Assembly: GCF_008000935.1 (NCBI RefSeq)
Contig: NZ_CP042831.1
Span: forward strand, 558,001-622,000
Reading direction: 5' to 3'
From: Flavobacterium alkalisoli
GTDB taxonomy: Bacteria; Bacteroidota; Bacteroidia; Flavobacteriales; Flavobacteriaceae
Length of the DNA stretch: 64,000 nucleotides
Shown here one piece after another: positions 1 to 64,000 of this stretch. The notes beneath the pieces are model-generated. The model was not told where the DNA came from. It saw only the letters and a program-made list of their open reading frames with translations, and ran no database searches. Within the stretch, counting starts at the first letter, position 1; every line of letters starts with the position of its first letter. A program made the position numbers and the translations under genes.

Positions 1-287
1 TGGCGCTGTTTTATTACCGTTATTCTACCTGGAAAGGAAAAACCATACACCTGGAAGATCTTATCGTAAAAGAAAATCATCGCGGTACGGGTGCCGGAAG
101 TGCGCTTTATAAAGAAGTTATAAAGTTTGCCAAACAGGAAGGCGTTCGCCGTGTGGAATGGGCGGTTTTAAACTGGAACCAGCATGCCATCGATTTTTAT
201 GAACGATCCGGAGCAACAGTTTTTCAGGACTGGCTAACAGTGCAGATGGACGAAGAAGGAATTACAAAGTTTACACTTAATTTATGA
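1..287 (+). CDS. GNAT-family N-acetyltransferase, C-terminal part (5' end outside window)
   Basis: The frame is open from the window edge and stops with TGA at 285-287. The visible ~94 residues contain the acetyl-CoA binding region of the GNAT fold: a V.E.hRG.G.G..L motif (RGTGAGSALY) followed by a beta strand (RRVEWAVLNWN) and the AIDFYERSGA motif common to the GNAT C-terminus. Family knowledge says it transfers an acetyl group from acetyl-CoA to an amine; the substrate cannot be read from this fragment. Its stop overlaps the start of the aspartokinase gene by four bases (ATGA), so the two are probably translationally coupled. Confidence 0.85.
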   Translation, partial: ALFYYRYSTWKGKTIHLEDLIVKENHRGTGAGSALYKEVIKFAKQEGVRRVEWAVLNWNQHAIDFYERSGATVFQDWLTVQMDEEGITKFTLNL

Positions 288-1543
288 GAGTATTTAAATT
301 TGGAGGTGCGTCGGTAAAAGATGCTGACGGCATTAAAAATGTATATGATGTTTTGCAGAAAGTAGGGCATGAAGATGTGCTTGTTGTTATTTCTGCCATG
401 GGTAAAACCACTAACGCCATGGAGGTTGTTGTCAGGAACTATTTTGACAAGTCGGCCGAACTGAAGGCATCTATTCAGGAAGTGAAGAAGTATCATAACC
501 AAATACTTCTAGACCTTTTTGACGACGAAAACCATGCGGTTTTTACTGCTGTGAATACTCTTTTTAAAGATCTTGAATATTTTCTTGAGCATAATAAGTC
601 GCCTAACTACAACTTTGTTTACGATCAGGTTGTTAGTATGGGAGAGATTATCTCTACTACCATAGTAAGCCACTTCTTTAACCACAGCGGACTTAAAAAC
701 CAGTGGGTAGATGTAAGGGAGCTTATTAAAACCGACAACACCTATCGTGACGCGGTTGTTGACTGGGAACAGACACAACAAAACATTAAAAAAGGAATTA
801 AAAAGAAAACGCTTAACATTACTCAGGGTTTCTTAGGGTCTGACGAAAACAGCTTTACAACCACACTGGGAAGGGAAGGATCTGACTACAGTGCCGCTAT
901 ATTTGCTTACTGCCTTAATGCAGAAAGCGTAACGATATGGAAAGACGTTCCGGGTGTACTTAATGCCGACCCAAGGTATTTTGAAAACACTACCCTGCTC
1001 AATCAGATTTCATACCGTGAGGCTATTGAGCTGGCATTTTACGGAGCTTCGGTTATTCACCCTAAAACACTGCAACCGTTACAAAAAAAGGAAATCCCTC
1101 TTTATGTAAAATCGTTTATCAACCCGTTATTACCGGGAACAAGCGTAAGCAAAGGCGCTGATTTAGAGCCGCAAACATCGTGCTTTATCGTTAAGAAAGA
1201 TCAGCTGCTTATATCGCTGTCTTCTCTTGATTTCTCTTTTATTATGGAAGAAAACATCAGTGAGATTTTCAGCCTGCTGCATAAATACAAAATGAAAGTG
1301 CACCTTATCCAGAACTCTGCCATCAGTTTCTCTGTATGTGTAGACGACAAGTTTGGCAACTTTAACGAGCTTAAAACAATTCTTTCTAAGAAATTTAAAG
1401 TGACTTACAATGATGACGTATCATTATATACCATCCGTCACTTTAACGACAAATCGGCCGATGCAGTTACTAAAAACAGAGAAGTTTTAGTAAGACAGCT
1501 AAGCCGCGAAACATTACAAATCGTTACAAAAGAACTTAAGTAA
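284..1543 (+). CDS. Aspartate kinase
   Basis: A 419-residue aspartokinase that phosphorylates L-aspartate, the first step toward lysine, threonine and methionine. Visible marks are the N-terminal KFGGASV motif (residues 5-11), the nucleotide-binding GREGSDYSAA segment near residue 200, the VWKDVPGVLNADPR region, and a C-terminal ACT-type regulatory part from about residue 300. It is monofunctional: no homoserine dehydrogenase domain is attached. The ATG overlaps the preceding acetyltransferase stop (ATGA). A strong hairpin terminator follows directly. Lysine or threonine feedback is typical of the family but cannot be read here. Confidence 0.93.
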   Translation: MRVFKFGGASVKDADGIKNVYDVLQKVGHEDVLVVISAMGKTTNAMEVVVRNYFDKSAELKASIQEVKKYHNQILLDLFDDENHAVFTAVNTLFKDLEYFLEHNKSPNYNFVYDQVVSMGEIISTTIVSHFFNHSGLKNQWVDVRELIKTDNTYRDAVVDWEQTQQNIKKGIKKKTLNITQGFLGSDENSFTTTLGREGSDYSAAIFAYCLNAESVTIWKDVPGVLNADPRYFENTTLLNQISYREAIELAFYGASVIHPKTLQPLQKKEIPLYVKSFINPLLPGTSVSKGADLEPQTSCFIVKKDQLLISLSSLDFSFIMEENISEIFSLLHKYKMKVHLIQNSAISFSVCVDDKFGNFNELKTILSKKFKVTYNDDVSLYTIRHFNDKSADAVTKNREVLVRQLSRETLQIVTKELK

Positions 1544-1548
1544 TATAA

Positions 1549-1574
1549 AAAGCCCCTTTTCAGGGGCTTTTTTA
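1549..1574. terminator. Bidirectional hairpin terminator between aspartokinase and mscS-like gene
   Basis: AGCCCCTTTTCAGGGGCT stem followed by a T-run on the plus strand and preceded by an A-run, so it can serve both convergent genes. Confidence 0.85.
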
Positions 1575-2642
1575 TTCATCATTATTAGTATCTACTCCTT
1601 TAGGCTCTTCTTTTAGTGCTATACGGGTTCTCGGGAGGCTGTCCGGATAATTTTTCTGTATAAATTCAATAAGCTTTTCCCTGACATATACCCTCAAATC
1701 CCAGGAAATGGAGGAATCTTTAGAACTCATAAGCGCCCTTATTTCCATTACCCTTTCGCGGGCATCGGTAACCTGAAGCACATTTACCTGTCCGTCCCAT
1801 AAATCAGAACCTTCCAACAGCCTTGTTAGTTCTGTTCGTAACTTATCTACTTCCACCTGAAAATCGGTATAAATAAATACAGTCCCTAATATCTCTGCCG
1901 AGTTCCGTGTCCAGTTCTGGAAGGGTTTTTCTATAAAATAAGGCGTGGGCACCACCAGCCTGCGTTTATCCCAAATCTTTACTACCACATAGGTTAAGGT
2001 AATCTCCTCTATCCTGCCCCATTCGCCTTCTACAATAACCACATCGTCCAGCCTTATGGGTTGGGTAATCGCTATCTGAATACCCGCCAATAATGTCCCT
2101 AATGCTTTTTGTGCCGAAAAACCAATAATGATACCTGCTATACCTGCCGAGGTCAGGAAACTCACCCCTATAGACCGTATGCTTTCAAAGCTCATAAGTG
2201 CCACTCCTATGGCACATACAATAATAAGAAAGACCACCACCCTTTCCAGTATGGAGAATTGTGTATATACCCGGCGAGCGGTAAGATTATCCGACACCGA
2301 GATGTCATACTTCTTTACAAAGCTTGCCTTAAGCACTTTCACAAAAATTATTAGGAACCACGTAACACTTAGTATAAACAATAGTGTCCCGATATGCGCT
2401 ATTGCCTTAGAGGCTTTCTCGTTAAAAACATCACTGGCTACGCCTATTCGCAGGGCAAGCGCAGCTATAAAAAGAACCAGCGGAATTTTTATGCGATGGG
2501 CAAAATTTACAGGAAGTATGTTTTTAGGGTTTTTACCTACCTTTTTTAGTACATAAAAAACTATAGTAAAGACAATTACCAAACCTACTACACTTATTGC
2601 AATAAATTTTATGAGGTTAGTGTCAAGATTAGAAAAATTCAT
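1572..2642 (-). CDS. MscS-family mechanosensitive ion channel
   Basis: A 356-residue small-conductance mechanosensitive channel. Several hydrophobic segments occupy residues ~10-175. The pore helix follows (SFLTSAGIAGIIIGFSAQKA, Gly/Ala-rich), then the Sm-like beta domain (GIQIAITQPIRLDDVV, VEGEWGRIEEITLTYV, RRLVVPTPYF), which is the MscS hallmark. The tail beyond residue ~330 is short and charged. Family role: relieves hypo-osmotic stress by opening under membrane tension in the inner membrane. It is transcribed alone and converges on aspartokinase. The family call is secure; the gating properties are unknown. Confidence 0.9.
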   Translation of the reverse strand: MNFSNLDTNLIKFIAISVVGLVIVFTIVFYVLKKVGKNPKNILPVNFAHRIKIPLVLFIAALALRIGVASDVFNEKASKAIAHIGTLLFILSVTWFLIIFVKVLKASFVKKYDISVSDNLTARRVYTQFSILERVVVFLIIVCAIGVALMSFESIRSIGVSFLTSAGIAGIIIGFSAQKALGTLLAGIQIAITQPIRLDDVVIVEGEWGRIEEITLTYVVVKIWDKRRLVVPTPYFIEKPFQNWTRNSAEILGTVFIYTDFQVEVDKLRTELTRLLEGSDLWDGQVNVLQVTDARERVMEIRALMSSKDSSISWDLRVYVREKLIEFIQKNYPDSLPRTRIALKEEPKGVDTNNDE

Positions 2643-2737
2643 TGGGCGTGTATTTTTAAAAGTTGACGGATAAAGTTAGAAAAACAAGCAGGCTTATAGA
2701 ATCTATTAAAGATTATATTAACATAATTATCTGAAAA

Positions 2738-2768
2738 ACAAAAGCCAACACATAAAATGTTGGCTTTG
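2738..2768 (-). terminator. Terminator of the TetR-thiolase-FabF-SDR operon
   Basis: On the minus strand an AAAGCCAACA...TGTTGGCTTT stem is followed by a T-rich stretch. It lies just past the SDR stop codon. Confidence 0.75.
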
Positions 2769-2791
2769 CACAATTAAATATTCAGAAAGCT

Positions 2792-3529
2792 TTAAGCCAC
2801 CGTATTCATAACTTTTAGAGCCTCAGCCGGATTGGCAAGGCTTAATTGATAAACATCTTCTGTTTGCCCGGTACGTATCTCATACCTGTTTCCTGCAATG
2901 GCATCCAGCACATCCTCTGCCACTACTGACGGAGCAATGCCATTCTCTCCCCCTATCTCTTTAGAAAGTTCAGTGTTCACTAGAGGAGGCATCAGCTCAA
3001 ACACCTTAACTGAAGTTCCTGTTAAGGCCAAACGCAATGATGTTGTATACGAATGAAGCGCGGCTTTTGAGGCCGCATAAGTTGGCAGGTGTTGTGTTGG
3101 AACATAAGCTACTACCGAAGATACATTAAGTACAGCCGCCTCATTTTGTTCTTTTAGCAATGGCAGAAGTTTATCGGTAAGTCGAAGTACCGAAAAGTAA
3201 TTGGTTGTCATTTCGTCCACCGCTATATCATACGACCTTGATTCCGCCAGGTTATGTATAAGTGCCCTACCTGCATTATTGATAAGGATATTCAGCTCAG
3301 GGAATTCTGCTTTTATCCTTTCGGTAAGAGCATCCACATCAGCTGCACTGGTAACATCAAACTGTATTGCGGTTACATTGCCTAATTCTGCTTTTGCTTT
3401 TTCAAGCCTTGCTGCATCTCTTCCTGTAATTATCACCTTGTTGCCCTGCTGTACAAACTGTCTTGCAATTTCAAAACCTATACCGGCACTCCCGCCGGTT
3501 ATTAAAATGGTATTTCCTGTTGTTTTCAT
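2792..3529 (-). CDS. Short-chain dehydrogenase/reductase (DltE-like SDR)
   Basis: A 245-residue classical SDR, an NAD(P)-dependent oxidoreductase. The cofactor motif TGGSAGIG is at residues 11-18, NNAG at 84-87, the catalytic serine at 137/138, and the Y-x-x-x-K pair at Tyr151 and Lys155. The overall sequence resembles the DltE/YvaG subgroup, whose substrates are poorly known. It is the last gene of the leftward TetR-thiolase-hotdog-FabF operon, 25 bp behind the synthase, and is followed by a terminator. From context it may reduce a beta-keto acyl intermediate made by its neighbours; this is inference. Confidence 0.85.
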   Translation of the reverse strand: MKTTGNTILITGGSAGIGFEIARQFVQQGNKVIITGRDAARLEKAKAELGNVTAIQFDVTSAADVDALTERIKAEFPELNILINNAGRALIHNLAESRSYDIAVDEMTTNYFSVLRLTDKLLPLLKEQNEAAVLNVSSVVAYVPTQHLPTYAASKAALHSYTTSLRLALTGTSVKVFELMPPLVNTELSKEIGGENGIAPSVVAEDVLDAIAGNRYEIRTGQTEDVYQLSLANPAEALKVMNTVA

Positions 3530-3554
3530 ATATAAAAGTATTTGGGATTATTAA

Positions 3555-4799
3555 TTAAACTTTCTTAAAAATGGTACTGGCTGTATGCCCTCCAAAGCCA
3601 AAAGTGTTGTTAAGTACATAATTCACTTTGGTTTTTACGGCCTGCTGTGTAATTATATTGAGCCCCGAAGGGATTGCACTGTCAATGTTTTGTGTATTGA
3701 TTGTAGGAGGGATAATATTATTTTGTATAGCCAGTACACTTATAATACTTTCTATGGCGCCGGCAGCACCCAGTAAATGCCCCGTCATGGATTTTGTGGC
3801 ACTTATAGCCGGAGTATGATTACCAAAAAGCGTTTTAACCGCTACAAGCTCACTTATATCTCCTAACGGAGTAGATGTAGCATGGGTATTGATATAGTCT
3901 ATCTTATCGGGTGTAAGCCCTGCATCATTAAGGGCTTTTTGCATACCCAGCAATGCACCTATACCATCGGCAGGGGTAGCTGTTAAATGATAAGCGTCTG
4001 CAGCCATACCGCCCCCGGTAAGTTCTGCATATATTTTTGCACCACGGCTAACAGCATGTTCCCATTCCTCCAATATAAGGGCGCCTGCACCTTCTCCGGC
4101 AACAAACCCATCTCTGTTTGCATCAAAAGGCCTTGAGGCTCCCTGTGGATCATCATTTCGTTTTGAAAGTGCCTGAGAAGCATTAAAACCACCAATAGAA
4201 GCAGGAGTTATAGCTGCTTCACTACCTCCCGCTATCATAATGTTTGCCCTGCCCAGCCTAATGGCATCATAAGCAGCAATTAGCGCCGTGTTTGATGAGG
4301 CACAGGCAGAAACCGTAGCATAATTAGGTCCGTGTAAACCATTACGTATAGAGATAACCCCTGCTGCAATATCCACAATCATCTTAGGGATAAAAAACGG
4401 ATTGAAACGCGGGGTACCATCTCCTTTATGAAACTCATCCAGCTGCTCCTCAAACGTACCTATACCGCCGTTACCCGAAGCCCAAATAACACCTACATCA
4501 AATCGCTGTTCCTGTGTCATTGTTCCGAAATCCAAGCCTGCATCCTGTATTGCTTCATCAGTGGCAGCTATGGCATATTGGGTAAAAAGATCGTATTTCT
4601 TTATCTCCTTGCGCTCTAAATAATCTTCCGGGCTAAAACTCTTAACCTCACAGGCAAACTGCGTTTTAAACTTAGAGGCATCAAACTTTGTTATAGGTCC
4701 CGCACCACTTTTACCCGCTATTATATTCTGCCAGAACTCTTCTACCGAATTACCCAACGGGGTAATGGCACCAAGTCCTGTTATGGCTACTTTTTTCAT
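3555..4799 (-). CDS. Beta-ketoacyl-[ACP] synthase II-like (FabF-like) enzyme
   Basis: A 414-residue thiolase-fold condensing enzyme with an intact Cys-His-His triad: Cys166 (TVSACASSN), His306 (NTHATSTPLGD) and His341 (KSMTGHLLGAAGA), with Lys336. Family reaction: decarboxylative condensation of malonyl-ACP with an acyl chain. This copy sits in a TetR-controlled operon with a thiolase and a hotdog thioesterase rather than beside acpP, fabG or other housekeeping fatty-acid genes. It may therefore be a second, conditional KAS II used for a special acyl product; that role is inference. It is 4 bp from the thioesterase gene upstream. Confidence 0.88.
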   Translation of the reverse strand: MKKVAITGLGAITPLGNSVEEFWQNIIAGKSGAGPITKFDASKFKTQFACEVKSFSPEDYLERKEIKKYDLFTQYAIAATDEAIQDAGLDFGTMTQEQRFDVGVIWASGNGGIGTFEEQLDEFHKGDGTPRFNPFFIPKMIVDIAAGVISIRNGLHGPNYATVSACASSNTALIAAYDAIRLGRANIMIAGGSEAAITPASIGGFNASQALSKRNDDPQGASRPFDANRDGFVAGEGAGALILEEWEHAVSRGAKIYAELTGGGMAADAYHLTATPADGIGALLGMQKALNDAGLTPDKIDYINTHATSTPLGDISELVAVKTLFGNHTPAISATKSMTGHLLGAAGAIESIISVLAIQNNIIPPTINTQNIDSAIPSGLNIITQQAVKTKVNYVLNNTFGFGGHTASTIFKKV

Positions 4800-4803
4800 A
4801 CAC

Positions 4804-5235
4804 TTATTTTATTTCGGTTTTTATCAGATTGGTATAGCCTCTTGCTATGAGCTTGGTATGGTCTTCATTCCATATCTCACACTGTGCATTTACAATCTGC
4901 TTTCCTTTTTTTATCACTGTTGATGTCGCTGTAATAATATCCCCTTCTCGAGCCGAAGCAAAATAGTCTACAGCCAGATTTACAGTTATATGATAATAGG
5001 GTTCGCCCATACTTATAAAAGTTGCCCCTATGGCATCATCTATCATAGCTGCCGTTACCCCACCATGGAGTATCCCGAACGGATTGGTCATTTCTTTTCT
5101 TACCGTATACTGAAAAGTGAGACTTTCAGGCTGCACAGCTACCATAACCGGATTTAACCAATTCATAAAAGCCGATGGCGAGTTCTCTACTGTTTTACCT
5201 AAAAACTGTTTCAGGAATTCTGATGCCTTTTCCAT
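4804..5235 (-). CDS. PaaI-like hotdog-fold thioesterase
   Basis: About 143 residues from the ATG reading MEKASEF, one base past the thiolase stop. An in-frame ATG at 5253 would overlap the thiolase and is also possible. The hotdog signature GILHGGVTAAMIDDAIG is present, with the catalytic acid region just after it, followed by TVNLAVDYFASAREGD typical of PaaI-type acyl-CoA thioesterases. Family reaction: hydrolysis of acyl-CoA or aryl-CoA thioesters. Its place between a thiolase and a FabF-like synthase suggests it releases or edits the acyl product of that pathway, which is inference. Confidence 0.85.
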   Translation of the reverse strand: MEKASEFLKQFLGKTVENSPSAFMNWLNPVMVAVQPESLTFQYTVRKEMTNPFGILHGGVTAAMIDDAIGATFISMGEPYYHITVNLAVDYFASAREGDIITATSTVIKKGKQIVNAQCEIWNEDHTKLIARGYTNLIKTEIK

Positions 5236-5236
5236 A

Positions 5237-6400
5237 TTACTGTAAATTTTCAATTACTAATGCAGAAGCTCCTCCGCCTCCGTTACAAATTGCAGCAACA
5301 CCATATTTACCGCCTTCCTGTTTAAGTACCGATAAAAGCGTTACCACTATCCTTGCTCCCGATGCCCCTATAGGGTGTCCCATAGCCACACCACCTCCAT
5401 AAACATTTATCTTATCCATATCTATATCCAGAATTTTACTGTTTGCCAGTATTACTGCAGCATAGGCTTCATTAATTTCATAATAATCAATATCCTCTTT
5501 GGTAAGTCCTGCCTGCTCTAACGCTTTAGGAATAGCTATTGCCGGCGATGTGGTAAACCATTCGGGTGCCTGGGCAGCATCTGCATAACCTTTAATCTTT
5601 GCCAGTGGTTTCAGGTTATACTCCTTTACCATTTCTTCAGAAACTAATAATAAGGCAGCAGCTCCGTCATTAAGGTTACTGGCATTAGCAGCTGTAATAG
5701 TACCTCCTTCTTCAAAAACAGGTTTTAGTTTGGCTACCTTTTCCGGAATAAGTTTATAAACATCCTCGTCTGCCGAAATTGTCGTTCCATTAACCGTAAC
5801 CGGGATTATTTCCTTATTAAACTTACCCTGACTAAATGCTGTTGCGGCCTTTTCATAAGACTGTAAGGCATAAGCATCCTGATTTTCCCTTGACAGATGG
5901 TATTCCCTGGCACAAATCTCTGCCGCGTTCCCCATGTGAAAGCCATTGTAAACATCGGTCAGGCCATCTTTTAATAAACCGTCTATAACTTCCGTATTAC
6001 CAAGTTTGGTGCTCTTGCGCTGGGTTATATAGTGGGGTACATTACTCATGCTTTCCATTCCTCCTGCCACAACCGAATTATCAGCCCCCAACTGTATTTG
6101 TTGGGCTCCTGTGATAACAGCCTTTAGCCCCGAAGCACATACCTTGTTTATCGTTGTGGCATCTGCCTCAACCGGCAGTCCGGCAAATACTGCCGCCTGC
6201 CTTGCGGGAGACTGACCTAAATTTGCCGATAGCACATTTCCCATATACACAGAGTCTACCTTGTCTTTTGGAAACTCTATTTCATTCATTATACCCTCAA
6301 TGGCAATTTTACCTAACTCCGTTGCGGTAAAACCCGAAAGGCTACCTAAAAACCCGCCTATTGGGGTTCTTTTTGCAGCCACTATAAATACATCTCTCAT
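5237..6400 (-). CDS. Acetyl-CoA C-acyltransferase (thiolase)
   Basis: A 387-residue thiolase with all three catalytic residues: nucleophile Cys88 (INKVCASGLKA), His342 (VAMGHPIGASGAR) and Cys372 (AICNGGGGAS). It either condenses two acetyl-CoA or cleaves 3-ketoacyl-CoA; sequence alone does not settle the direction. It is the first enzyme gene after the TetR regulator. The 49-bp gap between them holds a perfect ATACCAATCGGTAT palindrome identical to the one in the tetR promoter, so it is probably repressed by that regulator. Confidence 0.92.
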   Translation of the reverse strand: MRDVFIVAAKRTPIGGFLGSLSGFTATELGKIAIEGIMNEIEFPKDKVDSVYMGNVLSANLGQSPARQAAVFAGLPVEADATTINKVCASGLKAVITGAQQIQLGADNSVVAGGMESMSNVPHYITQRKSTKLGNTEVIDGLLKDGLTDVYNGFHMGNAAEICAREYHLSRENQDAYALQSYEKAATAFSQGKFNKEIIPVTVNGTTISADEDVYKLIPEKVAKLKPVFEEGGTITAANASNLNDGAAALLLVSEEMVKEYNLKPLAKIKGYADAAQAPEWFTTSPAIAIPKALEQAGLTKEDIDYYEINEAYAAVILANSKILDIDMDKINVYGGGVAMGHPIGASGARIVVTLLSVLKQEGGKYGVAAICNGGGGASALVIENLQ

Positions 6401-6417
6401 AATCTTATTTTAATTTT

Positions 6418-6431
6418 ATACCAATCGGTAT
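6418..6431. promoter_or_regulatory. TetR-type operator before the thiolase gene
   Basis: ATACCAATCGGTAT: inverted arms ATACC/GGTAT with a 4-bp spacer, identical base for base to the site at 7070-7083. It lies 18 bp upstream of the thiolase ATG, inside the gap after tetR. Confidence 0.75.
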
Positions 6432-6449
6432 ATTTTAGGATAAAAAAAT

Positions 6450-7043
6450 TTATATCGCTAGTTCATCAATTATTTTTTTGGCATGATCCATCGCTGCATT
6501 AAGCGTATTTGTTTTGCCGGTAACCTTAACCAGCATAACGCCTCCTTCTATAAGTGCCACAAGTACCCACCCAAAAGCAGTTGCATCAACATCAGGTTTA
6601 ATAATACCGCTTTTTTTACCGTCGTTTATTACCTTAACAATACTGTCGTGCCATTTTCTTATGGCAGTAACTACATTATCACGCAGGTCTACATGTGTAT
6701 CATCTACTTCTGTTGCCGAATTAAGCACAGGACATCCCCAACGCAATACAGGGTTCTCTGTAAAGTCTGAAAAAACACTAATATATATTTTTAGTTTTTT
6801 AATCGGGTCGGGCTCATTATCCCTTTTCTTCTTTATCCATTTAGACAGCAATCCGAAATTATAATTAAAGGCAGCAATAGCCACTTCGTCCTTATTTTTA
6901 AAGTTACCGTATATGCTTCCTTTGGTTAATCCGGTAGCCTCAGTAATATCAGAAAGAGAAGTTCCGGCATATCCCTTCCTGTTAAAAATAGGTGCCGTTT
7001 TTTCAATTATAAACTGTCTTGTCTTTTCTGCTTTAGTCATCAT
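6450..7043 (-). CDS. TetR/AcrR-family transcriptional regulator
   Basis: A 197-residue regulator with the TetR N-terminal helix-turn-helix (IFNRKGYAGTSLSDITEATGL...KGSIYGNFKNKDEV, about residues 15-55) and a helical ligand domain. The C-terminal half resembles the YcdC/NemR-like subgroup. It heads the leftward operon with thiolase, thioesterase, FabF-like synthase and SDR. A palindrome sits inside the 19-bp spacer of its own promoter and again before the thiolase, so autorepression plus operon repression is expected. The inducer is likely an acyl-CoA or related compound, by analogy only. Confidence 0.9.
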   Translation of the reverse strand: MMTKAEKTRQFIIEKTAPIFNRKGYAGTSLSDITEATGLTKGSIYGNFKNKDEVAIAAFNYNFGLLSKWIKKKRDNEPDPIKKLKIYISVFSDFTENPVLRWGCPVLNSATEVDDTHVDLRDNVVTAIRKWHDSIVKVINDGKKSGIIKPDVDATAFGWVLVALIEGGVMLVKVTGKTNTLNAAMDHAKKIIDELAI

Positions 7044-7062
7044 TAGTGTAAAATCTACAATA

Positions 7063-7093
7063 CAAAATTATACCAATCGGTATTATTTACAAA
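7063..7093 (-). promoter_or_regulatory. tetR promoter (Bacteroidota type)
   Basis: Minus-strand TTTG (7090-7093), 19-bp spacer, TAATTTTG (7063-7070), a full match to the Bacteroidota -33/-7 consensus, 20 bp before the tetR ATG. The operator 7070-7083 fills most of the spacer. Confidence 0.7.
7070..7083. promoter_or_regulatory. TetR-type operator in the tetR promoter
   Basis: Second identical ATACCAATCGGTAT palindrome. It sits between the -33 and -7 boxes of the tetR promoter, where bound repressor would block RNA polymerase. Confidence 0.8.
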
Positions 7094-7218
7094 ATATTTT
7101 TACATCTTTTTTAATAAATGTGATAACAGCCAATCTACTTTTATTTCGTAAATTGCATAGTACATCAGTCTTTTGATGGAAAAATATTTAAAATGAAATA
7201 ACCTTAAATTTCAGAATT

Positions 7219-7533
7219 ATGCAAATACAGATAAACACAAACAACCATGTTGAAGGACATGAAAGAATGGAAACTTACTTTAGAGAAGTAATTACCAACT
7301 CCCTTAAACGTTTTGAAGACAAAGTAACCCGAATAGAAGTTCATGTAGGCGACGAGAACAGCCACAAGTCTGGCGATGCCGATAAAAAATGTACTATTGA
7401 AGCACGTATTGCCGGAATGCAGCCAGTCGCTGCCACCAACCATGCTAACACTATTGAAAAAGCAATAGACGGTGCATTAGACAAAATCAAGAAACTGTTA
7501 GACACAACCTTTGATAAAATGAAAGCGCATTAA
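7219..7533 (+). CDS. hpf: Ribosome hibernation-promoting factor (HPF/RaiA family), short form
   Basis: A 104-residue protein of the HPF/YfiA family, which binds the 30S decoding region and inactivates ribosomes in stationary phase. It shows the beta-alpha-beta-beta-beta-alpha pattern: MQIQINTNNHV, a helix with RMETYFREVITNSLKRFED, strands with VTRIEVHVGDEN and CTIEARIAG, then NTIEKAIDGALDKIKKLLDTTFDKMKAH. It lacks the C-terminal dimerisation domain of long HPF, so it is the short type. It is transcribed alone and followed by a hairpin terminator. Confidence 0.85.
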   Translation: MQIQINTNNHVEGHERMETYFREVITNSLKRFEDKVTRIEVHVGDENSHKSGDADKKCTIEARIAGMQPVAATNHANTIEKAIDGALDKIKKLLDTTFDKMKAH

Positions 7534-7555
7534 AAATAATGCTCAATGAATAAAA

Positions 7556-7586
7556 AAAGCCGCTCAGTAACTGAAGCGGCTTTTTA
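7556..7586 (+). terminator. Terminator after hpf
   Basis: GCCGCT...AGCGGC stem with a T-run on the plus strand and an A-run on the other side; it probably also serves the convergent gene ending at 7624. Confidence 0.8.
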
Positions 7587-7623
7587 ATTAAGTATATAAA
7601 TAAGTATATAAAGTATAGTAATT

Positions 7624-9327
7624 TTAGAATGCTGTACTTATTGAAAAAGAGAAACCTGTACTCTCCGGCACAAAACGGCAAACACCACCCACACATACAA
7701 GACCACCACGCTGCCTACCATAGTTAACAGCAAACCTTGATGCCCCCACACGGTAAGCACCACCAAAGTTATAATAGTTATTTCTTTTATCCGGATCATC
7801 GTTCCCATAGTTAACAATATCCCATACATAGAAGGAATACTTATCGTTAAGGTTAAGTTCTACAGTACCACCGACCCAATTTTTAAAATCGGCATTGGCC
7901 CACATGTGCTCACCTTCTACACGAATCGATTTTGAAGGATCAAAATTATAGGTAGCCTCAGCAGCTACTATGTTAGTATGTACCTTTTCACCGCCCTCTA
8001 ACCATTCTTTATTGTAGAATTGGTTTACATAATAGAACCCTGTATGCCAGCTTTCTGAAAGCTTTTTCTTCACCTCTAAATTAATATCGCTATAATACCT
8101 CTCACCGACACCAAAGAACTTAGTATCGTATTCAGAAGGTACAAGCCTGTAAGTTCCGGGAAGATTATACCAACTTGAAGCATTAAAACCTACGTTAGTA
8201 CCATATTTTCCTCCAAATAAACTTTCAGGAGCAAAATCGTAAAATACATCTATCTGACCTCCGGTTTCTCCGGCTTTCATAATAGCATCGCTTTGAAAGT
8301 CAACTTTTGCCTGTGCCTGATATACATAGATATTAGCCAGATTAGAGTGATGCTGCTTGGTTAAAGCAGGCGTAAAATTAAGCACCCTATCATTAAAGTT
8401 TAAACTTGTAGACTCAGAATTTACAACTGTTGGTTCCCTTTCAGAAAGGAAACTCATGTTTTCCATCCTCCTAAGAGTTGCATCAATACCCAATCCGTTT
8501 GCAGAATAACCAAGGTTAAGCAATACAGCATTACCAGATTTAATAAAATTATTGTTTATCTTATTTTGGATATCTAGTACTGCATCTTTCTGTTTATAGT
8601 CATACTCTGTAGAAAGGTAAAAAGACCCGTGAATAAAGTTTAACCTACCCGCTACAGCATTTGTAAGTTCGTCAAAATTAGGATCAGGAATATACGTTTT
8701 CTCATAACGACCTACATAGCTAACCCCTACGGAAAGGTCAGATTCCTCAAAAGAAAGAAGTTTGTCAAGATTGAAATCAGAATCAAATCCGTAAATCTTT
8801 CCGTCAGACACGTCAAAACCTGTTCGTTGCTGACCGTAAAGGGCAGTTAACCTAACATTATCACTAGGTCTGTAAACAATCCTTCCGCCACGAAGCGCAG
8901 TGTTGATACCTAACGAACGGTCTTCCCAGGCTCTTAAAAGTAATCCGCTACCAAACTGCTCATAAAAATAACCGGCAGTAGCTTCAAATTTTTCCGACTT
9001 ATAGCTTAAGTAATAAGTACCTACGTTTGTACCTTTAAAACCTGGGTTATAATTAAGCAGTGCATTAGGCTCATAGGCTTCACCCTGTATACCTGCTGTC
9101 CATTTTTTATACTGATAATTTACATATAGGTAATTGTTAGATCTAAATGGATCTTCAGGATGCTGAAGATTCCTCTCTTTATCATTAAGATACCATTGAG
9201 AGTTAGACTCAAAACTACCATATACTTTACCGTAATCTTTCTTTTCAGTTTCAGTTTCAGTATCGTCCTGTGCAAACAGAGATGTACTAAAAGATAACGG
9301 CAACAACAGCAATAATACTTTTCTCAT
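7624..9327 (-). CDS. Putative outer-membrane beta-barrel protein (resembles DUF6029)
   Basis: A 567-residue exported protein. It has a signal peptide (MRKVLLLLLPLSFSTSLFAQ, cleavage after Ala-Gln). The rest is a long series of alternating aromatic beta strands (YLYVNYQYKKWTAGIQG, YYLSYKSEKFEATAGYFYE, FYLSTEYDYKQK) ending in an aromatic residue, as in outer-membrane barrels. The pattern resembles the Bacteroidota family DUF6029; no function is known to me. The TlpA-like thioredoxin gene ends 4 bp upstream, so the pair is one operon. The thioredoxin may act on this or another envelope protein; that is inference. Confidence 0.7.
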   Translation of the reverse strand: MRKVLLLLLPLSFSTSLFAQDDTETETEKKDYGKVYGSFESNSQWYLNDKERNLQHPEDPFRSNNYLYVNYQYKKWTAGIQGEAYEPNALLNYNPGFKGTNVGTYYLSYKSEKFEATAGYFYEQFGSGLLLRAWEDRSLGINTALRGGRIVYRPSDNVRLTALYGQQRTGFDVSDGKIYGFDSDFNLDKLLSFEESDLSVGVSYVGRYEKTYIPDPNFDELTNAVAGRLNFIHGSFYLSTEYDYKQKDAVLDIQNKINNNFIKSGNAVLLNLGYSANGLGIDATLRRMENMSFLSEREPTVVNSESTSLNFNDRVLNFTPALTKQHHSNLANIYVYQAQAKVDFQSDAIMKAGETGGQIDVFYDFAPESLFGGKYGTNVGFNASSWYNLPGTYRLVPSEYDTKFFGVGERYYSDINLEVKKKLSESWHTGFYYVNQFYNKEWLEGGEKVHTNIVAAEATYNFDPSKSIRVEGEHMWANADFKNWVGGTVELNLNDKYSFYVWDIVNYGNDDPDKRNNYYNFGGAYRVGASRFAVNYGRQRGGLVCVGGVCRFVPESTGFSFSISTAF

Positions 9328-9331
9328 CAGA

Positions 9332-9808
9332 TTACAACTTCTTCAACTGGTTGTACAATTCCTCTTCTGCACCCTGGCTGTAACCATTATGTACATAAAC
9401 TACTTTTTTGTTTTTTACAACAACAGTATAAGGAACATTAACTATACCTAATGCTCTTTTTAAATCCTGATTAGTATCTAAAAGAACCTGGTAAGGCCAT
9501 TTTTTACCGTTAAGTAATGGTTTAACCCTTTTTTGTGTACGGCTATCGTCTACAGATATGGCAATAACCTCCATATTAAGCTCTTTAGACCACTGCGCAT
9601 ATTTTTCATTTATAGCATCTAACTCCTTAATACAAGGTGCACACCATGTTGCCCAAAAAGAGAATACATATATTTTATCTTTTTCAGAAAAATCGTTTTT
9701 TACGTTAAAGCTTTTATTATCAGCCGATTTAACAGTCACATTTGGCATCTCCTTTTGCGCATAAGCTGCACAACCAAGAAATAGTAATAACATTAGAATC
9801 TTTTTCAT
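9332..9808 (-). CDS. TlpA-like thioredoxin-family protein, exported
   Basis: A 158-residue protein with a signal peptide (MKKILMLLLFLGCAAYAQ) and a thioredoxin fold carrying the active site WATWCAPC near residue 55, followed by VIAISVDDSRT and the cis-proline segment VPYTVV. Family role: disulfide reduction in the periplasm, as for TlpA/ResA. A Cys in the hydrophobic leader (FLGC) could also be a lipobox, but the AYAQ site fits signal peptidase I better. It is the first gene of a two-gene operon with the barrel protein. Confidence 0.85.
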   Translation of the reverse strand: MKKILMLLLFLGCAAYAQKEMPNVTVKSADNKSFNVKNDFSEKDKIYVFSFWATWCAPCIKELDAINEKYAQWSKELNMEVIAISVDDSRTQKRVKPLLNGKKWPYQVLLDTNQDLKRALGIVNVPYTVVVKNKKVVYVHNGYSQGAEEELYNQLKKL

Positions 9809-10017
9809 TCTGATTTGATTTTTATTAATTTACAGTTTTCCAGTCAGGTCGCAATATTAAAAATTTTTTAACAGTAATCAGAACTTTTTTTCTTAAAAAA
9901 TTACCTAAAACCCTACCGATTTAGTAGAGAAATAGACTGATTATTAAAGTTTTGACACCTTTTTTTTATTAATATTGTTAAAAATGATGCCAAAGTTCAT
10001 TTTTTGGCTGTTTTTTT

Positions 10018-10047
10018 TTTGCCGTAAATATTTTTTGTATACTTTCG
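10018..10047 (+). promoter_or_regulatory. Likely promoter of the secreted thioredoxin-like/Omp28 cluster
   Basis: TTTG at 10018-10021, an 18-bp spacer, then TACTTTCG (one mismatch to TANNTTTG) at 10040-10047, about 73 bp before the ATG at 10121. The rest of the 312-bp gap from 9809 is AT-rich; I see nothing else in it. Confidence 0.45.
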
Positions 10048-10120
10048 GAAAAATTTTCCAAATTATTTTTTTGTTAAATGACAATTAAGTGGAAACACAA
10101 ACTTAAAACTACCATCATTC

Positions 10121-11626
10121 ATGAAAAAAACTTTACTTTTAGGAGTTACTCTATTAAGCGGCCTGTTTGCCAGTGCTCAGCTTAATAATGTAGCCGCGCC
10201 GGATTTTACTGCCACAGACATTAACGGAGGCACACACACACTATCAGAATACCTTAATGAGGGCAAAATCGTTATTATGGATATCTCTGCTGCTTGGTGT
10301 GGTCCTTGCTGGAGCTTTCACCAATCTCATGCTCTAGCAGATTTATACAACACTTACGGACCAGGCGGATCTGATGAGGTTGTAGTATTATTCGTAGAGG
10401 GAGACGCAAGTACTCCACTTGAAAACATTTATGGTAACGGTACTTCACCTGCAGGGCCTCCTCAGGGAGACTGGACAGAAGGAGGAACAACTCCATATCC
10501 TATTATCGATAATGCTTCGATAGCTAACTCTTACCAAATAAATGCTTACCCAACTGTATTCATGATTTGTCCAGATACAGGTAAAGTATTTACAATAAAC
10601 AGAGGTGATCTTGATGTATTAGTATCTCAAATCAGCTCAGTATGTGATGCAACTGTAGAAGGTCTTGCTGATTTTGCAAGAGTAAAAGGATATAATAAAC
10701 TTACTTGTGATGCTGATGCAGGAGTACCTGTAACAATAGGTAACTTAGGAAGCACCATTACAAGTGCAACTGTTGCCCTTAAACAGGGAGGAAGTGTTGT
10801 TGCAACACAAACTTTTGATGTAAACATTGCTCCTGGACAGGAAGAAACAGTAATGTTTGACGGTCAGACATTAACTACAGCAGGTGTAGCTTATACAGCT
10901 GAACTTACTGAAGTAAATAATAATGCTCCATATAGTACTGACGAAGAATATACAATAACAGATTCATTTACTGTTGCTTACAACCCTGAAACTTTAGAAT
11001 CATTCAACAACATTCGTGTTGAAGTTAAATTAGATTACTATCCTGCAGATGTACTATGGGCTATAATAGACAGTAACGGTGAAGCTGTTCACATTCAGCA
11101 ATATGCTGCACCATCAGCTGGTGGAGGTCCTTTCGCACTTACAACTCAGGTACACGATATCACTCTACCTGAAGGCATCAACTGCTATGATTTCTATGTA
11201 TATGATTCATATGGTGACGGTATGGACTACAGTGGTCCAAATCAAGCTGGCAATCCTGCAAATTATGGCTTTAAAGTTTACTCTGGTGCTCCTGCAGACT
11301 TAACTAACATTATTTATGAGCATGATGGTGACTATGTTCAGCTTTATGAGCCAGCTTACTTTAAAACAACTGGCATTTTAGGTAATGAAGAGTTTGCTGC
11401 TGATAGCTTTGCTATCTATCCAAACCCTACAAGCGGTATCTTAAACTTTGCTACACAGGAAACTGTTGATGTAACAATTATAGACTTACAAGGTAAAGTT
11501 GTATTTACAGCTAAAAACATCAATAATGGTGATTCTATCAACCTAAACACTCTTCAAACAGGTCTTTACATTGCTAAAATAAATGGTGAGAACTCTGAAA
11601 GAGTAGAGAAAGTTGTTATAAAATAA
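10121..11626 (+). CDS. Secreted thioredoxin-domain protein with T9SS sorting domain
   Basis: A 501-residue protein. Signal peptide MKKTLLLGVTLLSGLFASAQ. A thioredoxin/AhpC-TSA-like domain (~25-180) has the active-site motif AAWCGPCW near residue 65 and a cis-Pro segment NAYPTVFMI. A central beta-rich part (about 185-410) includes a DSYGDGMDYSG calcium-loop-like motif. The C-terminal T9SS type A sorting domain begins at FAIYPNPTSG and ends in GENSERVEKVVIK. It is probably exported by T9SS and held at or released from the cell surface; a disulfide role outside the cell is inference. A strong terminator follows, with read-through to two more exported proteins possible. Confidence 0.85.
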   Translation: MKKTLLLGVTLLSGLFASAQLNNVAAPDFTATDINGGTHTLSEYLNEGKIVIMDISAAWCGPCWSFHQSHALADLYNTYGPGGSDEVVVLFVEGDASTPLENIYGNGTSPAGPPQGDWTEGGTTPYPIIDNASIANSYQINAYPTVFMICPDTGKVFTINRGDLDVLVSQISSVCDATVEGLADFARVKGYNKLTCDADAGVPVTIGNLGSTITSATVALKQGGSVVATQTFDVNIAPGQEETVMFDGQTLTTAGVAYTAELTEVNNNAPYSTDEEYTITDSFTVAYNPETLESFNNIRVEVKLDYYPADVLWAIIDSNGEAVHIQQYAAPSAGGGPFALTTQVHDITLPEGINCYDFYVYDSYGDGMDYSGPNQAGNPANYGFKVYSGAPADLTNIIYEHDGDYVQLYEPAYFKTTGILGNEEFAADSFAIYPNPTSGILNFATQETVDVTIIDLQGKVVFTAKNINNGDSINLNTLQTGLYIAKINGENSERVEKVVIK

Positions 11627-11655
11627 TTAGTATAACACTATTAAACTTACAAAAA

Positions 11656-11693
11656 AAGCTATCGGAAATGCTACGTTTCCGATAGCCTTTTTG
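11656..11693 (+). terminator. Terminator after the secreted thioredoxin-like gene
   Basis: GCTATCGGAAA...TTTCCGATAGC, an 11-bp perfect stem with a 7-base loop and T-rich tail. An apparent upstream start for the next gene at 11691 falls in this tail, which argues for the start at 11730. Confidence 0.88.
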
Positions 11694-11729
11694 CTTAAAA
11701 AAACACACATTCTTAAAAAAATAAACCAA

Positions 11730-12485
11730 ATGAAAAAGATTATTGTTTTAGCAGCTTTATTACTTACTGCTGTAACCCAGGCACAATCTATAATTGTTTT
11801 TAGCGATGATGCTCAAATTAATGACGGAGATGTTATTGTTTATGAAGAATTAGGAGCTGAGGCAGGATATTTACGCTTACAGGTACAAAATACTTCAAAC
11901 CAGTCTATCAGTCTTAAACTTAAGATGGATTCTATTGAAAACGGAGATAATTTAGCTAACGAAGACGGTGTAGTACAGTTTTGTTTTGGCGGATACTGCT
12001 ACTATACAGTTTCTGAAGGCACAGCTGCTCCAAACAACCCTGATAACAGCGGTCTTACTCTTGCTCCAGGCGGAGTAAATGACGAAGGTGATCATTTTAT
12101 AAACGCTTATCCGGGTGATGATGGTACAGGAGTTATTTACAACATGTCATTCATACAAGTTGATGCGGAGGGTAACCAAGTTGGCGACGCTCTTTTATCT
12201 TTCCAGTATAAATATGAGCCTCAAATGGGTATTGAAGATTTTGCTTCTTTACAAAACATGGGTATCAACATCAACAATACTGTAGTAAAAAACACTTTTG
12301 ATTTAAATACTACAGCTAACACTACACTGGAGGTTTATGCTATAAACGGCCAGCTTATTAAAACTGTTAACCTAAAAACAGGAGCACAGTCTGTAGACTT
12401 ATCAGCTCTTAATTCAGGTGTATACATTACACGTTTTACAACAGAAGACAAAAGAACTTCTCAGGTAAGAATTGTTAAAAACTAA
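11730..12485 (+). CDS. Secreted T9SS-sorted protein of unknown function
   Basis: About 251 residues from the ATG reading MKKIIVLAALLLTAVTQAQS, a clear signal peptide; the longer frame from 11691 starts inside the previous terminator. The mature part (SIIVFSDDAQINDGDVIVY...) is a beta-sandwich-like domain with a CFGGYCYYT pair of cysteines. It ends in a T9SS sorting domain (FDLNTTANTTLEVYAINGQ ... GVYITRFTTEDK). Unlike its neighbours it has no Cys-x-x-Cys thioredoxin motif. It is probably co-transcribed with the Omp28-like lipoprotein 30 bp downstream. I do not recognise a specific function. Confidence 0.78.
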   Translation: MKKIIVLAALLLTAVTQAQSIIVFSDDAQINDGDVIVYEELGAEAGYLRLQVQNTSNQSISLKLKMDSIENGDNLANEDGVVQFCFGGYCYYTVSEGTAAPNNPDNSGLTLAPGGVNDEGDHFINAYPGDDGTGVIYNMSFIQVDAEGNQVGDALLSFQYKYEPQMGIEDFASLQNMGININNTVVKNTFDLNTTANTTLEVYAINGQLIKTVNLKTGAQSVDLSALNSGVYITRFTTEDKRTSQVRIVKN

Positions 12486-12515
12486 TACAGTTTAAACTGT
12501 ACTATTAAAATAAAA

Positions 12516-13574
12516 ATGAAACGTTTCTTCTTATTTTTTACTTTCATTGCGCTAATCGTAGCAGGCTGTACTTCAGATTACACAGTACTGGAATCAATTG
12601 GTTCTATTTCATTAACTGCTGATAAATCTTCTACACAGGCCGGAGAACTGATTACTTTCACCATTATAAATTCTAATGGTGAAAACATAACAGAATCTTC
12701 AACTATCTATGTAGACAATCAGCCTATTGAAGGAAACACTTTTACATCTGAGACTTATACTACACATGAAGTTAAGGCTAGTTATGCAGGACTTGAATCT
12801 AACTCTGTTACCATTAATTTTCACGACGGCTCTGAAACGAACTTCGTAAAAAGAGTACTTATTGAAGATTACACAGGTACATGGTGTGGATACTGCCCAA
12901 GGGTAGCACATGCTATAGAGCTTGTAAAAGCACAAACAGATGAACCTAATCATACAGCTGTTGCTGTTTCGATTCACAGGCCTTCTTCTAACCCTAACAG
13001 TCTTAATTATGACCCTTATAATTATGACACATCACAGCTAGAAGCGCTTCTTTCTACTGCAGGATACCCTAAAGGTTACCTGAACAGAATGACTTTATGG
13101 CAAAGTCCTGAGCCTAATAACCTAAACCAGGCTATTGCACTTACACAGGGAGAAAATCCTAAACTTGGGCTTGCAATGACTTCATCTGTTAATAACGGTA
13201 ACATCGCTCTAGATGTAAACGTTAAATTCAGCAAAGATTTTGAAGGTCTTAAACTGGTTGTATACATCCTTGAAAACGGACTTATTTACGAGCAACATAA
13301 TTATACTGATTATTATGGTGGTGTAGATGTTATTGAAGACTTTGAGCACAACCATGTATTAAGACAATGTATCACTCCTCTTTTAGGGGAAGCGATTAAC
13401 GGGGTTACTACTACAGGTGAAACATACACAAAAACATTTAATGTGGCTGTACCTGCTAATGTAGAAAATGCTGCTAATCTGGAATTTGTTGCTTTTGTAG
13501 TTGATGCTAATGGTAATGCAATTAATGTAAGAAGTGCAAAACCGGATGAAACTCAGGAATTTGAAGAGATATAA
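12516..13574 (+). CDS. Omp28-related lipoprotein with thioredoxin-like CxxC
   Basis: A 352-residue lipoprotein with signal and lipobox IVAGC (Cys near residue 18). An Ig-like beta domain (~25-105) precedes a thioredoxin-like domain with the motif YTGTWCGYCPR near residue 125, the mark of Omp28-type Bacteroidota outer-membrane proteins. A further beta domain follows (~215-350). There is no T9SS tail. Role in the family is unclear; disulfide chemistry at the outer membrane is inference. It shares an operon-like arrangement with the preceding sorted protein, and a hairpin terminator follows. Confidence 0.82.
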   Translation: MKRFFLFFTFIALIVAGCTSDYTVLESIGSISLTADKSSTQAGELITFTIINSNGENITESSTIYVDNQPIEGNTFTSETYTTHEVKASYAGLESNSVTINFHDGSETNFVKRVLIEDYTGTWCGYCPRVAHAIELVKAQTDEPNHTAVAVSIHRPSSNPNSLNYDPYNYDTSQLEALLSTAGYPKGYLNRMTLWQSPEPNNLNQAIALTQGENPKLGLAMTSSVNNGNIALDVNVKFSKDFEGLKLVVYILENGLIYEQHNYTDYYGGVDVIEDFEHNHVLRQCITPLLGEAINGVTTTGETYTKTFNVAVPANVENAANLEFVAFVVDANGNAINVRSAKPDETQEFEEI

Positions 13575-13591
13575 AAATATTTTATACTTTT

Positions 13592-13620
13592 AAAGCCTCC
13601 CAAATGGGAGGCTTTTTTTT
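13592..13620 (+). terminator. Terminator after Omp28-like gene
   Basis: GCCTCCC AAA TGGGAGGC stem followed by eight T residues. Confidence 0.9.
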
Positions 13621-13632
13621 ATTTTAATTATC

Positions 13633-14610
13633 ATGAACCGACGCCATTTTATATCAGCAACCGGAAAAGCAGGAATAGCAACAGGCCTGGCAGGAAACAT
13701 TATTCCTTCACTATACAGCCTCTTCGAAAATCCTGAAGAGAAACCTTTCTTTAAATTATCACTGGCACAATGGTCGCTGCATAAGGCCATCCTGGAAACC
13801 AAAACTCTTTCTAACCTTGACTTTGCCAAAAAGGCTAAAGAATTAGGTTTTGAAGGCGTAGAATATGTTTCACAGCTTTATCAACTTGATGAAAACAACC
13901 AGAAAGCATCACTGAAAAAACTTATTAAAGAACTAAAACTTAGGAGTAATGATCAGGGGATAAAAAATGTATTGATAATGGTAGACAATGAAGGTGAACT
14001 TGCTGCCGCTGATAAAAAAGAACGCGAGCTGGCTGTTTCCAATCATTCCAAATGGGTAGACGCTGCTGCCGAACTGGGATGTCACTCCATAAGGGTAAAC
14101 CTTTTTGGTACCGGAACGGAACATGATTTTCATAAATGGCAGGCTGTATCCTACGATGGCCTAAGCCAGCTTTCACGCTATGCTTCTAATAGTGGCGTTA
14201 ATATTATAGTGGAAAATCATGGTGGCTTATCATCAGATGCAGAAAAACTTATAAAGGTAATACGATCCATTAATAAAAGGAACTGTGGCCTGTTACCCGA
14301 CTTTGGTAACTTTTGTGTAAAAAGAGAAAACGGCGAGCGATGGGGGGCTCCATGTATAGAGGAATACGACCGCTATAAGGGAACACTGGAAATGATGCCT
14401 TTTGCTTATGGTGTTAGTGCAAAATCCTATGATTTTAATGAGAAAGGAGATGAAACAACTATTGACTATTACAGAATGCTCAAAATTGTAAAAGAAGCAG
14501 GCTATAATGGTTTTATCGGTGTAGAATATGAAGGCAGCAGATTAAGCGAAGAAGAGGGAATCCTGGCAACCAAAGCTCTTTTGCTTAAAGCCGCAAATCA
14601 GTTGAAATAA
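13633..14610 (+). CDS. Sugar phosphate isomerase/epimerase-like TIM-barrel protein
   Basis: A 325-residue protein of the xylose-isomerase-like TIM-barrel (AP endonuclease 2) superfamily. The N-terminus MNRRHFISATGKAGIA looks like a twin-arginine-type export signal. The metal ligands expected for the fold are visible: Glu194 (IIVENHGG), Asp223 (LPDFGNF) and a Glu in GVEYEGSR near the C-terminus. Family members isomerise, epimerise or dehydrate sugars. It converges on and overlaps the DUF1080 gene by 13 bp. That combination occurs in 3-keto-glycoside breakdown clusters, which suggests a related carbohydrate role by inference. Confidence 0.82.
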   Translation: MNRRHFISATGKAGIATGLAGNIIPSLYSLFENPEEKPFFKLSLAQWSLHKAILETKTLSNLDFAKKAKELGFEGVEYVSQLYQLDENNQKASLKKLIKELKLRSNDQGIKNVLIMVDNEGELAAADKKERELAVSNHSKWVDAAAELGCHSIRVNLFGTGTEHDFHKWQAVSYDGLSQLSRYASNSGVNIIVENHGGLSSDAEKLIKVIRSINKRNCGLLPDFGNFCVKRENGERWGAPCIEEYDRYKGTLEMMPFAYGVSAKSYDFNEKGDETTIDYYRMLKIVKEAGYNGFIGVEYEGSRLSEEEGILATKALLLKAANQLK

Positions 14611-15479
14611 GAAGTATATCCTTCAGGTAACCCGTTAAGCTTTTTAATTTTCACATCCTTAAAATACGTTTCGGCAGCTTCGCTCTGTAACTGGATTTTT
14701 CCTTTTGTAAGCGGAAAGCTTTCTCCATCTTCCATATAACGCGAGTTTTGCAGTACCATCACTACTTTTCCGTTAACTATATGCAGGCTTTTATCGCCAT
14801 AACAAACAAGCTCAAGCTCTGTCCACTCTCCATTAGGGCTTTCATTATTTTCGCTTCTAAGGCAAAATCCTCCATATTGAGAACCCGTACCCATAGGCAA
14901 AAAAGACTGATTGTTTCCTGCAACAGCATTCATCATACCTTCTGGTAAAAAAGCTCTTATATCTATGGCAGAGTTGGCTATATTCCAATAATCTCCCATA
15001 TGTCCTTCCATTATCTGAAACTCCTGCGAAAGCATCCATGCTCTCCAGTAATCTTTACCTGCATCACCTGTAGAATGATATAATATGCCTGAATCCTTTA
15101 ATTTATCTTCCCGTGGAATCCATTTCTTATCGCCCCACTTTACTTTTACCTTTAAATGATAGTCTTGAAATTCCTGCTTGGTAAATACACAGCCATATCT
15201 TTCTCCACTAACCCTTAAAACAGGTTCACCATTTTCCTCAATCATAGTAAATACACCTTCCGGGTCATTATTATAACCCAAAGGATGTATGGTATCGCCG
15301 TTAGTACCTACAGGAATGCTTCCGTTATATTCATTTGTGTGCTTATAGCTCAGGTATTTTTCCCATTGCGACATATCCTTATCAAAAAGATTTATCCATC
15401 CCTCCTGCTGCTCATCGCAGCTTAAAAAACAGATGGCGCAAAAACAGAAGTAAACAGTAGTAAGAATAGCTCTAGACAT
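14598..15479 (-). CDS. DUF1080-family lipoprotein (3-keto-disaccharide hydrolase-like)
   Basis: A 293-residue lipoprotein. The leader ends in a lipobox-like FLSC (Cys at ~20) and the concanavalin-like jelly-roll DUF1080 domain starts at GWINLFDKDMSQWEKY. Internal motifs GILYHSTGDAGKDYW, EFQIMEGHMGDYWNI and LELVCYGDKSLHIVNGKVV are typical of the family, which includes enzymes acting on 3-keto-glycosides. The extra tail covering LQSEAAETYFKDVKIKKL is standard. Its stop lies inside the 3' end of the convergent isomerase gene. Probably periplasmic or outer-membrane anchored. Confidence 0.82.
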   Translation of the reverse strand: MSRAILTTVYFCFCAICFLSCDEQQEGWINLFDKDMSQWEKYLSYKHTNEYNGSIPVGTNGDTIHPLGYNNDPEGVFTMIEENGEPVLRVSGERYGCVFTKQEFQDYHLKVKVKWGDKKWIPREDKLKDSGILYHSTGDAGKDYWRAWMLSQEFQIMEGHMGDYWNIANSAIDIRAFLPEGMMNAVAGNNQSFLPMGTGSQYGGFCLRSENNESPNGEWTELELVCYGDKSLHIVNGKVVMVLQNSRYMEDGESFPLTKGKIQLQSEAAETYFKDVKIKKLNGLPEGYTSYFN

Positions 15480-15614
15480 GTAAGATAGGTTTTACAAAAC
15501 GCGAAATATAGTTTTTATTTTCAACATAATCTATGCCAAAACAATCATATCGTTATACTTAATTTGCAAATAGCGGCTATAACTATTATTTTTATGCCTT
15601 CATATTTTTTGATT

Positions 15615-15815
15615 ATGCGTTATGTAATAGCTTTTTTTCTTCCGTGGCTATCTCTGTTTTTACAGGGTAAAATACTCTCGGGTATAGTGTGCCTTATACT
15701 CCAGATAACCATAATAGGGTGGCTTCCTGCATTTATATGGGCCTTTACCTCTTTAAACAGGATGTATGCCGACAGAAGAACACGCAAAATTATAGCGGCG
15801 ATGCCAAAACGATAA
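15615..15815 (+). CDS. Small YqaE/Pmp3-like membrane protein
   Basis: A 66-residue protein from the ATG reading MRYVIAFFLPWLSLFLQGK; in-frame ATGs at 15564 and 15594 would add residues that do not match the family. Two hydrophobic helices (IAFFLPWLSLFL and GIVCLILQITIIGWLPAFIWAF) with the P.l..fl.gk...g...l.L....IGwlPa..wA pattern of the Pmp3/YqaE family, small membrane proteins linked to ion or stress tolerance. The basic tail (DRRTRKIIAAMPKR) is cytoplasmic by the positive-inside rule. It precedes the GH97 gene by 88 bp. Confidence 0.65.
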   Translation: MRYVIAFFLPWLSLFLQGKILSGIVCLILQITIIGWLPAFIWAFTSLNRMYADRRTRKIIAAMPKR

Positions 15816-15825
15816 GTAACCGTAA

Positions 15826-18048
<2,223 letters not shown>

Positions 18049-18067
18049 TAAAATACATTTATATATA

Positions 18068-18100
18068 AAAAAGCCCTTTCAGTCTGAAAGGGCTTTTTTA
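18068..18100. terminator. Bidirectional terminator between GH97 and esterase genes
   Basis: AGCCCTTTCAG T CTGAAAGGGCT: 11-bp perfect stem with A-run before and T-run after; serves both convergent genes. Confidence 0.9.
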
Positions 18101-18102
18101 TA

Positions 18103-19254
18103 TTACCATCTTTTCCTGTTACGGATCTCTTTTATTTCCTGTAGTAATTTTAGGTTATCCTCTGTGCGGGGTTCCATTTGTTGTAACAGAAGTTCTGCCT
18201 TCTCTAAGTTAGGCCTTGCCCTTTTTAGATCTATAGGCTCCAGTAGCTCATATAACGAAAGATAAAACTCATAATAGTTGGGGTAATATTTAATCCCCGT
18301 TTCATGAAGCCTTATAGCGTGATAGTTAAATCCGCTGGCAAGGTATCTCGAAGCCATACCGTTTATCTCTGCAATTTCTGGGGCATAAAAATAATCCCCA
18401 AGCATAGATGCCTTAAGCATCTTCTCCTCTTCCTCTTTTACCGTTAAGGGTTTTTCTACCAGCTTATATTCCATATCAACTTTTGCTATAGAAGCAAACC
18501 TCGTACTGAAACTAAAGAAAACTTTAGTAAAAAATGAAGGGCATGCTGCTATAGGCACAGCATTATGGGTGGAATCATTGGCCTCAAAAAGGTTTACTGC
18601 CTTAAAAAAGGACGGATACTTCGCTTTTAGCTCATTATATTTTTCCCTGTGATTGTAATCCTTTACCTCTGTTGGGCTTCCTATGGAAATAAAAATATCC
18701 GATTTATCAATCTCCTCATTCTTATCCATTGCTGCAACCAGCTTTTCAAAACTGTCATAAGGGGAATGAGCCATTACTGCCGAATAAAACTCCGGCGAAT
18801 GCAAATAGGAATACAACGCAAAAGAAGCCGAAAAAGAATGCCCCACTATCACCCTGTAGTTGCCCGGATGGTAGCGTTTAATTTCCTCGTTAATCTCTTC
18901 CGTTATAAAAGTATGAAGGGGCAATATCGCTTCAAGGCTATCTATTCCGCATTCCTGTATACGATCAGTTAAAGGAATAACCACAATAATTGCCTGCGGC
19001 ATCTCATGTGTATACTGTAAATATTCTATATCATTAAGCACTGGGTTAACAAACCATTCATGTTGCCCGTCCAGCACATATATTACCGGTAAACGTACTG
19101 ACTCAGACCCGTATTTATACTGTTCGGGGGTTTTTACAAAAATACTCCTCTCCCCTTTAAAAGCTTCGGAGTAGAATGTAAGTGTGTCCGTTTGTTGCCC
19201 AAACCCGGGAATAGAAAAAAACAGTGCTAAAAATACTATCAGTATAAATCTCAT
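18103..19254 (-). CDS. Exported alpha/beta-hydrolase, esterase (Fes/IroE-like) family
   Basis: A 383-residue protein with signal peptide (MRFILIVFLALFFSIPGFGQ). The esterase-D/IroE-like alpha/beta hydrolase domain (~20-270) has VIYVLDGQHEW near the start, the nucleophile elbow VGHSFSASFA, and a late DSTHNAVP segment holding the likely catalytic His. The last ~100 residues are helical and TPR-like (YHAIRLHETGIKYYPNYYEFYLSLYELLEP). Family members cleave esters, including siderophore esters; the substrate here is unknown. It is 7 bp behind a second alpha/beta hydrolase gene, so the two are co-transcribed. Confidence 0.8.
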   Translation of the reverse strand: MRFILIVFLALFFSIPGFGQQTDTLTFYSEAFKGERSIFVKTPEQYKYGSESVRLPVIYVLDGQHEWFVNPVLNDIEYLQYTHEMPQAIIVVIPLTDRIQECGIDSLEAILPLHTFITEEINEEIKRYHPGNYRVIVGHSFSASFALYSYLHSPEFYSAVMAHSPYDSFEKLVAAMDKNEEIDKSDIFISIGSPTEVKDYNHREKYNELKAKYPSFFKAVNLFEANDSTHNAVPIAACPSFFTKVFFSFSTRFASIAKVDMEYKLVEKPLTVKEEEEKMLKASMLGDYFYAPEIAEINGMASRYLASGFNYHAIRLHETGIKYYPNYYEFYLSLYELLEPIDLKRARPNLEKAELLLQQMEPRTEDNLKLLQEIKEIRNRKRW

Positions 19255-19261
19255 ACGCTAC

Positions 19262-20101
19262 CTATTTATCGGCTAAAAATTCCTCTATCAGCTCAACGGT
19301 TAATTTTGGTTCGTTGCTATCCTGATTAGCCGAACATATTTCGCCTATATACTCACCATGTGCTCCCGGCAAAACGGTTAACTGTGCATCGGCCAATAAA
19401 CGTGATAATTCCAGGGCGTGTTCGGTTACTATAACATCCTTATCCGCATTAATAACAAGGGCAGGTGCTTTTACAGCCTTAATCTTTTCTTCCGGTATAT
19501 CTTTAAAATTAAGCATACGTTCCACATCCCTGTTAAAGGAAACCTGTAATGCCGCCTTATCAGGATTTACCTGTAAAAAAGCTTCTTTTAATTGCGCAGG
19601 CATCATTTCTATAGTTACTTGTTTCATCCCTTCAAAGAAACCGGGAACCAGGCCCGCCCTGCTATAAGTCGCCGAACATAATATCAGCTTATCTACAACT
19701 TCCGGATGGCGTATGGCAATCTGCAACGCAGTAGTCCCTCCGTTACTAAAGCCCATAATATCTGCTTTTGCAATGGCCAGTTGTTGTAGCAGTGCAGCTA
19801 CATCGTCGGCATCCTGCTCAAAGCTAAGGGGCACTCCCCTGTCTTTAGTCCGTCCGTGTGCCTGAAGCTCCACAGCTATTACTTTATGTTTTTTGGCAAA
19901 TTGCGACAAGACATTACCGTAAGTGGAATTAATGGTAGAACCGCCTCCGTGTATTAACACCAGCGGAGTCCCACTGCCGTGTATTTCATAATACATTTCA
20001 AGTCCGTTAACGGTTGCAAATTGTCCCTGATTGGTTTGTGAACTCATTTTAGTAAATAATAACGATACCATCAAAATTAATAAATAAGTAATACGACTCA
20101 T
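19262..20101 (-). CDS. Exported alpha/beta-hydrolase fold protein
   Basis: A 279-residue hydrolase with an N-terminal signal or anchor (MSRITYLLILMVSLLFTKMSSQ). The oxyanion motif LVLIHGGGST, a VELQAHGRTKDR strand-loop, the nucleophile elbow MGFSNGGTTA with its Ser, an Asp in INADKDVIV and the His in LPGAHGEYIG complete the triad. It resembles the proline-iminopeptidase/peroxidase-like alpha/beta hydrolases; substrate unknown. First gene of a two-gene operon with the esterase. Confidence 0.85.
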   Translation of the reverse strand: MSRITYLLILMVSLLFTKMSSQTNQGQFATVNGLEMYYEIHGSGTPLVLIHGGGSTINSTYGNVLSQFAKKHKVIAVELQAHGRTKDRGVPLSFEQDADDVAALLQQLAIAKADIMGFSNGGTTALQIAIRHPEVVDKLILCSATYSRAGLVPGFFEGMKQVTIEMMPAQLKEAFLQVNPDKAALQVSFNRDVERMLNFKDIPEEKIKAVKAPALVINADKDVIVTEHALELSRLLADAQLTVLPGAHGEYIGEICSANQDSNEPKLTVELIEEFLADK

Positions 20102-20120
20102 ACACTTCTTTTTTTCTTAA

Positions 20121-20128
20121 CAAATGTA
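20121..20128 (-). promoter_or_regulatory. -7 box before alpha/beta-hydrolase operon
   Basis: Minus-strand TACATTTG, full match to TANNTTTG, 19 bp before the ATG. A TTTG lies upstream at 20145-20148, but the 16-bp spacing is short. Confidence 0.4.
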
Positions 20129-20218
20129 ACTTTCTCTATTTTAACAAAAGAGGTGGTAACAGGTCAATAAAAAGGGGTAATCGGGTCATCAAAAAGAATA
20201 ACAGACATGAAAGTTACA

Positions 20219-20935
20219 TTAGTACCTGTGTAGTACCTTCCTTTTAATAAGATAGAATTTGAGCAATATGTAATCGTAAAGCAAAGCTAATACCAGACCC
20301 GAACTTGCTATAAAAAGTACTTTCAGTTTTAAGTAATAGTAAACAAAACCACCTACTATCCCTCCGGCAAAGAAACATACTATAATAGCCACTTTTAAAT
20401 AAATACTTTTTTTAAGGGCAAAGTTCTCATTGGTCTTTCTGTAAAACAATAGCTGAGACAATTCGATACCCAAGTCTGTAAACACCCCTGTTAAGTGTGT
20501 CGTTCTTACGACTGATTGTGACACCCTGGTTACCAAAGCATTTTGCAATCCCATCGCAAACAGAAGAATACAAGCTATGACATTAGGCTGATTAAAATGC
20601 AAAGTAGCCACCAAAACCAAAAGAATAATTTCAAGCAGAATAGGAACAACATAGGAAAGGTTTTCTCTTTTGCGGACAATAGTCTCACTTATAAGATTGC
20701 AACAAAAAGCACCGGCAAGAAAACTTAACAGAAACCAAAGGTAAATAACCGCATTTGAAAACTCTTCGCCCACAAAAGTCCTTGAAAAGAAAGCAAAATG
20801 TCCTGTTACATTTGTTGTAAGGACATTTACCGATAATAGTCCTACTATGTTTACGATTCCAGCCACAAAAGATAAAACAGATGCTAACCTGAGGTTATGC
20901 CCATACGACCTTCTTTTACCTTTATGACGAAACAT
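20219..20935 (-). CDS. YoaK/DUF1275 family membrane protein
   Basis: A 238-residue inner-membrane protein with about six hydrophobic segments. It matches the YoaK/DUF1275 pattern: a first helix SVLSFVAGIVNIVGLL, the conserved NVTGHFAFF motif, GLQNALVTRVSQSVVRTTHLTGVFTDLGIELSQ in the centre and a basic C-terminus. The NVTG and THLTG repeats are typical of the internal duplication in this family. Function is unknown. It stands alone between the hydrolase operon and the sigma-factor operon. Confidence 0.85.
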   Translation of the reverse strand: MFRHKGKRRSYGHNLRLASVLSFVAGIVNIVGLLSVNVLTTNVTGHFAFFSRTFVGEEFSNAVIYLWFLLSFLAGAFCCNLISETIVRKRENLSYVVPILLEIILLVLVATLHFNQPNVIACILLFAMGLQNALVTRVSQSVVRTTHLTGVFTDLGIELSQLLFYRKTNENFALKKSIYLKVAIIVCFFAGGIVGGFVYYYLKLKVLFIASSGLVLALLYDYILLKFYLIKRKVLHRY

Positions 20936-21047
20936 TTATTTCTAATTTTTGCAGAATAAAAATAGTCTTTTCAAAGCATTATTTTAACATTCATTACATA
21001 TAAAGTTTCTATCTATTCCTATAAAGTTAAGCACTAAAACACGATTA

Positions 21048-21662
21048 TTACTCTTCTTTTAATTCGTCTATAACCTTTCTTATCTCCCTTGCATATTTAC
21101 CATAGTAATAATATACCCATAGTTCAAGCATTACACCCATCATTAAAACCGACCCTACTATGGTTACAAACATGACTATTATAAAAGAGTTGTCTATATT
21201 ATTCATATCTACCCCTGATTCCTGATAAAAGGAATAGTACATAAAACCTATTAAGAACAACACAAGGAAAGGTGTTAGGGCAAAACCAAAAGTTTTATAT
21301 AGTTCCATATTAAGGCGTATATCAAAATAAGTTTCATACAGGCTGTCTTTGGTTTTAAGAGCAACGGCATTTAACCGTTTATAAAACAAAAACAATTTTA
21401 CCAGATAATAAATACTAACTGCTGTAAACAGGCTGTACAAAAGATAAAACAACATGTATGTTTCTTTAGGAAACCCATAAATAACCGGTGTAAAGGCTAA
21501 AAACACAATAGCCAGTGCCTGATAGATAAACTCCCTTTTTAAATTCTTTTTAATCTTATCCAACGGCGTATTTGCCGACTGTATTTTTTCTAAGTTATCG
21601 GGTAACACTACATTATCTGTCTTTTCGTTATCCCAAGCTGATTGTATATCGTTAAAATCCAT
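21048..21662 (-). CDS. Four-helix membrane protein, putative anti-sigma partner
   Basis: A 204-residue protein with a cytoplasmic N-terminus (MDFNDIQSAWDNEKTDNVVLPDNLEKI) and four hydrophobic helices (around residues 48-65, 68-90, 118-140, 155-180), ending in a short charged tail. Its start overlaps the ECF sigma gene by 11 bp, the arrangement expected of a membrane anti-sigma factor or co-regulator. It lacks the zinc-binding HxxxCxxC motif of ZAS anti-sigma domains. The role is inferred from context only. Confidence 0.7.
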   Translation of the reverse strand: MDFNDIQSAWDNEKTDNVVLPDNLEKIQSANTPLDKIKKNLKREFIYQALAIVFLAFTPVIYGFPKETYMLFYLLYSLFTAVSIYYLVKLFLFYKRLNAVALKTKDSLYETYFDIRLNMELYKTFGFALTPFLVLFLIGFMYYSFYQESGVDMNNIDNSFIIVMFVTIVGSVLMMGVMLELWVYYYYGKYAREIRKVIDELKEE

Positions 21663-22155
21663 ATCCCTGATTTTTAATAATTTCTTTTAATTTTTCTTTT
21701 GCCCTGTTTAGCTTTACTCTCGCATTCCCTTCAGAAATACCAAGGTTCTCTCCAATTTCCTTATGCGAAAACCCTTCAAGCTGATAAAAAATAATGGCTT
21801 TATCTATTTTGTCCAGTTTTTGAACCGCCCTGTAAAAATGCTCTAACTGATCCTCTTTAACTCCTGAGTCCCCTTCATCATCCTTAACATCCTTTTGCAC
21901 CATATCATATTTATCAACCTTTCTCTTTTCCTTTTTTAAAAAGACAATGGATGTATTAATGGCAACCCTGTACATCCAGGTTGAAAACTGACTTTCTCCC
22001 CTAAAGGTATCGTAGGCTTTCCATAGCTGACAGACAATTTCCTGGAACAAATCCTGCTGATCGAGAGGATTATCCATATACATTTTAGAAACTTTATATA
22101 AAATTCCTTTATGGCTTTCGACCTTTGCTAAAAATTCCTGTTCCTTCTGTTTCAA
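21652..22155 (-). CDS. ECF-type RNA polymerase sigma factor
   Basis: A 167-residue group 4 sigma factor. Region 2 covers DQQDLFQEIVCQLWKAYDTF with FSTWMYRVAINTSIVFLKK (about residues 33-78), and region 4 has a helix-turn-helix with FSHKEIGENLGISEGNARVKLNRAKEKLK (about 128-160). It directs RNA polymerase to a small regulon, probably envelope or stress genes. It sits 7 bp after a TraB-like protein gene and overlaps a membrane-protein gene that may be its regulator. Confidence 0.9.
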   Translation of the reverse strand: MKQKEQEFLAKVESHKGILYKVSKMYMDNPLDQQDLFQEIVCQLWKAYDTFRGESQFSTWMYRVAINTSIVFLKKEKRKVDKYDMVQKDVKDDEGDSGVKEDQLEHFYRAVQKLDKIDKAIIFYQLEGFSHKEIGENLGISEGNARVKLNRAKEKLKEIIKNQGYGF

Positions 22156-22162
22156 AATACTA

Positions 22163-23023
22163 CTATTTCAGTATTGGCTTCACGCTATAGCCTGCTTTTC
22201 TCAATAAATTTATAACACCGTTTTCTCCCGGTAAATGACCCGCACCTACAGCAAAAAACACTGGCTGTGCCTTCATTAGCTCCGGCATTTTTACTACCCA
22301 GTTTTTATTCCTGTTATCAAGCATTATGGTTTTTGCATTTGTATCCATAAACTTCTCATCAGTAACCATTTCATATAAACCATTAAGATTTTCCTCTTTG
22401 TATATGGCAACCATTTCATCAAAAAAAGATGAATTATAATACTTTAATTGTTCTATAAACTCCTTATCGGTATAAGATTGCTGAAACCCAGTAACCTGAA
22501 CCTCTACTTTTTCAAGACCAAGTATTTCCTGGTGCTTTGCCATTGCCTGCTGCATAAACTCTACCTCATACATTTTTGGCGGGCAATTAAGGCTTTTAAA
22601 CATTACCGCACTCATAATGCCCACCAGAGTATAATTCTCAAACTGGCTAGCCCCTGTACCAATTTCCTTCTGTAAAAAGCTGTTTAAGGTAGCATAATCC
22701 TCTTTGCTTAACCTTTCGCTAAGGGGTTTTCCAGAAGTAGTCATCTTTTGCATAGCCATCAGTTCGGCAGGATCATCAAAATCAAGCTCCAGAGCCAGCT
22801 TATCTGTATTTTCAAGAGCTTTCTTCACTTTTTCCTTAACCACAAAGTCATCTTCACACATCATATGCATGGTACCATACAAATAAGATGGTTTACTAAG
22901 TCCGTTCCCGGTTATCTCCCATAAAAGGGAATTCTCTAATTTTTGCGATTTGTCCTGTGCCTTTACTGTTACCGATAAAAACACTATTACTAATGCCGCT
23001 GCTAATTTGATTAATTTTTTCAT
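22163..23023 (-). CDS. TraB/GumN family protein, exported
   Basis: A 286-residue protein with signal peptide (MKKLIKLAAALVIVFLSVTVKAQ). The TraB/GumN signature is visible: SYLYGTMHMM (GTxH) near residue 45 and the C-terminal FAVGAGHLPGENGVINLLRKAGY. These conserved His/Glu residues have been proposed to form a metalloprotease-like site (Tiki/TraB superfamily). The substrate is unknown. Placement immediately before an ECF sigma factor suggests it belongs to that regulatory circuit; inference. Confidence 0.85.
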   Translation of the reverse strand: MKKLIKLAAALVIVFLSVTVKAQDKSQKLENSLLWEITGNGLSKPSYLYGTMHMMCEDDFVVKEKVKKALENTDKLALELDFDDPAELMAMQKMTTSGKPLSERLSKEDYATLNSFLQKEIGTGASQFENYTLVGIMSAVMFKSLNCPPKMYEVEFMQQAMAKHQEILGLEKVEVQVTGFQQSYTDKEFIEQLKYYNSSFFDEMVAIYKEENLNGLYEMVTDEKFMDTNAKTIMLDNRNKNWVVKMPELMKAQPVFFAVGAGHLPGENGVINLLRKAGYSVKPILK

Positions 23024-23071
23024 TCTTTTATTGATTTAAGTTTTTTGATTAAAATGATGATTAAACTCCTG

Positions 23072-23275
23072 TTATTTCTTAAAATAGTTTGTAACGGTTG
23101 GCGTTAGCCCTTTCATTAAGAAAATCACAGAAAAAAGAAAAAGAAGTAAATTGAAGTCTTTTACAAAAACGAAATGGCTAACTAATGTATAGCTTATACC
23201 TCCCGCTGCAAAAAACACCAAAACATAATCTATTATACTTTTTAGTGTTAATCCTGAATGTAACTGATTTTTCAT
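23072..23275 (-). CDS. Small two-helix membrane protein
   Basis: A 67-residue protein with two hydrophobic stretches (IIDYVLVFFAAGGISYTLV and NLLLFLFSVIFLMKGL) and a basic end. No family recognised. It lies 48 bp upstream of the TraB gene in the same direction and probably opens the TraB-sigma-membrane protein operon. Confidence 0.55.
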   Translation of the reverse strand: MKNQLHSGLTLKSIIDYVLVFFAAGGISYTLVSHFVFVKDFNLLLFLFSVIFLMKGLTPTVTNYFKK

Positions 23276-23320
23276 AATTGTTTCGATTAGCTGTTTATGT
23301 AGGGTAAGTAATGAGAATAG

Positions 23321-23353
23321 CGAAACGTTACAGAAAAAATGTTTTTTTCTGTA
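23321..23353 (-). promoter_or_regulatory. Inverted repeat and possible ECF-type promoter before the TraB-sigma operon
   Basis: ACAGAAAAAA/TTTTTTCTGT inverted repeat at about 23330-23352, overlapping a minus-strand TGTAACGTTTCG at 23321-23332. The GTAAC core resembles ECF -35 elements, which would fit autoregulation. The -10 is not clear. The rest of the 297-bp gap to 23572 is AT-rich with a -7 box for the S41 gene. Confidence 0.3.
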
Positions 23354-23483
23354 AAAAAATAAAAAAACTCTGTACTTATAAGGGATTTAAAAGCTTCAGA
23401 GGAGAAAAGATTTGAATACAATTTCAAAAACATAAGTGTTAATCATACAGATTACTTTAGTCATTATGGGCAAAGGAATTGAT

Positions 23484-23491
23484 TATCTTTG
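23484..23491 (+). promoter_or_regulatory. -7 box before S41 peptidase gene
   Basis: TATCTTTG matches TANNTTTG, 82 bp before the ATG; no convincing -33 box. Confidence 0.3.
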
Positions 23492-23572
23492 GATTCTGTC
23501 AAAAAAAGGATCTTTTAGAATCTCCTAAACAAAACCATCCTCTATCCGAAAACAATAACCTGACAACAGCAA

Positions 23573-24520
23573 ATGAAAATCTTTTATTACATATTCCTAA
23601 TTTTAGCTTTTACAAGCTGTCAAACCCAAAATTCCATACCCAAAGAAGTATCTGAATACCTAACAGAAACTATTAACCTACTCGAACAAAAATCGGTAAA
23701 CAGAAATGAAATTGACTGGAATGAATTTAGAATTGATATTTTTCAAAAAGCAAGAGATGCAAAAAATATTCAGGACACCTACCCTGCCATAAGTTATGCT
23801 GTATCAAAACTTAATGATAGTCATAGCTATTTTAAACCCGTGACAGAAACTGAAGCAGATTCAGAAAACAAGCCTTTGCCAATGTTATCTGATGAAGTCA
23901 CTCCCGAAGACATTGGATACATCAGAATACCTTTTTGCATCGGGACAGAAAGCGATAACGATGTCTATATTGCAAAAATCAGAGAGAAAATAGAGGCGCA
24001 GTCTAATAAAGAGCTTAAAGGATGGATACTTGACTTAAGAGGTAATTTTGGAGGTAATATGTGGCCAATGTTACTTTCAATAGAACCATTAATAGGAAAT
24101 GGAACTTTAGGTTATTTTGCAGATGCTGATAACAAATATAGGGCCTGGAAATTAATTGAAGGCAAAGCTTATATAGATGACCAACTTATTATTGAAACAA
24201 ATATTCATTTCAAAAAAGATTTAAGTAATACGTTTTTAGCGGTATTAACCGATGGCCAAACAGCAAGTTCAGGCGAAGCAATTGCTGTAGCTTTTAAATT
24301 CAGAGAAAATTCAAAATCATTTGGCAAGCCTACTTTTGGGGTTTCAACCGGATGCATTTCACACGAATTGTCGGATGGCTCTACAATAAATCTGGCCGAA
24401 ACCCTATTTGCAGACAGGAAAAAAACAAAATATGGCTCAAGTATAATTCCTGATTTTGAAGTTGAAGAAGACCAGACATTAAAAGCAGGGATTGAATGGA
24501 TTTATAAAATGAATAAATAA
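23573..24520 (+). CDS. S41-family peptidase-like lipoprotein
   Basis: A 315-residue lipoprotein with lipobox LAFTSC (Cys about residue 16). The S41 (tail-specific/C-terminal processing) protease core is present: GYIRIPF, WILDLRGNFGGNMWPML and the nucleophile region LTDGQTASSGEAIAVAF with the serine in ASSGE, then STGCISHELSDGSTINLAE. No PDZ domain is visible, so it is a short form. Substrate unknown. It is transcribed alone. Confidence 0.82.
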   Translation: MKIFYYIFLILAFTSCQTQNSIPKEVSEYLTETINLLEQKSVNRNEIDWNEFRIDIFQKARDAKNIQDTYPAISYAVSKLNDSHSYFKPVTETEADSENKPLPMLSDEVTPEDIGYIRIPFCIGTESDNDVYIAKIREKIEAQSNKELKGWILDLRGNFGGNMWPMLLSIEPLIGNGTLGYFADADNKYRAWKLIEGKAYIDDQLIIETNIHFKKDLSNTFLAVLTDGQTASSGEAIAVAFKFRENSKSFGKPTFGVSTGCISHELSDGSTINLAETLFADRKKTKYGSSIIPDFEVEEDQTLKAGIEWIYKMNK

Positions 24521-24676
24521 TTGCTTTTTTGACATAGCGCCTAAAATTGATATATAAAGATAAACACAAATGGCAAGCAACAGTCAATAGAAATGACTAC
24601 AACAACCTATATTTTGACTACACCCATAAATTAAGATATAAAGAACTTTGTCATAATAATTTTAAACAAATAAGTT

Positions 24677-25435
24677 ATGTCAAGTAAAATTGCAATAGTA
24701 ACCGGTGGCAGCCGTGGCTTAGGCAGGGATATGGTCATCAATTTAGCCAAAAATGGGAATAATATTATTTTTACCTATCATAGTAATAAATCTGAGGCGG
24801 ATAAGGTAGTAGCAGAAGTGATATCATTAGGTCAAAAGGCCTTAGCCTGTCAATTAGATGTGAGCGCAATTAAAAGCTTTGATACTTTTGTTGATACAAT
24901 AAGCGATCATCTGCAAGCCCATGAAGGATCACCAAATTTTGATTTTTTAGTTAACAACGCCGGTACAGGAGTATATGGCTCTGTTACAGAAACTTCTGAA
25001 GAAGCATTTGATGCCATGATGAATGTTCATTTTAAAGGTGTCTATTTTTTAACTCAAAAGCTTTTGCCTTTACTAAATGATGGAGGAAGAGTCATCAATA
25101 TTTCATCAGGATTAACAAGAGTTTCTTTTCCTAATGTATCGGCTTATGCCAGCATGAAAGGAGCTATAGAAACCTACACCAGATGCCTGGCTAAAGAATT
25201 AGGCCCAAGAAAAATTACGGCAAATACTATTGCCCCTGGTGCCATAGCCACAGATTTTGGCGGAGGCTCAAACAAATCAGATGAAAATAAAAGAGCTGTA
25301 ATAGCTAATCTTACAGCATTAGGCCGTGTTGGCGAACCCGAAGATATAGGCGGTGTAGTTGCCTTTTTATGCTCTCCTGAAGCCGGGTGGATTAACGCAC
25401 AGCGAATTGAGCTATCCGGAGGTATGATGATATAA
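24677..25435 (+). CDS. Short-chain dehydrogenase/reductase
   Basis: A 252-residue classical SDR: cofactor motif TGGSRGLG at residues 9-16, NNAG near 93, a serine in NISSG and the Y-x-x-x-K pair in SAYASMKGAIE, ending with the C-terminal GWINAQRIELSGGMMI typical of FabG-like SDRs. Substrate not predictable. An AraC-family regulator follows 20 bp downstream in the same direction and probably controls it, a frequent pairing for accessory oxidoreductases. Confidence 0.88.
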   Translation: MSSKIAIVTGGSRGLGRDMVINLAKNGNNIIFTYHSNKSEADKVVAEVISLGQKALACQLDVSAIKSFDTFVDTISDHLQAHEGSPNFDFLVNNAGTGVYGSVTETSEEAFDAMMNVHFKGVYFLTQKLLPLLNDGGRVINISSGLTRVSFPNVSAYASMKGAIETYTRCLAKELGPRKITANTIAPGAIATDFGGGSNKSDENKRAVIANLTALGRVGEPEDIGGVVAFLCSPEAGWINAQRIELSGGMMI

Positions 25436-25455
25436 TTATTTTGTAATTTTGAGTA

Positions 25456-26373
25456 ATGAGCCAACATCCGGTACATAGAGTCAAATCAATCGCTGAGTTC
25501 CACAGGATGAAAGGCTTGCCCTCACCTCAACATCCTTTAATCAGCTTATTTGACTATGGAGCCTTTCAGTGCTCCAAAGAGATAAACCACAAAAATTTTG
25601 TGTTTGATTTTTATCATATTTCCATAAAACGAAGTATTGGTGCCAAATTTAAATACGGTCAAAATCACTACGATTTTGATGATGGCGTGATGTTTTTTAT
25701 CGCCCCTAACCAGGTTTTCGGGATTGAAAAGATTGAAGAAATTGCCACAGCTAAAAGTGGTTGGGTGTTAATGATACACCCCGATTTTTTATGGGGCACC
25801 TTACTGGCAAAAAGCATCAGCCGATATGAGTTTTTTGATTATGCAGTTAATGAAGCGTTGTTTCTTTCTGAAAAGGAAGAAACAACGCTTACCACTATTG
25901 TTAAAAACATTGAACAGGAATACAATACTAATTTGGATAAGTTTAGCCAAAGCATAATCATTTCTCAAATAGAAACTTTACTAAATTACTCCGACCGCTT
26001 CTATCAAAGGCAATTTTTAACCCGTAAAGCCTCTAATCATAAAATCTTAGAAAACGTAGAGAAAACTATCGAAGATTATTTTGATAATGAACACTCAAAT
26101 GGTCTGCCTACAGTTCAATATATTGCACAGTCACTCAATATATCTCCCATGTATTTAAGCAACTTATTAAAATCTCTAACCGGGTTAACAACACAACAGC
26201 ATATTCACGAGAAATTAATAGAAAAAGCAAAAGAAAAATTATCTACAACTGAATTAACTGTTTCGGAAATCGCTTTTGAACTGGGATTCGAACACAGTCA
26301 GAGCTTTTCAAAATTATTTAAGAACAAAACAAATATATCTCCTTTAAAGTTTAGGAGTGTTTTTAATCAATAA
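25456..26373 (+). CDS. AraC-family transcriptional regulator
   Basis: A 305-residue regulator. The N-terminal ~170 residues form a cupin-like sensor (FDFYHISIKRSIGAKFKYGQNHYDF, GVMFFIAPNQVFGIE). The C-terminal ~100 residues hold two helix-turn-helix motifs: TVQYIAQSLNISPMYLSNLLK and LTVSEIAFELGFEHSQSFSKLFKNKTNISPLKFR. It is coupled to the upstream SDR gene. A terminator and a tRNA fragment follow, so it is the last gene before the proposed island. Confidence 0.9.
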   Translation: MSQHPVHRVKSIAEFHRMKGLPSPQHPLISLFDYGAFQCSKEINHKNFVFDFYHISIKRSIGAKFKYGQNHYDFDDGVMFFIAPNQVFGIEKIEEIATAKSGWVLMIHPDFLWGTLLAKSISRYEFFDYAVNEALFLSEKEETTLTTIVKNIEQEYNTNLDKFSQSIIISQIETLLNYSDRFYQRQFLTRKASNHKILENVEKTIEDYFDNEHSNGLPTVQYIAQSLNISPMYLSNLLKSLTGLTTQQHIHEKLIEKAKEKLSTTELTVSEIAFELGFEHSQSFSKLFKNKTNISPLKFRSVFNQ

Positions 26374-26407
26374 AACTTTATAATACTAATTGTTTAACCT
26401 TGTTAAA

Positions 26408-26441
26408 TAAAAAAACCTGTAATTTATTACTTACAGGTTTT
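26408..26441. terminator. Terminator at the left island junction
   Basis: AACCTGTAA...TTACAGGTT stem with A-run and T-run on either side. It ends the AraC gene and, read leftward, would follow the tRNA-Ser 3' end, suggesting it was the original tRNA terminator. Confidence 0.75.
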
Positions 26442-26465
26442 AGCAGAGAGGAAAGGATTCGAACC
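26438..26465. repeat. Copy of the tRNA-Ser 3' end: candidate att site (left end of island)
   Basis: 28 bp identical at 27 positions to 46349-46376, the 3' end of the tRNA-Ser gene, in the same orientation. The only difference is at 26454 (A) versus 46365 (G). It contains the complement of the T-loop GGTTCGAA core and acceptor stem. Such duplications form when an element integrates into a tRNA gene. Confidence 0.72.
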
Positions 26466-26826
26466 TGCCTCCGTAAACCCGTATGAATGCTGTTTTTTTC
26501 TATTTTAAATTTTCAAATTGCCATGAATCTGCAACAAGTTTAAGTCCAACCTTATGAACTTAAATACATTATAATTCAGTCTCACAAATATACACAAAAA
26601 GATCGGAGTCAAGCTACATCCGTAAAACTCGCATAAATGCTGGGCTCCATATATCATCGATTTACTTTGCTACGATTTCTCTCTGGCGTGTATTTGTCAC
26701 AACCACTATATATAAATTTATAGTTCGATTATTGTCTTGGTTCCTTTACTATTTTAAATTGGATGTAGGTAGCCCCTAGTGAAATAAATTCCAACTTTCT
26801 AGTAGCCGCCGATCTACAAAATTTAA
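26466..26826. other. AT-rich scar region with degenerate att-like copy
   Basis: No gene is visible. The stretch just after the att repeat (TCCGTAAACCCG and TATGAATGCTG, 26470-26493) recurs in degraded form at 26618-26643 (TCCGTAAAACTCG, CATAAATGCTGG), preceded in both by a GGA-TC run. This suggests repeated integration or excision scars. A 33-bp direct-repeat copy lies at 26771-26803. Confidence 0.4.
26771..26803. repeat. Direct repeat, copy 1, left of the Rhs module
   Basis: Sequence AGCCCCTAGTGAAATAAATT continuing CCAACTTTCTAGT. It matches 36563-36596 with two substitutions and one extra C. The two copies lie 9.8 kb apart and bracket the four-gene Rhs module. Confidence 0.6.
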
Positions 26827-27015
26827 TCAACACAGCTTAAATACGACCTTGTCACCAGCAAAATCCTCTCTGGTATTAAATCCCATCAAAACCGTACTAC
26901 CACCTCACCTGTTAGTGCTTTTGGTTTAATTGTTGCTTTACTACAAATAACTATTGCTTTGGTGGTAATGGTTGTGGCTGGGATTATTTGGGTTTTGAGA
27001 AAGGTCTTAAAATAA
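26827..27015 (+). pseudogene. Fragment of a small hydrophobic ORF, no start codon
   Basis: 62 open codons ending at TAA 27013-27015. The end encodes one strong hydrophobic helix (ALLQITIALVVMVVAGIIWVL) and a basic tail (RKVLK). A stop codon lies immediately upstream and no usable start is present before the helix. It is followed by a hairpin terminator, so it looks like the 3' remnant of a lost gene. Family unknown. Confidence 0.35.
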
Positions 27016-27016
27016 T

Positions 27017-27048
27017 AAAGCAACCCGAAGGTTGCCTTACTTTTTTAT
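27017..27048 (+). terminator. Terminator after the ORF fragment
   Basis: GCAACC CGAA GGTTGC stem, stable tetraloop, then a T-rich run. It can also back up the convergent operon ending at 27100. Confidence 0.7.
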
Positions 27049-27099
27049 TGATTATTTAGAATTTACTGATTTATAATGTGTTTAAGGATATTATGGCTT

Positions 27100-27660
27100 T
27101 TATTTTTTATCGTGATAGCGTTTTAAAACTCTTCTTTCCATATTATCATCAGGCCAAATTTCTATCTTATAATAATCATTGTCTGTTTTGTTTGCTAAAT
27201 CTCGTTCTTTTACACTATCTAGATTTATTGAGTAAACGCGCACTTTATATTTTCCTGGCTTAATATGTTTTGTATACTCAACTAAACTACTTGGACAGTC
27301 TAAAATCTGAATTTTACCAGATTCAACATTTATTCCAGCTTCAACTATATGGTCATATAAATCATAGTCAATATTGTTAACCGCTGTATCAATAAAAACT
27401 AACTCTCCTTTAACATATCCATAACACTGAGTATAGACAATTAAAGAATTTTTATAGGATTGAAGTCTATCTTCGTAACCTTCATCATCTGAACCTTCAT
27501 TTGATAGTAGTTCTTTTATATTATCGCTAGTTATTAAAAATTGATTATATTCTGTATAAAATTCAAATCTATTTTCCATATTTTCTTTTCTATATAATTT
27601 ACATTGAATTAATAAAATACAAGACGTTAAAATTAAATATCTTATTGTTTTTAATAGCAT
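27100..27660 (-). CDS. Small protein behind the Rhs toxin; candidate ComJ/Nin-like immunity protein
   Basis: 186 residues. The N-terminus (LLKTIRYLILTSCILLIQC) looks like a lipoprotein or export signal, with a weak lipobox at IQC. An in-frame ATG at 27579 (MENRFEFYTEY) preceded by a purine-rich stretch would give a cytoplasmic 159-residue form. The body is a beta-rich domain (EYNQFLIT, SYKNSLIVYTQCYGYVKGELVF, GINVESGKIQILDC, IKPGKYKVRVYSIN). Its order of motifs recalls ComJ/Nin, the inhibitor of the Bacillus DNase NucA: a YxQF strand, a G.xVES strand and a PG.Y strand. As the Rhs protein 33 bp upstream ends in a NucA/NucB-like domain, it is a good immunity candidate. The similarity is from memory of the family and needs a profile search. 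Confidence 0.55.
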   Translation of the reverse strand: MLLKTIRYLILTSCILLIQCKLYRKENMENRFEFYTEYNQFLITSDNIKELLSNEGSDDEGYEDRLQSYKNSLIVYTQCYGYVKGELVFIDTAVNNIDYDLYDHIVEAGINVESGKIQILDCPSSLVEYTKHIKPGKYKVRVYSINLDSVKERDLANKTDNDYYKIEIWPDDNMERRVLKRYHDKK

Positions 27661-27693
27661 ATTTTATTTTTTTAAACGTTAAATTTTGAATTC

Positions 27694-30600
27694 TTAAGGT
27701 ACAGGAATTAAATTTCTGGCAGGAACCAACCTTGTTGTTTCTGATACTATAAAATATAATAGAAGAGCCGTTCCTGATAAACCAGTAGCTTCTCCCACTC
27801 TATCATAAAATGAACTGTCTGGGTTTGGCACAGGCACAGTATATTGCACAGGTTTACTAACAGGGTCGGGTAGAGCCTCTCTTCCTTTACCTTTTGGAAC
27901 AGGAAAGACTAAAAAAGCATCACCTGATTCAAGGGTATTATATAGTCTTTGTAAATCTTGCCCTTGTTTATTATTCTCTTCTCTTGGAACATAAGTCACA
28001 GCAGCTCCTAAACCTCCTTCAATTGTTGAAGCAAAAGGGTATTCATCTCTTTGCATACCTGATGGAGGGGAAGGAAGAACTTTTGTTGCATGATACCTTC
28101 TCCTAGCTTTAGCTTTTTTGTCAGAGTCATAATGTAATACAGATGGTTTTCCTTGCATAAAAGCGTTTAAAGTATGTCTATAAATATTTGGTGTCTCTCC
28201 TTCGGTAACAAAATGTACACCTTTAAATTTTTCTTTCTTATTTAATTGATTCTTTATTATGTTGTAAGCAATCCCAGCATGTATTCCTGTGAACTGAACA
28301 CCTCCTTTAATATTAATTATATCTCTTCCATCTGGGTCTTTAAAACTTATAGGATTATTAATACAGTAATTATAAGGTGAAAAAGATACATATTTTTCAG
28401 CAAGCGGGTCAAGATTCATCCATCTCCCTATTGCAGGGTCATAATTCCTTGCTCCATAATCGTACATGTTAAGCCCCAACTCGTCTTGCAGCTCCTTACC
28501 GTTGTACTTATACTTATTCTTATTGGTTTCTAAATCATTGTAGCCATTATGCCTTAACCCAAAAGGATAATAGTGACTTTCTTCGATTTTCGTAATTGAT
28601 GTTATGCCTCCTCTACCCGCTGCTCCATAATATTTCATCCTTACATTACCCAGATGATCGGTATAATTATAGATATATTTATATGTACTTGTACCGGAGG
28701 AAAGAGTATGCTCAATATAACCTTCTGCCGTAGGGAAACTCTCTAAAACCACATTTTTATATTGAAAACCAGAAAGATAATCGGTAGTGGTTATAGTTGT
28801 ACCATCAGTTACTGTTTTTTTAAGCTTAACACCATCAGCATCATAAAGGTAATTTATTTTTTTTGAAGTATCGTTATTAAACATAATTTCAACAGGAAGG
28901 TAGTTTGTATTATAAATAATAGAAGTTATTCCTTTATTGGCATCGGTTAAAAGATTTCCAAAACTATCATATGTATATTCATCGGTTACATTGGCACCAT
29001 CCTTAAAGCCCTGTGTGCTGTTTGTGACATCAGTTATTTTGCGAAGCCTGTTTGTGCCACTATAGTAGGTATAAGTGTTATTATCTATTTGTATGGCACC
29101 CGTTGAGGTATCAACACCGCCAAACCTGTCTAAATGCAAGATATTACCATTTTTATCATACGTAATACTTTCATTATAGGCATTGGTAGTTGGAACAGCT
29201 AGATTTGGCCTTTGATAAACAGCTTCTTCAAGTCGGTTTAAATCATCATAACGATAACTGTATTCTCTTAAAACATTGTCGGTATTTGTTCTCCAGTATA
29301 TCTCTGAGATGTTACCGTTGTAAAGAGGTTTAAAGTTGGAATTAGGGGCATTTTCAACCTGGTCATAATTTATCTTTAAAGCAAATAAATCAGTTGGCTG
29401 AAGTAAATTACCAATCAGATTATCAACGTTATTTATGGCTTTTAACCATCCCCTTACATTGTAATCATAATTTATAATCTGTGAAGAAACGCCTGCATAA
29501 TCTCCAACTTCTTTTTTATTCAAACGTCCCAGCTTATCATAGCTGTTTCTGACCAATCTAGTTTCTGTTCCACTGTTTATCTTATGTGTATGGGTATACA
29601 GTCTATCCTGGTCGGTATAAGTAAAATCTTCTCTTACGGTTAACTCTGTATCTCCAGTTACCCTTTTATGACGTGTGTAAGTCGAGATGGGAGTTCCGTC
29701 ATAATCCAGCTGGGTATCCGTTTGTGTATAGCCACCTAAATAATTGTTTGTTCGGGAAAGTATTGGCCTTCCTTTCTCATCATAATATATATAAGTTATA
29801 GATCCGGAGGTGTCAGCAGCGCCAACTAATGCCCTGGTCCAGCTACCGGTAGGTAATGATTTTACCTTTAAAGTAACCGCCTGATTTTCCACAACCATAC
29901 CCTGTGTTGGGGCAACAGCACCATTCCAGGTATAATTATCATAATAATTTACTTTTAGTAGTTTAAGGCCCGGATAAGATATCATTTGCGGGCTTAGCCT
30001 GTAATCTATTGCTATATTATCTACCATCCCCGCTCCTCTTTCAGCTTTATGAAAATAAGTGTCGTACGTCGCCTGAAGATTTTTTCTTATTGTGCTGCTA
30101 AAACCGGATTGCGGAAACCAAGCTATAATTGCCGGCCTGTCATGAGATGTATAAATAGTATAATTCCATCCCGTTTGGGTTTCATCACCTCCAAAAGGCG
30201 ATAAGGCAGGACCTGTGGCTACAACCCTATCTCCCGGATCATACACAATATATTCCCAGGCTTTTCCAGGTAATTTTTTTTCAACAAGCCTGTTTCTTTT
30301 ATCATATCTGTACTGATATCCTAAGTTTGTTAAATAAGTAAATGAACCGTTCATTAATGGAGGCAATACATAACTAAGGTTACCATATTGGTCGTAAACA
30401 TAATAGGTGTCATGAGCGGTACCTCCTTCATAATTCCTTTTAAGCACAAGCTGCCCCTTCATATTTGTAAACTCGACCGTAGTGTTATTGTTACCCGCTG
30501 TCCAGTTTTCATCTTTTGTAACTGTTTTATAAAGCTGGTTGGCAGGATAAGTACTGCTTGAAGTGTAAGTGGTAGTGTAAATCTGATATGTTGAACTCCA

Positions 30601-31134
30601 TATGGCGGTAGCATATAGGTATTTTACAGCATCTGTAGAAGTGTTTAATGAATACACCATTTTTACTGTATGATCGGTATCACTATCGGGGTCTGCCAGC
30701 CAGGTTGTTCCCGGCGCACCTTTTTCAACCGGCCTGTTTAAAGGAGAATGATCATATATTGTTTCACTATATGGGTTTGATGTGTTTTCAAATTCTGTGG
30801 TTTGATAAAAACTAATAACATTTGATAGCGCAGTAGGGTCAAAGTCCATTGCGGAATTGGCAGACTCATATGGCAGGTATTCTTTAGCCGTCCTTCCGTA
30901 AGGATCATATTCCATATGGGTAATGAGGTCTTTCCCGGTTCCTGACATTTTATGGGCAACCTGTTGAATAGGTCTTCCAATACCATCATAGTAAGTTACT
31001 TCAACCCTTGCTTTAGTGGCATCACTGGTTGTTGTTTCCTCTTTATATGTTAGCTTTTTAATATAATTTTGACCTTGAGTTTGTGAAAAGGCAATCAAGG
31101 GCAATAATAAAAATATATATATAAGTTTTTTCAT
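27694..31134 (-). CDS. YD-repeat/Rhs protein (DUF6443) with C-terminal NucA/NucB-like DNase tip
   Basis: A 1146-residue exported protein. Signal MKKLIYIFLLLPLIAFSQ; a DUF6443-like start (VEVTYYDGIGRPIQQVAHK); many YD repeats (YDPYGRTAKEY, YDKRNRLVEKKLPG, YDSFGNLLTDANKG); the Rhs core end YDYGARNYDPAIGRWMNLDP and NPISFKDPDGRD (about residue 933). The variable tail after it carries MQRDEYPFAS (Asp1030, Glu1031), the EGG at ~1039-1041 and a VPREENNKQGQ segment, which follow the DEWP...EGG...N..G pattern of NucA/NucB nucleases. A C-terminal hydrophobic helix lies near 1118-1136. Probable polymorphic toxin acting on DNA; delivery route unknown. Middle gene product of a four-gene operon. Confidence 0.8.
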   Translation of the reverse strand: MKKLIYIFLLLPLIAFSQTQGQNYIKKLTYKEETTTSDATKARVEVTYYDGIGRPIQQVAHKMSGTGKDLITHMEYDPYGRTAKEYLPYESANSAMDFDPTALSNVISFYQTTEFENTSNPYSETIYDHSPLNRPVEKGAPGTTWLADPDSDTDHTVKMVYSLNTSTDAVKYLYATAIWSSTYQIYTTTYTSSSTYPANQLYKTVTKDENWTAGNNNTTVEFTNMKGQLVLKRNYEGGTAHDTYYVYDQYGNLSYVLPPLMNGSFTYLTNLGYQYRYDKRNRLVEKKLPGKAWEYIVYDPGDRVVATGPALSPFGGDETQTGWNYTIYTSHDRPAIIAWFPQSGFSSTIRKNLQATYDTYFHKAERGAGMVDNIAIDYRLSPQMISYPGLKLLKVNYYDNYTWNGAVAPTQGMVVENQAVTLKVKSLPTGSWTRALVGAADTSGSITYIYYDEKGRPILSRTNNYLGGYTQTDTQLDYDGTPISTYTRHKRVTGDTELTVREDFTYTDQDRLYTHTHKINSGTETRLVRNSYDKLGRLNKKEVGDYAGVSSQIINYDYNVRGWLKAINNVDNLIGNLLQPTDLFALKINYDQVENAPNSNFKPLYNGNISEIYWRTNTDNVLREYSYRYDDLNRLEEAVYQRPNLAVPTTNAYNESITYDKNGNILHLDRFGGVDTSTGAIQIDNNTYTYYSGTNRLRKITDVTNSTQGFKDGANVTDEYTYDSFGNLLTDANKGITSIIYNTNYLPVEIMFNNDTSKKINYLYDADGVKLKKTVTDGTTITTTDYLSGFQYKNVVLESFPTAEGYIEHTLSSGTSTYKYIYNYTDHLGNVRMKYYGAAGRGGITSITKIEESHYYPFGLRHNGYNDLETNKNKYKYNGKELQDELGLNMYDYGARNYDPAIGRWMNLDPLAEKYVSFSPYNYCINNPISFKDPDGRDIINIKGGVQFTGIHAGIAYNIIKNQLNKKEKFKGVHFVTEGETPNIYRHTLNAFMQGKPSVLHYDSDKKAKARRRYHATKVLPSPPSGMQRDEYPFASTIEGGLGAAVTYVPREENNKQGQDLQRLYNTLESGDAFLVFPVPKGKGREALPDPVSKPVQYTVPVPNPDSSFYDRVGEATGLSGTALLLYFIVSETTRLVPARNLIPVP

Positions 31135-31157
31135 TTTATTTCTTTAATGCTGCTTTA

Positions 31158-34100
31158 TTAAAAAATACCTCTGTATTTATATTCGTATTCAGAAATAATT
31201 TTACCTGTTTCGTCATTAACCTTTGTAAGCCTTCCTAAAATATCATAAGTATATTTAAGTTTATAGCCTCTTGGATCTACGGTCTCAATTACTCCTTTCA
31301 CAGGGTCGGTTAAAAAAGTACTTATCTGTATTTCTTCAGTTAAATAACTGTTTTGTAAGTCCTGTAAAGCATTTCTCAAAGCAGATTCAGTACTAGCATT
31401 TTCAACAGCGTCTCTTTTATCAGGATTTATTAAACTATAAGCTATACCATTAATTTTCGCAACAGGTAAAGTGTGATTATAAGCCCATATATAGCTAATA
31501 TGGCCAGAATTAGAACTGTTGTATTTAAATACGTCCTGAATATTGTTTTTTGGCCCGTAAGATGTATAAATTATACGGTCTTCGCCAATTGTAGCAGAAC
31601 CGTTTTTAAGTGTTTCGACTTCACTTAAAAGAACCTGATTGCTAGAAAAATCTTTGTACTTGTTTATAACTCTTTGCAGAACAGAACCATTTTTATAACT
31701 GGTAATTGTAATGGGTTTATTTATGATATTCAGTACAACCATTTTATTGATTGCAGATACATCTGATGAATCAAAAAGGGAGCTGGTGTAACCTCCTACA
31801 GGATATTCGTAAACCGTTTTATACTCATTAAGGACAGATCCCTCGTTAATTGTATAAGCCTCAGAAGCTATCTGGTAATTCTCCGGATTGTAAGTATAAG
31901 TTGTTGTTTTAGTAATACCATTGCTACTACCGTCAGGATAATAAGTAGTTGTACTTTTTTTTAACTCTGCTCTTCCCGGTCTGATCTGTTGACTGCTTAA
32001 TATAAAAGGAGCAACTTCAGTACAGTTATCATAAGTAAAGCAGGGGCTATATATACCTGGTTCAGAACTCGATTGACATATCATAGGGTACTCAGGAAAT
32101 ATGTTAACATAATTTACATATTTATCATAAAAAACTTTATGCTTGCACTCAAGAGCAATAAGGTCGAAACTTTTTATATTTTCCCCTTCAATATAATCAT
32201 AATCAGTATCTTTATCGATAATTGTTTGCTCAACAAGTTTCGCTAAATTGTTTTCAACTGCATAAACTGATTTTTTAACCAGTAAACCTCTTTTATAATC
32301 TAAATTGGGGGGAGATAGATAAGGGTATTCAAATGTTTTCTCAGGACTTGGAAAATCTTTTGCAGTAGTATATTCGTATTCTGTATAACCATGAGCTGGT
32401 AAGTTACCCGTTATAAGATCAGTTTCAGCCTCATAAACCCGCACTTTTCCATAGCTTACATAACCTCCTTTTGTTAGCTGAACATTAGGTTCTTTAGTCC
32501 TTACATGATATTTAATATTGTAAAAATTTACAGTTGAATTTGAGGTGTTGGTATATAGGTATCGAGGATCAGAATCATAATAGTCCTTATACATACTACC
32601 CATTTTTGCATCAACAGCTCCTGATGATTCCCAGAAGTTAAAGTGAAATACATCATCACTTTCATAAAAATCGTAATCATACACAATTTTCTTTTTTACT
32701 GTCTCTCCTGTATCTTGCGGATCTTCAAAAGTAATACTCCCTATTCTTGTACCGCCACCCAATAGGTAACTGCAATAACTACCACTGTTAATAGGCTTTT
32801 GTGTTGCATAGGTAATATTAACTGTTAAATTTTGAGTTTGGTATGGAGCTGTAATTTGGCTTATAAAAGGAGCAACGGAAACTGTATAAGTACCTGCGGG
32901 AAGAGTAATTTTACCAGGTAAGTAAGCAAGGGCTATATTTTCTGAATTACTACCATTACTAAGGTAAACATAAAAATATTCTGAATTTGAAGTAGCACTA
33001 ACATTAATCTCCTGTTCATGTGTAAGTGTAATTGTACCTCCAGAGACAGAGCCTTGTTGAGTTGCCTGAAAATAATTGGAATAATATTGAGGATTTAAAT
33101 TTAACGGATTTGAACTATAATCAAAAATTTTGTCTGCACCCTCATAAGTAAATGTATTTGGCTCATAATAGAATTTTTTCACTCCTCCTGTGGGATAAGT
33201 AATTTTATTTAAAATCCCATATTCGTATGCTCTCTTAAAATAAATATTATCTCCGTAACTATAATCAGCATTAGTAAAGCCCCAAACATTAGGTTCATCT
33301 CCATAAGCCCCAACATTGTTCCTTTGGTAATATTCAAAGCTATAATTTTGGGTATTGTCAACATTTACATTCATTAACCAGAGCCTGTTACTCAGGTTTT
33401 CATAATTTAAATAGAATGTACGTTTTACGGTCGATCCCTGTTTTAATTGAATTTTATCAAGATAGAACCCTCCGTTTTCTATATGACTCCCCTGAGCTGT
33501 TGGTATAAATACCAACTTAGTATTATCCTGAAAAATAACTTCTTTAAGCTTTTGTGTGTTAGTTGTAACTGTCATTATTTTATTTATCTGCCTAGGTCTA
33601 AAATAATTAGTTACGTTTGTAACGTTCTGTAAGTGAAAATTATACATAGTAGCATAATCAGGTTTAAGCTCATTGATAGTTACTGACCAAGGAGTTGTAT
33701 ATATTTCGTTACTTTGATTATATGTAAAAGATGCAAGTGTTGTGCTTGTCATATCGTCTCTAGTAGTTGAAATTTTTGTCAGGTGCCACGCAGATACTGT
33801 TTCTTCAGGTACTGGAGGCTGAGGCATATCAAAGCCAAAGTTTTTTTGAGAAATCAGAGTTGTCTGAACTGCGGTTTGACTTGTTTCACATGCCAGTTCT
33901 GGATTAGTAGAGTTCCCAAATTCATAACAAATACCATTAGCATCAGTTATTGCAAACTTGAAAATTTCATTTGTATTACCATTTCCATTAACATCATTTA
34001 AATCAAAATAAATGTCTATTTTAAGTTTCTGGTCTTGACTTAAAAGTATGGGTTGTCTTGTTTGTGGGTTTATAGTGAAGCGACCGCTCATACCCATAAA

Positions 34101-34616
34101 TGAAAACTGATACAAGTCAGGCTGCGTATCATAAACATGCTGAGATGTTCCATTAACTCTCCAGTTAAACTCACTTTTTTCCTGATCTGTTAAAGTTTCA
34201 TAGTTCCAAAAATCCGAATTGTAATAAACCCCTTTTATTTTATAACTACCGTTTCCGTCAGGGCCTTTATCTAATTCATCTGCTCCTCCCCTTATTGTTC
34301 GTGAAATAACTCCACCTGCAATTAAAGACCAGTTGGTTCCGGTCCAACCGGAATGCTCACTCACCCTAACGCCTAAGGAACTATATTTTAGTGCCAGAGA
34401 GAAGCTTAGTTCACTATTTAATGGTTTGGAATATAGCGGCAAAGATATATCAGGCTGACCTGTATGTAAATCAACGGGAACTTCTTCAAAATGCATTAAA
34501 GCAGCAACTGTTGGAGAAGGCGGCACAACATCCGGCAGTGTAACCGCTTGTGTTATGTCTTGAGAATATGTGGCAAATGTTATTAGTATTATTATTGCCG
34601 AGTATAATTTTTTCAT
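31158..34616 (-). CDS. Large exported YD-repeat partner protein
   Basis: A 1152-residue protein with signal peptide MKKLYSAIIILITFATYSQ. The N-terminal part (VPVDLHTGQPDISLPLYS, WSLIAGGVISRTIRGG) resembles the beta-propeller/SpvB-like start of large Bacteroidota YD proteins. The middle is beta-rich. The end has YD-repeat sequence (YDILGRLTKVNDETGKIISEYEY). It lacks an Rhs core and toxin tip. It lies 23 bp before the DUF6443 gene and 5 bp after the T9SS gene. In tripartite toxin complexes the shell is built from two subunits, so this may be the other shell half for the toxin; inference. Confidence 0.72.
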   Translation of the reverse strand: MKKLYSAIIILITFATYSQDITQAVTLPDVVPPSPTVAALMHFEEVPVDLHTGQPDISLPLYSKPLNSELSFSLALKYSSLGVRVSEHSGWTGTNWSLIAGGVISRTIRGGADELDKGPDGNGSYKIKGVYYNSDFWNYETLTDQEKSEFNWRVNGTSQHVYDTQPDLYQFSFMGMSGRFTINPQTRQPILLSQDQKLKIDIYFDLNDVNGNGNTNEIFKFAITDANGICYEFGNSTNPELACETSQTAVQTTLISQKNFGFDMPQPPVPEETVSAWHLTKISTTRDDMTSTTLASFTYNQSNEIYTTPWSVTINELKPDYATMYNFHLQNVTNVTNYFRPRQINKIMTVTTNTQKLKEVIFQDNTKLVFIPTAQGSHIENGGFYLDKIQLKQGSTVKRTFYLNYENLSNRLWLMNVNVDNTQNYSFEYYQRNNVGAYGDEPNVWGFTNADYSYGDNIYFKRAYEYGILNKITYPTGGVKKFYYEPNTFTYEGADKIFDYSSNPLNLNPQYYSNYFQATQQGSVSGGTITLTHEQEINVSATSNSEYFYVYLSNGSNSENIALAYLPGKITLPAGTYTVSVAPFISQITAPYQTQNLTVNITYATQKPINSGSYCSYLLGGGTRIGSITFEDPQDTGETVKKKIVYDYDFYESDDVFHFNFWESSGAVDAKMGSMYKDYYDSDPRYLYTNTSNSTVNFYNIKYHVRTKEPNVQLTKGGYVSYGKVRVYEAETDLITGNLPAHGYTEYEYTTAKDFPSPEKTFEYPYLSPPNLDYKRGLLVKKSVYAVENNLAKLVEQTIIDKDTDYDYIEGENIKSFDLIALECKHKVFYDKYVNYVNIFPEYPMICQSSSEPGIYSPCFTYDNCTEVAPFILSSQQIRPGRAELKKSTTTYYPDGSSNGITKTTTYTYNPENYQIASEAYTINEGSVLNEYKTVYEYPVGGYTSSLFDSSDVSAINKMVVLNIINKPITITSYKNGSVLQRVINKYKDFSSNQVLLSEVETLKNGSATIGEDRIIYTSYGPKNNIQDVFKYNSSNSGHISYIWAYNHTLPVAKINGIAYSLINPDKRDAVENASTESALRNALQDLQNSYLTEEIQISTFLTDPVKGVIETVDPRGYKLKYTYDILGRLTKVNDETGKIISEYEYKYRGIF

Positions 34617-34621
34617 TTTGT

Positions 34622-36232
34622 TTAATTATTTTTTCCTTTCATTACTTTAACCGATTCGATTCCTGTATCGGTACTCACTTCAACAATGTATATTCCTTCC
34701 GGATAATTTTGCATTTCCAGTGGAATCGTTCTGTTGTTGACTGTAAAACTCTGAAGTTGTCTGCCTGCAAGATCATATACCCGGCATGTACCTGTATTAA
34801 AGTCGAAACCAACTATTATATTGGTGTATTGCACTGCAGGATTAGGAATTGCTTCAATCTTAAGTCTGTTATTCTCTTCGCGTTTGTCTTTGTCTTTAAA
34901 CTTAACAACCCAAAAATCGTGACTGCCATTGCCACTATTCTTATCACGTGAAATAGCCCCATCTGAAGTCCCAGCCATTATATACCCGCCATCACGTGTT
35001 TCAATGAGTTTTTGTAATACGTCTTCTCCCTTGCTACCGATAGCTTTTTTCCATAACTCCTCACCGTCAGAAGATACTTTAATTGCTACATAGTCATTAA
35101 TTTCTTTTTTATCTGATTTTTTCAACCCAAACACTTCGCTTTTTGCATGGCCTCCTAATAGATAGGTACCATCTTTATTTTCAAGTAATGATAGTAGAAT
35201 ATCCGTTTTTCCTATGTCATATGTTTCCTGCCATAAAATATCTCCTTCCTGATCAATTTTAATAAGCCATATATCCGTTCCTTTTTTATTGGATTTATTT
35301 TTATTTCCAGTGCTCGAAGAAGCTGAATAGCCACCTAAGAGGTAACCGTCATCTTTAATAGGTAGTATACAGGATAAATGGTCATCATCATCGCCTCCAA
35401 ACACTTTTTCCCATTCTGTATTCCCATCTACATCAAGTTTAAGAACCCAATAATCACCTTCTCCTTTACTTTCTTCTCCTTTATCCCTCGAAGAGGGTGA
35501 ATTAGAATATCCTCCTACGATATATCCTCCATCTTTTGTTTCGCTGATAGTCTCAATAATATCCAGATAATCACCACCAAGAGTCCTTTGCCACTTGATA
35601 TTACCTTTTTTATCCAATTTAAAAATCCAATAATCAAGGCCACCAATACATTCCTGCGATTTACCATAAGAATCTGAACCGCCTTTTTTTATTTTAAGAC
35701 TCATGTCTGATGTAGATGAAGCCCCAACAATATACCCGCCATCTGAAGTTTGGGAAATGCATTTTACCAAATCCTGATTATTACCACCATAGGTTTTTTG
35801 CCATTCTTCACCTCCTTTGGCATTAAGCTTTATAATCCAGATATCTTCCCTGCCCCGACATGAATCTTTTTTATGTTCTGAAATTCCTGAAGTGGATGTT
35901 CCTGCCAAAATAAAGCCTCCGTCATTTGTGTTTTTAATACTATAAAGAATGTCGGTTCCTTCTCCGCCAAAGTCTTTTTGCCAGTCGAGTTCCCCATTTT
36001 CATTCATTTTCCACAACCAGTAGTCCAAATCCCCATGATTGTCTTTTTCCTTATTACCTCCTTTTAGGGATAAGGAGCTTCCTGCTAAAATAAATCCGTA
36101 ATCAGCTGTTGGCTGGACGTCAAGTAAATAATCTGCCTGCTTTCCTCCATAAGACCTGTCCCATAAGACATCCTGTGCCTGTAAGGTATAATTGCCTAAG
36201 AGCAGTAAGCACAAAACCATCATTTTTTTCAT
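34622..36232 (-). CDS. T9SS-sorted protein with seven W...GG...DGGYI.G repeats
   Basis: About 536 residues from the ATG reading MKKMMVLCLLLLGNYTLQAQ; a longer in-frame start at 36274 would hide the signal peptide. Seven ~65-residue repeats each start with W-[DQEK]-x-x-[YFL]-G-G (WDRSYGG, WQKDFGG, WQKTYGG, WQRTLGG, WEKVFGG; the last two, WQETYDI and WKKAIGS, are divergent). Each repeat carries T.DGGYI.[AG]G.S.S and DYW..K.d..G. They resemble delta-60/beta-propeller-like blades. A T9SS type A domain (IPNPAVQYTNI ... GIYIVEVSTDTG) ends the protein. It opens the Rhs operon, so it may place the toxin complex at the cell surface; inference. Confidence 0.78.
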   Translation of the reverse strand: MKKMMVLCLLLLGNYTLQAQDVLWDRSYGGKQADYLLDVQPTADYGFILAGSSLSLKGGNKEKDNHGDLDYWLWKMNENGELDWQKDFGGEGTDILYSIKNTNDGGFILAGTSTSGISEHKKDSCRGREDIWIIKLNAKGGEEWQKTYGGNNQDLVKCISQTSDGGYIVGASSTSDMSLKIKKGGSDSYGKSQECIGGLDYWIFKLDKKGNIKWQRTLGGDYLDIIETISETKDGGYIVGGYSNSPSSRDKGEESKGEGDYWVLKLDVDGNTEWEKVFGGDDDDHLSCILPIKDDGYLLGGYSASSSTGNKNKSNKKGTDIWLIKIDQEGDILWQETYDIGKTDILLSLLENKDGTYLLGGHAKSEVFGLKKSDKKEINDYVAIKVSSDGEELWKKAIGSKGEDVLQKLIETRDGGYIMAGTSDGAISRDKNSGNGSHDFWVVKFKDKDKREENNRLKIEAIPNPAVQYTNIIVGFDFNTGTCRVYDLAGRQLQSFTVNNRTIPLEMQNYPEGIYIVEVSTDTGIESVKVMKGKNN

Positions 36233-36256
36233 TAAATATTTTGTTAAAATTTGATG

Positions 36257-36264
36257 CAAAATTA
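36257..36264 (-). promoter_or_regulatory. -7 box of the Rhs operon
   Basis: Minus-strand TAATTTTG matches TANNTTTG, 24 bp before the ATG at 36232. The nearest TTTG upstream is 25 bp away, longer than usual. Confidence 0.4.
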
Positions 36265-36274
36265 TCTTTTCCAA

Positions 36275-36698
36275 AAGGGATTGTTAAATCAAAAAATAAC
36301 TAATTTAAATTTTAACATTCCTCAAATAATCACACAAACGGATGTTTATATGTTAAATATTAAATAATTTATACAGAATAACAATTCTTATATTTTTAAG
36401 TTTTAAACAAATATCAACTCATGTAAGCAGAATTTTAATGGTTATTAAAAGAGTAAAGAATTGTCTATGTTTTAGTCACATAAGTTTTGGGTGGTAGTAG
36501 GTGCTTTACTGATGAAAGTATATCTCATGTCAACTATGAGTGTCAAAGATGCCGCAAGAATCAGCCCCCTAGTGAAATAAATTCTAACTTTTTAGTGGAG
36601 GATTTGAAAAGTTTCGACAATTTGTTTTCAGAACAAATTCTTAATTACGGAACTCACAAATAAAGTTTTTTACCTTATTTCTTAAATAAGATATATCT
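36275..36698. other. AT-rich spacer with repeat copy and possible gene debris
   Basis: No complete gene. After ~200 bp of AT-rich DNA, one plus-strand frame near 36520-36560 reads YECQRCRKN, a possible zinc-ribbon end of a transposase-like protein; too short to assign. The second copy of the 33-34 bp direct repeat lies at 36563-36596. Confidence 0.35.
36563..36596. repeat. Direct repeat, copy 2, right of the Rhs module
   Basis: AGCCCCCTAGTGAAATAAAT continuing TCTAACTTTTTAGT; matches 26771-26803 in the same orientation. Confidence 0.6.
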
Positions 36699-36905
36699 TT
36701 GTTTAAGAAATTTATACTAACCTTAGTCGCAAGACAAAAACAATCAAAGACCATTAATGTAAGCCGAAGGAAGCTCATGGCATTGTCACACATTAAAACA
36801 CTTCCTTCTTACCATAAGTACTTAAAAGAACTTCAGGAATTAAGGATTATCAAGTATACGCCTTCCTATCATCCGGGATATAAAAGTGAAGTAGAGCTCC
36901 TTTGA
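36699..36905 (+). CDS. Small putative DNA-binding protein, mobile-element type
   Basis: 68 codons; the likely native start is the ATG giving MALSHIKTLPSYHKYLKELQEL (36777), about 42 residues. The segment L.HIKT...YHKYLKEL.ELRIIKY.PSYHPG reads as a winged-helix-like recognition motif and resembles small proteins carried by Bacteroidota mobile elements. I recall the type but cannot name a family. It lies between decayed element debris and a terminator at 37048-37078, so it could be a remnant. Confidence 0.4.
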   Translation: MFKKFILTLVARQKQSKTINVSRRKLMALSHIKTLPSYHKYLKELQELRIIKYTPSYHPGYKSEVELL

Positions 36906-37047
36906 AATTTCACAAATCTTTATGTTTACAAAACCCTTGTTAATCTGGTGTTAATAGCAAAATCAAATCAGCTAAAAGAAAAGTTATTTCCTATTTAAGC
37001 TATCGACAAAGGTAAGGTGTTGTCAACTCAATAATATTTATTCGCTA

Positions 37048-37078
37048 AAAGCCCAGGCAATTGCTTAGGCTTTTTTTA
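37048..37078 (+). terminator. Terminator-like hairpin
   Basis: AGCCcAGGCAATTGCTTaGGCT imperfect stem followed by seven T residues; 143 bp past the small ORF. Confidence 0.5.
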
Positions 37079-37124
37079 ATACTTAAACAACTACCCTAAT
37101 CGTTCAGAGAACAGTTACCCTTGG

Positions 37125-37757
37125 TCATTTTGATTTTGTCAGCAGCATTTTAACTGCCAGCCCGGTTAAAACGGAGGCCATAAACCATTTTTGTACCCTT
37201 AACCAAATGGGTTTATCCGCAAACCATTTTGCCATTTTTGCAGCTGAAATTACAATCAGAAAGTTTATGGCAAAACTTATTAGGGTCTGAACGATTCCAA
37301 GCTGAAAGCTCTGACTTAAAACTGAACCATTTTCGGGTTTTATGAACTGCGGAAAAAATGAGAGATAAAACAGTGCCATTTTGGGATTGAGAACATTCGT
37401 CATAAGTCCAATATTAAATAGCTTGAAAGGCCTGTCTTTTTTGAGTTTTTTATTGGCATAAAAAACTTTATTTCCGGACGTTATGGAAGTATATGCCAGA
37501 AATAAAAGATAGCCAACACCCAGAAACTTTACCACCACAAAGGCATAAGGGATGGCAAAAAATATAGCCGTAAGTCCATAAGAAACCATAAGGATATGGA
37601 AAAAGAAACCACACAGCACCCCGAATAAAGAAATAATTCCTGCCTTTTTCCCTTGCGATAATGACCTCGAGATCAGATAAATCATATTGGGCCCGGGTGA
37701 AAGAACCATTAGGAGTGCTGCTACGCCAAATAATAATAAATCATGGATTGGTATCAT
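37125..37757 (-). CDS. LysE/RhtB-family amino-acid exporter
   Basis: A 210-residue inner-membrane transporter with about six hydrophobic segments. The family motif LLMVLSPGPNMIYLISRSLSQGKKAGI is at residues 16-42, then LGVGYLLFLAYTSI and LMTNVLNPKMALFYLSFFPQF, which are typical of LysE/RhtB proteins. Expected to export amino acids or analogues; the substrate is unknown. It is 23 bp downstream of the SRPBCC gene. Confidence 0.88.
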   Translation of the reverse strand: MIPIHDLLLFGVAALLMVLSPGPNMIYLISRSLSQGKKAGIISLFGVLCGFFFHILMVSYGLTAIFFAIPYAFVVVKFLGVGYLLFLAYTSITSGNKVFYANKKLKKDRPFKLFNIGLMTNVLNPKMALFYLSFFPQFIKPENGSVLSQSFQLGIVQTLISFAINFLIVISAAKMAKWFADKPIWLRVQKWFMASVLTGLAVKMLLTKSK

Positions 37758-37780
37758 AATAGTAGTACATCAGTATTGAT

Positions 37781-38193
37781 TTAAAGCTTACCTTCCAGTA
37801 AATCTTTTAACTTTTTTAAATCTTTCTCCACCAATTTAGAATCTTCCATAAATTTTTCATCACTCCTATCAGGTAACTGATAAACAGTAAAGAGCAGTTC
37901 ACTTCCGTTATGATTTTGAAATACCCTCATCGGGTTATAAACTTCAATTCCTGAGGGTAAAATAACCGTATGATCTAAAATACCGAAAATGTTCTTTTCT
38001 ACGAATTTCACTTTTACCAACCCCATAGGCGATTCAGATATCCAATAGTCTGCTTCTTTTCTTATCGAAGCACTCAACCCACTTGCCCAGCTTGGCAAAT
38101 TCTTAGGATTTGAAATATATTCGTAAACCAGGTTTACCGGCTGATCTATAGTCACGCTAAGATTTATTGCCCGATAAGTACTATATTTTTCAT
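37781..38193 (-). pseudogene. SRPBCC-family protein, apparent frameshift next to its start
   Basis: The intact frame (124 residues from a GTG at 38155) encodes a START/SRPBCC ligand-binding fold: VTIDQPVNLVYEYISNPKNLPSWASGL ... ILPSGIEVYNPMRVFQNHNGSELLFTVYQ. Upstream the same frame continues back through EKYSTYRAINLS, the usual first strand, but has no start codon. An ATG at 38191-38193 is followed by five A residues; a sixth A would join it in frame as MKKYSTYRAINLS. So this is either a one-base deletion in a homopolymer, a phase-variable run, a sequencing error, or use of the GTG. Function in the family: binding of hydrophobic ligands. Confidence 0.6.
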
Positions 38194-38269
38194 TTTATAT
38201 GTTTTAAACTGATTGTTTATATTTTAATTTAACGCTTAACTCTTCTTTTTATAGATAGTTCTGACTGCC

Positions 38270-38896
38270 TTATTTTACATTCAGAATTCTGTCGTATATC
38301 TCCTGTTGCGATTTTACAAATAATTCTCCTCCGTACTCTTCATTATCGAGTGAAATGATCTCTATATCGCATACGCCCAAAATAGTAAAAATAGTTTGCA
38401 GGTAATTGGTCTGGAAGTTCATGTGTGCATTGTGTTCTCCTTCAGCATAGCCATTATCTCCTCTGCTTGACAAAATGAACAGTTTTTTATTTTCCAATAA
38501 TCCTACATAATCTCCATCAGGTTCTCCTGATCTGAATTTCCATGTTTCGTTTATCCGCATGATATGATCTATATATGATTTTAAACCGCTAGGGATAGAC
38601 CAGTTATACATCGGTACACCGATGATGTAGATATCTGCTTCCTTTAATTCTTTTATAAGTACATTGCTAAGTTCTAAAGGTTTCTGATTTTCTTCCGTCC
38701 TGTTCTCCACTTTGGTAAAGCTCGCCCCAATCCATTCATTGGTTATATGCGGAATGGGAGTTAAACCCACTTCACGATAGCTGTAGGTGTCTTCAGGATT
38801 TTTTTTTGACCAGGTTTCTACAAATAATTTCGTAAGTGCCCTACTGTTTGAATTTTCGGCCCTTGTACTTGAATTGATTACTAATATTTTTCGCAT
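38270..38896 (-). CDS. FMN-dependent NAD(P)H oxidoreductase (azoreductase/flavodoxin-like)
   Basis: A 208-residue flavodoxin-like fold protein similar to AzoR-type FMN-dependent NADH reductases. The N-terminal phosphate-binding part ILVINSSTRAENSNSRALT, the central VPMYNWSIPSGLKSYIDHIMR (flavin site) and SSRGDNGYAEGEHNAHMNFQTNYLQTIF are all typical. Family reaction: two-electron reduction of quinones or azo compounds. It lies 146 bp past the ECF41-linked gene cluster and may or may not be part of it. Confidence 0.85.
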   Translation of the reverse strand: MRKILVINSSTRAENSNSRALTKLFVETWSKKNPEDTYSYREVGLTPIPHITNEWIGASFTKVENRTEENQKPLELSNVLIKELKEADIYIIGVPMYNWSIPSGLKSYIDHIMRINETWKFRSGEPDGDYVGLLENKKLFILSSRGDNGYAEGEHNAHMNFQTNYLQTIFTILGVCDIEIISLDNEEYGGELFVKSQQEIYDRILNVK

Positions 38897-39042
38897 TTAT
38901 TTTAGTTTAAATTCATTTTCTTGTTTTTACACACTTATCTAAAGCTGTACTATTAACTACACTTTACAGCTGTTTGAATTCATTTCTTCCGGAGGAAAGA
39001 AAAAGCTACATCGCACTTATTGCATTGTGTGCTGACACTATT

Positions 39043-39423
39043 TTACGCTAATTGCATAAAACTGGCACCAATCACTTTTAATTTGTCTTCAATACGTTGC
39101 CAAACCCTAAAATATCTAAACTTTCCCTCTAATGGTGTTCCCATCATTTTCCCTTTTGCGGTCATCGTTACAATTGAAAGGGCGGTATTGCCTGTAATTT
39201 TAATCTCGTTTATTTCAATGGAAGCCTCTTCTATAACTACAGTCTTCGATTTATAGGAGTCTAAATCCATTTTCTTGGTTATAATTTCTCCTGTCGGCGC
39301 AACTGCAATGAGGCCATCTTGCAAAAGTTGGTCAAGTATGTCCGCATTACCTGCAAGCTGGGCCCTAAAAAGTGTGTTTTCCACCTCAATGATCTCCGCT
39401 CTTTGAATCTTCATTTTATCCAT
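39043..39423 (-). CDS. NTF2-like (DUF4440/SnoaL-type) protein
   Basis: 126 residues with the NTF2-like cone fold pattern: EVENTLFRAQLAGNADILDQLLQDGLIAVAPTGEIITKKM, then VVIEEASIEINEIKITGNTALSIVTMTAKGKMMGTPLEGKFRYFRVWQRIEDKLKVIGASF. Such proteins are small enzymes or binding modules. It is the second NTF2-like gene in this cluster, 12 bp after an anchored protein gene. Specific function unknown. Confidence 0.75.
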   Translation of the reverse strand: MDKMKIQRAEIIEVENTLFRAQLAGNADILDQLLQDGLIAVAPTGEIITKKMDLDSYKSKTVVIEEASIEINEIKITGNTALSIVTMTAKGKMMGTPLEGKFRYFRVWQRIEDKLKVIGASFMQLA

Positions 39424-39435
39424 ACTTTAATGGTT

Positions 39436-40035
39436 TTATTGTTTCCAGTTAAGGCTTCCGTTACTATTGAACATTTGGATAGAGGGGTTTCCTAAGCTGT
39501 CAACCTGTAAAATAATTCTGGGTATTTCGTTGGCATCATTCATAATCAAAGCGGCATTTCCATTTTCAGTAATCAGATTAATCCTGTTGGTATTATGCCC
39601 AGGTTTGCCTGAGAGATCTTTGTCATTGATAACCAAGCCTGCCTTAAAATAATTGTCATTTTTATTGTCCTGAACCAACAGGCCGACTGCATCTGCGTTT
39701 TGGTAATCAAACGATAGTGCATTGAGATTGGTGGTTTCATTATCCGTAATGGCCAAACCTCCTCTCTCATCCCCATTTTTATCATAGAAAATAAGACCTG
39801 CCGGTCTGACTGCCCTTTGGTAAATTGTACCATTTATTATCGGAGGCGGAATATTATCCATATTAGAAATAACGATTCTGTTTTTTCCTGTTTTGTCTTT
39901 AATGTTAATCCGCTCCGCGTCCATAAATCCACTCCTGTCATTCAGCAGCATAAAGCTTAAAGCCGACAAGAGTATGACGTTAAATACAAGAAGTGTAAAA
40001 AACAGAATTTTAAAAGTTTTTGATGTTGTCTGCAT
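39436..40035 (-). CDS. Membrane-anchored protein of unknown function
   Basis: 199 residues: one N-terminal hydrophobic helix (FKILFFTLLVFNVILLSALSFMLL) followed by an exported, beta-rich domain with repeated short units that read like I.D..G..R..[IL]...D (INIKDKTGKNRIVISN, LIFYDKNGDERGGLAI, INLITENGNAALIMND, IQMFNSNGSLNWKQ). This suggests a stacked beta structure. No family recognised. Part of the cluster downstream of the ECF41-type promoter. Confidence 0.6.
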   Translation of the reverse strand: MQTTSKTFKILFFTLLVFNVILLSALSFMLLNDRSGFMDAERINIKDKTGKNRIVISNMDNIPPPIINGTIYQRAVRPAGLIFYDKNGDERGGLAITDNETTNLNALSFDYQNADAVGLLVQDNKNDNYFKAGLVINDKDLSGKPGHNTNRINLITENGNAALIMNDANEIPRIILQVDSLGNPSIQMFNSNGSLNWKQ

Positions 40036-40114
40036 AATTTTGGTTTCTCTTTAATTTAATTGATGATGAATGTTGTTTCTAATCCGTTTTGAAGCAACCA
40101 TTTAGTTCAATGTA

Positions 40115-40342
40115 TCATTTGGCTTTTATTTTTTTCATGAATTTGCTTGCTAGTGGTACAATGATTAAGGTTGCAGGATAACTAATGCAGAGGCTTATTG
40201 CGGTAGACTTTACCCAATGCTGCAAAAAATAGTTGTGAAAGCCTTCCGTAATTGCCGTATTGCCAAAAGCCATTACAACAGTCATGAAGAAGGCAACCAG
40301 AAAGTTGAAAATGTAAAACTCATATTTTTGAAAAAATCTCAT
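40115..40342 (-). CDS. DUF2798-family small membrane protein
   Basis: 75 residues with two hydrophobic helices (FNFLVAFFMTVVMAFGNTAI and STAISLCISYPATLIIVPLA) and a basic end, matching the DUF2798 pattern of two-helix inner-membrane proteins with a conserved Pro in the second helix. Function unknown. 21 bp downstream of the putative outer-membrane protein gene. Confidence 0.72.
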   Translation of the reverse strand: MRFFQKYEFYIFNFLVAFFMTVVMAFGNTAITEGFHNYFLQHWVKSTAISLCISYPATLIIVPLASKFMKKIKAK

Positions 40343-40363
40343 ATAAATTGGTAGTTCATCTTT

Positions 40364-41038
40364 TTAGTTAAACATGTTGACGGATAAGAACGCGCCGTAG
40401 TTTTCTTTCGTAATTTTTTCCGGACCAAACGCATCCCAATTAGACCCCAAACCAAAACTGAGGTCCCTATAACTTAGCCCGGCTCTTAGCATAAGATAGC
40501 TTCTGGCATGCCTCCCATCCGAAATGGTTTGATCGTACAGTCCCTGCGCTCTGGAATAAACCCTCCATACATCATTGATTGCGGGCTTGTATTCCACCAT
40601 GGCAAAGCCTTCAATAATACTGCCTTCATCAAAACCGATCAATCGGGGGCTTACCATAAATACAAGTATTTCGGACACCTTTGCATACATCAATGCCGTT
40701 GTAGGGCGCAATCCGGTTACCGGGGTATAATGAACTCCTCCAAAGACACTTACTCCTTTCAGCACATCAAACTTTAGGTTTACCTGATTCATGGCATCCT
40801 GAGATAACTTTTCACTCCATTTCGATGAAATATTGGTAACACTAAAGAATCCTAATCGGGAAATATCACGGAATTCTTTATTTATAATCATTTGCGATGC
40901 ATAACCATTATTGCCTGCCAACACCTCCATTATTACAGGAGAACCTTGTTTTTGCTCAACGGGGGCTGTTTGAGCGCTTAAAATAACAGGGGAGATCAAC
41001 AAAGTGACAAATGCAGACTGCTTAAATAGCTTTTCCAT
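40364..41038 (-). CDS. Exported protein, probable outer-membrane barrel
   Basis: 224 residues: signal peptide ending LSAQ (MEKLFKQSAFVTLLISPVILSAQ), then alternating beta strands (INKEFRDISRLGFFSVTNISSKW, VNLKFDVLKGVSVFGGVHYTP, SYLMLRAGLSYRDLSFGLGSNWDAFGP) ending in FLSVNMFN, the aromatic end common to outer-membrane barrels. No named family recognised. It lies 10 bp after an NTF2-like gene. Confidence 0.6.
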   Translation of the reverse strand: MEKLFKQSAFVTLLISPVILSAQTAPVEQKQGSPVIMEVLAGNNGYASQMIINKEFRDISRLGFFSVTNISSKWSEKLSQDAMNQVNLKFDVLKGVSVFGGVHYTPVTGLRPTTALMYAKVSEILVFMVSPRLIGFDEGSIIEGFAMVEYKPAINDVWRVYSRAQGLYDQTISDGRHARSYLMLRAGLSYRDLSFGLGSNWDAFGPEKITKENYGAFLSVNMFN

Positions 41039-41048
41039 TAATTCTGTT

Positions 41049-41408
41049 TTAGTTTTTCATCTCAATTTGAGGGATGTTAGTGATGACCTGCCATTGACCA
41101 TTCTCAAGTACACAGATTATTGTCGATCTGAATAGTAATTGTGCGCTTTCCAGTACTGTCTCTGACATGGCAATATTTCCCATTTGATGAATACTTTCAT
41201 ATTTTATTGTCCGAGGGTGACCACCGAATTTTTTAGTTTTAACCAAATCAATGTATTGTTCTTTTGAGAAGATAAAAATCCCGGACTTTTCAAAGAATCC
41301 CTCCTGAATATTTTGATAGTTCGGGTGCAGTATCTGGTCAAGGAGTATTGTATCGTTTTTATCGCCGCCTTTTACGAAGGTTTCGATGGCTTTTTTAATT
41401 TCTTCCAT
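41049..41408 (-). CDS. NTF2-like nuclear-transport-factor-fold protein
   Basis: 119 residues with an NTF2/SnoaL pattern: IKKAIETFVKGGDKNDTILLDQILHPNYQNIQEGFFEKSGIFIFSKEQYIDLVKTKKFGG, then an AMSETVLESAQLLFRSTIICVLENGQWQVITNIPQIE strand set. It resembles putative lumazine-binding NTF2-like proteins (DUF4878/SnoaL). The ECF41 sigma factor encoded nearby also carries a SnoaL-like domain, so both may sense related ligands; inference. Confidence 0.75.
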   Translation of the reverse strand: MEEIKKAIETFVKGGDKNDTILLDQILHPNYQNIQEGFFEKSGIFIFSKEQYIDLVKTKKFGGHPRTIKYESIHQMGNIAMSETVLESAQLLFRSTIICVLENGQWQVITNIPQIEMKN

Positions 41409-41459
41409 GTGTTGTTGTATTTAAAATGTTTATTACTCTTTGTTTCCGTATTGCACCTT

Positions 41460-41822
41460 TTAGGAGGTACCATCAATTAAAAAACAGTTGGTGTTTTTAA
41501 TACTGAGTTGTGAAATCAAACTGGCTTTCAGGGAAGATGGCAGGCAGGAGCTAGTTGGTTTGGTGATAAGAATTTCATCATACAGATGTAATCCTTTAAT
41601 TAAGATATCAGACTGTTCTGATAAATCAGACGAATTAGGATGGTCATAAAAACCTTCTACCGGTTTATGACTGGGATGCCGGATTAGACTTTTGGCAAGA
41701 TCCTGTTCAATGAATTTTGCGTCAGGGCCACATTTCTTCTTTTCTTTAACAAAATCCACTGCTTTTTGCGGCAGATAATTTTCTTTACGCAAGCTGCTAT
41801 TAATTCTTGGCAATGTGTTCAT
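41460..41822 (-). CDS. Small protein of unknown function under an ECF41-type promoter
   Basis: 120 residues from the ATG reading MNTLPRINSSLRKENYL. The longer frame to 41852 must be wrong if the promoter at 41841-41868 is real, as that start would precede the transcript. The protein is soluble and charged, with three cysteines (KKCGPD, SSCLPS, TNCFL) and no signal peptide. I recognise no family. It is the first gene of the putative sigma-controlled operon. Confidence 0.6.
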   Translation of the reverse strand: MNTLPRINSSLRKENYLPQKAVDFVKEKKKCGPDAKFIEQDLAKSLIRHPSHKPVEGFYDHPNSSDLSEQSDILIKGLHLYDEILITKPTSSCLPSSLKASLISQLSIKNTNCFLIDGTS

Positions 41823-41840
41823 CTTATTTACTTTCTTATA

Positions 41841-41868
41841 AGACAAAATCACATTGTGAAACGTGACA
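41841..41868 (-). promoter_or_regulatory. ECF41-type promoter before the small-protein/NTF2 operon
   Basis: Minus-strand TGTCACG (41862-41868), 15 bp, TTGTCT (41841-41846). It has the same two boxes with the same spacing as the copy before the sigma gene, and fits the published ECF41 form TGTCACA-N16-CGTC except for the first -10 base. Confidence 0.72.
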
Positions 41869-41884
41869 ATAAACTAATCAATAA

Positions 41885-42721
41885 TTAAAAAGGCATGAGT
41901 TTCTCCGGGTCAACTACTGAAAAAATATTTATGATTCTTCCTTTTTGATTTAATTCAAATATCTGGCAATTCATCAACTGTGAACCTTCGTAGAACAGTA
42001 ATGCAGGTTGATGATTAATCGTGTCGATCTTTATATCAAACCCTTTTTGATAATACTCAAAAACATATGTTATAAGTTTCAACGTTTCTTCTATACCCGA
42101 AGTTAATTGTGCTACCACATTTATTTTTGTTCCACCGTCTGCAAGAACACGTACTTCCTCAGAAAGCATTTGTTCTAAGGTTTTAACGTCGCCCGTACGA
42201 ATTGCAGTTATATATTTCTCCAGATAACCTGTCTCCTTTGCAGAGATTATAGCAAGTTTAGGTCTGTTTTGTTTTAGTTTCTTTTTGGCTCTTGTTAGTA
42301 GTTGTCTTGAATTCTCCACAGAAAGAGCCAGAACATTTGCAATTTCTTCATGATTATAATCAAATGTTTCTTTTAGTAGAAAAACAGCCCTTTCTTTAGT
42401 ATTTAATACATCCAGCAAAACAAGCATCGAATAGCTGAGAATCTCTTCAATCTCAATTTTACTCTCTCCGTGATTGTTTATAATTGGTTCGGGAAGGGAA
42501 ATTCTGTGGCTTCTTTCCCGGTCGCTTTTCTTTTTTAAGTTTATCGCCTGGTTAATAACCGATTTTATTAAATAGGCATTCTGATTCGAAATTGAAGTGG
42601 TTTCTATTTCATTAAATTTTATCAAAACATCCTGAATCACATCCTGGCTGTCAGCAATATTCCCCAAGATGTTATAAGCATAAGGAAATAAATTTTTCAT
42701 TAGTATTTTCAAATCTTCCAT
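41885..42721 (-). CDS. ECF41-type RNA polymerase sigma factor with SnoaL-like C-terminal domain
   Basis: A 278-residue sigma factor: region 2 (~5-75, DSQDVIQDVLIKFNEIE), region 4 (~95-152, TKERAVFLLKETFDYNHEEIANVLALSVENSRQLLTRAKKKL) and a C-terminal NTF2/SnoaL-like extension (~165-275). The extension has the ECF41 marks: DGGTK at 195-199 (DGGGK consensus) and DPEKL at 271-275 (NPDKL consensus). In ECF41 proteins this fused domain tunes activity and replaces a separate anti-sigma factor. A matching promoter stands before its own gene and before the next operon, so autoregulation is expected. Confidence 0.88.
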   Translation of the reverse strand: MEDLKILMKNLFPYAYNILGNIADSQDVIQDVLIKFNEIETTSISNQNAYLIKSVINQAINLKKKSDRERSHRISLPEPIINNHGESKIEIEEILSYSMLVLLDVLNTKERAVFLLKETFDYNHEEIANVLALSVENSRQLLTRAKKKLKQNRPKLAIISAKETGYLEKYITAIRTGDVKTLEQMLSEEVRVLADGGTKINVVAQLTSGIEETLKLITYVFEYYQKGFDIKIDTINHQPALLFYEGSQLMNCQIFELNQKGRIINIFSVVDPEKLMPF

Positions 42722-42738
42722 TACAACATTTTTCAGAT

Positions 42739-42766
42739 AGACAATCCTATAAGGAAAAACGTGACA
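42739..42766 (-). promoter_or_regulatory. ECF41-type promoter before the sigma gene (autoregulatory)
   Basis: Minus-strand TGTCACG (42760-42766), 15 bp, TTGTCT (42739-42744). The transcript would begin about 10 nt before the ATG at 42721, so its leader is very short. Confidence 0.72.
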
Positions 42767-42914
42767 TGACTACTCAACCTTTTTTCTTTACAGCCTTTTA
42801 TAATGATTTAGAGTATTTCTGAATCAATAGAACATTCGTTAGAACATGTTCAAATTATGTAATTGTAAAACATTAGCTCATCTTCAATGGTTCTAACTTA
42901 CTTGACATAAATAG

Positions 42915-43628
42915 CTAATTTTCTGTTTTTTTCAAACGCAAAATGCGTGAGGTATTACTGAGCCCCTCATAACAAAAAATTGCCCCGTCCAGATTGGACT
43001 GTATCCCCAGGATTATTTTTATAACCTCACTAGCTTGCTGGCATCCTATTATTCCACATATCGTACTGATTATTCCTGAGACACTGCAATTGTTTTGTGA
43101 TTCAAAAATTAGATCTGATTCGCTAAAAACATCATTTAAACCTATCCGGGATTTACCGTGCAAAACTGTTACATAACCTTCCCATCCCCTCACTGCCCCG
43201 TAGAGCAGGCTTTTACTTAAAATCTTGCAGGTTTTGTCCAGCAACAGTCGTGTATCTACATTATCGGTGCAGTCACAAATTAAATCATAATCTCCGATAA
43301 TACCAGTAGCATTTTCTGATGTTAGTTCAACCTGGTGGCAAATAATTTTTATTTCAGGATTTTGGTTTCTAAGTCTGGCCGACAATACTTCAGTCTTACG
43401 CTTACCTATATCTTCAGGGGTGAAAGCAAACTGACGGTGAAGGTTTGTTTGCTGAATAATATCAAAATCGACCAATCCCAGCGTGCCTATTCCCATAGCG
43501 GCAAGATATGTCGCAACCGGGGTACCCAGACCACCTGTCCCCACGATAAGAATCTTTGCCTTACTCAGCCTGGCTTGCCCACCGACACCAAATTCACTCA
43601 CCAGATTTTGCTGTAGATATCTCATCAC
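42915..43628 (-). CDS. HesA/MoeB/ThiF-family E1-like protein
   Basis: 237 residues of the ubiquitin-activating-like (ThiF/MoeB) family. The start RYLQQNLVSEFGVGGQARL, the ATP-binding GTGGLGTPVATYLA (about residues 31-44), the Asp in LVDFDIIQQTNLHRQ and the DCTDNVDTRLLLDK motif are all in place. The two Cys-x-x-Cys zinc pairs of ThiF/MoeB are missing. Family reaction: adenylation of a sulfur-carrier protein C-terminus. No thiS, moaD or other thiamine genes are nearby. So the partner is unknown; it may be a stray or specialised copy within the island. Confidence 0.82.
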   Translation of the reverse strand: MMRYLQQNLVSEFGVGGQARLSKAKILIVGTGGLGTPVATYLAAMGIGTLGLVDFDIIQQTNLHRQFAFTPEDIGKRKTEVLSARLRNQNPEIKIICHQVELTSENATGIIGDYDLICDCTDNVDTRLLLDKTCKILSKSLLYGAVRGWEGYVTVLHGKSRIGLNDVFSESDLIFESQNNCSVSGIISTICGIIGCQQASEVIKIILGIQSNLDGAIFCYEGLSNTSRILRLKKTEN

Positions 43629-43685
43629 TATCTGTTTATCTGCGATGTAATAGTGCTGTCTGTGATCTTGTCATCTGCTGCAAGT

Positions 43686-43718
43686 AAAAAGGCCTTCGAT
43701 AATATTACTGAAAGGCCG
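43686..43718 (-). terminator. Terminator after the peroxiredoxin-like gene
   Basis: Minus-strand GGCCTTTCAGTAATATTATC-GAAGGCC stem followed by TTTTT. The rest of the 214-bp gap shows no other feature. Confidence 0.65.
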
Positions 43719-43842
43719 CTATCACCTTCAAAATGCCATACTTACATTCGTATGAGTTGACTTGAAAACAATATAATTATATGTAAAAAATATAAATAAA
43801 AAATGGTAGTTGAACTCCAATTTTGGAAGCCGCTAATAAATC

Positions 43843-44505
43843 TTATCTATATTTTAAATGGTTTATGATTTCAGAAACTTCTACACGATTTCTGTAATCG
43901 CCACCTATAGATTTTGCAAAAGAAACGGTTAAGTCTTTTTCAATAACAAAAACTGCAGGAATTGGTAACTCTCTTGAGTCGTCAGAATAGTGGGAGTTAA
44001 AATCTAATCCGAGTTCATTCATTGTATTTAATGGTTCATCTGCATTTCTAAAAACGGTTGTAAATTTTCTTGCTACAATATTTCCATTGTCGCTTAACAC
44101 CTCGAAATTAAGTTCATTTTTCTCTTTTATATTTAATGACTCATCAGGAGTTTGTGGAGAGATGGCAACTAATTCTGCTCCTAAATCGTGAATTTGGTCC
44201 AAGTATTTTTGGTAATAAGCTAACTGTAAATTGCAGTACGGACACCAAGAGCCTCGGTAGAATGTTAGCACAACCTTTCCTTTTTCAAGTAATTCTGATA
44301 GCGTTATCATATTACCCGTTGCATTAACAAGTGAAAAGTCCGGCGCTTTGTCACCTGCTTGTAGCTTTACAATGGACTTGTGGTTCTGTTGAAGGTTCTC
44401 GGCATCCTTATCAAATATTGAAAGTGTTTCTTTGGGAAGCATCGCCGCTAAATCATCACGCAAGTCTTGTAAGTTTTCTTTATAGGTTTTTTTTCCTGTA
44501 TTCAT
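43843..44505 (-). CDS. Peroxiredoxin-like (AhpC/TSA superfamily) protein
   Basis: 220 residues. After a helical N-terminus comes the thioredoxin-like peroxiredoxin core: AGDKAPDFSLVNATGNMITLSELLEKGKVVLTFYRGSWCPYCNLQLAYYQKYLDQI, with Cys-Pro-Tyr-Cys in place of the TxxC of classical AhpC. The segments VAISPQTPDESL and VEVSEIINHLKYR follow. This WCPYC subgroup is found in many bacteria; the reaction is probably peroxide or thiol oxidoreduction. The 287-bp gap upstream (44506-44792) is AT-rich; I see no promoter or RNA in it. Confidence 0.85.
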   Translation of the reverse strand: MNTGKKTYKENLQDLRDDLAAMLPKETLSIFDKDAENLQQNHKSIVKLQAGDKAPDFSLVNATGNMITLSELLEKGKVVLTFYRGSWCPYCNLQLAYYQKYLDQIHDLGAELVAISPQTPDESLNIKEKNELNFEVLSDNGNIVARKFTTVFRNADEPLNTMNELGLDFNSHYSDDSRELPIPAVFVIEKDLTVSFAKSIGGDYRNRVEVSEIINHLKYR

Positions 44506-44792
44506 TTTAATTTATTTAAGTTAAGGTAAAATTGATAAGGCAAAGTGCGGTGATTTGCCAGCTTTTAAAATGAAATAGATTAAGATTATCTTGAATCTAT
44601 GACAATACCCAATGAATAAACTTGTAACCAAACTCTCCTTTTAAATTAATTTAAGTTTCTTAGCCAACTTAAAAACAATTTGACGAATAGACTGGCTCAA
44701 ATCATTTATCTCATTACTATTGCGGTTACAAGCTTATACCTGGAGTTATTAAATATTTATCTCTTTTAAAGCGAATAAATTAGGTGTCCCGC

Positions 44793-45542
44793 TTAGAGCT
44801 GTGACCAGCCACCATCCATAACTATTTCTGCTCCTAAAACGAAAGAAGAATCATCGCTTGCCAAAAATAAATATCCCTTAGCCATCTCTTCTGCGGTGCC
44901 AACACGTTTTACAGGCACCCCGCTTGCCAATTCTTCGCGTAACCCCTTTATTTGCTCTGGAGACAGCCCCAGTCTTTCATGTATAGGTGTTTCTACGTGA
45001 CCGGGAGACAATACATTTACCCTTATTTTACGACTTAAAAGGTCTGCTGAAAAGTTGCGGGCTAATGCTCGCACCGCTGCTTTACTCGCCGAATAAACAG
45101 ATGCATTTTCAACCCCAACTTCAGCGGCAGCAGAACCGGTAATTACTATTGAAGCCCCATCATTTAAATACGGCAACGCTTTCTTTACAGTAAAAAATGT
45201 ACCCTTAAAATTTATGTCGACAATTTCATCAAAAAGCTCCTCAGAAAAATCTCCGAGCGGTGCTCCTTTAAATATGCCCGCATTTACAACTAAGACATCA
45301 ATCTTACCCATTTTAGTTTCAACTTGTTGGTATGCGTGGTCCAAAGAAGAAAGATTGAGCACATCAGCTTTAATAGCCAATGTATCGCTTCCTATTTTAC
45401 TGGCAGAATCTTTCAGCGTATTCTCATCTCGGCCGGTAATTGCCACCTTTGCACCTTCACTTACAAAAAGCTCAGCGGTTGCTAAGCCAATACCACTATT
45501 ACCGCCTGTAATTAGTGCTACTTTATTATTTAGTTTTCCCAT
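44793..45542 (-). CDS. Short-chain dehydrogenase/reductase paired with HxlR regulator
   Basis: A 249-residue classical SDR: TGGNSGIG at residues 12-19, VNAG, the serine in VITGSAAAEVG and the Y-x-x-x-K in SVYSASKAAVR, and the ending FVLGAEIVMDGGWSQL typical of glucose-dehydrogenase-like SDRs. The divergent HxlR gene begins ~115 bp away, a common pairing in which HxlR controls the SDR in response to electrophiles or quinones. The substrate is unknown. Confidence 0.9.
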   Translation of the reverse strand: MGKLNNKVALITGGNSGIGLATAELFVSEGAKVAITGRDENTLKDSASKIGSDTLAIKADVLNLSSLDHAYQQVETKMGKIDVLVVNAGIFKGAPLGDFSEELFDEIVDINFKGTFFTVKKALPYLNDGASIVITGSAAAEVGVENASVYSASKAAVRALARNFSADLLSRKIRVNVLSPGHVETPIHERLGLSPEQIKGLREELASGVPVKRVGTAEEMAKGYLFLASDDSSFVLGAEIVMDGGWSQL

Positions 45543-45570
45543 TTATATAATTTTTAATTTTAAAAGAAGA

Positions 45571-45602
45571 CAAAACTATCCCAAGATTATTCTACACACA
45601 AA
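45571..45602 (-). promoter_or_regulatory. SDR promoter (Bacteroidota type)
   Basis: Minus-strand TTTG (45599-45602), 20-bp spacer, TAGTTTTG (45571-45578), 29 bp before the SDR ATG. Confidence 0.6.
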
Positions 45603-45605
45603 AAG

Positions 45606-45631
45606 TTTGGTACATACAATTTGGTTCGTAT
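45606..45631. promoter_or_regulatory. Candidate HxlR operator in the SDR/HxlR divergent gap
   Basis: Two similar 12-mers, TTTGGTACATAC (45606-45617) and TTTGGTTCGTAT (45620-45631), spaced 14 bp start to start, next to the SDR -33 box. This layout would suit a dimeric winged-helix regulator. Confidence 0.35.
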
Positions 45632-45657
45632 TTTAGCCGAAATAATAAATAGTGATT

Positions 45658-46020
45658 ATGAGAAAGTTAAATTCGACTAATTTTTTAAATGAGCAGGCCC
45701 TTGCAGAACATTGCGGAGTTACATATGCTATGACTCTTTTAACCGGACGATGGAAGATTAATATCCTATGGATGCTTAAAATAGGTGTAAATCGATACGG
45801 TTTAATGAAAAGGGAAATTGCCGGTATTTCAGAAAAAATGCTTACCCAGCGCCTGAAAGAACTTGAAGATGATGGCTTGATAGTAAAAAAAGACTATAAA
45901 ACTGTACCTCCGAAGGTAGAATATAGTTTAAGTGAAGCGGGTGAAATATTATCACCTATTTTAGGCCAATTATCAGACTGGGGGGATAAAATAAGACCAA
46001 TTTTGAAGGAAAACAACTAG
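45658..46020 (+). CDS. HxlR-family transcriptional regulator
   Basis: About 120 residues from the ATG reading MRKLNSTNF; a GTG six bases earlier is less likely. The HxlR winged helix is clear: a Cys before the domain (AEHCGVTYAM), LLTGRWKINILWMLKIGVNRYGLMKREIAGISEKMLTQRLKELEDDGLIVKK, and VPPKVEYSLSEAGEILSPIL. In this family the N-terminal Cys often senses reactive species. It probably controls the divergent SDR gene. Confidence 0.9.
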   Translation: MRKLNSTNFLNEQALAEHCGVTYAMTLLTGRWKINILWMLKIGVNRYGLMKREIAGISEKMLTQRLKELEDDGLIVKKDYKTVPPKVEYSLSEAGEILSPILGQLSDWGDKIRPILKENN

Positions 46021-46189
46021 TCCTGCACAAGTCATCTTTAATAGTTGTTGTTGCTATATCATGGTAGTAGCAGTCTTCTGAATCCTCTTTAGGAATCCCG
46101 TCAAAGGTAATCCCTAAATAAACATACTTCTCATTTTTCTTTGTGGATTTCTTCAAAAAGAAGATTAATCCAAGACTGCTTTCTAACAT
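46021..46189 (-). pseudogene. N-terminal fragment of a tyrosine recombinase (integrase)
   Basis: The frame starts MLESSLGLIFFLKKSTKKNE, then KYVYLGITFDGIPKE. This follows the start of Bacteroidota phage/ICE integrases (F.LKKP.K..E.Y.Y.RITVDG...E.ST). After residue ~37 the match fades (DSEDCYYHDIATTT) and the frame runs antisense into the HxlR gene, so the catalytic domain is gone. It points away from the tRNA-Ser 165 bp to its right, the usual place for an integrase at a tRNA att site. Low length keeps confidence moderate. Confidence 0.55.
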
Positions 46190-46263
46190 AATTCAACAAG
46201 TTAACCTTGTTTTTGTGGCAGTTTTTTATCCACTTTTTTCAAATTTTAAGCAATGTCCAAAAA

Positions 46264-46301
46264 TAAAAAAAACCTGCAAATTATTGATTATGCAGGTTTT
46301 A
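46264..46301. terminator. Terminator between tRNA-Ser and the integrase remnant
   Basis: AACCTGCA...TGCAGGTT stem with flanking A- and T-runs. It is closely similar to the terminator at 26408-26441 beside the other att copy. Confidence 0.7.
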
Positions 46302-46348
46302 CGTCGTTTTTTGAAAAATTAGCTTTACTTTAAAAGCTAAAAATTCCA

Positions 46349-46376
46349 TTTTAGCAGAGAGGAAGGGATTCGAACC
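46349..46376. repeat. tRNA-Ser 3' end: candidate att site (right end of island)
   Basis: Matches 26438-26465 at 27 of 28 positions in direct orientation; covers the discriminator, acceptor stem and T-loop of the tRNA gene. Confidence 0.72.
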
Positions 46377-46442
46377 CTCGATGCCCTTTTGGAGCATACA
46401 CACTTTCCAGGCGTGCGCCTTCGACCACTCGGCCACCTCTCT
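46355..46442 (-). tRNA. tRNA-Ser (anticodon GGA)
   Basis: 88 nt on the minus strand. Acceptor arms AGAGAGG/CCTCTCT pair perfectly and the discriminator is G. The anticodon stem CACGC/GTGTG (one G-U) encloses CTGGAAA, giving anticodon GGA. A long variable arm (GCTCC...GGGC region) marks a serine tRNA, and the T-loop reads GGGTTCGAATCCC. CCA is not encoded, as usual in Bacteroidota. Its 3' end is duplicated at 26438-26465. Confidence 0.95.
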
Positions 46443-46489
46443 AAATTATTGAGGCTGCAAAAATAGCACTAAATAGCAGATATCAAAAA

Positions 46490-47521
46490 TTATTGCGACA
46501 ATTCTCCGCAAAGGGAGGTTTCAAAAGCCGTTTTAAAATCGGCAGGAGTAACTTTCTTACCCAAAAGGTACATCAGTTTTGTAATAGCGGCTTCAGTAGT
46601 AATATCGGCTCCCGATATAACACCTATCTCCTTAAGCTGTGTACTGGTTTCATAATGCCCCATGTTAACACTACCTCCCGAACACTGTGTTACATTAACC
46701 ACATGAAGGCCTTTGTCTATGGCTTCCTTAAGTATATTGATAAACCAGTCTTCCGTTGGCGCATTACCCGAACCATAGGTTTCCAATACTACACCTTTAA
46801 GTCCGGCGATATTAAGAATGGAAGAAAGTACCCTTTCGCTTATACCCGGGAACATTTTTATGATAACCACATTATCATCTAGCTCATAATGCACACTAAG
46901 ATATTTACCGGAGTCTGCCCTAAGCAGCAGCTCTTTATTAAGCTTTAAATGCACCCCCGATTCTGCCAGTGCAGGATAGTTAGGCGACGTAAAGGCATTA
47001 AAATGCTCGGCACTTATTTTTGTGGTTCGGTTACCCCTGTAAAGCTTGTATTCAAAATACAGGCAAACTTCCCTTACCCCGGGATGGTTATTATGCCTTA
47101 AAGAAGCGATTTGGATAGCCGTAATAAGGTTTTCTTTGGCATCTGTACGCAAATCACCTATCGGTAGTTGCGAGCCCGTAAACACCACAGGTTTATTTAA
47201 ACCTTCCAGCATAAAGCTTAACGCTGAAGCGGAGTAAGACATGGTATCTGACCCGTGAAGGATTACAAAGCCGTCAAAATCTTCATAATGCTCTTCTATC
47301 ATCTTTGCCATTACAGCCCATTGGGCAGGATCCATGTTAGAAGAGTCTATAGGAGTATCAAAAGACACCGTTTCTATATTACAGTCAAGCTGCTTAAGCT
47401 CGGGTATTCTTTGTAATAGTTTCTTAAAGTTGAATGCCTTTAGTACACCGGTATCAAAATCCTTTACCATACCAATGGTACCCCCGGTATATATAAGCAG
47501 GATAGTAGGTTTAGATTGCAT
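46490..47521 (-). CDS. ansA: Type I L-asparaginase
   Basis: A 343-residue cytoplasmic asparaginase, which hydrolyses L-asparagine to aspartate and ammonia. The first catalytic motif TGGTIGMV starts at Thr12; the second is LHGSDTMSYSASAL with the Thr-Asp pair, and KPVVFTGSQLPIGDLRTDAKENL is also typical. There is no signal peptide, which favours type I. Its start overlaps the end of the acyltransferase gene by 11 bp, so the two are co-transcribed. Confidence 0.93.
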   Translation of the reverse strand: MQSKPTILLIYTGGTIGMVKDFDTGVLKAFNFKKLLQRIPELKQLDCNIETVSFDTPIDSSNMDPAQWAVMAKMIEEHYEDFDGFVILHGSDTMSYSASALSFMLEGLNKPVVFTGSQLPIGDLRTDAKENLITAIQIASLRHNNHPGVREVCLYFEYKLYRGNRTTKISAEHFNAFTSPNYPALAESGVHLKLNKELLLRADSGKYLSVHYELDDNVVIIKMFPGISERVLSSILNIAGLKGVVLETYGSGNAPTEDWFINILKEAIDKGLHVVNVTQCSGGSVNMGHYETSTQLKEIGVISGADITTEAAITKLMYLLGKKVTPADFKTAFETSLCGELSQ

Positions 47522-48647
47522 TTTGGTATTTCATTTTGTTAACCACCGGATTGGCATACATGGCCAGGAATCCGTCCCTTAAAACTTTGTTCTCGTTATC
47601 AATTCGCATTTCAAGGCGTCTTTCAAAAAGTAGCTTTTCCTTTTCGGTATAGTGCTTGGAAAAACGTGTGGTATCATGCAACAGGTCGTAAGCTATAAAG
47701 TTGGTAGGCCACAGCTTGTAGGTAGTAAGTATAGAATCGTCTATTACCTGCGCCAGTGCCTGTATCTGCTTGTTCTGATTATCAAATTCGGCAGCTATCT
47801 CATCCAACTCGTTTGTAAGTATATCGCCTACATGTATGTGTATCCTTTTTTTCTGCCCCATAATACCGCTTAACAGCGTCATGAAATCTTCATTTTTCTC
47901 TTTAATGTAAATTTCATCGTTAGCCTTAGCCATAAGCTGCGGCATTTTTAGTGCATCGGTAGGGTCATACTCATAAGAAATGGAAACCGGCACTATTTTA
48001 AGCTTTTTAAAATAAACCATCAGGTTTTCCTCGTCAGATGCCATAGCAAGCATTTTTAAAACCCCCTGCTGGGTGGCATCATCACCGTCTTTTGTACGTC
48101 CTTCACGCTGTGCTATCCAAACCGAACGGTTTTCACGCGTAAGCAGCTGGCAAATGTATTCAGACATCAGCTTAGAGCTTTGCAGCAGTTCCCTTGGCGA
48201 CAGGCCACGCTGTACCAAAAAGTTACGGTTAAGCCTTGAAAGAACGTGTAAAAATGCTTTTTGTACCAGATTATCACCTATGGCAGAGGCAGTCATTACC
48301 AGTCCATGGTCATAAAGTGATACATTAATTAGTGAGGTATCTAAGATAATATCCCTGTGGTTTGAAATAAAAAGATACGGAGTATGCGGTTCCAGTTTTT
48401 CGAACCCCGAAGTGGTAAGGCCTTCTGAGCTTTTTTCCAGAACTTTTTGTACTGCCTGATAGATAAAGTTTATCTGAAAATCTCTTTTTGAGTGGGTCTT
48501 CAACAGTTGATCAACCCAAACAGACTCTTCTACATCAGGAAAGGTAAAGCTCATAAGCGCTTTCATCATTGGGTGATGTACTACGCTTTTAATGGCGTCA
48601 TTCACCTCTGTATCATAAAAAGGCCTGATATGGTCAAATTTCGACAT
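47511..48647 (-). CDS. 1-acyl-glycerol-3-phosphate acyltransferase-like (PlsC family)
   Basis: A 378-residue acyltransferase. The HX4D motif is SNHRDIILD; EGRTKDGDD provides the second conserved segment and VPVSISYEYDP the third. The domain spans about residues 75-260, and the rest is helical. Family reaction: transfer of an acyl chain to lysophosphatidate or a similar acceptor at the inner membrane. This longer Bacteroidota form may use another acceptor. First gene of a pair with asparaginase. Confidence 0.85.
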   Translation of the reverse strand: MSKFDHIRPFYDTEVNDAIKSVVHHPMMKALMSFTFPDVEESVWVDQLLKTHSKRDFQINFIYQAVQKVLEKSSEGLTTSGFEKLEPHTPYLFISNHRDIILDTSLINVSLYDHGLVMTASAIGDNLVQKAFLHVLSRLNRNFLVQRGLSPRELLQSSKLMSEYICQLLTRENRSVWIAQREGRTKDGDDATQQGVLKMLAMASDEENLMVYFKKLKIVPVSISYEYDPTDALKMPQLMAKANDEIYIKEKNEDFMTLLSGIMGQKKRIHIHVGDILTNELDEIAAEFDNQNKQIQALAQVIDDSILTTYKLWPTNFIAYDLLHDTTRFSKHYTEKEKLLFERRLEMRIDNENKVLRDGFLAMYANPVVNKMKYQNAI

Positions 48648-48715
48648 GTACTTCTCTAGGGTTAAAACAATTCACAAATGAACAAAAAATTTATCAATTT
48701 TAAGGGAATTCTTTG

Positions 48716-49486
48716 TTAAATCCCGAAAAGATTTACAGCATTTTGTGTTGTAATTTGGGCTATTTCCTCTACCGGAAGGTTATAAATCAATGCCAGTTTT
48801 TGAGCCACCAAAAGCGTATAGCTACTCTCATTCCTTTTCCCCCTGTGCGGTACAGGTGCCAGATAAGGCGAATCGGTTTCCAGTACTATATGTTCTAAAG
48901 GTATCTCGTTTAAGAACTGGTCTATCTTACCGTTCTTAAAGGTTGCCACACCACCAATACCAAGTTTCATGTTGTATGATATTGCTTTTTGTGCCTGCTC
49001 AAAATCACCCGTAAAGCAGTGGAATATCCCAAATAAGTCATCTCCCTTTTCACTTTCAAGCACTTCAAAAACCTCATCAAAAGCATCCCTGCAATGTATG
49101 TTAATAGGCAGGTTGTATTGTTTTGCCAACTGTATCTGATGCTTAAAGGCGTATTGCTGTTGTTTTAGGGTAGACTTGTCCCAGTATAAATCGATGCCTA
49201 TCTCACCCACAGCGGCAAACTTACGTTTGGCAAGTTCGCGTTCTACATGTGCCAGCTCCTCTTCATAATTCTCCTTCACATAAGTGGGGTGAAGCCCCAT
49301 CATCAGGAAAACATTCTCCGGATACTTAGCCTCCAGTTCATACATCGCCTGAGTATATGATGAATCTATTGACGGAACAAACAACCGTTTCACTCCGGCA
49401 TCAAAAGCCCTTTGCATCATCTGGTCGCGGTCATCACTAAACTCTTCACTGTATAAATGGGTATGTGTATCTGTAAGTATCATCAT
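48716..49486 (-). CDS. TatD-family metal-dependent deoxyribonuclease
   Basis: About 256 residues from MMILTDTHTHLYSEEF; a further-upstream ATG at 49504 is less likely. The metal-binding TDTHTHLY motif, GEIGIDLYWD, INIHCRDAFDEV, FHCFTGD and ETDSPYLAPVPHRGKRNES are all present, so the active site looks intact. TatD proteins are 3'-5' DNases linked to DNA repair. It is transcribed leftward; a minus-strand TAATTTTG -7 box lies at 49502-49509. Confidence 0.92.
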   Translation of the reverse strand: MMILTDTHTHLYSEEFSDDRDQMMQRAFDAGVKRLFVPSIDSSYTQAMYELEAKYPENVFLMMGLHPTYVKENYEEELAHVERELAKRKFAAVGEIGIDLYWDKSTLKQQQYAFKHQIQLAKQYNLPINIHCRDAFDEVFEVLESEKGDDLFGIFHCFTGDFEQAQKAISYNMKLGIGGVATFKNGKIDQFLNEIPLEHIVLETDSPYLAPVPHRGKRNESSYTLLVAQKLALIYNLPVEEIAQITTQNAVNLFGI

Positions 49487-49552
49487 TAATAGTTTGGGTT
49501 GCAAAATTACAAAGCCTTAGCGTTTTTACCTTAATAATATCATATTTTAAAG

Positions 49553-49560
49553 TATTTTTG
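49553..49560 (+). promoter_or_regulatory. -7 box before the retropepsin-like gene
   Basis: TATTTTTG, full match to TANNTTTG, 18 bp before the ATG at 49579. Confidence 0.4.
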
Positions 49561-49578
49561 GGATGCAATCAAAAAAAC

Positions 49579-50022
49579 ATGGAGAATATACACCTCACAT
49601 TAAAAGAAAAAGGCTACAAACGCATAAAATTTAAAATATCTAAAACGCAGCACCTACTGGTAAAAGGAAAAATAAACGGTGTTGAAGGAAGTTTTATATT
49701 AGATACCGGCGCTTCTAACAGCTGCGTGGATTTTAAGGACATAGAACGTTTTGAACTTTTCGCCAAAGATTCCGACACAAAAGCAGCCGGTGCCGGCGGT
49801 ACAGGGATGATTACCCAAACATCGGTAAAAAACACACTAAAGCTTGGCCGGTGGACCGATAAGAATTTCGGCCTGGTAATTTTTGACATGTCTCATGTAA
49901 ACGAAGCCTTAAGACAATACAAAGCAAAGCCCGTACAGGGTATTTTAGGCGCCGATATTTTAATGAAAGGCAAAGCAATAATTGATTATTACAACCATTG
50001 TGTTTACTTAAAATCAAAATAA
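49579..50022 (+). CDS. Retropepsin-like aspartic protease (clan AA)
   Basis: About 147 residues from the ATG reading MENIHLTL; a TTG at 49558 is an unlikely start. The single-domain aspartic protease motif is clear: GSFILDTGASNSCVD (DTGA), a flap-like AGGTGMITQTS, and the second hydrophobic-hydrophobic-Gly motif VQGILGADIL. Such proteins act as dimers. There is no signal peptide, so it is cytoplasmic. Substrate unknown. Confidence 0.82.
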   Translation: MENIHLTLKEKGYKRIKFKISKTQHLLVKGKINGVEGSFILDTGASNSCVDFKDIERFELFAKDSDTKAAGAGGTGMITQTSVKNTLKLGRWTDKNFGLVIFDMSHVNEALRQYKAKPVQGILGADILMKGKAIIDYYNHCVYLKSK

Positions 50023-50143
50023 TACAGCCTTAATAAACTTAAAATCATTACCTTACATGATATTAATTTATTGTTACAACCAATTACAAACTTCGTCGCA
50101 TCTATAGAAATAACCGAGTATACAATCAAACCGATACTTTTTC

Positions 50144-52642
50144 ATGAAAATTTTTTTACACACCTTACTACTATTACCTTTTACATTCTTTGCTCAGGTA
50201 GCTAATGATAACTGTAGCACTGCCACTGTGCTAACAGTAAACGGTTCTACAGAATGTACTGTAACACATGAAGGCACTTTTAATGGCTCAACCCTTCAAA
50301 CAGGCATTGTAAACTGTACTGAAGAACCTACTACTGATGTATGGTACGAATTTACCGCTACTAACAAGTACCATTACATTAGTTTATTAACAGATTCATC
50401 ATTTACATCATTAGGTATTGCCGTATATGAAGGCTGTTCTACAACAGAAACACCGCTAAACCCTATATATTGTATTGATAATAAACTGGCATTAAATTGC
50501 CCTGAACTGGAAATTGGCACAACATACAAAATCAGGGTATACAGTTTGAGTCCTGAAAGCTCAACCCTGGACTTTAGCATTTGTGTATCCACATATCCTA
50601 ATGTTTTATCCGTTTCAGAATTAGAGTATACAATAGACGAAATAGTTTCTCAGGTACTTTTAACTTCTGAAACTGCTTCACTAATTGATAATATAACCTT
50701 TTCAACCGGCGAATCAGCAGGTGTTAACGGAATTGGGTATTTTAATAACGACGGCGGCAACTTCCCCTTTTCTCAGGGGCTTGTTTTATGTACAGGTAGT
50801 CTTAATGGTATCCCCGGACCAAATAGCAACCTTTTATCGGGAGGTAACTGGTTTGGAGATAATCAACTAACTAATTACATGAGTGAAACTGTACCATCTA
50901 GCGGATCTAATTATCATGATGCATCATTAGTTGAATTTGATTTTATTCCTCTTATAGACAGCATCAGTTTTGAATTTATTTTTGCATCAGAAGAATACGG
51001 AATTTATCAGTGTAGTTTCAGCGATGCTTTTGCTATATTCCTAACCGATATTACCGACGGAAATGAAGAAGCAGAATCTATAAATATAGCAACTCTCCCG
51101 GGCACAGATATTCCTGTAAGTTGTGTAACAATTAGAGATAATGCTTATAATTCAGGCTGTGCTTCTGCAAATCCTGAATATTTTGCAAGCTACAACCTGG
51201 ATGGCGACAATATTTTACCGGGTGTTCCGGTAAACTTTAATGGTCTTACAGTACCTATAACAGCACAAGCAACCGTTATACCGGGCAATACTTATCATAT
51301 AAAATTTGTTATAAGCGATCGTGCAGATCATATTTTAGATTCTGCCATTTTTATAAACGGTGAAGATTTTAACCTAGGCACAGTAGGAGATAACCTTACA
51401 ATTATTCCTCCCACCGGCAACACTTTACAACTTTATGCTCAAAGTGAAACTTTAGCCGACTTAAATGTAACTGGAGTAGATATACAATGGTATGCAGATG
51501 ACACAAGTACAACCGCATTACCTGAATCTACAGAGTTAGTTGACGGGCAAACTTATTATGCTTCACAAACAATTATAGAATTAGAGAGCACAGAAAGGCT
51601 TGCTGTTACTGTACATTTAGTTACTGCTGATAATCTTGCAAAATGTGACCAATACTCCGACGGATTTGAAACATTTAACCTAGAAACTAATAATGACATT
51701 GTATACAACAATCTGAATCCTTTAGACTATTATTCAGACTATTACCTTACTCATGGAGATGCCATTAATGAAACAAACCAAATAGAAAACCTGTATTACA
51801 CCAATACAGAAACCTACACACAAACTCTATACGTAAGGTTAACCGAAAACAATGACCCTTCAAATTATGCTATTGCAACATTTGAATTGCATGTAATACC
51901 TACACCTGAAATTGTTACAACACAAGACATTATTGTATATAGTAGTTTAGCTGACCTTACAATAAACAATACTGAAATTTTAAATGAGCTAAACGCAGAA
52001 GAGTTTACCATCTCTTTTTATAATACAGAAACAAGTGCTTATGCTGCAAGCCCGTTAATACAAAATCCCGAAACTTATATAGCTTTTAATGGAGAGACTA
52101 TCTGGATAAGAGTTGAACAAAACGAAACAGGATGTTTTTCCGTTACTTCACAAAATGTATATGTAACAGTTCCTCCTCCAACAGGTGATATGGATCAGTT
52201 CTTTTATGCAGGAGAAACGCTTTCAGATCTTGAAGTTACAGGTGAAAATATACAATGGTATGAAACCGAAACAGGTGACACACCACTACCAATGAACACT
52301 CCTCTTGAAGATGGTGTTACTTACTATGCCTCACAAACAATTGACGGAACAGAAAGCATTGAAAGATTTGCTGTAACAGCACACCAGATTTTAGGCATAG
52401 AAGACCTGGCTTTTAAAAACCTAACCTACTACCCTAACCCGGTAAGCAGCATACTTACATTAAGTAATATTAACGAGATTAGCAACATAGAGGCATATAA
52501 TGTGTTGGGACAAAAAGTAATTGATAAGGATTTTAACACTACAGAAGTACAGCTTGACATGAGCCCCCTTGAAACAGGAATTTATCTTATAAAAGTTACT
52601 TCACAGGAACAACAAAAAATTATACGAATACAAAAACAATAA
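50144..52642 (+). CDS. Large T9SS-sorted surface protein with choice-of-anchor L domain
   Basis: An 832-residue protein: signal peptide MKIFLHTLLLLPFTFFAQ; an N-terminal beta-sandwich (~20-155); a choice-of-anchor L domain (~160-410: GIGYFNNDGGNFPFSQGLVL, FEFIFASEEYG, VTIRDNAYNSGC); an Ig-like unit (TLADLNVTGVDIQWY ... TYYASQTI); a beta domain; a second such unit (TLSDLEVTGENIQWY); and the T9SS sorting domain (YYPNPVSSILTLSN ... IRIQKQ). It is a likely adhesin or other cell-surface protein. It is the first of a tandem family. Confidence 0.85.
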   Translation: MKIFLHTLLLLPFTFFAQVANDNCSTATVLTVNGSTECTVTHEGTFNGSTLQTGIVNCTEEPTTDVWYEFTATNKYHYISLLTDSSFTSLGIAVYEGCSTTETPLNPIYCIDNKLALNCPELEIGTTYKIRVYSLSPESSTLDFSICVSTYPNVLSVSELEYTIDEIVSQVLLTSETASLIDNITFSTGESAGVNGIGYFNNDGGNFPFSQGLVLCTGSLNGIPGPNSNLLSGGNWFGDNQLTNYMSETVPSSGSNYHDASLVEFDFIPLIDSISFEFIFASEEYGIYQCSFSDAFAIFLTDITDGNEEAESINIATLPGTDIPVSCVTIRDNAYNSGCASANPEYFASYNLDGDNILPGVPVNFNGLTVPITAQATVIPGNTYHIKFVISDRADHILDSAIFINGEDFNLGTVGDNLTIIPPTGNTLQLYAQSETLADLNVTGVDIQWYADDTSTTALPESTELVDGQTYYASQTIIELESTERLAVTVHLVTADNLAKCDQYSDGFETFNLETNNDIVYNNLNPLDYYSDYYLTHGDAINETNQIENLYYTNTETYTQTLYVRLTENNDPSNYAIATFELHVIPTPEIVTTQDIIVYSSLADLTINNTEILNELNAEEFTISFYNTETSAYAASPLIQNPETYIAFNGETIWIRVEQNETGCFSVTSQNVYVTVPPPTGDMDQFFYAGETLSDLEVTGENIQWYETETGDTPLPMNTPLEDGVTYYASQTIDGTESIERFAVTAHQILGIEDLAFKNLTYYPNPVSSILTLSNINEISNIEAYNVLGQKVIDKDFNTTEVQLDMSPLETGIYLIKVTSQEQQKIIRIQKQ

Positions 52643-52659
52643 TTTCTCATATATTAAAA

Positions 52660-52690
52660 AATCTCTGCGCTAAACGTAGGGGTTTTTATT
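52660..52690 (+). terminator. Weak terminator after the 832-residue surface protein
   Basis: CTCTGCG CTAAA CGTAGGG stem with G-U pairs followed by TTTTT. Confidence 0.4.
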
Positions 52691-52771
52691 GCCATTACAA
52701 CCATCTGCATACACTACCGCATCTATACTAATAACAAGGTCTTTATAAATTATTGGTAAAGGTCACACCTC

Positions 52772-52816
52772 ATGAAAAAACTAACAACTACTACTATACG
52801 TATACAAAAACAGTAA
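52772..52816 (+). pseudogene. Ghost remnant of a T9SS paralogue: start fused to its own tail
   Basis: Reads MKKLTTTTIRIQKQ and stop. The start matches the signal-peptide start of the family (MKKL) and the end matches the last residues of the paralogues (TTIRIQKQ at 54240, KTIRIQKQ at 56605). The DNA TATACGTATACAAAAACAGT and the ATATACACCA and hairpin after it also match the paralogue ends. A deletion of nearly the whole gene between leader and tail would give this. Confidence 0.6.
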
Positions 52817-52830
52817 TGTTTTTATATACA

Positions 52831-52864
52831 CCAGCCCTGTAATGCAATACAGGGCTTTTTTTGT
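52831..52864 (+). terminator. Terminator after the ghost copy
   Basis: AGCCCTGTA...TACAGGGCT stem with a T-run; the same type as at 54257-54288 and 56622-56649. Confidence 0.8.
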
Positions 52865-52920
52865 TTTACAACTATTCATTAGCTTTAAGCATCTTTATTA
52901 ATAACCAATCAACCAAAAAC

Positions 52921-54240
52921 ATGAAAAAATTACTACTATTATTATTGGGCAGTATCGCTTACGCTCAGCCAAATATGGGCACTCCTAATGATTTATCGGC
53001 ATGTGATGATGATTTAGACTCGTTCACAGCATTTAACCTTACCTTAAATAACGACCCGGTACTTAACGGATTGGACAGCAATGCCTATACAGTAAGCTAC
53101 CATGAAACCGAAATGGATGCTGTTTATAATCTTAACGCCATAGTAAACCCGGTAAGCTATACCAACCTGGTATCTTCTGCACAAACTATCTATGTAAGAT
53201 TAACCGAAAATGCAGACTCATCAAACTATGATGTGGCATATTTTACAATAAATGTGGCAAACGCACCTGTTTTTAGTATTAGCGACGGTATCATTTGTGT
53301 AGAATACAACACAGATGAAGTTATTGATGGATATACTTTAGATACATCACTTAACATGCAGGACTATACATTTGCATGGTTTAAAGATGGAGTTATTATT
53401 GATGACGCAAACATGAGTACGTATACTGCTACAACAGAGGGCCATTATGAGGTAATGGTTACAGATGCAGTTAACGGCTGCAGCACAACCGAGGGAGCCG
53501 ATGTTACTATATCTGGACCAGCTGCTTTGTTGGTAGAAGGTACATTACTTTCAGATTCTCAAAACATAGTTATACCTGTAAATGGTTATGGCGAATATAA
53601 TTACGGTATTGATGAAGAGCCTATGCAGGCAGAGAACTATTTTACCGATTTGGAATTAGGAACACATACAGGATATGTATATGACTTAAACGGGTGTGGA
53701 ACCTTAACTTTTGAATTTGAGATCACCATACCTAATGCACCTACAGGAGAGCCTGAACAATACTTTACAGAAGGTCAAACACTTGCTGATATAGAAGTGG
53801 AAGGTGAAAATATTTTATGGTATGCAAACGATATTTTTACTACCGATGATGCCATGGATACAAATGATGAAGAGACACCTCTTCCTGCAAATACAGTGCT
53901 TGCTAATGAGGCCATTTATTATGCCACGCAAACCATAAACGACTCGGAAAGCTATTATCGTTTACCTGTAAAAGTGTATACTACACTATCAAACCAGGAG
54001 CAGGCATTTAAAAACCTGACTTACTACCCTAACCCGGTAAGTAATGTACTTACATTAAGCAATGCTAACGAAATTAGTAAGGTAGAAGCTTATAATCTGT
54101 TAGGCCAAAAGGTACTTGCTAAAGATTTTAGCACTACAGAAGCACAAGTTGACATAAGCTCTCTTGAAGCCGGAATTTACCTTGTAAAGGTTACATCTCA
54201 GGAAAAAATAACAACTACCATACGTATACAAAAACAGTAA
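52921..54240 (+). CDS. T9SS-sorted surface protein, Ig-like, tandem family member
   Basis: About 439 residues from the ATG reading MKKLLLLLLGSIAYAQPN, a short clear signal; the longer frame from 52861 would start in the upstream terminator. The N-terminal domain has NTVSYHETEMDAVYN-type strands and IYVRLTENADSSNY. Next come an Ig-like part with YTFAWFKDGVIIDDANMSTY, the family unit TLADIEVEGENILWY ... YYATQTI, and the sorting domain (YYPNPVSNVLTLSN ... TTIRIQKQ). It lacks the choice-of-anchor L domain of its neighbours. Confidence 0.82.
   Translation: MKKLLLLLLGSIAYAQPNMGTPNDLSACDDDLDSFTAFNLTLNNDPVLNGLDSNAYTVSYHETEMDAVYNLNAIVNPVSYTNLVSSAQTIYVRLTENADSSNYDVAYFTINVANAPVFSISDGIICVEYNTDEVIDGYTLDTSLNMQDYTFAWFKDGVIIDDANMSTYTATTEGHYEVMVTDAVNGCSTTEGADVTISGPAALLVEGTLLSDSQNIVIPVNGYGEYNYGIDEEPMQAENYFTDLELGTHTGYVYDLNGCGTLTFEFEITIPNAPTGEPEQYFTEGQTLADIEVEGENILWYANDIFTTDDAMDTNDEETPLPANTVLANEAIYYATQTINDSESYYRLPVKVYTTLSNQEQAFKNLTYYPNPVSNVLTLSNANEISKVEAYNLLGQKVLAKDFSTTEAQVDISSLEAGIYLVKVTSQEKITTTIRIQKQ
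54006..54240 (+). repeat. T9SS sorting-domain coding repeat, copy near-identical to 56371-56605
   Basis: The two ~235-bp stretches encode almost the same C-terminus (NANEISKVEAYNLLGQKVLA, KDFSTTEAQVD) with only scattered, mostly silent differences. The copy at 52410-52642 is more diverged. Confidence 0.75.
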
Positions 54241-54256
54241 TACTTTTATATACACC

Positions 54257-54288
54257 AAGCCCTGCATTGTAATGCAGGGCTTTTTTTA
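54257..54288 (+). terminator. Terminator after the 439-residue T9SS protein
   Basis: GCCCTGCATTGTAATGCAGGGC stem plus T-run. Confidence 0.88.
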
Positions 54289-54340
54289 TTTTAATAAGAT
54301 TAAACTTATTTATATTTTTACCCATCAAACAACCACACTC

Positions 54341-56605
54341 ATGAAAAAAAAATTATTGTTATTGGCCTTATGGCCTATCTCATTATTTTCTCAGGCGCAA
54401 TATGACACTTGTGAAAATGCATATTCTTTGAATATAAGCAACAGTATATTCTGCAATACAACTCCGTTAATATTCTTTGACGGAAACACGCTATCTGATG
54501 TTCCTGACAATTGTGTAGAAACAAATAGCGATAGCGATATGTGGTTCCAGTTTACGCCGGGAACAAATCAAACACAACTAAAACTAAACGTTCCGACTGA
54601 TGGTTTCTTTTCACTTTACAGAGGAGATTGTAACTCCTTAACGCAAATTTGCACAGAACAGCAACAAGGTATTACAATACTACATGATCTTATTCCGGGA
54701 GAAACATATAAATTAAGATGTTACGCTCCTTCTGATTTTAATTCCGGCTTTGAAAGCTATATATGCCTTACCGTAAATGATGCCCCTATTTTAGTTTCTG
54801 ACAGTCAATATACAATCGAACAATTGGTAACCGATGTGTTTTTCAATTCTCAATGTGTATCGGTTTCTAATATAACTTCATACACAGGTAATGCAAATAA
54901 TTTAAATGGAATAGGCTACTTTAACAGAAATGCAACCTCATTCCCTTTTGACGAAGGTATAGTATTAACCAACTCTGATTTACAATTTGTACCCGGACCT
55001 AACAGTAATATGGCCGGAGCATTAGACCCCGTAGAGTGGCTTGGCGATGAAGATATTGAAAACGCACTTATGGAAGAAGGGATAACTTTTGAATCTAAAA
55101 ACGCAAGCATTTTAGAGTTTGATTTCGTAGCCAGTGCAGATAAACTGGATTTTGAAATCATTTTTGCTTCAGATGAATATGGTTCATTTCAATGTGAGAA
55201 TAATGATGCTATTGCTTTTTTACTTACAGATTCCGCAAATAACGAAACCGTAAATCTAGCAATTGTACCGGGAACAGAATCAACCCCTATTTGTATAGCA
55301 ACAATAAGGGATAACCAATATATGAGTGCATGTACATCTGAAAATGCAGAATTCTTTGGTCAGTTTATTCCCCAAAATCCGTCTCCTTCATCAATCTCTC
55401 CAACAAATTTTAATGGACTTACTATACCATTACATATAACCGGAAGTATTATACCCGGAAACAACTACCATTTAAAACTTGTTATTTCAGATGGTGAAGA
55501 CGTACAGGTTTCTTCTGCTGTATTTTTAAAGAAAGCTCTGTTTAACTATTCTGAACTGGATTCAGAAAACATTGCGATAAGTTCAACCACGTTTGATAAT
55601 ATATGCCCTCAGGAACCTACCATTTTAAGCATTAATCTCGAAGGCCCTTATGCCTATCAGTGGTATGTAGACGGTATACCTATTGAAAATGCTACCGAGA
55701 CTACTTATACTGCTACCACCCCGGGACAATATTCATTATTTGTTTCCTATGAAGAAGGAAGCACTTGCGGGCGCATGTTTAATTATGCCTACTACATAAG
55801 TGAGGTTAACTTAAACCCAATGGATGTTAGTGACATCATAATATATGAAGACAATACTGATGGTTTTGCGCAGTTTGACCTGCAAGCTAAGGCTAATGAA
55901 ATTATGGATGAAAACAATTATGAACTTTATGATGTATTTTTTTCAACTGATCCTAATGGAGAGGAAGGCTATATAAACCCTAATTTACCTTATACTAATC
56001 TTACCAATCCGCAAACGCTGTATGCTATTATTGCCTCCCCTACCTCCGTATGTGTAGCAATAATGCCTTTCCAGCTACGTGTACTGGACTCAACAGAAAT
56101 AGTACCCCAGCCGGATGGAGAAAGCTCGCAAACTTTTACCGAAGGCGCTACACTTGCAGATATTGTAGTTTCCGGCGAAAACATACAATGGTATGATAGT
56201 GGCATTGAAGTTCCTGATGGAGTTATGAATACTAACAGTAACACTCCGCTACCTCTATCTACTTTACTTGTAGACGGTGCTACTTACTATGCTTCACAAA
56301 CAATAAACGGTTTAGAAAGCTTAGACAGGCTTGCCGTTACCGTACATTTCTCACTTGACATAGAAAGCTCTGTTTTTAAAGGATTAAATTATTTCCCTAA
56401 CCCGGTAAGCGATATACTTACATTAAGCAATGCTAATGAAATTAGCAAGGTAGAAGCTTATAATCTATTAGGTCAAAAAGTACTTGCTAAGGATTTTAGC
56501 ACTACAGAAGCACAAGTTGACATGAGCTCTCTTGAAACCGGAATTTACCTTGTAAAGGTTACTTCTCAGGAACAACAAAAAACCATACGTATACAAAAAC
56601 AGTAA
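54341..56605 (+). CDS. Large T9SS-sorted surface protein with choice-of-anchor L domain
   Basis: About 754 residues from the ATG reading MKKKLLLLALWPISLFSQAQ; the longer frame from 54272 begins in the preceding terminator. Layout follows the 832-residue paralogue: N-terminal domain (~20-150), choice-of-anchor L domain (~155-400: GIGYFNRNATSFPFDEGIVL, FEIIFASDEYG, ATIRDNQYMSAC), an Ig-like unit (QWYVDGIPIENATETTYTAT), a beta domain, the TLADIVVSGENIQWY ... YYASQTI unit and the sorting domain ending KTIRIQKQ. Likely a surface adhesin. Confidence 0.85.
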   Translation: MKKKLLLLALWPISLFSQAQYDTCENAYSLNISNSIFCNTTPLIFFDGNTLSDVPDNCVETNSDSDMWFQFTPGTNQTQLKLNVPTDGFFSLYRGDCNSLTQICTEQQQGITILHDLIPGETYKLRCYAPSDFNSGFESYICLTVNDAPILVSDSQYTIEQLVTDVFFNSQCVSVSNITSYTGNANNLNGIGYFNRNATSFPFDEGIVLTNSDLQFVPGPNSNMAGALDPVEWLGDEDIENALMEEGITFESKNASILEFDFVASADKLDFEIIFASDEYGSFQCENNDAIAFLLTDSANNETVNLAIVPGTESTPICIATIRDNQYMSACTSENAEFFGQFIPQNPSPSSISPTNFNGLTIPLHITGSIIPGNNYHLKLVISDGEDVQVSSAVFLKKALFNYSELDSENIAISSTTFDNICPQEPTILSINLEGPYAYQWYVDGIPIENATETTYTATTPGQYSLFVSYEEGSTCGRMFNYAYYISEVNLNPMDVSDIIIYEDNTDGFAQFDLQAKANEIMDENNYELYDVFFSTDPNGEEGYINPNLPYTNLTNPQTLYAIIASPTSVCVAIMPFQLRVLDSTEIVPQPDGESSQTFTEGATLADIVVSGENIQWYDSGIEVPDGVMNTNSNTPLPLSTLLVDGATYYASQTINGLESLDRLAVTVHFSLDIESSVFKGLNYFPNPVSDILTLSNANEISKVEAYNLLGQKVLAKDFSTTEAQVDMSSLETGIYLVKVTSQEQQKTIRIQKQ
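56371..56605 (+). repeat. T9SS sorting-domain coding repeat, second copy
   Basis: Near-identical to 54006-54240; a recent duplication or gene conversion. Confidence 0.75.
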
Positions 56606-56621
56606 TGTTTTATATACAACT

Positions 56622-56649
56622 AAAGCCCTGTAATACAGGGCTTTTTTAT
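56622..56649 (+). terminator. Terminator after the 754-residue T9SS protein
   Basis: AGCCCTG TAATA CAGGGCT stem with T-run. Confidence 0.85.
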
Positions 56650-56679
56650 TATTCCAACCATTTATACACCTTTATGCAT

Positions 56680-56775
56680 CTTTATAAATAGATAGGTAAC
56701 ACATATCTGTCTGCTTATAAACAAACTGCTACTATTATACGTATATAAAAACTGCCATTGTTTTTTTATGCACTT
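56680..56775 (+). pseudogene. Second ghost remnant: decayed leader plus T9SS tail
   Basis: GCATCTTTATAAATAGATAGG (shortened here) resembles the leaders before 52772 and 52921. Then ACTATTATACGTATATAAAA and CTGCCATTG at 56731-56760 match the paralogue tail (ACTACCATACGTATACAAAA, CAGTAATG) with substitutions, including one that makes a stop. No open frame remains. Confidence 0.45.
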
Positions 56776-56811
56776 AAAACCCCACACCTTTACGTGGGGT
56801 TTTATTTTTTA
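56776..56811 (+). terminator. Terminator hairpin before the lipoprotein gene
   Basis: AACCCCAC...GTGGGGTT stem followed by a T-rich run; it lies after the second ghost remnant. Confidence 0.75.
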
Positions 56812-56866
56812 TATCCTGAAACTTTTTTCTGTATATTGTGCACCCAAACCAAACAACTCATTAACC

Positions 56867-57316
56867 ATGAAAAAAACACTTATGCTGGCTTTGTTCAGCT
56901 TATTTGCAATCACTTTTAGTTCCTGCACAGGAGAAGACGACGGACCATCTCAGGGAGGTATTGTAAAATTTAAACTTGACGGCACACAAAAAGAACATGT
57001 TATTTGTATTGTACTTGAAACAGAAGTACAGCCAAATGAATACATCCTTACACTTACTTCATCTAATACAGAAGAAACAGGAGTATTTCGTTATGAAATA
57101 CCACCGGGTGTTACAGGAAATGTAACTCCTGAGTTTATGGCTTATCAGCTTACCAACAAGGTAATGGTTGCCAATGAAGGGGAATACCAAACTAATGTCT
57201 CCGTTAACAGTGACGGGCATCTTAAAGGAACTTTCTCAGGAACTTTTAGAAGCAATCTTGCTAATGATGACGAATTCATAACTATTACCGAAGGAGAGTT
57301 CGACGTTCATTACTAA
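56867..57316 (+). CDS. Small lipoprotein of unknown function
   Basis: About 149 residues from the ATG reading MKKTLMLALFSLFAITFSSC, a clear lipoprotein signal with lipobox FSSC; the longer frame from 56768 starts inside the upstream terminator. The mature part begins TGEDDGPSQGG, whose acidic residues after Cys fit the surface-export signal of Bacteroidota lipoproteins. The rest is a beta-rich ~125-residue domain (IVKFKLDGTQKEHVICIVLE, VSVNSDGHLKGTFSGTFR). No named family recognised. A strong terminator follows. Confidence 0.72.
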   Translation: MKKTLMLALFSLFAITFSSCTGEDDGPSQGGIVKFKLDGTQKEHVICIVLETEVQPNEYILTLTSSNTEETGVFRYEIPPGVTGNVTPEFMAYQLTNKVMVANEGEYQTNVSVNSDGHLKGTFSGTFRSNLANDDEFITITEGEFDVHY

Positions 57317-57332
57317 ACGTTTTATTTTAAAA

Positions 57333-57367
57333 TAAAAAAGCCCCACTTAACAGTGGGGCTTTTTACT
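57333..57367. terminator. Bidirectional terminator between lipoprotein gene and sucB
   Basis: AGCCCCACTTAACAGTGGGGCT stem with A-run before and T-run after. Confidence 0.9.
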
Positions 57368-57384
57368 TTTATACTGACTTGTTA

Positions 57385-58626
57385 TTAAAGTTCTAACGCT
57401 TTTCTTGCATTACCGTCCATAAGCAGTTCTACCGGATTTTCTAATCCTTCTTTAACCGCTACAAGGAAACCTACTGACTCACGTCCGTCGATGATTCTGT
57501 GGTCATAAGAAAGAGCCACATACATCATTGGGTGAATCTCAACTTTACCATCTACAGCAATAGGGCGCTCAATGATATTGTGCATACCAAGAATACCAGA
57601 CTGTGGAGGGTTGATGATAGGTGTAGATAACATACTACCGAATACACCACCATTAGAAATAGTAAATGTACCACCTGTCATATCGTCTACAGTAATTTGC
57701 CCGTCACGTGCACGAAGTGCAAGACGCTTAATTTCTGCCTCAACACCACGGAAAGTTAATGCTTCTGCATTTCTCACTACAGGTACCATTAGTCCTTTAG
57801 GACCTGATACTGCAACAGAGATATCACAGAAATCGTAAGATATTTTGTAATCTCCGTCTATCATAGAGTTTACATCCGGATATAATTGTAATGCTCTAAC
57901 AACAGCTTTAGTAAAGAAAGACATAAAGCCCAGGCTTACTCCGGCATGTTTAGCTTTAAACTCATCTTTAAACTCGTTACGCACTTTATTGATAGGCGTC
58001 ATGTTTACTTCGTTGAAAGTAGTAAGCATAGCCGTTTCGTTTTTAGCCGAAACAAGACGCTCTGCCACTTTTCTTCTAAGCATAGACAGTTTAGTACGCT
58101 CAGAACCACGGCTACCACCTGTAGGAGTACCCATAGAAGCTTTAGCGTTTACCGCATCATCTTTAGTTATTCTGCCACCCTTACCTGTACCGGATACAGT
58201 TGCAGGGTCTATATTTTTCTCGTCTAATATTTTTCTTGCTGCAGGAGAAGGTGTTCCTGTAGCATACGTTTTCTCTGCAGGAGCTTCTTTTTTAGGCTCT
58301 TCTTTTTTAGGCTCTTCTTTTTTCTCTTCTGCTTTAGGAGCTTCTTCTTTTTTCTCCTCTTTAGCAGGAGCAGCACCTTCCGGTTTTGCAGCACCAGTAT
58401 CTATAAGGCAAACTACCTGGCCTACAGCCACAGCGTCTCCTTCTTCTGCTTTAAGTGTAATAATACCACTTGCTTCTGCAGGTAGCTCTAGTGTTGCTTT
58501 ATCTGAATCAACTTCGGCAATAGCCTGGTCCTTTTCTACATAATCCCCGTCTTTTACCAGCCATGTTGCAATCTCAACTTCTGTTATCGATTCCCCCGGC
58601 GAAGGAACTTTCATTTCTAAAATCAT
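57385..58626 (-). CDS. sucB: Dihydrolipoyllysine-residue succinyltransferase (E2 of 2-oxoglutarate dehydrogenase)
   Basis: 413 residues. The lipoyl domain (residues 1-80) carries the lipoylation Lys in [13 protein letters not shown] Glu/Lys/Pro-rich linker (~85-120, repeats of EEPKKE) leads to the E1/E3-binding domain ([20 protein letters not shown]...GRITKDD, ~125-160). The catalytic domain has the His-Asp motif [14 protein letters not shown] near the end. It transfers the succinyl group to CoA in the TCA cycle. It is 55 bp downstream of sucA in one operon. Confidence 0.95.
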
Positions 58627-58681
58627 GTCAGTATAATTTTATATTTGCGTTGTTGTTAACTATTGAAAATCAAAAATACGA

Positions 58682-61459
58682 TTAATTAAATAAATCTTTA
58701 TCAAAAACCATTGCTATAGCAGCGGCATGACGTTTTTTAGCACGTGTGTAACTACCTGCTGCAGGAGCACTGTATGCTTTTAATGAAGCTACCCTGAATT
58801 TAACCTCAGTAAAGTTCATTAGCATATAGCTGTAAGCACCCATGTTTCTTGGTTCTTCCTGTGCCCATACATAATCATCGGCATTAGAGTATTTAGCAAT
58901 AACTGCTTTTAACTGTTCTACCGGTAACGGGAACAACTGCTCCAGCCTTACAAAGGCTACATCGTCACGGCCCAGGTTTTCTCTCTCTGCCACAAGATCG
59001 TAGTAAAACTTACCTGTACAGAATACAAGTGTTTTTACTTTTTTAGGATCTGCGATTGGATCGTCAAGCACTTCCTGGAATGTACCTTCTGCAAGCTCAT
59101 CTACAGATGATACCGCTGCAGGGTGACGCAGTAAACTCTTAGGAGTAAACACGATAAGCGGTTTTCTGAATGTAGTTTTCATCTGTCTTCTTAACAAGTG
59201 GAAGAAGTTAGCAGGTGTAGTACAGTCAGCAATATACATATTGTGATTAGCACATAGCTGCAGGTAACGCTCCATACGTGCAGAAGAGTGTTCCGCACCC
59301 TGGCCTTCATACCCGTGAGGAAGCAACATAACAAGTCCGTTCTGGTTGTTCCATTTATCCTCAGCAGCAGAAATGTACTGGTCAATCATAATTTGTGCAC
59401 CGTTTGAGAAATCACCAAACTGCGCTTCCCAAATGGTTAATGTTTTAGGGCTTGCAAGGGCATAACCATAATCAAAACCTACAACACCATATTCAGAAAG
59501 CAATGAGTTATAGATATGAAGTTTACCGTTTTGCTCTTTTAATGAATTAAGAAGTATTACTTCTTCCTCAGAGTCCTCTACCTTAACAACAGCATGACGG
59601 TGAGAGAAAGTACCCCTTTCCACATCCTGTCCTGAAAGACGAACATCATAACCCTCAGTTATAAGCGATCCGTAAGCTAAAAGCTCACCCATAGCCCAGT
59701 CAAGCTTATCTGTATCAAAATACATTGTTTTACGGTCGTTGATAAGCTTTTGTATCTTACTGATAAATTTCTTATCAGACGGAAGCTCTGTTATAACCTT
59801 AGCAATATCTGTAAGCATCTCTTTAGAGAATGCCGTATTTACTTTTTGAAGCATTTGCTCCTCTGAAGCCTGAGAGAAACCTTCCCACTCGTTTTGCATA
59901 AACGGAGTGATTATGGTAAGGTCTTTCTTTCTTGATGCCTCAAGGTTTTCTTCAAGAACAGCTTTGTATTCGGTTTCAAGCTCTTTTACATAACCTTCTT
60001 CAATAACGCCGGCTTGTAAAAGCTCTGCAGCATAAAGATCTCTTGGGTTTTTATGCTTAGCGATTATCTTATAAAGTTTAGGCTGTGTGAAACGAGGCTC
60101 ATCACCTTCGTTGTGCCCGTACTTTCTGTAACCCAAAAGGTCGATAAATACGTCTCCGCCAAATGTCATTCTATAATCAAGCGCAAAAAGCATTGCGTGT
60201 ACCACTGCCTCAACATCGTCTGCATTTACGTGAAGTACCGGAGAAAGGGTAACCTTAGCAATATCGGTACAGTAAGTAGACGAACGCGCATCGTGGTAGT
60301 TAGTGGTAAAACCAACCTGGTTGTTTATTACAAGGTGAATAGTACCTCCGGTTTTGTAACCGTCAAGCTTAGCCATCTGTACAATTTCATACACAATACC
60401 CTGACCTGCAACGGCAGCATCTCCGTGAAGTGCTATAGGCAATACCTTAGAGTTATCCTCAGGGTAATACTTATCCTGTTTTGCTCTTGCAATACCTTCT
60501 ATAACCGCACCTACAGTTTCAAGGTGCGAAGGGTTTGGAGCAAGGTTTATATTAATATTTTTACCTGTTCTTGTTTTCTTATCAGCAGTTAGGCCAAGGT
60601 GGTATTTTACGTCACCATCAAACAGGGCGTCGTCATCATAATCCTTACCGTCAAACTCACTGAAAATATCTGAAGTAGACTTACCAAAAATATTAGCAAG
60701 TACGTTTAGGCGGCCCCTGTGTGCCATACCCATTACAAACTGCTCTACGCCTTTTTCGGCAGCAGCCTCAACAAGAGCATCAAGCGCCGGTATTAACGAC
60801 TCACCGCCTTCTAGAGAAAAACGTTTTTGACCCACATATTTTGTATGCAGGAAGTTCTCAAAAGAAACTGCCTCATTAAGTTTTAAAAGGATATGTTTTT
60901 TAGCCTCTGTAGAGAAGTTAGGCTGATTTTCGTTAACATCAAGCCTGTCCTGAATCCATTTTCTTACTTCCGGATCACGGATGTACATATACTCTACACC
61001 TATATGCTGGCAGTACACCTTTGTAAGGTGGTCTACAATTTGCCTAAGTGTAGAAGGCTGCATGTTAATTTCTTTGGCTGCATCAAATACCGTATCTAAA
61101 TCAGCGTTTGAAAGGCCAAAGTTCTCAAGGTCTAAAGTTGGAGTAAACGACCTTCTCTCCCTAACCGGATTGGTTTTGGTAAAAAGGTGTCCTCTTGTCC
61201 TGTACCCTTCTATAAGGTTAAGAACTTTAAACTCTTTTTGTACCTTTTCAGGAACCCCTGAATAGTCGGGCACTACGGCACCGTTTTGTTGCGGTACGGC
61301 CTCAAAGAAACCTGAACCGTAATCAGAACTGGCAAAGTCAAAACCCTGGAAAAAGCTTCTCCAGCTTGGCTCTACACTATCCGGATTTTCTATATATTGC
61401 TCGTATAAATCTGCAAAAAAAGCAGTATGTGCTGCGTTTAAAAAGGAAAACCTGTCCAT
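58682..61459 (-). CDS. sucA: 2-oxoglutarate dehydrogenase E1 component
   Basis: A 925-residue thiamine-diphosphate enzyme that decarboxylates 2-oxoglutarate. Visible are the N-terminal E2-binding segment (FLNAAHTAFFADLYEQYIENPDSVEPSWR), MGMAHRGRLNVLANIFGK, the ThDP/Mg region ALHGDAAVAGQGIVYE and VINNQVGFTTN, YRKYGHNEGDEPRFTQP, and a C-terminal transketolase-like domain (VMLLPHGYEGQGAEHSSAR, QEEPRNMGAY). Length and order are those of complete SucA. First gene of the sucAB operon. Confidence 0.96.
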   Translation of the reverse strand: MDRFSFLNAAHTAFFADLYEQYIENPDSVEPSWRSFFQGFDFASSDYGSGFFEAVPQQNGAVVPDYSGVPEKVQKEFKVLNLIEGYRTRGHLFTKTNPVRERRSFTPTLDLENFGLSNADLDTVFDAAKEINMQPSTLRQIVDHLTKVYCQHIGVEYMYIRDPEVRKWIQDRLDVNENQPNFSTEAKKHILLKLNEAVSFENFLHTKYVGQKRFSLEGGESLIPALDALVEAAAEKGVEQFVMGMAHRGRLNVLANIFGKSTSDIFSEFDGKDYDDDALFDGDVKYHLGLTADKKTRTGKNININLAPNPSHLETVGAVIEGIARAKQDKYYPEDNSKVLPIALHGDAAVAGQGIVYEIVQMAKLDGYKTGGTIHLVINNQVGFTTNYHDARSSTYCTDIAKVTLSPVLHVNADDVEAVVHAMLFALDYRMTFGGDVFIDLLGYRKYGHNEGDEPRFTQPKLYKIIAKHKNPRDLYAAELLQAGVIEEGYVKELETEYKAVLEENLEASRKKDLTIITPFMQNEWEGFSQASEEQMLQKVNTAFSKEMLTDIAKVITELPSDKKFISKIQKLINDRKTMYFDTDKLDWAMGELLAYGSLITEGYDVRLSGQDVERGTFSHRHAVVKVEDSEEEVILLNSLKEQNGKLHIYNSLLSEYGVVGFDYGYALASPKTLTIWEAQFGDFSNGAQIMIDQYISAAEDKWNNQNGLVMLLPHGYEGQGAEHSSARMERYLQLCANHNMYIADCTTPANFFHLLRRQMKTTFRKPLIVFTPKSLLRHPAAVSSVDELAEGTFQEVLDDPIADPKKVKTLVFCTGKFYYDLVAERENLGRDDVAFVRLEQLFPLPVEQLKAVIAKYSNADDYVWAQEEPRNMGAYSYMLMNFTEVKFRVASLKAYSAPAAGSYTRAKKRHAAAIAMVFDKDLFN

Positions 61460-61501
61460 ACTAATGTCTTTATGACCTGTGTGTGTTTAAAAAAATTTAT
61501 G

Positions 61502-61509
61502 CAAAAGTA
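61502..61509 (-). promoter_or_regulatory. -7 box of the sucAB promoter
   Basis: Minus-strand TACTTTTG, full match to TANNTTTG, 43 bp before the sucA ATG. The -33 box is not clear. Confidence 0.5.
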
Positions 61510-61577
61510 CAATATTTGTAATAATCTTTCAGTGTTTTTCATATATTTATGATTATAAATTCTTAGCCCTTACAAAC

Positions 61578-62117
61578 ATGAAATCAGGTATTTTCACTTT
61601 TTTAACAAAATCAGGCACAGCAATCGCTTTCTGCCTGTGTTTTCTTTCTGCTAACGCGCAGAATAATAGTGATTTTTGGAGTAAGGTTCGCTTTGGCGGT
61701 GCTATAGGTGCATCCTTTGGCAACAATTACACTGATGTAATGATTGCTCCCGGAGCATTGTATGAGGTAAACCAGTACTACGGCGTGGGTTTATCGCTAC
61801 AGGGAAGCTACATTCAACAAAGGGATATTTATGATTCATGGATGTATGGCGGCTCAGTAATTAACGTTTTTAACCCTATACCACAGATACAGCTTTCTGC
61901 TGAACTGGAACAGCTTAGGGTTAACCTTGATTTTGACGACAGGTTTACAGAAATCTACGGTAATCAGGACAGGGATTTTTGGAATACAGCCCTGTTTTTA
62001 GGAGCGGGTTACCGTACTCAAAACGTTACCATAGGCATACGCTACAATGTATTGTTTGATGACAACGACTACGTTTACAGCGACTCCTGGATGCCTTTTA
62101 TAAGGGTTTATTTTTAG
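61578..62117 (+). CDS. Exported protein, probable small outer-membrane barrel
   Basis: 179 residues: a signal peptide (TAIAFCLCFLSANAQ, cleaved after Ala-Gln), then eight or so alternating strands (KVRFGGAIGASFGNNYTDVMIAPGALYEV, YYGVGLSLQGSYIQQ, IQLSAELEQLRVNLDF, TALFLGAGYRT, VTIGIRYNVLFD) ending FIRVYF with the terminal Phe typical of outer-membrane barrels. Divergent from sucA. The specific function is unknown. Confidence 0.72.
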   Translation: MKSGIFTFLTKSGTAIAFCLCFLSANAQNNSDFWSKVRFGGAIGASFGNNYTDVMIAPGALYEVNQYYGVGLSLQGSYIQQRDIYDSWMYGGSVINVFNPIPQIQLSAELEQLRVNLDFDDRFTEIYGNQDRDFWNTALFLGAGYRTQNVTIGIRYNVLFDDNDYVYSDSWMPFIRVYF

Positions 62118-62154
62118 TGAAAAATAAACAGATGCCAATTTCTCTCCTCAAATT

Positions 62155-62493
62155 ATGGATTTAGACTCTGCATTACAACAATTTGAAAAAGCAGCTGAAC
62201 TACATGCTTACTATAACGAAAGATATGAGTTTAAAAAAGGAAATATACATGCTGACGCCGTAATGGAGGCTGTCAATTTCCTAAAAAGCATTGATGGTTT
62301 ATCTCATTTGGAACAATTTCTTGACAGTGATAGTATGGGAATAAAAGGATGGGCTGCAGCCTACTTATTAACCTTAAACAACCAAAAAGCAATTGACGTT
62401 TTAGAAAATACAATTGCACTCAATATCCCTCATTATTCTTTTAATGCTAAAATTCTTTTATCTGAATGGAGAGAAGGTAACTTAAAATTATAA
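62155..62493 (+). CDS. Helical protein, DUF2019/HEAT-like
   Basis: 112 residues, entirely helical: ALQQFEKAAELHAYYNERYEFKKGNIHADAVMEAVNFLKSI, then LSHLEQFLDSDSMGIKGWAAAYLLTLNNQKAIDVLENTIAL and a closing ILLSEWREGNLKL. The A.E...A....d....N.......L....L..LL....v...AA..LL pattern suits the DUF2019 HEAT-like family. These small proteins are often cytoplasmic and poorly known. Start codon 38 bp after the barrel gene. Confidence 0.6.
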   Translation: MDLDSALQQFEKAAELHAYYNERYEFKKGNIHADAVMEAVNFLKSIDGLSHLEQFLDSDSMGIKGWAAAYLLTLNNQKAIDVLENTIALNIPHYSFNAKILLSEWREGNLKL

Positions 62494-62518
62494 TATGAAA
62501 AATAGAGAATAAATATGG

Positions 62519-62869
62519 TTAAAACCTGTTCCTAAACCACACCTTTTGCCATTCCCTTTTAAGTATAAGGAAAGCCACCTGCTCGGCCAGTTCGCTTAAA
62601 TCGCCACCATTAAGGCTTTTTATTTCTTTTTCAGGAACATCTATAATATACAGGAGGTTAAGATATTCCCCAAACTTATGCTGGATAAGTCGGTATATTT
62701 TTTCATGTAACCCCACTTTAAGATTTATGGGGCTAATGGTAATTTCAAAATCTACAGGCTCATTGGCCAGTGTAAAATCTTTATTTACCTGCTCTACCAA
62801 CTTAACATAGAGCTGCTCTTTCTGGGCTTCAGAAAGTAATAAATCGGTATTTGCAGGCGCTATATACAT
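62519..62869 (-). CDS. Conserved-looking small protein of unknown function
   Basis: 116 residues, soluble, without signal: LLLSEAQKEQLYVKLVEQVNKDFTLANEPVDFEITISPINLKVGLHEKIYRLIQHKFGEYLNLLYIIDVPEKEIKSLNGGDLSELAEQV (described by parts: a helix, two strands, helix, strand, helix). Its start overlaps the polyprenyl synthase stop by one base (TAATG), so translation is probably coupled. I recall similar small proteins beside this synthase in flavobacteria but know no function. Confidence 0.7.
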   Translation of the reverse strand: MYIAPANTDLLLSEAQKEQLYVKLVEQVNKDFTLANEPVDFEITISPINLKVGLHEKIYRLIQHKFGEYLNLLYIIDVPEKEIKSLNGGDLSELAEQVAFLILKREWQKVWFRNRF

Positions 62870-63843
62870 TATACTTTACGTTGCATCAGGTTTTCACCAA
62901 AAGCCCTAAGCATGGCTTTCTTATTTTCTTCAATATCCAATTGGGCCAGAGTATCAAACGCTTTGTGTGTGTACTCCTCTATAGCCCTTCTGGTTTCGGC
63001 ATCAGCACCCGATGTGGTAAAAATATTTTTTACAAGCTCAATTTTTTCGGTACTGTCTTCCGGTTGCATAGAAAATAATTCTTTTAATTGTTCCCTGCTC
63101 ATGTCATCAGCTTTTTGAAGAGCTTTTAGGTACAGGTATGTTTTTTTGTTTTCTATAATATCACCCCCTACCTGCTTACCAAACGTTGCAGGGTCGCCAA
63201 AAGCATCAAGGTAATCGTCCTGAAGCTGGAAAGCTATACCTAGGTTTAACCCGAAATCATATATCAAGTCGCAGTTCTCAACAGAAGTTTTTGCCACTAT
63301 ACCACCCATTTTCATGGCCGCCGCTACAAGCACTGCTGTTTTGTATTCTATCATTTTAAGGTACTCCGGTATAGTAACATCATTCCTTTCCTCAAAATCC
63401 ACATCCCATTGCTGACCCTCACATACCTCAAGCGCGGTTTTGCTAAAAAGCTTAGCAAGCGAACGGAAAGTTTCCGGCTCATATTCCTCAAAATAACGGT
63501 AAGCCATTATAAGCATGGCATCTCCCGAAAGTATTCCCGTGTTTATATTCCATTTTTCATGAACGGTCTCGTTACCACGCCTAAGCGGGGCATCGTCCAT
63601 AATATCATCATGCACCAGCGAGAAATTATGAAAAATCTCCACCGCAACTGCTGCAGGCAATGCTTCACGGCAATCGGCATTAAATATTTCGGCAGACATC
63701 AGCGTTAAAACCGGACGCATTCTTTTACCTCCTAACGATAAAATATATTTTACTGGCTCATAAAGATTTACCGGATCTTTTACTACCTGAAGTGTATTGA
63801 AATAATCTGAAATTACCTGCTGATAATGCCCTATTTGCTGCAT
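62869..63843 (-). CDS. Polyprenyl (farnesyl/geranylgeranyl-type) diphosphate synthase
   Basis: About 324 residues from the ATG reading MQQIGHYQQ; a longer frame to 63888 lacks family support. It condenses isopentenyl diphosphate with allylic diphosphates. The first aspartate-rich motif DDIMD is at 79-83, GGKRMRP at ~39-45, LRRG at ~87-90, and the second motif DDYLD at 209-213. Product chain length cannot be read reliably by eye. It is coupled to the downstream small protein. Confidence 0.92.
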   Translation of the reverse strand: MQQIGHYQQVISDYFNTLQVVKDPVNLYEPVKYILSLGGKRMRPVLTLMSAEIFNADCREALPAAVAVEIFHNFSLVHDDIMDDAPLRRGNETVHEKWNINTGILSGDAMLIMAYRYFEEYEPETFRSLAKLFSKTALEVCEGQQWDVDFEERNDVTIPEYLKMIEYKTAVLVAAAMKMGGIVAKTSVENCDLIYDFGLNLGIAFQLQDDYLDAFGDPATFGKQVGGDIIENKKTYLYLKALQKADDMSREQLKELFSMQPEDSTEKIELVKNIFTTSGADAETRRAIEEYTHKAFDTLAQLDIEENKKAMLRAFGENLMQRKV

Positions 63844-63936
63844 GAATATTTTTTTTGCTAAAGTAAATCCTTTAGGCTTTTTTACCAAGCATTATTTTCT
63901 GCACTAAAAAAATAACGTAAAAACTTTGGAAACTTT

Positions 63937-63967
63937 TTTGGTATTAAAAGTTTCCTTTATACATTTG
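63937..63967 (+). promoter_or_regulatory. Bacteroidota-type promoter at the right edge
   Basis: TTTG (63937-63940), 19-bp spacer, TACATTTG (63960-63967): a full consensus match, 20 bp before the ATG at 63987. Confidence 0.65.
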
Positions 63968-63986
63968 CCTCAATTTTAAAGGATTA

Positions 63987-64000
63987 ATGAGAGAGACTAT
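63987..64000 (+). CDS. Start of a gene running out of the window
   Basis: ATG with AAAGGATT as a possible ribosome-binding stretch, encoding MRET and then cut by the window edge. It is preceded by a full-consensus promoter. Product not identifiable. Confidence 0.4.

Follow-up and report, generated by a model that had tools for sequence, protein, structure and literature searches.

The locus

The window (the whole 64,000-nucleotide stretch of the Flavobacterium alkalisoli genome that was analysed) contains a run of four genes on the minus strand, encoding in order a 550-aa repeat protein, a YD-repeat protein, an Rhs protein and a ComJ-like protein, with gaps of 5, 23 and 33 bases between them (Table 1). 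Both reading frames on which the initial annotation was built, that of the Rhs protein and that of the protein directly behind it, are present. Elsewhere in the genome the Rhs core gives one further match, in a frame of merely 140 aa, and a profile search at E 0.001 finds no second NucA/NucB match. The genome also encodes SprA, the type IX translocon protein. Terminators were about as frequent as chance predicts (6 against 5.3 expected), and promoter and terminator patterns were not used.

Table 1. Genes and protein features of the four-gene run, in window coordinates.
Feature	Residues	Position	Strand	Remarks
Repeat protein, 550 aa		34622..36274	-	Opens the run; carries a type IX secretion sorting domain
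Companion YD-repeat protein, 1152 aa		31158..34616	-	Precedes the Rhs gene, with a 23-base gap
Rhs protein, 1146 aa		27694..31134	-	N-terminal Sec-type signal, DUF6443, Rhs core, NucA/NucB tip
Sec-type signal peptide region of Rhs protein	1-18	31081..31134	-	By eye from the sequence
DUF6443 (PF20041) of Rhs protein	28-157	30664..31053	-	Profile match, 136.1 bits
Rhs-associated core (TIGR03696)	855-936	28327..28572	-	Profile match
NucA/NucB nuclease domain	about 962-1079 (structure match); 992-1076 (Pfam)	27898..28251	-
C-terminal hydrophobic segment of Rhs protein	1113-1131	27742..27798	-	After a proline-rich linker
ComJ/Nin-like immunity protein, 186 aa		27100..27660	-	With N-terminal signal; from ORF, fold and profile-profile comparison
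Export- or lipoprotein-type signal of immunity protein	1-20	27601..27660	-	Ends in Cys20, Gln at -1
ComJ-like core of immunity protein	from Met28	27103..27579	-	Mostly beta

The Rhs protein has a NucA/NucB nuclease tip

The variable tail of the Rhs protein had been proposed to be a NucA/NucB-like DNase, and several lines of evidence agree with this. The tail matches PF14040 with an E-value of 4.2e-16 and 59.7 bits, against a curated cut-off of 23.8; it matches the NucB structure 5OMT by sequence (E 2.2e-6); and the tip has the NucB fold. Residues His987, Asp1030, Glu1031 and Asn1054 align with His53, Asp93, Glu94 and Asn117 of BlNucB, described as the four residues that this enzyme requires (PMC5758888). 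The histidine and the Asp-Glu pair are unchanged in 8/8 tails, and the asparagine is replaced by Gln in L008 and, by eye, in P0064. The tip is predicted to be a metal-dependent, nonspecific DNase, presumably toxic. Such tips are sparse among the sampled relatives, being found in 2/395 genomes and then in 2/397, the genome studied here being one of the two both times. We also considered whether the "Tox-NucA" of Zhang et al. is the NucA of Bacillus, and rejected this: Tox-NucA is an HNH family, and the matching entry is Tox-ComI.

The downstream protein is related to ComJ

The likeness of the downstream protein to ComJ/Nin is borne out by profile-profile comparison and by its fold. The immunity family aligns with ComJ with a probability of 94.7 and a score of 51.9, which none of 150 shuffles reached, and the protein has the ComJ fold. 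A Streptomyces protein retrieved with the family (tblastn 1e-6; phmmer 1.9e-9 against ORFs from the retrieved loci) acts as a bridge, scoring 23.5 bits against PF11033, slightly below the cut-off of 25; when it is removed from the wider alignment, the profile-profile probability is still 90.9.

The direct search was less favourable, and a plain PF11033 scan does not reach the 25-bit cut-off. Direct Pfam and NCBIfam scans assign no family to the window protein, and three of 30 family members match PF11033 weakly, the best with an E-value of 0.027, far from the cut-off. PF11033 finds nothing in the organism's own genome, even at E 10, and its single weak match across 296 genomes of the phylum (E 0.0065), located in a 56-aa frame that contains stops, was left uncounted. 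Sequence searches of the PDB, with the immunity protein alone or as a profile, found no ComJ match. Against phage families there was a single chance-level match (E 0.027); one scan of viral contigs, with the single immunity protein as query, found no relative; and PADLOC reported nothing for the three proteins submitted. The window copy lacks a tryptophan that at least 90% of the family keep.

Toxin and immunity genes are kept together across genomes

Using the immunity family alone, 49 loci were fetched, and in eight of them (L003, L004, L005, L007, L008, L009, L010 and L019) a NucA tip of the same family lies directly upstream. In L012 there is a remnant of a tip in this position, and the remaining loci hold solitary genes, additional tandem copies or fragments. 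Conversely, a search with the tip profile through 47 genomes (those behind 48 of the loci, L008 being on the same contig as L007 and not listed separately) gave eight strong matches (E <1e-80), every one at the paired loci, together with five weaker ones in three of the genomes; 37 of the 47 give no match to the tip at E 1e-4. A tip is carried on a conserved protein, adjoined by an immunity gene and kept together with it across genomes, as in polymorphic toxin-immunity pairs. In five of the eight paired loci an ORF with partial homology to the companion YD-repeat protein also lies upstream of the toxin.

The window, the eight tip loci and the L012 remnant make ten paired copies, an effective number of at most nine because L007 and L008 share a contig and nearly duplicate each other, the L007 toxin being cut by the contig start and the L008 frame having 225 aa. 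Identities of toxin and immunity protein correlate weakly, and co-divergence is not significant (r 0.33, Mantel p 0.14, eight pairs). Nor is the pairing universal, since distant NucA/NucB tips adjoin a DUF6707 gene in L053 and a SUKH-like gene in L055; no relative of this immunity protein was found in the L053, L055 and L063 stretches.

It might be thought that these proteins are a surface nuclease and its regulator, acting on extracellular DNA in biofilm formation, nutrition or DNA uptake, and are no weapon against cells. The NucA and NucB of Bacillus do act on outside DNA (PMC5758888, PMC3482391), and both the Sec-type signal of the Rhs protein and the signal of the immunity protein, discussed below, point to a place outside the cytoplasm. 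Against this, three features are marks of polymorphic toxins, namely the varied tips that follow a shared Rhs core, the tandem immunity genes (three in L005, two in L002) and the lone immunity genes in the tip-free genomes. We consider a purely environmental role to be quite improbable, and a toxin pair to be the better description.

The immunity protein carries an export-type signal

The suggestion that the inhibitor has an export or lipoprotein signal is likewise supported. In the window ORF a hydrophobic N-terminal stretch runs up to Cys20, and a hydrophobic N-terminal segment is present in 10/10 paired copies against 16/43 unpaired ones, as scored by a basic script that uses a pattern and hydropathy and whose any-signal class takes in membrane-anchor-like starts. 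The 43 unpaired copies include two extras behind the L005 pair and several fragments. The stretch closes with a cysteine in nine of the ten paired copies (L003 has none) and in nine of the 43 unpaired. The N-terminal extensions of the ten paired copies resemble each other, with a mean identity of 0.259 over 44 comparisons, compared to a maximum of 0.192 in 500 shuffle sets, which supports the view that the N-terminal stretch is more than a chance extension of the reading frame.

DNase immunity proteins are usually expected in the cytoplasm, close to the DNA. The same could be so here, with translation starting at Met28 and the stretch upstream of it lying outside the protein. The database copy of the gene (P0001, 159 aa) does begin at Met28, downstream of the signal, 27/43 unpaired copies are without a signal (including the unaccompanied copies of Flavobacterium and some of those in Mucilaginibacter), and chromosomal DNA is cytoplasmic. 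A cytoplasmic location nevertheless seems unlikely, given that the hydrophobic start is in frame in every paired copy and conserved beyond all of the shuffle sets, and that the same habit is seen, among the matches listed, in genes that follow other Rhs tips in this genus (see below).

Whether the protein is lipidated is a separate matter. A strict lipobox has Ala, Gly or Ser before the cysteine; it is found in six of the ten paired copies and five of the 43 unpaired, and the window copy, with Gln in this position, does not have one. These numbers, and the paired copy that lacks the cysteine altogether, would suit a signal anchor or a cleaved signal peptide, a version that overlaps with our preferred one. 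The closing cysteine, so much more frequent in paired than in unpaired copies, argues for lipidation, and we regard a non-lipidated protein outside the cytoplasm as the less probable variant, though a more plausible one than a cytoplasmic protein.

Acidic residues at +2 to +6 are the signal for surface export of lipoproteins in this phylum (PMC5080379). None of the nine paired copies with a cysteine has one there, and a place facing the periplasm is therefore the better guess.

Genes behind other Rhs tips often have similar signals

The genes that follow other Rhs tips in the genus were surveyed for comparison. Frames of about 1,050-1,450 aa were taken, best scores first, giving 32 regions among the matches listed; the window's own row and G887:C8, which is close to a contig start, were in range and were left out, and L132, a 33rd region from beyond the genus set, was excluded from the count. 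The script found no frame downstream in L130, which reduced the set to 31 regions; L118 and L125, identical to the ComJ-like pairs in L009 and L010, were then dropped, leaving 29. The next gene in L120 is transposase-like.

Among the matches listed, 23/29 of these next genes have an export-type segment and 11/29 a strict lipobox, the rows being not all independent because L103 and L109 seem to share one tip and one neighbour. The corresponding figures for background genes, which span several genera because they were drawn from the 49 immunity-family loci, are 106/288 and 34/288 (Fisher p 1.3e-5 and 7e-4), and for the genes of the window 22/54 and 2/54 (p 1.1e-3 and 1e-4 against the Rhs-tip neighbours). 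These signal counts come from a crude script applied to a selected set of rows, in which the next genes are candidate immunity genes.

A wider, and still tentative, generalisation is that for Sec-exported Rhs toxins of Flavobacterium and its relatives immunity may lie outside the cytoplasm as a rule, DNases included; in the ComJ branch a nuclease that touches the membrane would meet an inhibitor anchored in it at the periplasmic face. The toxin would therefore be stopped before it enters the cytoplasm and not at its DNA target.

The toxin has a hydrophobic C-terminal segment

The C-terminal segment of the toxin is mildly hydrophobic in all 11 tips measured, in contrast to 29 other Rhs tips. 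A hydropathy of 1.6 is the customary mark for a membrane helix, and four of the 11 segments reach it. A distant tip, in L063, had been thought to end hydrophobically like the others and was dropped, its segment scoring 0.92. In the model of the Rhs protein the segment has a pLDDT <50. It may contact a membrane.

Proposed mechanism

With a probability of roughly 0.7, we propose that the locus encodes a toxin-immunity pair of the Tox-ComI/Imm-ComJ type on a Sec-exported Rhs protein of the Bacteroidota. The Sec system would carry the Rhs protein across the inner membrane, with the DNase near its C-terminus followed by the proline-rich linker and a segment that possibly touches the membrane. The ComJ-like protein would bind the nuclease and block it. 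In this branch it would itself be exported, probably with a lipid anchor, and would face the periplasm, so that the cell's own nuclease or that of a sibling would be stopped before reaching DNA.

An exported immunity protein would imply that the toxin has to be countered at the envelope, a point relevant to the routes by which Rhs toxins of the Bacteroidota leave cells and enter them. The loci also provide natural pairs for studying the way in which Nin/ComJ blocks NucA and NucB, a question raised in PMC5758888.

Comparison with known systems

The use of a nuclease-inhibitor pair of this kind as an Rhs toxin and its immunity protein is not new: Tox-ComI and Imm-ComJ were published in 2012 (PMC3482391). 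There Zhang et al. describe Tox-ComI as a nuclease, record it with RHS repeats and in Bacteroidetes, and give Imm-ComJ as an immunity protein. They also suggest that the competence pair of Bacillus derives from a toxin pair, the opposite direction to the take-over of a competence pair proposed for this locus. The parts that deserve attention are the putatively exported, probably lipid-anchored immunity protein and the hydrophobic toxin end. Apparently new are the predicted dispatch of the immunity protein out of the cytoplasm to a membrane anchor, and its occurrence alongside a hydrophobic toxin end. Searches of titles and abstracts, mostly of literature outside subscription, found no later work on ComJ as an Rhs immunity protein and none on lipoprotein immunity with Rhs proteins of the Bacteroidota.

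The closest system is thus Tox-ComI/Imm-ComJ itself, which shares the competence-nuclease type of DNase toxin, the RHS carriers, the occurrence in Bacteroidetes and the ComJ-type immunity. It differs in that the relevant text names proteobacteria for the pairing with Imm-ComJ, and notes no lipobox there (PMC3482391). In addition, the subfamily described here is missed by the Pfam ComJ model (PF11033).

NucA-Nin (ComI-ComJ) of Bacillus subtilis shares the two folds and the kind of pairing; there the nuclease is secreted and stand-alone, whereas here it is the tip of an Rhs protein. By eye, the B. subtilis Nin starts at its core and lacks the export-type stretch that the present inhibitor has.

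Imm65/Tox-JAB-1 resembles the present pair in that an RHS toxin of Bacteroidetes is accompanied by an immunity protein with a lipobox, Imm65 being described as the only lipoprotein immunity protein in the collection of Zhang et al.; its toxin domain is a different one and its immunity protein has an alpha+beta fold (PMC3482391).

Finally, the TANFOR toxins of Bacteroidetes are also large, mostly bear Sec signals, have variable ends that are often DNases, are followed by an immunity gene and have type IX substrates enriched nearby. Their carrier is TANFOR and not DUF6443/Rhs, and the relevant part of that paper makes no mention of lipoprotein immunity (PMC7073777).

Genes following other Rhs tips

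The Rhs tips in the 32 Flavobacterium regions (L100-L131) are of many kinds, and the genes that follow them tend toward export- or membrane-type N-termini, these being found in 25 of 31 genes among the matches listed. In the Pseudobacter genome of the antidote-family locus L015, a distant NucA/NucB tip is carried on a 2587-aa frame (L063/L132), together with a LysM-like stretch (identified by eye) and a proline-rich linker. No relative of the window ComJ-like antidote was found in the fetched stretch around this frame.

Relatives of the ComJ-like antidote

Positions of ComJ-like antidotes
Feature	Loci	Position
Three different antidotes in tandem behind a single toxin	L005	5977-7967
Lone copies, mostly Mucilaginibacter	L020, L031-L037, L017, L018, L021-L023	about 5836-6564
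Lone lineage, Flavobacterium	L038-L045	5944-6474
Relative in Streptomyces spiroverticillatus	L048	5932-6504

The mostly Mucilaginibacter lone copies adjoin housekeeping genes, named here by eye: in L020 and L031-L037 the neighbour resembles an acetyl-CoA synthetase gene, and in the other five loci a signal peptide peptidase gene. That they are kept beside such genes suggests that they are orphan antidotes retained for a long time, or that they have acquired a new role.

The antidote-family scan also identified the Flavobacterium lineage, at 33-36% identity. A 137-156-aa gene of one kind precedes the lone copy in all eight loci, and the signal script found no signal in these copies.

Two weak matches to the tip lie elsewhere in the S. 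spiroverticillatus genome, each interrupted by a stop. Its antidote relative links the window antidote family with Pfam ComJ, against which it scores 23.5 bits (cut-off 25).
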